A DNA stretch of 10,387 bases, taken from assembly GCA_023144585.1 (NCBI GenBank), contig JAGLFI010000019.1:1-10387 (forward strand), given 5' to 3'. Shown here piece by piece: positions 1 to 10,387 of this stretch. Each line of letters starts with the position of its first letter. Within the stretch, counting starts at the first letter, position 1. Source of the stretch: Desulfobacula sp. Its GTDB lineage: Bacteria > Desulfobacterota > Desulfobacteria > Desulfobacterales > Desulfobacteraceae. The notes beneath the pieces were generated by a model. That model was given only the letters and a program-made list of their open reading frames with translations. It had not been told where the DNA came from and did not search any database. The translations under genes were made by a program, and so were the position numbers.

Positions 1-105
1 AGAAAATCAGCCATAATGACCATTATCGGTTTTTTTATTATCGTATTTACATTTCTTGGGGTCAATATGCTGTTAGGCGGACATCACCAGCCCTTTACAA
101 AATAA
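1..105 (+). CDS. ccsA: C-terminal end of a CcsA/ResC-type cytochrome c biogenesis membrane protein (partial)
   Basis: Only the last 34 codons and the TAA stop (103-105) are in the window; the start is upstream. The visible peptide is a hydrophobic segment (IIGFFIIVFTFLGVN) followed by the short tail MLLGGHHQPFTK. The order of a final membrane helix, a GVNxLLxGxH-like element and a short tail is how CcsA/CcsB/ResC-type subunits of system II cytochrome c maturation end. That membrane complex carries heme across the cytoplasmic membrane and attaches it to apocytochromes c. The gene is followed after 10 bases by hemA, which fits a heme/cytochrome operon. The assignment rests on 34 residues, so another polytopic membrane protein cannot be excluded. 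Confidence 0.72.
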   Translation, partial: RKSAIMTIIGFFIIVFTFLGVNMLLGGHHQPFTK

Positions 106-115
106 AGAAAAAATA

Positions 116-1405
116 ATGTCAAAAATTATATTAATCGGAATAAATCATAAAACTGCATCTGTTGAACTCAGGGAGAAACTTTCTTTTTCCAGTGAGGATA
201 CAATAGCCGCACTTGAAATATTAAAGCAGGACATAGATATTAAAGAAAGTCTGATATTTTCCACCTGCAACCGGACAGAAGTTTTATATATCCCCCAGGC
301 CGGTGACCAGACCAATGATCAGGTTGATAAAATTACCGAGTTTATTTCACATCAAAGAAAAGTTGATAGTTCTGAATTTAAAAGTTCTTTATATATTTAT
401 AAAGAAGATGATGCGATTCGACATTTGTTCAAGGTCGCATCAAGCCTGGATTCAATGGTGGTGGGCGAGCCACAGATTTTAGGCCAGATAAAGCAGGCCT
501 ATCGGGTTGCCGTGGAAAATAATGCCTCGGGTGTGCTGTTGAATCGGTTGATGCACAAGGCGTTTAGTATTGCAAAAAAAGTCAGAAAAGAAACAGGGAT
601 AGGAGATAATGCGGTTTCCATCTCCTATGCGGCCATTGAACTTGCCAATAAAATATTTTCGGATCTATCCCAGAAAAGTGTCATGCTGCTGGGTGCCGGT
701 GAAATGGCGGAACTGGCTGTGGAGCACCTGATATCCAATAAAGTTAAAGATATTATAGTGGCGAATCGAACCTTTAAACATGCAGTGGATCTTGCCCAAA
801 AATTTAATGGGCAGGCCGTCAAGTTTGAAGAAAGGGAAGATGCATTAAAAGAGGTTGATATTATTATCAGCTCAACCGGTGCAGCAGATTATGTGCTGAC
901 TAAAACCCAGGTCAAGCGGGCCATGAAAAAAAGGCATCATCATACGCTTTTTTTCATTGATATTGCCGTTCCAAGGGATATCGATCCGAAAATTAACACG
1001 ATTTCCAACGCTTATGTCTATGATATTGATGATTTGAAAAATATTGTCGAGTCCAATATTGACCAACGGGGAAAAGAGACGGTTAAGGCCCAAAGATTTA
1101 TCGAAGAAGCTGTATTGAAATTTCGCAAATGGCTGGAAAGCCTTGCCATTGTATCGACGATCAAGGCATTGAATGATAAAATGTCTTCCATAGTTGACAT
1201 TGAGTTTAATAAAACTCTTTCAAATTTAAAGCATCTTTCTTCAGAAGATATCCAGGCAATCAAACGCATGACACAGGCCATTGCAAGCAGAAGCATTCAT
1301 GATCCCATCCTTTTTTTACGTAATACCGGTAACCATAGAGATGATTCTCTTTATCTGAGTGTCACCCACCAATTATTTAATATAGACATACCTGAAAAAG
1401 AATAG
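116..1405 (+). CDS. hemA: Glutamyl-tRNA reductase
   Basis: This enzyme uses NADPH to reduce glutamyl-tRNA(Glu) to glutamate-1-semialdehyde, the first committed step of C5-pathway tetrapyrrole synthesis, in the cytoplasm. The 429-residue length is normal for the family. The N-terminal catalytic domain opens with GINHKTASVELREKL and contains STCNRTE with the thioester-forming cysteine at C51. The conserved stretch SLDSMVVGEPQILGQ lies around 110-124. The NADPH-binding domain carries GAGEMAELA at 193-201, and the helical C-terminal dimerisation domain runs from about residue 325 to the end. The ATG at 116 lies 10 bases after the upstream stop, and the sequence before it is A-rich with no strong ribosome binding site, so translation is probably coupled to the upstream gene. 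Pairing with a cytochrome c maturation gene suggests matched heme supply. Identification is firm. Confidence 0.97.
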   Translation: MSKIILIGINHKTASVELREKLSFSSEDTIAALEILKQDIDIKESLIFSTCNRTEVLYIPQAGDQTNDQVDKITEFISHQRKVDSSEFKSSLYIYKEDDAIRHLFKVASSLDSMVVGEPQILGQIKQAYRVAVENNASGVLLNRLMHKAFSIAKKVRKETGIGDNAVSISYAAIELANKIFSDLSQKSVMLLGAGEMAELAVEHLISNKVKDIIVANRTFKHAVDLAQKFNGQAVKFEEREDALKEVDIIISSTGAADYVLTKTQVKRAMKKRHHHTLFFIDIAVPRDIDPKINTISNAYVYDIDDLKNIVESNIDQRGKETVKAQRFIEEAVLKFRKWLESLAIVSTIKALNDKMSSIVDIEFNKTLSNLKHLSSEDIQAIKRMTQAIASRSIHDPILFLRNTGNHRDDSLYLSVTHQLFNIDIPEKE

Positions 1406-1432
1406 CCAAAGATATTGTTAATTTGCTTTGTC

Positions 1433-1444
1433 ATTAGGCCTAAT
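1433..1444. repeat. 12-base perfect palindrome upstream of the dksA promoter
   Basis: ATTAGGCCTAAT is self-complementary over 12 bases and ends 25 bases before the -35 element of the dksA promoter. It could be a regulator half-site pair. A 12-base palindrome is expected by chance a few times in 10 kb, so this is weak evidence on its own. Confidence 0.25.
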
Positions 1445-1469
1445 CGTGTCATGTCGGACCATTTAATTC

Positions 1470-1497
1470 TTTACATTTTATTAACTTCTAGTATAAT
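1470..1497 (+). promoter_or_regulatory. Probable sigma-70 promoter for the dksA operon
   Basis: TTTACA (1470-1475) and TATAAT (1492-1497) are separated by 16 bases, giving 5/6 and 6/6 matches to the vegetative consensus. Transcription would begin near 1504, leaving a leader of about 40 bases before the dksA ATG. The bases after the -10 (ATTCTATTTT) form an A+T-rich discriminator, a type that in E. coli is not inhibited by ppGpp/DksA and may be stimulated. The element lies in the 139-base gap between hemA and dksA. I see no intrinsic terminator in that gap, so some read-through from hemA is possible. Confidence 0.75.
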
Positions 1498-1544
1498 ATT
1501 CTATTTTACGATGTTCTTGTAAATTAAGGTAAAGGGCAAATACA

Positions 1545-1907
1545 ATGAAAAAAGAAGATTTGAATTTTTTTAAAAATCTTTTAGATGATAGACTTCAGGA
1601 GCTGCTTTCCCATGCTGACAGCACTGTAACCGGTATGACCAAGCCAAAAGAGAATTTTCCCGATCCAACGGACAGGGCCGCCCATGAAGCTGAGAGAAAT
1701 TTTGAGCTTCGTATAAGAGACCGTGAGCATAAATTGATCAAAAAAATCAAAAAAGCGCTTTTACGTGTCGAAAACAAAACATTTGGAATATGTGAGGGTT
1801 GTGAGGAAAATATCTCTATTAAACGGCTTAAGGCACGACCTGTCACCACCCGGTGTATTGAGTGTAAAACACGTGAAGAGGATATGGAGAGGGCCCTTGG
1901 AGTTTAG
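1545..1907 (+). CDS. dksA: RNA polymerase-binding transcription factor DksA
   Basis: DksA binds the secondary channel of RNA polymerase and, with ppGpp, redirects transcription during starvation. The 120-residue protein has the expected layout. A first helix (about 1-30) is followed by the coiled-coil tip with NFPDPTDRAA, where D40, D43 and A45 match the DxxDxA tip motif required for activity. A second long basic helix follows to about residue 78, then a four-cysteine zinc finger with C83, C86, C104 and C107 (CxxC, 17 residues, CxxC), and a short C-terminal helix. It is shorter at the N terminus than E. coli DksA (151 residues), as is common outside the gammaproteobacteria. The ATG at 1545 is preceded by AAAGGG at 1531-1536 with an 8-base spacer, which supports this start. 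It is the first gene of a probable operon with the PHP-RNase III fusion 11 bases downstream. Confidence 0.95.
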   Translation: MKKEDLNFFKNLLDDRLQELLSHADSTVTGMTKPKENFPDPTDRAAHEAERNFELRIRDREHKLIKKIKKALLRVENKTFGICEGCEENISIKRLKARPVTTRCIECKTREEDMERALGV

Positions 1908-1918
1908 CTGGCGCCCCT

Positions 1919-3499
1919 ATGTATCAGGATAGTTCATTGATTGATCTTCATGTACATTCTACAGCTTCGGATGGTTCATTTTCCCCTTTAGAAATAATGA
2001 CTCTGGCAAAAAAAGTCGGAATCAGGGCCATTTCTATAACAGATCATGATACCATAAACGGTATCAGGCAAATCTTAAAACATCCCCTGAAAACTTGTCC
2101 GGAAGTTATTACCGGGGTTGAAATTAGTTGCGATCCGCCATCCGGGTTCAAAGATGTGGGTAGTATCCATCTGCTGGGATACGGGTTCAGTATTTATGAT
2201 AAAAATCTTAATACCATTCTTAATGATGCAAAAAAGGCCAGGGCCCAAAGAAATCCGAAAATCATTAAAAAGTTAAACAGCCTTGGATTTAACATCAGTA
2301 TTGAACAGGTTCAAGAGCATTTTGGTGCGGACCAGACCGGCCGCCCTCACATTGCAGAACTCATGAAAGAACTGGGATATATAAAAACCTTCAAAGAAGC
2401 GTTTGATAAGTATCTTGGTAAAAGCAAACCCGCTTATGTAGAGAAATATAAGGTGTCCTGCCAACAGGCAATTCAAACGATTCTTGAAGCAGGCGGTGTC
2501 CCAGTGCTGGCGCATCCCGGGTTGTTGACATTCAATAAAAGCCATGAGCTGGAAAATTTTATTGATACGCTTATCACCTATGGTCTTGTGGGTATAGAAG
2601 TTTATTATACAGATCATGATACTTCATTGACCTCTTTTTATCAAAGGCTTGCAAATCAAAAGAACCTGATGATGACAGGCGGTTCGGATTTTCATGGGGT
2701 CTTTAATGAAGGTGTTTGCCTTGGTTCGGGTAAAGATAATCTCAATATTGAGTATTCTTTATTTAAAGCATTAAATGCACGCTTGGAAGAGATTAAAAAA
2801 AAATATACAAATTTAAGCATTCTTGAAAATAATATCGGATATTCATTTAAAGACAAAGCATTATTGAGTAATGCAATGTGTCACAGATCTTATTTAAATG
2901 AAAATCAAAATTCATGCTCTTCTGATAATGAGCGACTTGAATTTTTAGGAGATGCCGTTTTAGGGTTATGCATCGGGCACATATTGATGGAAAAAAGTCC
3001 GTTAGAAAATGAAGGAGAGCTTTCAAAGCAAAGATCCAATCTTGTCAGTGAACCTGCCCTTGCTGATATGGCAAGGTTTATTGACCTTGGCAGGTTTATC
3101 AGGCTTGGAAAAGGAGAAGCCCTTTCCAGGGGATTTGATAAAAATTCCATACTGTCTGATACCTTTGAGGCTGTTATGGCAGCTGTTTATCTGGATGCAG
3201 GGTTTGATACTGTATATCGGCTGATTCATGATCTTTTCAGTGAAAGTTTTAAAAAGATTCTGTCAAATGAAAAAATTGTCGATTATAAGAGCATGTTGCA
3301 GGAATTTGCCCAGGAACATGGTGCAATAACACCTCAATATGTGGTTCTCAATGAGACCGGCCCTGATCATGATAAAACATTTGAGATCAGTTTGAATCTC
3401 TTTGATATCGAGTCCAAAGGTCTTGGAAAAACTAAAAAATCTGCAGAGCAGGATTCTGCTAAAAAAGCCCTGAAGATTCTTAATAAAATAAAGTCCTGA
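1919..3499 (+). CDS. rnc: PHP-domain phosphoesterase/exonuclease fused to ribonuclease III
   Basis: Two complete enzymes sit in one 526-residue frame. Residues 1-290 form a PHP domain of the YciV/TrpH (RNase AM) type: HVH at 11-13, D18, TDHD at 41-44, E68, H84, GRPHIA at 141-146, H199 in LAHPG, and SDFH at 256-259 supply the expected metal ligands. Residues 299-526 are a full RNase III. E338, E341 and D345 lie in ERLEFLGD and D414 and E417 in SDTFEA, matching E. coli E38, E41, D45, D114 and E117. A double-stranded-RNA-binding domain covers about 455-524. The linker (EEIKKKYTN) is short. The RNase III half has no separate ribosome binding site, and its first internal ATG (codon 320) would delete its first helix, so a true fusion is the best reading. 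The start at 1919 gives the usual PHP N terminus but has only a distant GGAG (1899-1902), suggesting coupling to dksA. Likely role: processing of structured RNA, including rRNA precursors. Confidence 0.93.
   Translation: MYQDSSLIDLHVHSTASDGSFSPLEIMTLAKKVGIRAISITDHDTINGIRQILKHPLKTCPEVITGVEISCDPPSGFKDVGSIHLLGYGFSIYDKNLNTILNDAKKARAQRNPKIIKKLNSLGFNISIEQVQEHFGADQTGRPHIAELMKELGYIKTFKEAFDKYLGKSKPAYVEKYKVSCQQAIQTILEAGGVPVLAHPGLLTFNKSHELENFIDTLITYGLVGIEVYYTDHDTSLTSFYQRLANQKNLMMTGGSDFHGVFNEGVCLGSGKDNLNIEYSLFKALNARLEEIKKKYTNLSILENNIGYSFKDKALLSNAMCHRSYLNENQNSCSSDNERLEFLGDAVLGLCIGHILMEKSPLENEGELSKQRSNLVSEPALADMARFIDLGRFIRLGKGEALSRGFDKNSILSDTFEAVMAAVYLDAGFDTVYRLIHDLFSESFKKILSNEKIVDYKSMLQEFAQEHGAITPQYVVLNETGPDHDKTFEISLNLFDIESKGLGKTKKSAEQDSAKKALKILNKIKS
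2795..2803 (+). other. Nine-A run at the PHP/RNase III domain junction (possible slippage site)
   Basis: The codons ATT AAA AAA AAA TAT contain A9 exactly at the boundary between the two enzymatic domains. Loss of one A leads to stop TAA after KKNIQI, giving a 298-residue protein. Gain of one A leads to TGA after KKKIYKFKHS, giving a 302-residue protein. Either way a PHP-only product results. A runs of nine are a known size for transcriptional slippage, but the A-rich genome makes a chance run possible, and slippage is not demonstrated by sequence. Confidence 0.35.
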
Positions 3500-3558
3500 A
3501 AAAGAAAGCCCGGAAGAATAAAACCTGAAAAAATTAAATTGGATCGGCGGCTTCACTC

Positions 3559-4605
3559 ATGGATCACACTATAAAACCTCTTGTTATACCGGTATTTATT
3601 CCCCACTCAGGGTGCCCCCATCAATGCGTATTCTGTAATCAATCCATTATTACCAATCAAAAATCAAGAGTGCCAACGTTACCAAGGATGCCGGATAAAA
3701 CAGCCATCCATCAAATTGTGACAGAGTATTTACAATATAAAGGCCTTCGAAAATACGTGGAACTTGCTTTTTTCGGTGGCAATTTTTTGGGACTGGAACA
3801 CGAAATCATCATCCAACTGCTTGATCTGGTTCAGCCCTATATCCATACAAAAAAAATTGACGGCATACGGTTTTCCACCCGACCGGATACTATTAGCCAA
3901 CAGACGCTTGATCTTGTCCACCCTTATAAATTATCTGCCATTGAGCTGGGCGTTCAGTCCATGAACGATGAGGTGCTGTCAAAATCAAGAAGAGGCCACA
4001 CCAGCATGGATACATTAAAAGCAATAAATTTGCTGAAAGAATATCCATACAAAATTGGTGTCCAGGTCATGGTAGGGCTTCCGGGTGACCATGAGGAATC
4101 CTTGTTTGAAAGTACAAAAAAAGTGGCACAATTTGCCCCGGACTTTGCCAGAATTTATCCATTGATGGTGTTGAAAGACAGCCTTATGGAACAATGGTAT
4201 ACCCAGGGAAGATATCAACCCTTAACCCTGGAAGAAAGTATCCGGCTTGTAAAAGGAATGGTTCAGATATTTAAAGCGGCTAAGGTGGATATTATTCGCA
4301 TGGGACTACAGGCTTCCGACATGATGGAAGATGAATCAATGGTGTTGGCCGGCCCATGGCATCCGGCCTTCGGTCATCTTGTTTTTTCTGAACTTTTTTA
4401 TGATAGCGTTTGCAATAAGATAGACCGATCACTGGAATTGCTGAAATCAGAAAGGCTTGACCTGATTGTTCATCCAAAATCAGAGTCCCGCCTGAGAGGG
4501 GACAAAAACATTAATTTAAAAAGGCTTGAACTGCGATATCCATCCTTAAAGTTTTCAATCCGTTTGGATGCAGCACTGTCAGCTGATGGGGTAGACATCA
4601 GCTAA
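3559..4605 (+). CDS. Elp3-like radical SAM protein, no acetyltransferase domain
   Basis: This is a 348-residue radical SAM enzyme. C19, C23 and C26 in GCPHQCVFCNQ form the CxxxCxxC ligand set for the [4Fe-4S] cluster that cleaves S-adenosylmethionine. FFGGNF at 71-76 is the SAM-contacting glycine motif, with asparagine and leucine where the family commonly has serine and threonine (GGSFTG). RFSTRPD, ELGVQSMNDEVL and GVQVMVGLPGD follow in the order found in Elp3/coproporphyrinogen-oxidase-like barrels. The late GPWHPAFGHLVFSE motif is typical of the short Elp3-like proteins often encoded next to rnc in clostridia. The GNAT domain of true Elp3 is absent. The substrate is unknown; RNA modification is a guess from homology and from the RNase III neighbour. 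It lies 59 bases after the fusion gene with only a weak GGCGG at 3546-3550 before ATG, and is the last gene of the operon. Confidence 0.9.
   Translation: MDHTIKPLVIPVFIPHSGCPHQCVFCNQSIITNQKSRVPTLPRMPDKTAIHQIVTEYLQYKGLRKYVELAFFGGNFLGLEHEIIIQLLDLVQPYIHTKKIDGIRFSTRPDTISQQTLDLVHPYKLSAIELGVQSMNDEVLSKSRRGHTSMDTLKAINLLKEYPYKIGVQVMVGLPGDHEESLFESTKKVAQFAPDFARIYPLMVLKDSLMEQWYTQGRYQPLTLEESIRLVKGMVQIFKAAKVDIIRMGLQASDMMEDESMVLAGPWHPAFGHLVFSELFYDSVCNKIDRSLELLKSERLDLIVHPKSESRLRGDKNINLKRLELRYPSLKFSIRLDAALSADGVDIS
4581..4603. other. Perfect 8-bp hairpin between convergent genes
   Basis: AGCTGATG (4581-4588) and CATCAGCT (4596-4603) are exact inverse complements around a 7-base loop. The structure covers the last codons and part of the stop codon of the radical SAM gene and ends 10 bases before the stop codon of the oppositely oriented PBP1A gene. 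Neither strand has a T-run directly after the stem, so it is not a classical intrinsic terminator. It might shield both transcript ends or act as a weak bidirectional terminator. Confidence 0.4.
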
Positions 4606-4612
4606 TCCCATC

Positions 4613-7018
4613 CTAAATTCCTTCTTTAAAAAAATCTTCGGAACCAGAAGCAGTATCTGGTTTAGGTGTATGTTCCGTCGGCATGGTGCCTTCCTTGAAA
4701 CATTCAAAGATTGTCTTTTCAGATTCTTCAATGGGGAGCAGCCCTGTTTTGGCATCAATTTTGGCAAAAACAATGCCCTCAGGGACATTGAATGTCCGGG
4801 CAGGTTTTCCTTCCAACGTGTTTTTCATAAAGTCGAGCCAGATGGGACTGGCAGCCCTTGATCCGGTTTCTCCTTTTCCGAGAGGGGCTTCCTGGTCGAG
4901 CCCGACCCAGACGCCTGTGGTGTATCTGGGTGTATATCCCATGAACCAGGCATCAAAAAGATTGTTTGTTGTTCCGGTTTTCCCTGCAACAGGGCGGTTC
5001 AAAGCTTTAATTCGCCAGCCTGTTCCTGATTTTATAACGTTTTCCATAATATTGGTCATAATATAGGCCGTACTCATATCAATGACTTTTTTTCGTATCA
5101 GCTTGGAGGTTTCCAGCAGGTTCCCGTCACGGTCATAAATTTTTGTAATAAATACAGGCTCAATCAGGTAGCCCAGGTTTGAAAAAACAGAATAGGCATT
5201 GACAAGTTCAAGCAGAGAGAGTCCGGATGATCCAAGTGCTATGGATAAATCCTGGCTGATATCCGATGTAATTCCAAGTCTTCGGGAGTAATCAATAGTA
5301 TAGTCTATCCCGATATCCTGAAGGATTTTAATGGTGACAATATTTCTTGATTTAACGAGAGCATCGCGGAACAGGGTCGGGCCAAAAAATGTTTCTTTAT
5401 AATTACGGGGTTTCCAGATGAAATCACGTTCTATGTCTTCATATACAACCGGGGAATCTATGATCACAGTGGCAGCAGTATATCCCTTATCAAGAGCAGC
5501 AGCATAAATAATGGGTTTGAATGCGCTTCCCGGCTGGCGTCTGGATTGATAGGCTCGGTTAAACTGACTGTTTCTGTAATCGCGGCCGCCAATCATTACT
5601 TTTACATAGCCTGTTTCCGCCTCAATGCTCAACAACGCCGCCTGGGCAACGGGCTCCTGCTCCAGGGTAAATTCAAGCTCATTGTCTTCAACGATTTCAT
5701 TGAGTACTTTAACCATAATGATATCGCCAGGCTTAAAAACCTGGGAAGACTTTTTAATTTTGGTTTCATAATAAGCGACTTCATGGTCAGGTCTCCTGGC
5801 CCATGTCATGGTTTCAAGCTTGATGATGCCGTGGGAATTTCCGACTCGGACCCTGGTGACACCATTTTCATCATCAATACTTAATACAACTCCCTGATAG
5901 GTATTCCCTTTTTCCAGCAGCCTGTTCTCGATTTTTTCTGAAATTTGTGTGCAGAAATACTCTATTTGAAGGGCAGGGATATTTTTCAAGGGGCCTCGAT
6001 ATCCCGTTCGCTGATCAAGCTCAATCAGATCTTTAACTACAGCCTTTCTTCCGATTTTCTGGAGTTCAATATTAACGGCTGTATGTATTTGAAGTCCCTG
6101 TTTGTATAGGGCATCCTTACCATAATGTTTTTCCACATATCGTCTGACATGCTCGGTATAACAGGGTACTCTCTCAATAAACCAGTTTTTCCGGGGCTTA
6201 ATATCCAGTTTAAGATCAATGGCTTCTGTGGCCTCAAGGTTTGTGATAAGGCCGTCTTCCTTCATTCGATTCAGCACATAAATCTGCCGCTGTTTTGCAC
6301 GATCGGGAAATCTAAAGGGAGAATATCTGCTGGGTGCCTGGGGAAGGCCTGCCAGCATTGAACATTCTGCTAAATTAAGATCTTTTGCATGTTTCCCAAA
6401 ATAATTCTCAGATGCAGATTCCACACCATGCGCCCCATGACCCAGATATATCTGGTTCAGATAAAGAAAAAGGATTTCATCTTTTGTAATTTTTTTTTCA
6501 ATCCTGTATGCGAGAATAGCTTCTTTGAGTTTTCTTTCATAGGTACGTTCCGGAGTTAGTAAAAAGGATTTAGTCACCTGCTGGGTGATTGTGGACCCCC
6601 CCTGAACAATAGTGCCGGCTTTAAGGTTTTTTAAAGAAGCTCTGACGATGGAAAGAATATCAATACCAAGGTGTTCCCTGAACCTTGAATCCTCTGCTGC
6701 CAAAAAAGCGTTAATCAGATTCTGCGGCATTTGGGATAAAGGGATGACAATCCTTCTTTCCTTATAAAATTCTCCAATTTTTCTTCCGTCATCTGAAAAT
6801 ACACTGGTAACAGTGGCAGGACGGTAATCGTTCAAGGTGTTTATTTTGGGCAGATCCTGGCTGAGATAATAGTAAAGGCCGGCAATTCCTGCACAACCCA
6901 GAAGACTTAAGAGTACGAATAGAATAAAAATCCACTTGAAAAGAAAGAGAATAACGCTTTTTTTCTTTTTCTTCCTTCTTTTTTTCATTATCTCGGATTT
7001 ACTTTTTCGTTTTGCCAT
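4613..7018 (-). CDS. mrcA: Class A penicillin-binding protein 1A (bifunctional peptidoglycan glycosyltransferase/transpeptidase)
   Basis: The protein polymerises lipid II glycan strands and cross-links peptides at the outer face of the cytoplasmic membrane. From ATG 7018 it has 801 residues, normal for PBP1A. A very basic cytoplasmic tail (KKRRKKKKK) precedes one membrane helix at about 21-51. The GT51 domain has AAEDSRF with catalytic E109, then GGSTITQQ and LNQIYLGHGAHGVESA. An OB-like insert lies at about 375-460. The transpeptidase domain has SAFK with acylated S498, SRN at 557-559 and KTG at 680-682. A GTG at 7024 would add two residues, but AGG five bases before the ATG favours 7018. 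The C-terminal tail is short and low in complexity. The gene lies 138 bases after the EAL-HDOD gene on the same strand and converges on the radical SAM gene with a 7-base gap. Confidence 0.96.
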   Translation of the reverse strand: MAKRKSKSEIMKKRRKKKKKSVILFLFKWIFILFVLLSLLGCAGIAGLYYYLSQDLPKINTLNDYRPATVTSVFSDDGRKIGEFYKERRIVIPLSQMPQNLINAFLAAEDSRFREHLGIDILSIVRASLKNLKAGTIVQGGSTITQQVTKSFLLTPERTYERKLKEAILAYRIEKKITKDEILFLYLNQIYLGHGAHGVESASENYFGKHAKDLNLAECSMLAGLPQAPSRYSPFRFPDRAKQRQIYVLNRMKEDGLITNLEATEAIDLKLDIKPRKNWFIERVPCYTEHVRRYVEKHYGKDALYKQGLQIHTAVNIELQKIGRKAVVKDLIELDQRTGYRGPLKNIPALQIEYFCTQISEKIENRLLEKGNTYQGVVLSIDDENGVTRVRVGNSHGIIKLETMTWARRPDHEVAYYETKIKKSSQVFKPGDIIMVKVLNEIVEDNELEFTLEQEPVAQAALLSIEAETGYVKVMIGGRDYRNSQFNRAYQSRRQPGSAFKPIIYAAALDKGYTAATVIIDSPVVYEDIERDFIWKPRNYKETFFGPTLFRDALVKSRNIVTIKILQDIGIDYTIDYSRRLGITSDISQDLSIALGSSGLSLLELVNAYSVFSNLGYLIEPVFITKIYDRDGNLLETSKLIRKKVIDMSTAYIMTNIMENVIKSGTGWRIKALNRPVAGKTGTTNNLFDAWFMGYTPRYTTGVWVGLDQEAPLGKGETGSRAASPIWLDFMKNTLEGKPARTFNVPEGIVFAKIDAKTGLLPIEESEKTIFECFKEGTMPTEHTPKPDTASGSEDFFKEGI

Positions 7019-7074
7019 AACCACCTGAAAAATATTTAATGTTTTTTTAAGGGCTTATTATCAGATTCCTTGTG

Positions 7075-7093
7075 TTATGGCAATACTTATGGC
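7075..7093. repeat. Direct repeat TTATGGC with 12-base period upstream of PBP1A
   Basis: TTATGGC occurs at 7075-7081 and 7087-7093 with five bases between, so the copies are 12 bases apart. They lie 57-75 bases upstream of the PBP1A start, within the only gap that could carry its promoter, and may be a regulator binding site. A third copy lies inside the neighbouring coding sequence near 7176, so chance is a fair explanation. Confidence 0.25.
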
Positions 7094-7109
7094 GTTGCAA
7101 AACAGGGTA

Positions 7110-7115
7110 ATTATA
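7110..7115 (-). promoter_or_regulatory. Possible -10 element for PBP1A
   Basis: On the minus strand a perfect TATAAT lies about 92 bases before the PBP1A start. The matching -35 region is poor, with no hexamer at 16-18 bases better than 3/6. An alternative pairing uses TTGCAA (7095-7100) with TAACAC (7072-7077) at 17 bases. Read-through from the EAL-HDOD gene is also possible because no intrinsic terminator is visible between the two genes. Confidence 0.35.
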
Positions 7116-7156
7116 AGTGAGTTTTTAAATTTTTGGTATAAAAATCATACTTCTCT

Positions 7157-8368
7157 TCAAGTATAAAAGGCATTTGCCATATTTATGGCATCGGAATAGA
7201 GTTTTGGTAATTTTTTCTCAATATCGGTCCTTTTAAAAGCCTTGAAAATAGGTTGATTCCAGTTGCCTTTTTCAAATCCCATTATAATATCCAGCATCCT
7301 GGAAAATTCCCGATCATTTCCAAGCAGCGCATTTTTCATCTTATCGGAAAATGCAAGATGTTGGAGAATATCTTCCATTTTAGAATCCATTAGCGCATCC
7401 ATGTAAGAAAACAGACCCAGCGTAAACAGTTCATCAACTGAAAACTTGCTTTTGAAAATTTGACTGAATTTTTCACACATTCTGGCCCGAATGATCGAAA
7501 AACGGATCAACTCATTGGGTTTTGTGTCGCCTAAATCGGAAACAACCACCACGTTGATAAATTTTCTGAGTTCATCCTCGCCAATGTATGCAATGGCATC
7601 CTTGATCGTATCAATGGGAATTCTTCTGCTGAAATATGCTGAATTGGCATACTTGAGCAGCTTAAAAGAGAGCGGAGCATCATTTTTTATAAAAGATTCG
7701 ATTTTTTTAACGTCCAGATTGTTTTGTCCGATTTCATTGACCACTTTGAGTTTGGTAATATGGTTGGTTGATATCCCCTTGGTAGATATTACCTCGGGCC
7801 TGGCAAAAAAATATCCCTGGAAATAGTGAAAGCCCATCTGTTTTGCAATGTTAAATTCATCATAGGTCTCCACCTTCTCAGCCAGCAATTTTAAATTATA
7901 TTTGGACTGAAGGTCATCAATGATGTCTATAAGTGAAGTCAGCGGGGTTGCAACCAAATCAAATTTTATGATTTTGGACAATTTAATCATGGGTTCAAAT
8001 TTTTTGTGATAAACAAAGTCGTCCAGTGCAATGCTGTATCCTCTTTCATTCAACAGGGAAAGGGCAGATACGATATCATCGTCCGGTTCGATATCTTCAA
8101 GGACTTCAATGATAAATTGTTCTTTGGGGAGAAATAAAGGAGCCTTATCCAGAATTAATTTTTTTGTAAAGTTGATCAGGCCTTTCTTATTACCCAGAAT
8201 CTGCTGGATCTCAAAAGGGAAAAAAAGATTGGATAACAGGTTTTTAGTGGCGGTATCACCGTCTATATCGGGAAAAGCATTGGTGATCCCAGATCTGAAC
8301 AGAAGCTCGTAACCGAAGAGTTTCTTGTTTTTGGTAAAAATAGGCTGTCTTGCTAAAAAAACTTCCAT
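7157..8368 (-). CDS. EAL-HDOD signalling protein (YuxH/CdgJ type)
   Basis: A 403-residue soluble protein with an N-terminal EAL-like domain (about 1-195) and a C-terminal HDOD domain (about 200-400). The start MEVFLARQPIF and GYELLFR at 19-25 are typical of stand-alone EAL-HDOD proteins. Several c-di-GMP phosphodiesterase positions remain: E21, N66, E88, D116, D117, K135, E164 and E167, plus QGYFFARP at 184-191. The loop after DDF reads VYHKK instead of the usual GTGYSS-like sequence, and ELL replaces EAL, so catalysis is doubtful. The HDOD half has SAYFSRRIPIDTIKDAIAYIG, the family core, without catalytic HD residues. Related proteins affect motility or surface behaviour, often without c-di-GMP turnover; the role here is unknown. 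The start is clear from homology although no ribosome binding site precedes it. It has a probable promoter at 8410-8437. Confidence 0.94.
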   Translation of the reverse strand: MEVFLARQPIFTKNKKLFGYELLFRSGITNAFPDIDGDTATKNLLSNLFFPFEIQQILGNKKGLINFTKKLILDKAPLFLPKEQFIIEVLEDIEPDDDIVSALSLLNERGYSIALDDFVYHKKFEPMIKLSKIIKFDLVATPLTSLIDIIDDLQSKYNLKLLAEKVETYDEFNIAKQMGFHYFQGYFFARPEVISTKGISTNHITKLKVVNEIGQNNLDVKKIESFIKNDAPLSFKLLKYANSAYFSRRIPIDTIKDAIAYIGEDELRKFINVVVVSDLGDTKPNELIRFSIIRARMCEKFSQIFKSKFSVDELFTLGLFSYMDALMDSKMEDILQHLAFSDKMKNALLGNDREFSRMLDIIMGFEKGNWNQPIFKAFKRTDIEKKLPKLYSDAINMANAFYT

Positions 8369-8409
8369 GTTTTTTTAAATCATTTTTTTTAGCTTCATTT
8401 AAATCTATT

Positions 8410-8437
8410 ATTATAGGGAGAAAAAGGGGTTTGTAAT
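8410..8437 (-). promoter_or_regulatory. Probable sigma-70 promoter for the EAL-HDOD gene
   Basis: On the minus strand TATAAT (8410-8415) is preceded by ATTACA (8432-8437) at 16 bases, 6/6 and 4/6 matches to consensus. Transcription would start near 8403, leaving a leader of about 35 A-rich bases before the ATG at 8368. The leader lacks a Shine-Dalgarno sequence. Confidence 0.6.
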
Positions 8438-8458
8438 GATTTGTTTTCATAACAAATC
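8438..8458. promoter_or_regulatory. Palindrome abutting the EAL-HDOD -35 element, possible operator
   Basis: GATTTGTT (8438-8445) and AACAAATC (8451-8458) are perfect 8-base inverse complements around a 5-base centre. The element touches the -35 hexamer and is centred about 45 bases upstream of the predicted transcription start, where an activator or repressor dimer could act. As RNA it would be an A+U-rich hairpin, but no T-run follows it on the minus strand, so a terminator for the upstream repeat-protein gene is unlikely. Confidence 0.4.
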
Positions 8459-8486
8459 CCTAAAAAAAAGTAAATTTATTTATTTA

Positions 8487-10387
8487 TTATTTTATTTTCC
8501 TCAAGACCCTGGAGGACCATTTGGGATCATTCATCCGACTGCTCAGGCTTGTGCCCAGCTTGGAAAGTGTATGATTGGACTGTGCTTTTTCTTCAGCTTC
8601 CGTGTAGAGTTTCGCAGCAGTATCAGGATCATTCAGCTGGAGTAAAGAAATTTCTGCTAAAAACAACAGGTCATCAAATGATGTCAGTTTTTTTCGGGCC
8701 GACTGCACAATGTTTGATAAGAATATCATATCCGCGGTCTGATGATTTACAAGGGAGATCAGTTGAGCATAATCCCGCTGGGATTGACAGAGCGATTCTG
8801 CAGATTCATAGAGTTTTACAGTCCATTCCTTGTCCCCAACCCAGTTGAAAATTGCTCCGGCAGTACAACTGAAATCAAACAGGGTTTTGCTGTTTTCTTC
8901 GGCTTTAGCCAGCAGGGTTGACGCCCATTCCGTGTCATTGAATTTTTTTACTGCAATAGATGCGAGCTTGATAAGATCACTGTTTTTTTGGTTCTTATTT
9001 TCAATGCCGGTATAAATCTCACGAATCCAGGTCTCATCTTTGAGTGTATCGGCAATGGCACAGGTCAGTTCATCATAGTAACTAAAGTTGGTACATTTAT
9101 CCAGGAGTCCGGTATAAATGTCCCTGACCCAGGTTTCATCCCCTAAGTCCAAATGGATATCAGCACCAAGTTTGATGAAATCGTTAAAATTGACGGTAAG
9201 TGATTTTGCAAATTTGTAAAGTTTGGCTGTATAATAAGTGTCACCCGTTTTCTCAAACACCTCATGGGCCAGTGTCCGCATGGGGAAACAGGTTTTATTT
9301 TCCTGTTCTCTTAAAATAAAATCTGCATACAGATCTTTGAATTCCTCGCGTTTTTTCAGCTGAAAGGAAATTGCCGATGTCCAGGTCTCGTCATCTGTGA
9401 CAATGTCCTGGATAGCTTGGGCTGTTTTAATAAAGTCTGCATTTGTTTTTACAGCCCCTTCCGCCTGTTTGAGAACCTGAACAGCCGCATCCGTGTCTTT
9501 GAGATCTTTTGCCAGGGCAATGGCCAGGTCAACCAATTGGCTGCAGTCCGGATTTGTGGCAGCGGCTTTTTGATAAACAGCAGAGGCAAAGGATGCATCC
9601 CCAGTATTTTCGAATGCAGCTTTGGCAAGTTTCAGATAATCTGCAAACTTTTCAAAAACGGTTTCTGCTTTCTGATAAACTGACATTAGAAAATCTGCAT
9701 CATCCAGCTGTTCTTTTACGGTTTGAGCAAATTTGAGCAGCTCATCTCCGGATTCAAGGGATGCCAGGGCGCTTTTATAAATTTTCTGGGCAAGATCATT
9801 GTCTTGAAGGTCAGCCGTAACACCCGCTGCAAGGACAATAAAATCATCTGCCTTTGAGGCTTTTCTCATAGCTTTTTCATAAATATCTGCCGTCCGGTCT
9901 TTGTCTTTAAACATGTCCAGAATAGATTTTGCAAACGCAACAAAATCATCCATTTTTGAACATTTATCAAATGCCTTTTCAATGGTTTGTTCTGCAAGCT
10001 CTTTGTCTTTGAGAACTTTGGCGATATGATCGCTTAACTCCAGAAAATCCGTTACCTTGACACATTTTGTGCTTGCAGCACCGATGATATCTTTGGAAAC
10101 ATCTTCAAGCTTAAGTTCCTGTGCAGCTGCGGCAAGTTTTAGAAAATCCTCTGTTGAACTGCACAGGTTTTTACCCTGTTCCAAAAGGGAGGTGGCAGCT
10201 TTTTCATCTTCAAGCAGATCAATGCTGGCTTTGGCATATGCGACTGAGTTTTCAAAGGTTTCTGCCCAGTCAGCACCTTCTTCCAAAAGCTCAGCGGCCC
10301 ACTCTTTATCAGAAAGTCCGTCCACAATCTCTTTTGCCACGGCAATATATTCTTCCGGAGCATCACACTCCTCGGCTTTTTCTTCCA
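8487..10387 (-). CDS. Large TPR-like 34-residue helical repeat protein (partial, N terminus beyond the window)
   Basis: The frame is open from the TAA at 8487 to the right edge, at least 632 codons. A GTG near 10340 could start translation, but codons upstream of it already encode repeat sequence, so the true start lies outside. Almost the whole protein is tandem units, mostly 34 residues long. The usual pattern is D at position 3, F/L/Y at 4, L at 7, A at 8, hydrophobic at 11, L at 15, D at 17, A at 21, I/V/L then Y at 24-25, and KA at 27-28. This is the two-helix rhythm of TPR or HAT repeats, but the usual TPR glycine and proline positions are mostly missing. Composition is acidic, and no catalytic motif or membrane segment is visible. 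I do not recognise a named family. A protein-protein scaffold is the general expectation for such solenoids. The EAL-HDOD gene follows 118 bases downstream. Confidence 0.85.
   Translation of the reverse strand, partial: EEKAEECDAPEEYIAVAKEIVDGLSDKEWAAELLEEGADWAETFENSVAYAKASIDLLEDEKAATSLLEQGKNLCSSTEDFLKLAAAAQELKLEDVSKDIIGAASTKCVKVTDFLELSDHIAKVLKDKELAEQTIEKAFDKCSKMDDFVAFAKSILDMFKDKDRTADIYEKAMRKASKADDFIVLAAGVTADLQDNDLAQKIYKSALASLESGDELLKFAQTVKEQLDDADFLMSVYQKAETVFEKFADYLKLAKAAFENTGDASFASAVYQKAAATNPDCSQLVDLAIALAKDLKDTDAAVQVLKQAEGAVKTNADFIKTAQAIQDIVTDDETWTSAISFQLKKREEFKDLYADFILREQENKTCFPMRTLAHEVFEKTGDTYYTAKLYKFAKSLTVNFNDFIKLGADIHLDLGDETWVRDIYTGLLDKCTNFSYYDELTCAIADTLKDETWIREIYTGIENKNQKNSDLIKLASIAVKKFNDTEWASTLLAKAEENSKTLFDFSCTAGAIFNWVGDKEWTVKLYESAESLCQSQRDYAQLISLVNHQTADMIFLSNIVQSARKKLTSFDDLLFLAEISLLQLNDPDTAAKLYTEAEEKAQSNHTLSKLGTSLSSRMNDPKWSSRVLRKIK
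8490..10387 (-). repeat. Array of about 18 tandem 34-residue (about 102-base) repeats
   Basis: Repeat units inside the solenoid gene begin with short signatures such as PEEY, TEDF, VTDF, MDDF, ADDF, FADY, NADF, FNDF, NSDL, LFDF and FDDL. Most are exactly 34 residues apart; one is 33. The array is interrupted around 9240-9390, where a longer, irregular unit contains NKTCFPMRTLAHEVF. Two neighbouring units encode DETWVRDIYTG and DETWIREIYTG and share CCGGTATAAA at 9007 and 9109, exactly 102 bases apart, suggesting a fairly recent unit duplication. Other units are diverged at the DNA level. Confidence 0.85.

Follow-up and report, generated by a model that had tools for sequence, protein, structure and literature searches.

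A PHP domain fused to a complete RNase III in Desulfobacula and its relatives, and a class-wide PHP-rnc gene pair

Bacterial RNase III is normally a free protein. It is a homodimer, and its cleavage of double-stranded RNA (dsRNA) leaves 5′-phosphates and 2-nt 3′ overhangs. Described members (E. coli 7r97 and T. maritima 1o0w; model TIGR02191) share with the protein reported here an endonuclease domain, the catalytic acids, and a dsRNA-binding domain (dsRBD), but carry no N-terminal PHP enzyme on the chain. RNase AM (YciV, Rnm; 7ug9 and 9etk; model NF047791) was reportedly described recently (Jain 2020), and to our knowledge little is known of its partners; it has a metal site and a 5′-phosphate pocket in common with the PHP half of our protein. 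CV1693 (2yb1) and Bad_1165 (3e0f) lack an RNase III part; we take the 3′,5′-nucleoside bisphosphate phosphatase model, NF041577, to be linked to CV1693. RNase AM is reported to degrade 5′-phosphorylated RNA in the 5′ to 3′ direction (PMC9410882) and to be an exoribonuclease that trims rRNA intermediates (PMC9848016); in E. coli it was identified as an enzyme that processes the final few nucleotides at the 5′ ends of rRNAs (PMC8406224) and is named together with RNase III in processing of the 23S leader-trailer helix (PMC10250234). PMC9410882 also assigns R107, R110, and R141 to the 5′-phosphate cavity and F161 to base stacking.

The window (the whole stretch of DNA analyzed, 10,387 nt from Desulfobacula sp.) carries both kinds of enzyme in one uninterrupted frame of 526 amino acids, on the + strand at 1919 to 3499. 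The features that concern us are these:

1545..1907, + strand: dksA, ending 11 bp upstream of the fused gene
1919..3499, + strand: fused gene, PHP domain plus RNase III plus dsRBD, 526 amino acids (frame, Pfam, and curated models)
1937..2728, + strand: PHP domain, residues 7 to 270
2753..2806, + strand: linker, a helix predicted by the structure model (residues 279 to 296) that continues into the first RNase III helix (299 to 306)
2852..3232, + strand: RNase III catalytic domain, residues 312 to 438, with metal ligands E341, D345, D414, and E417
3284..3481, + strand: dsRBD, residues 456 to 521 (Pfam dsrm)
3559..4605, + strand: Elp3-like radical SAM gene, next downstream of the fused gene

Pfam matches to the 526-residue protein (PHP, 9 to 148; Ribonucleas_3_3, 312 to 438; Ribonuclease_3, 338 to 428; dsrm, 456 to 521) all exceed their gathering scores. 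The first-pass annotation had described a complete RNase III with a dsRBD, and this description holds: TIGR02191 matches residues 303 to 520 with 236.2 bits (cut-off, 166.25) and dsrm scores 52.9 bits (cut-off, 23). Of the four catalytic acids named at that stage, D345, D414, and E417 stand, but E338 is not a metal ligand and E341 takes its place, because position 338 is Glu in only 34 of the 45 fused proteins that we found and Gln in 11, whereas E341, D345, D414, and E417 are invariant in all 45. We take E341 to equal E. coli E41. At the D414 position, RNase III proteins encoded by separate genes have Asn in 27 of 120 cases and Gly in 4 of 120; Asp is present in 45/45 fused proteins. Each of the 45 fused genomes, drafts included, gave exactly one RNase III match; the separate rnc that the first-pass annotation had suggested looking for was not seen, as far as drafts allow.

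In the PHP half, nine metal positions (H11, H13, D18, H43, E68, H84, H199, D257, and H259) are invariant in the fused proteins (45/45). The set of ligands listed initially was incomplete, since D18 and H84 belong to it as well. These positions are nearly invariant in the 120 split PHP genes, the only departures being gaps in the alignment and a single Ile in place of E68, and equivalents of the RNase AM three-metal site (H13, D20, H45, E72, H83, H198, D255, and H257) are kept in 45/45 fused proteins. The PHP half also has a 5′-phosphate pocket (R108, R111, and R142) and a stacking residue, F162; all four are kept in 45/45 fused proteins, 120/120 split proteins, and the 64/64 PHP-only loci of our named-genome scan, and mark a broad PHP group. 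The position of RNase AM Arg201, which contacts the active-site sulfate, is occupied in the 45 fused proteins by Leu (n = 32, as in the window), Ile (n = 9), Ser (n = 3), or Phe (n = 1). Scores against the RNase AM model NF047791 were 149.3 bits for the full protein and 151.5 bits for the PHP part alone, below its cut-off of 375; the best curated match was NF041577 (168 to 171 bits; cut-off, 400), and NF041661, for phosphoribosyl cyclic phosphate diphosphodiesterase, gave 95.7 bits against a cut-off of 500. The PHP half is of the RNase AM/nucleoside-bisphosphatase (CV1693) type, with an intact three-metal site. The earlier label "RNase AM-like" suits its fold and 5′-phosphate pocket but not strict membership, given a score of 149 against 375 and the replaced Arg201.

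A second and more divergent PHP protein of this group, 302 amino acids long and separate from the fusion, is encoded at L283 401 to 1309 (G000 contig 288) and scores 106 bits against NF041577 (cut-off, 400). Of the 25 fused genomes searched, 22 had a second PHP match, at 64 to 107 bits.

In the predicted structure of the fused protein (pLDDT 90, pTM 0.81), the linker is short and helical rather than loose. Genus-level median dN/dS was 0.13 for the PHP domain, 0.11 for the RNase III domain, 0.15 for the dsRBD, and 0.23 for the linker (pairs with dS of at least 2.5 or undefined were excluded, leaving 51, 49, 45, and 38 of 55 pairs, respectively); both halves of the fusion are under purifying selection.

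RNase III matches were found in 188 of the 192 class genomes searched, 183 of which were read (9 were left out). PHP and rnc formed one frame in 45 of these; in 120 they were neighboring but separate genes, with PHP directly upstream of rnc on the same strand; and 18 did not have both in the stretch read. The last set, which includes some contig ends and 8/8 members of family f40, was excluded from the trees. Of the 183 genomes, 165 therefore have the pair side by side or fused, and in 120 of these 165 RNase III is free. The fusion is present in 35 of the 36 genomes read from the window's own family, so the single-polypeptide fusion reported initially is one intact frame that is common among its relatives; the remaining ten fused genomes are spread over six other families, four of which also have split members. 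Elsewhere in the class (for example, L204, L211, and L214) the pair has the same genes, order, and strand as the window and, in the split genes counted, PHP catalytic and pocket residues are kept, but there are two separate frames. In the 120 split genomes the PHP stop lies a median of 36.5 nt from the first aligned RNase III residue. Programmed readthrough in split genomes that share a frame left no sign: 36 of 120 do so, which is the chance level. In 167 genomes the stretch with the PHP gene also contained a dksA match (co-occurrence within the stretch).

The fusion occurs, among other named genomes, in Desulfobacula, Desulfamplus, Desulfatibacillum, and Desulfobacteraceae bacterium Eth-SRB1, and Desulfobacula toluolica is among the named relatives in the protein search. 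Judged within the flanks read, some of which end at contig ends, the best 80 of 581 named loci comprised 7 fused, 7 adjacent split, 64 PHP only, and 2 RNase III only. Among the matches listed for 285 genomes of the phylum outside the class (down to about 194 bits), none ran end to end; both halves occurred in 10 non-class genomes among the matches listed, on different contigs in nine and 128 kb apart in one. No RNase III match was seen near any of the 10 non-class PHP places read, which were picked mostly for long frames. Two non-class loci, L286 (G407) and L287 (G385), have 295 and 314 open codons before the PHP match, putative N-terminal extensions.

Fusion seems to have arisen several times in this bacterial group, which includes sulfate reducers. 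A tree of 165 concatenated rows requires nine changes to account for the fused state, and well-supported branches force six of them; a careful tree of 51 of the 165 rows also gives nine, with eight forced. A single origin was rejected, one fused clade having a p-AU of 1.05e-5 on the 51-row tree. Gene trees of this kind give changes of state in which gain and loss are indistinguishable. Of the nine events, six are each known from a single genome, and assembly error could account for some of these; the other three (the window's own family, f2 g9, and f3 g64) are supported by at least two genomes. The scattered fused state, with the PHP-rnc pair as the common state, is as repeated fusion predicts, and the simplest course runs from separate genes to a class-wide neighbor pair to repeated fusion. 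The phylogenetic spread that the first-pass annotation had proposed to map thus proved wide within the family, and goes beyond that proposal in pointing to a likely origin in the gene pair and to repeated appearance.

The radical SAM gene downstream provides a control for proximity. Among the 180 genomes that have rnc in the stretch, 164 have this gene downstream of rnc in the same orientation, often with a spacing of a few nucleotides or an overlap. The 164 genomes contain one doubtful in-frame join, in G065 (L071 381 to 1307), where the final part of rnc and a remnant of the C-terminal half of the radical SAM gene overlap in one frame; this is perhaps a deletion join or an assembly error. 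Proximity alone therefore does not explain nine changes between PHP and rnc.

In one genome, G088 (L040 1429 to 3553), a free rnc comes immediately after dksA and precedes the radical SAM gene. On the RNase III tree G088 is nested among fused relatives, the smallest well-supported set comprising 11 rows (96/82), and its best PHP match was no better than the divergent second copy in a genome that is 88% complete. The PHP half appears to have been cleanly deleted in G088, and, given a free rnc nested among fused relatives, it is probably dispensable in that lineage.

We lean toward the view that the fusion is a two-activity RNase that combines an endonuclease with a 5′-end trimmer and probably serves in rRNA 5′ maturation. 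The RNase III half would dimerize, bind RNA duplexes (the 16S and 23S precursor stems, for example), and make staggered cuts leaving 5′-monophosphate ends; the PHP half, held beside the cut by the short helical linker, would bind the new 5′-phosphate and remove nucleotides 5′ to 3′ until it reached the protected mature rRNA, or might instead finish off the released fragment. Fusion would then keep cutter and trimmer in a fixed one-to-one supply at the same place. The repeated joining is a hint that both enzymes act successively on the same RNA. We put forward more tentatively the bolder possibility of a self-contained precursor-rRNA maturation enzyme in which the 5′ end made at the RNase III site is passed on to the PHP site; coupling of the two steps in these bacteria would then explain why the arrangement arose up to nine times. 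Two fusion genomes have 16S-23S-5S operons with duplexes flanking 16S and 23S; against 100 mononucleotide shuffles each, duplex z scores were −3.1 (16S) and −3.3 (23S) at L280, where one shuffle reached the 16S value, and −5.9 and −6.4 at L281. Stems flanking rRNAs are expected in most bacteria, so the duplexes show only that a substrate exists. The PHP half is not the only 5′-3′ exonuclease, because RNase J scored above its cut-off in 32/32 genomes (in G060 as two pieces on two contigs); RNase E/G is also present. Counting against the cut-then-trim reading are the score below the RNase AM cut-off, the one replaced residue, the presence of RNase J and RNase E/G, and the PHP loss in G088.

Rather unlikely, in our judgment, is a PHP half that acts on small molecules or very short RNA, disposing of end products as a 3′,5′-nucleoside bisphosphate phosphatase or nanoRNase and sharing a chain with RNase III for reasons of supply or regulation instead of end trimming. 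The nucleoside bisphosphate phosphatase model does outscore the RNase AM model (168 to 171 versus 149 to 152 bits), CV1693, which was solved with AMP and phosphate, is as near in fold as RNase AM, and the 5′-phosphate pocket suits either substrate; yet the protein falls short of both cut-offs. RNase III products carry 5′-phosphates, and repeated fusion to an endonuclease that makes such products fits a role on RNA better; moreover, RNase AM is itself a member of this group, and its substrates include short RNA and a 40-nt RNA (PMC9410882). Less likely again is a neutral fusion, in which co-transcribed neighbors lost the intervening stop and the halves work independently on unrelated substrates. 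Chance joins would be easy at a median distance of 36.5 nt in a pair adjacent or fused in 165/183 genomes, and both the RNase III of G088, which has no PHP half, and the higher linker dN/dS (0.23) agree with such an origin. Against it, the equally close rnc-radical SAM pair was joined at most once (the G065 remnant) in 164 genomes, compared with nine changes for PHP-rnc; the fusion is maintained across the family (35/36); and the linker is short and predicted to be helical rather than loose.

It is highly improbable that the fusion is an artifact or conceals a second gene, whether through a frameshift or because internal initiation produces RNase III on its own. What might suggest this is a run of nine A residues at 2795 to 2803, an in-frame TTG at 2783, and start codons ahead of the RNase III part in 40 of the 45 fused genes, with a Shine-Dalgarno (SD)-like word in 12 of 45. 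SD-like words are, however, equally scarce before split rnc starts (29/120), so that the test does not discriminate fused from split genes, and the other 5 of the 45 fused genes have no ATG, GTG, or TTG from −40 to +3 codons around the RNase III start. A nested second gene is thus not general, which upholds the first-pass view that these are not two overlapping genes. That view had included the statement that the RNase III half has no start codon or ribosome binding site of its own; codons 255 to 319 indeed contain no ATG or GTG, and no SD-like word was found in 2601 to 2860, but there is one in-frame TTG (codon 289, 2783 to 2785). As for the A run, where an indel had been named as the finding that would split the frame, relatives G071, G041, and G099 (84 to 88% identity) keep the same frame and spacing across this region, and two of them have another residue within its lysine run; the run therefore hides no frameshift. 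The architecture is identical in 45 genomes, single-contig assemblies among them, and a frameshift or assembly artifact is ruled out for the window's family, in which 35/36 genomes, single-contig ones included, are fused.

Both parts are known; in the open literature searched we found no description of their fusion or of the class-wide PHP-rnc pair, and among the matches listed no solved chain covers both halves. The conserved pair and its repeated fusion are gene-context evidence for a functional link between a PHP enzyme of this group and RNase III, and the cut-then-trim idea can be tested directly on the fused protein. Listed relatives are called ribonuclease III in their NCBI names and, in three JGI names, 3′,5′-nucleoside bisphosphate phosphatase; current annotation hides one of the two enzymes in these genomes.

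Elsewhere in the window, none of the 25 NCBIfam models listed reached its cut-off with the radical SAM gene (3559 to 4605, + strand). A frame at 8487 to 10385 (− strand) encodes a repeat-like acidic protein of at least 632 amino acids that extends past the window end; the 617 residues read from the first GTG matched nothing in Pfam or NCBIfam. The gene at 7157 to 8368 (− strand) encodes an EAL and HDOD protein whose EAL match spans only profile positions 114 to 236, so it may not be an active phosphodiesterase.
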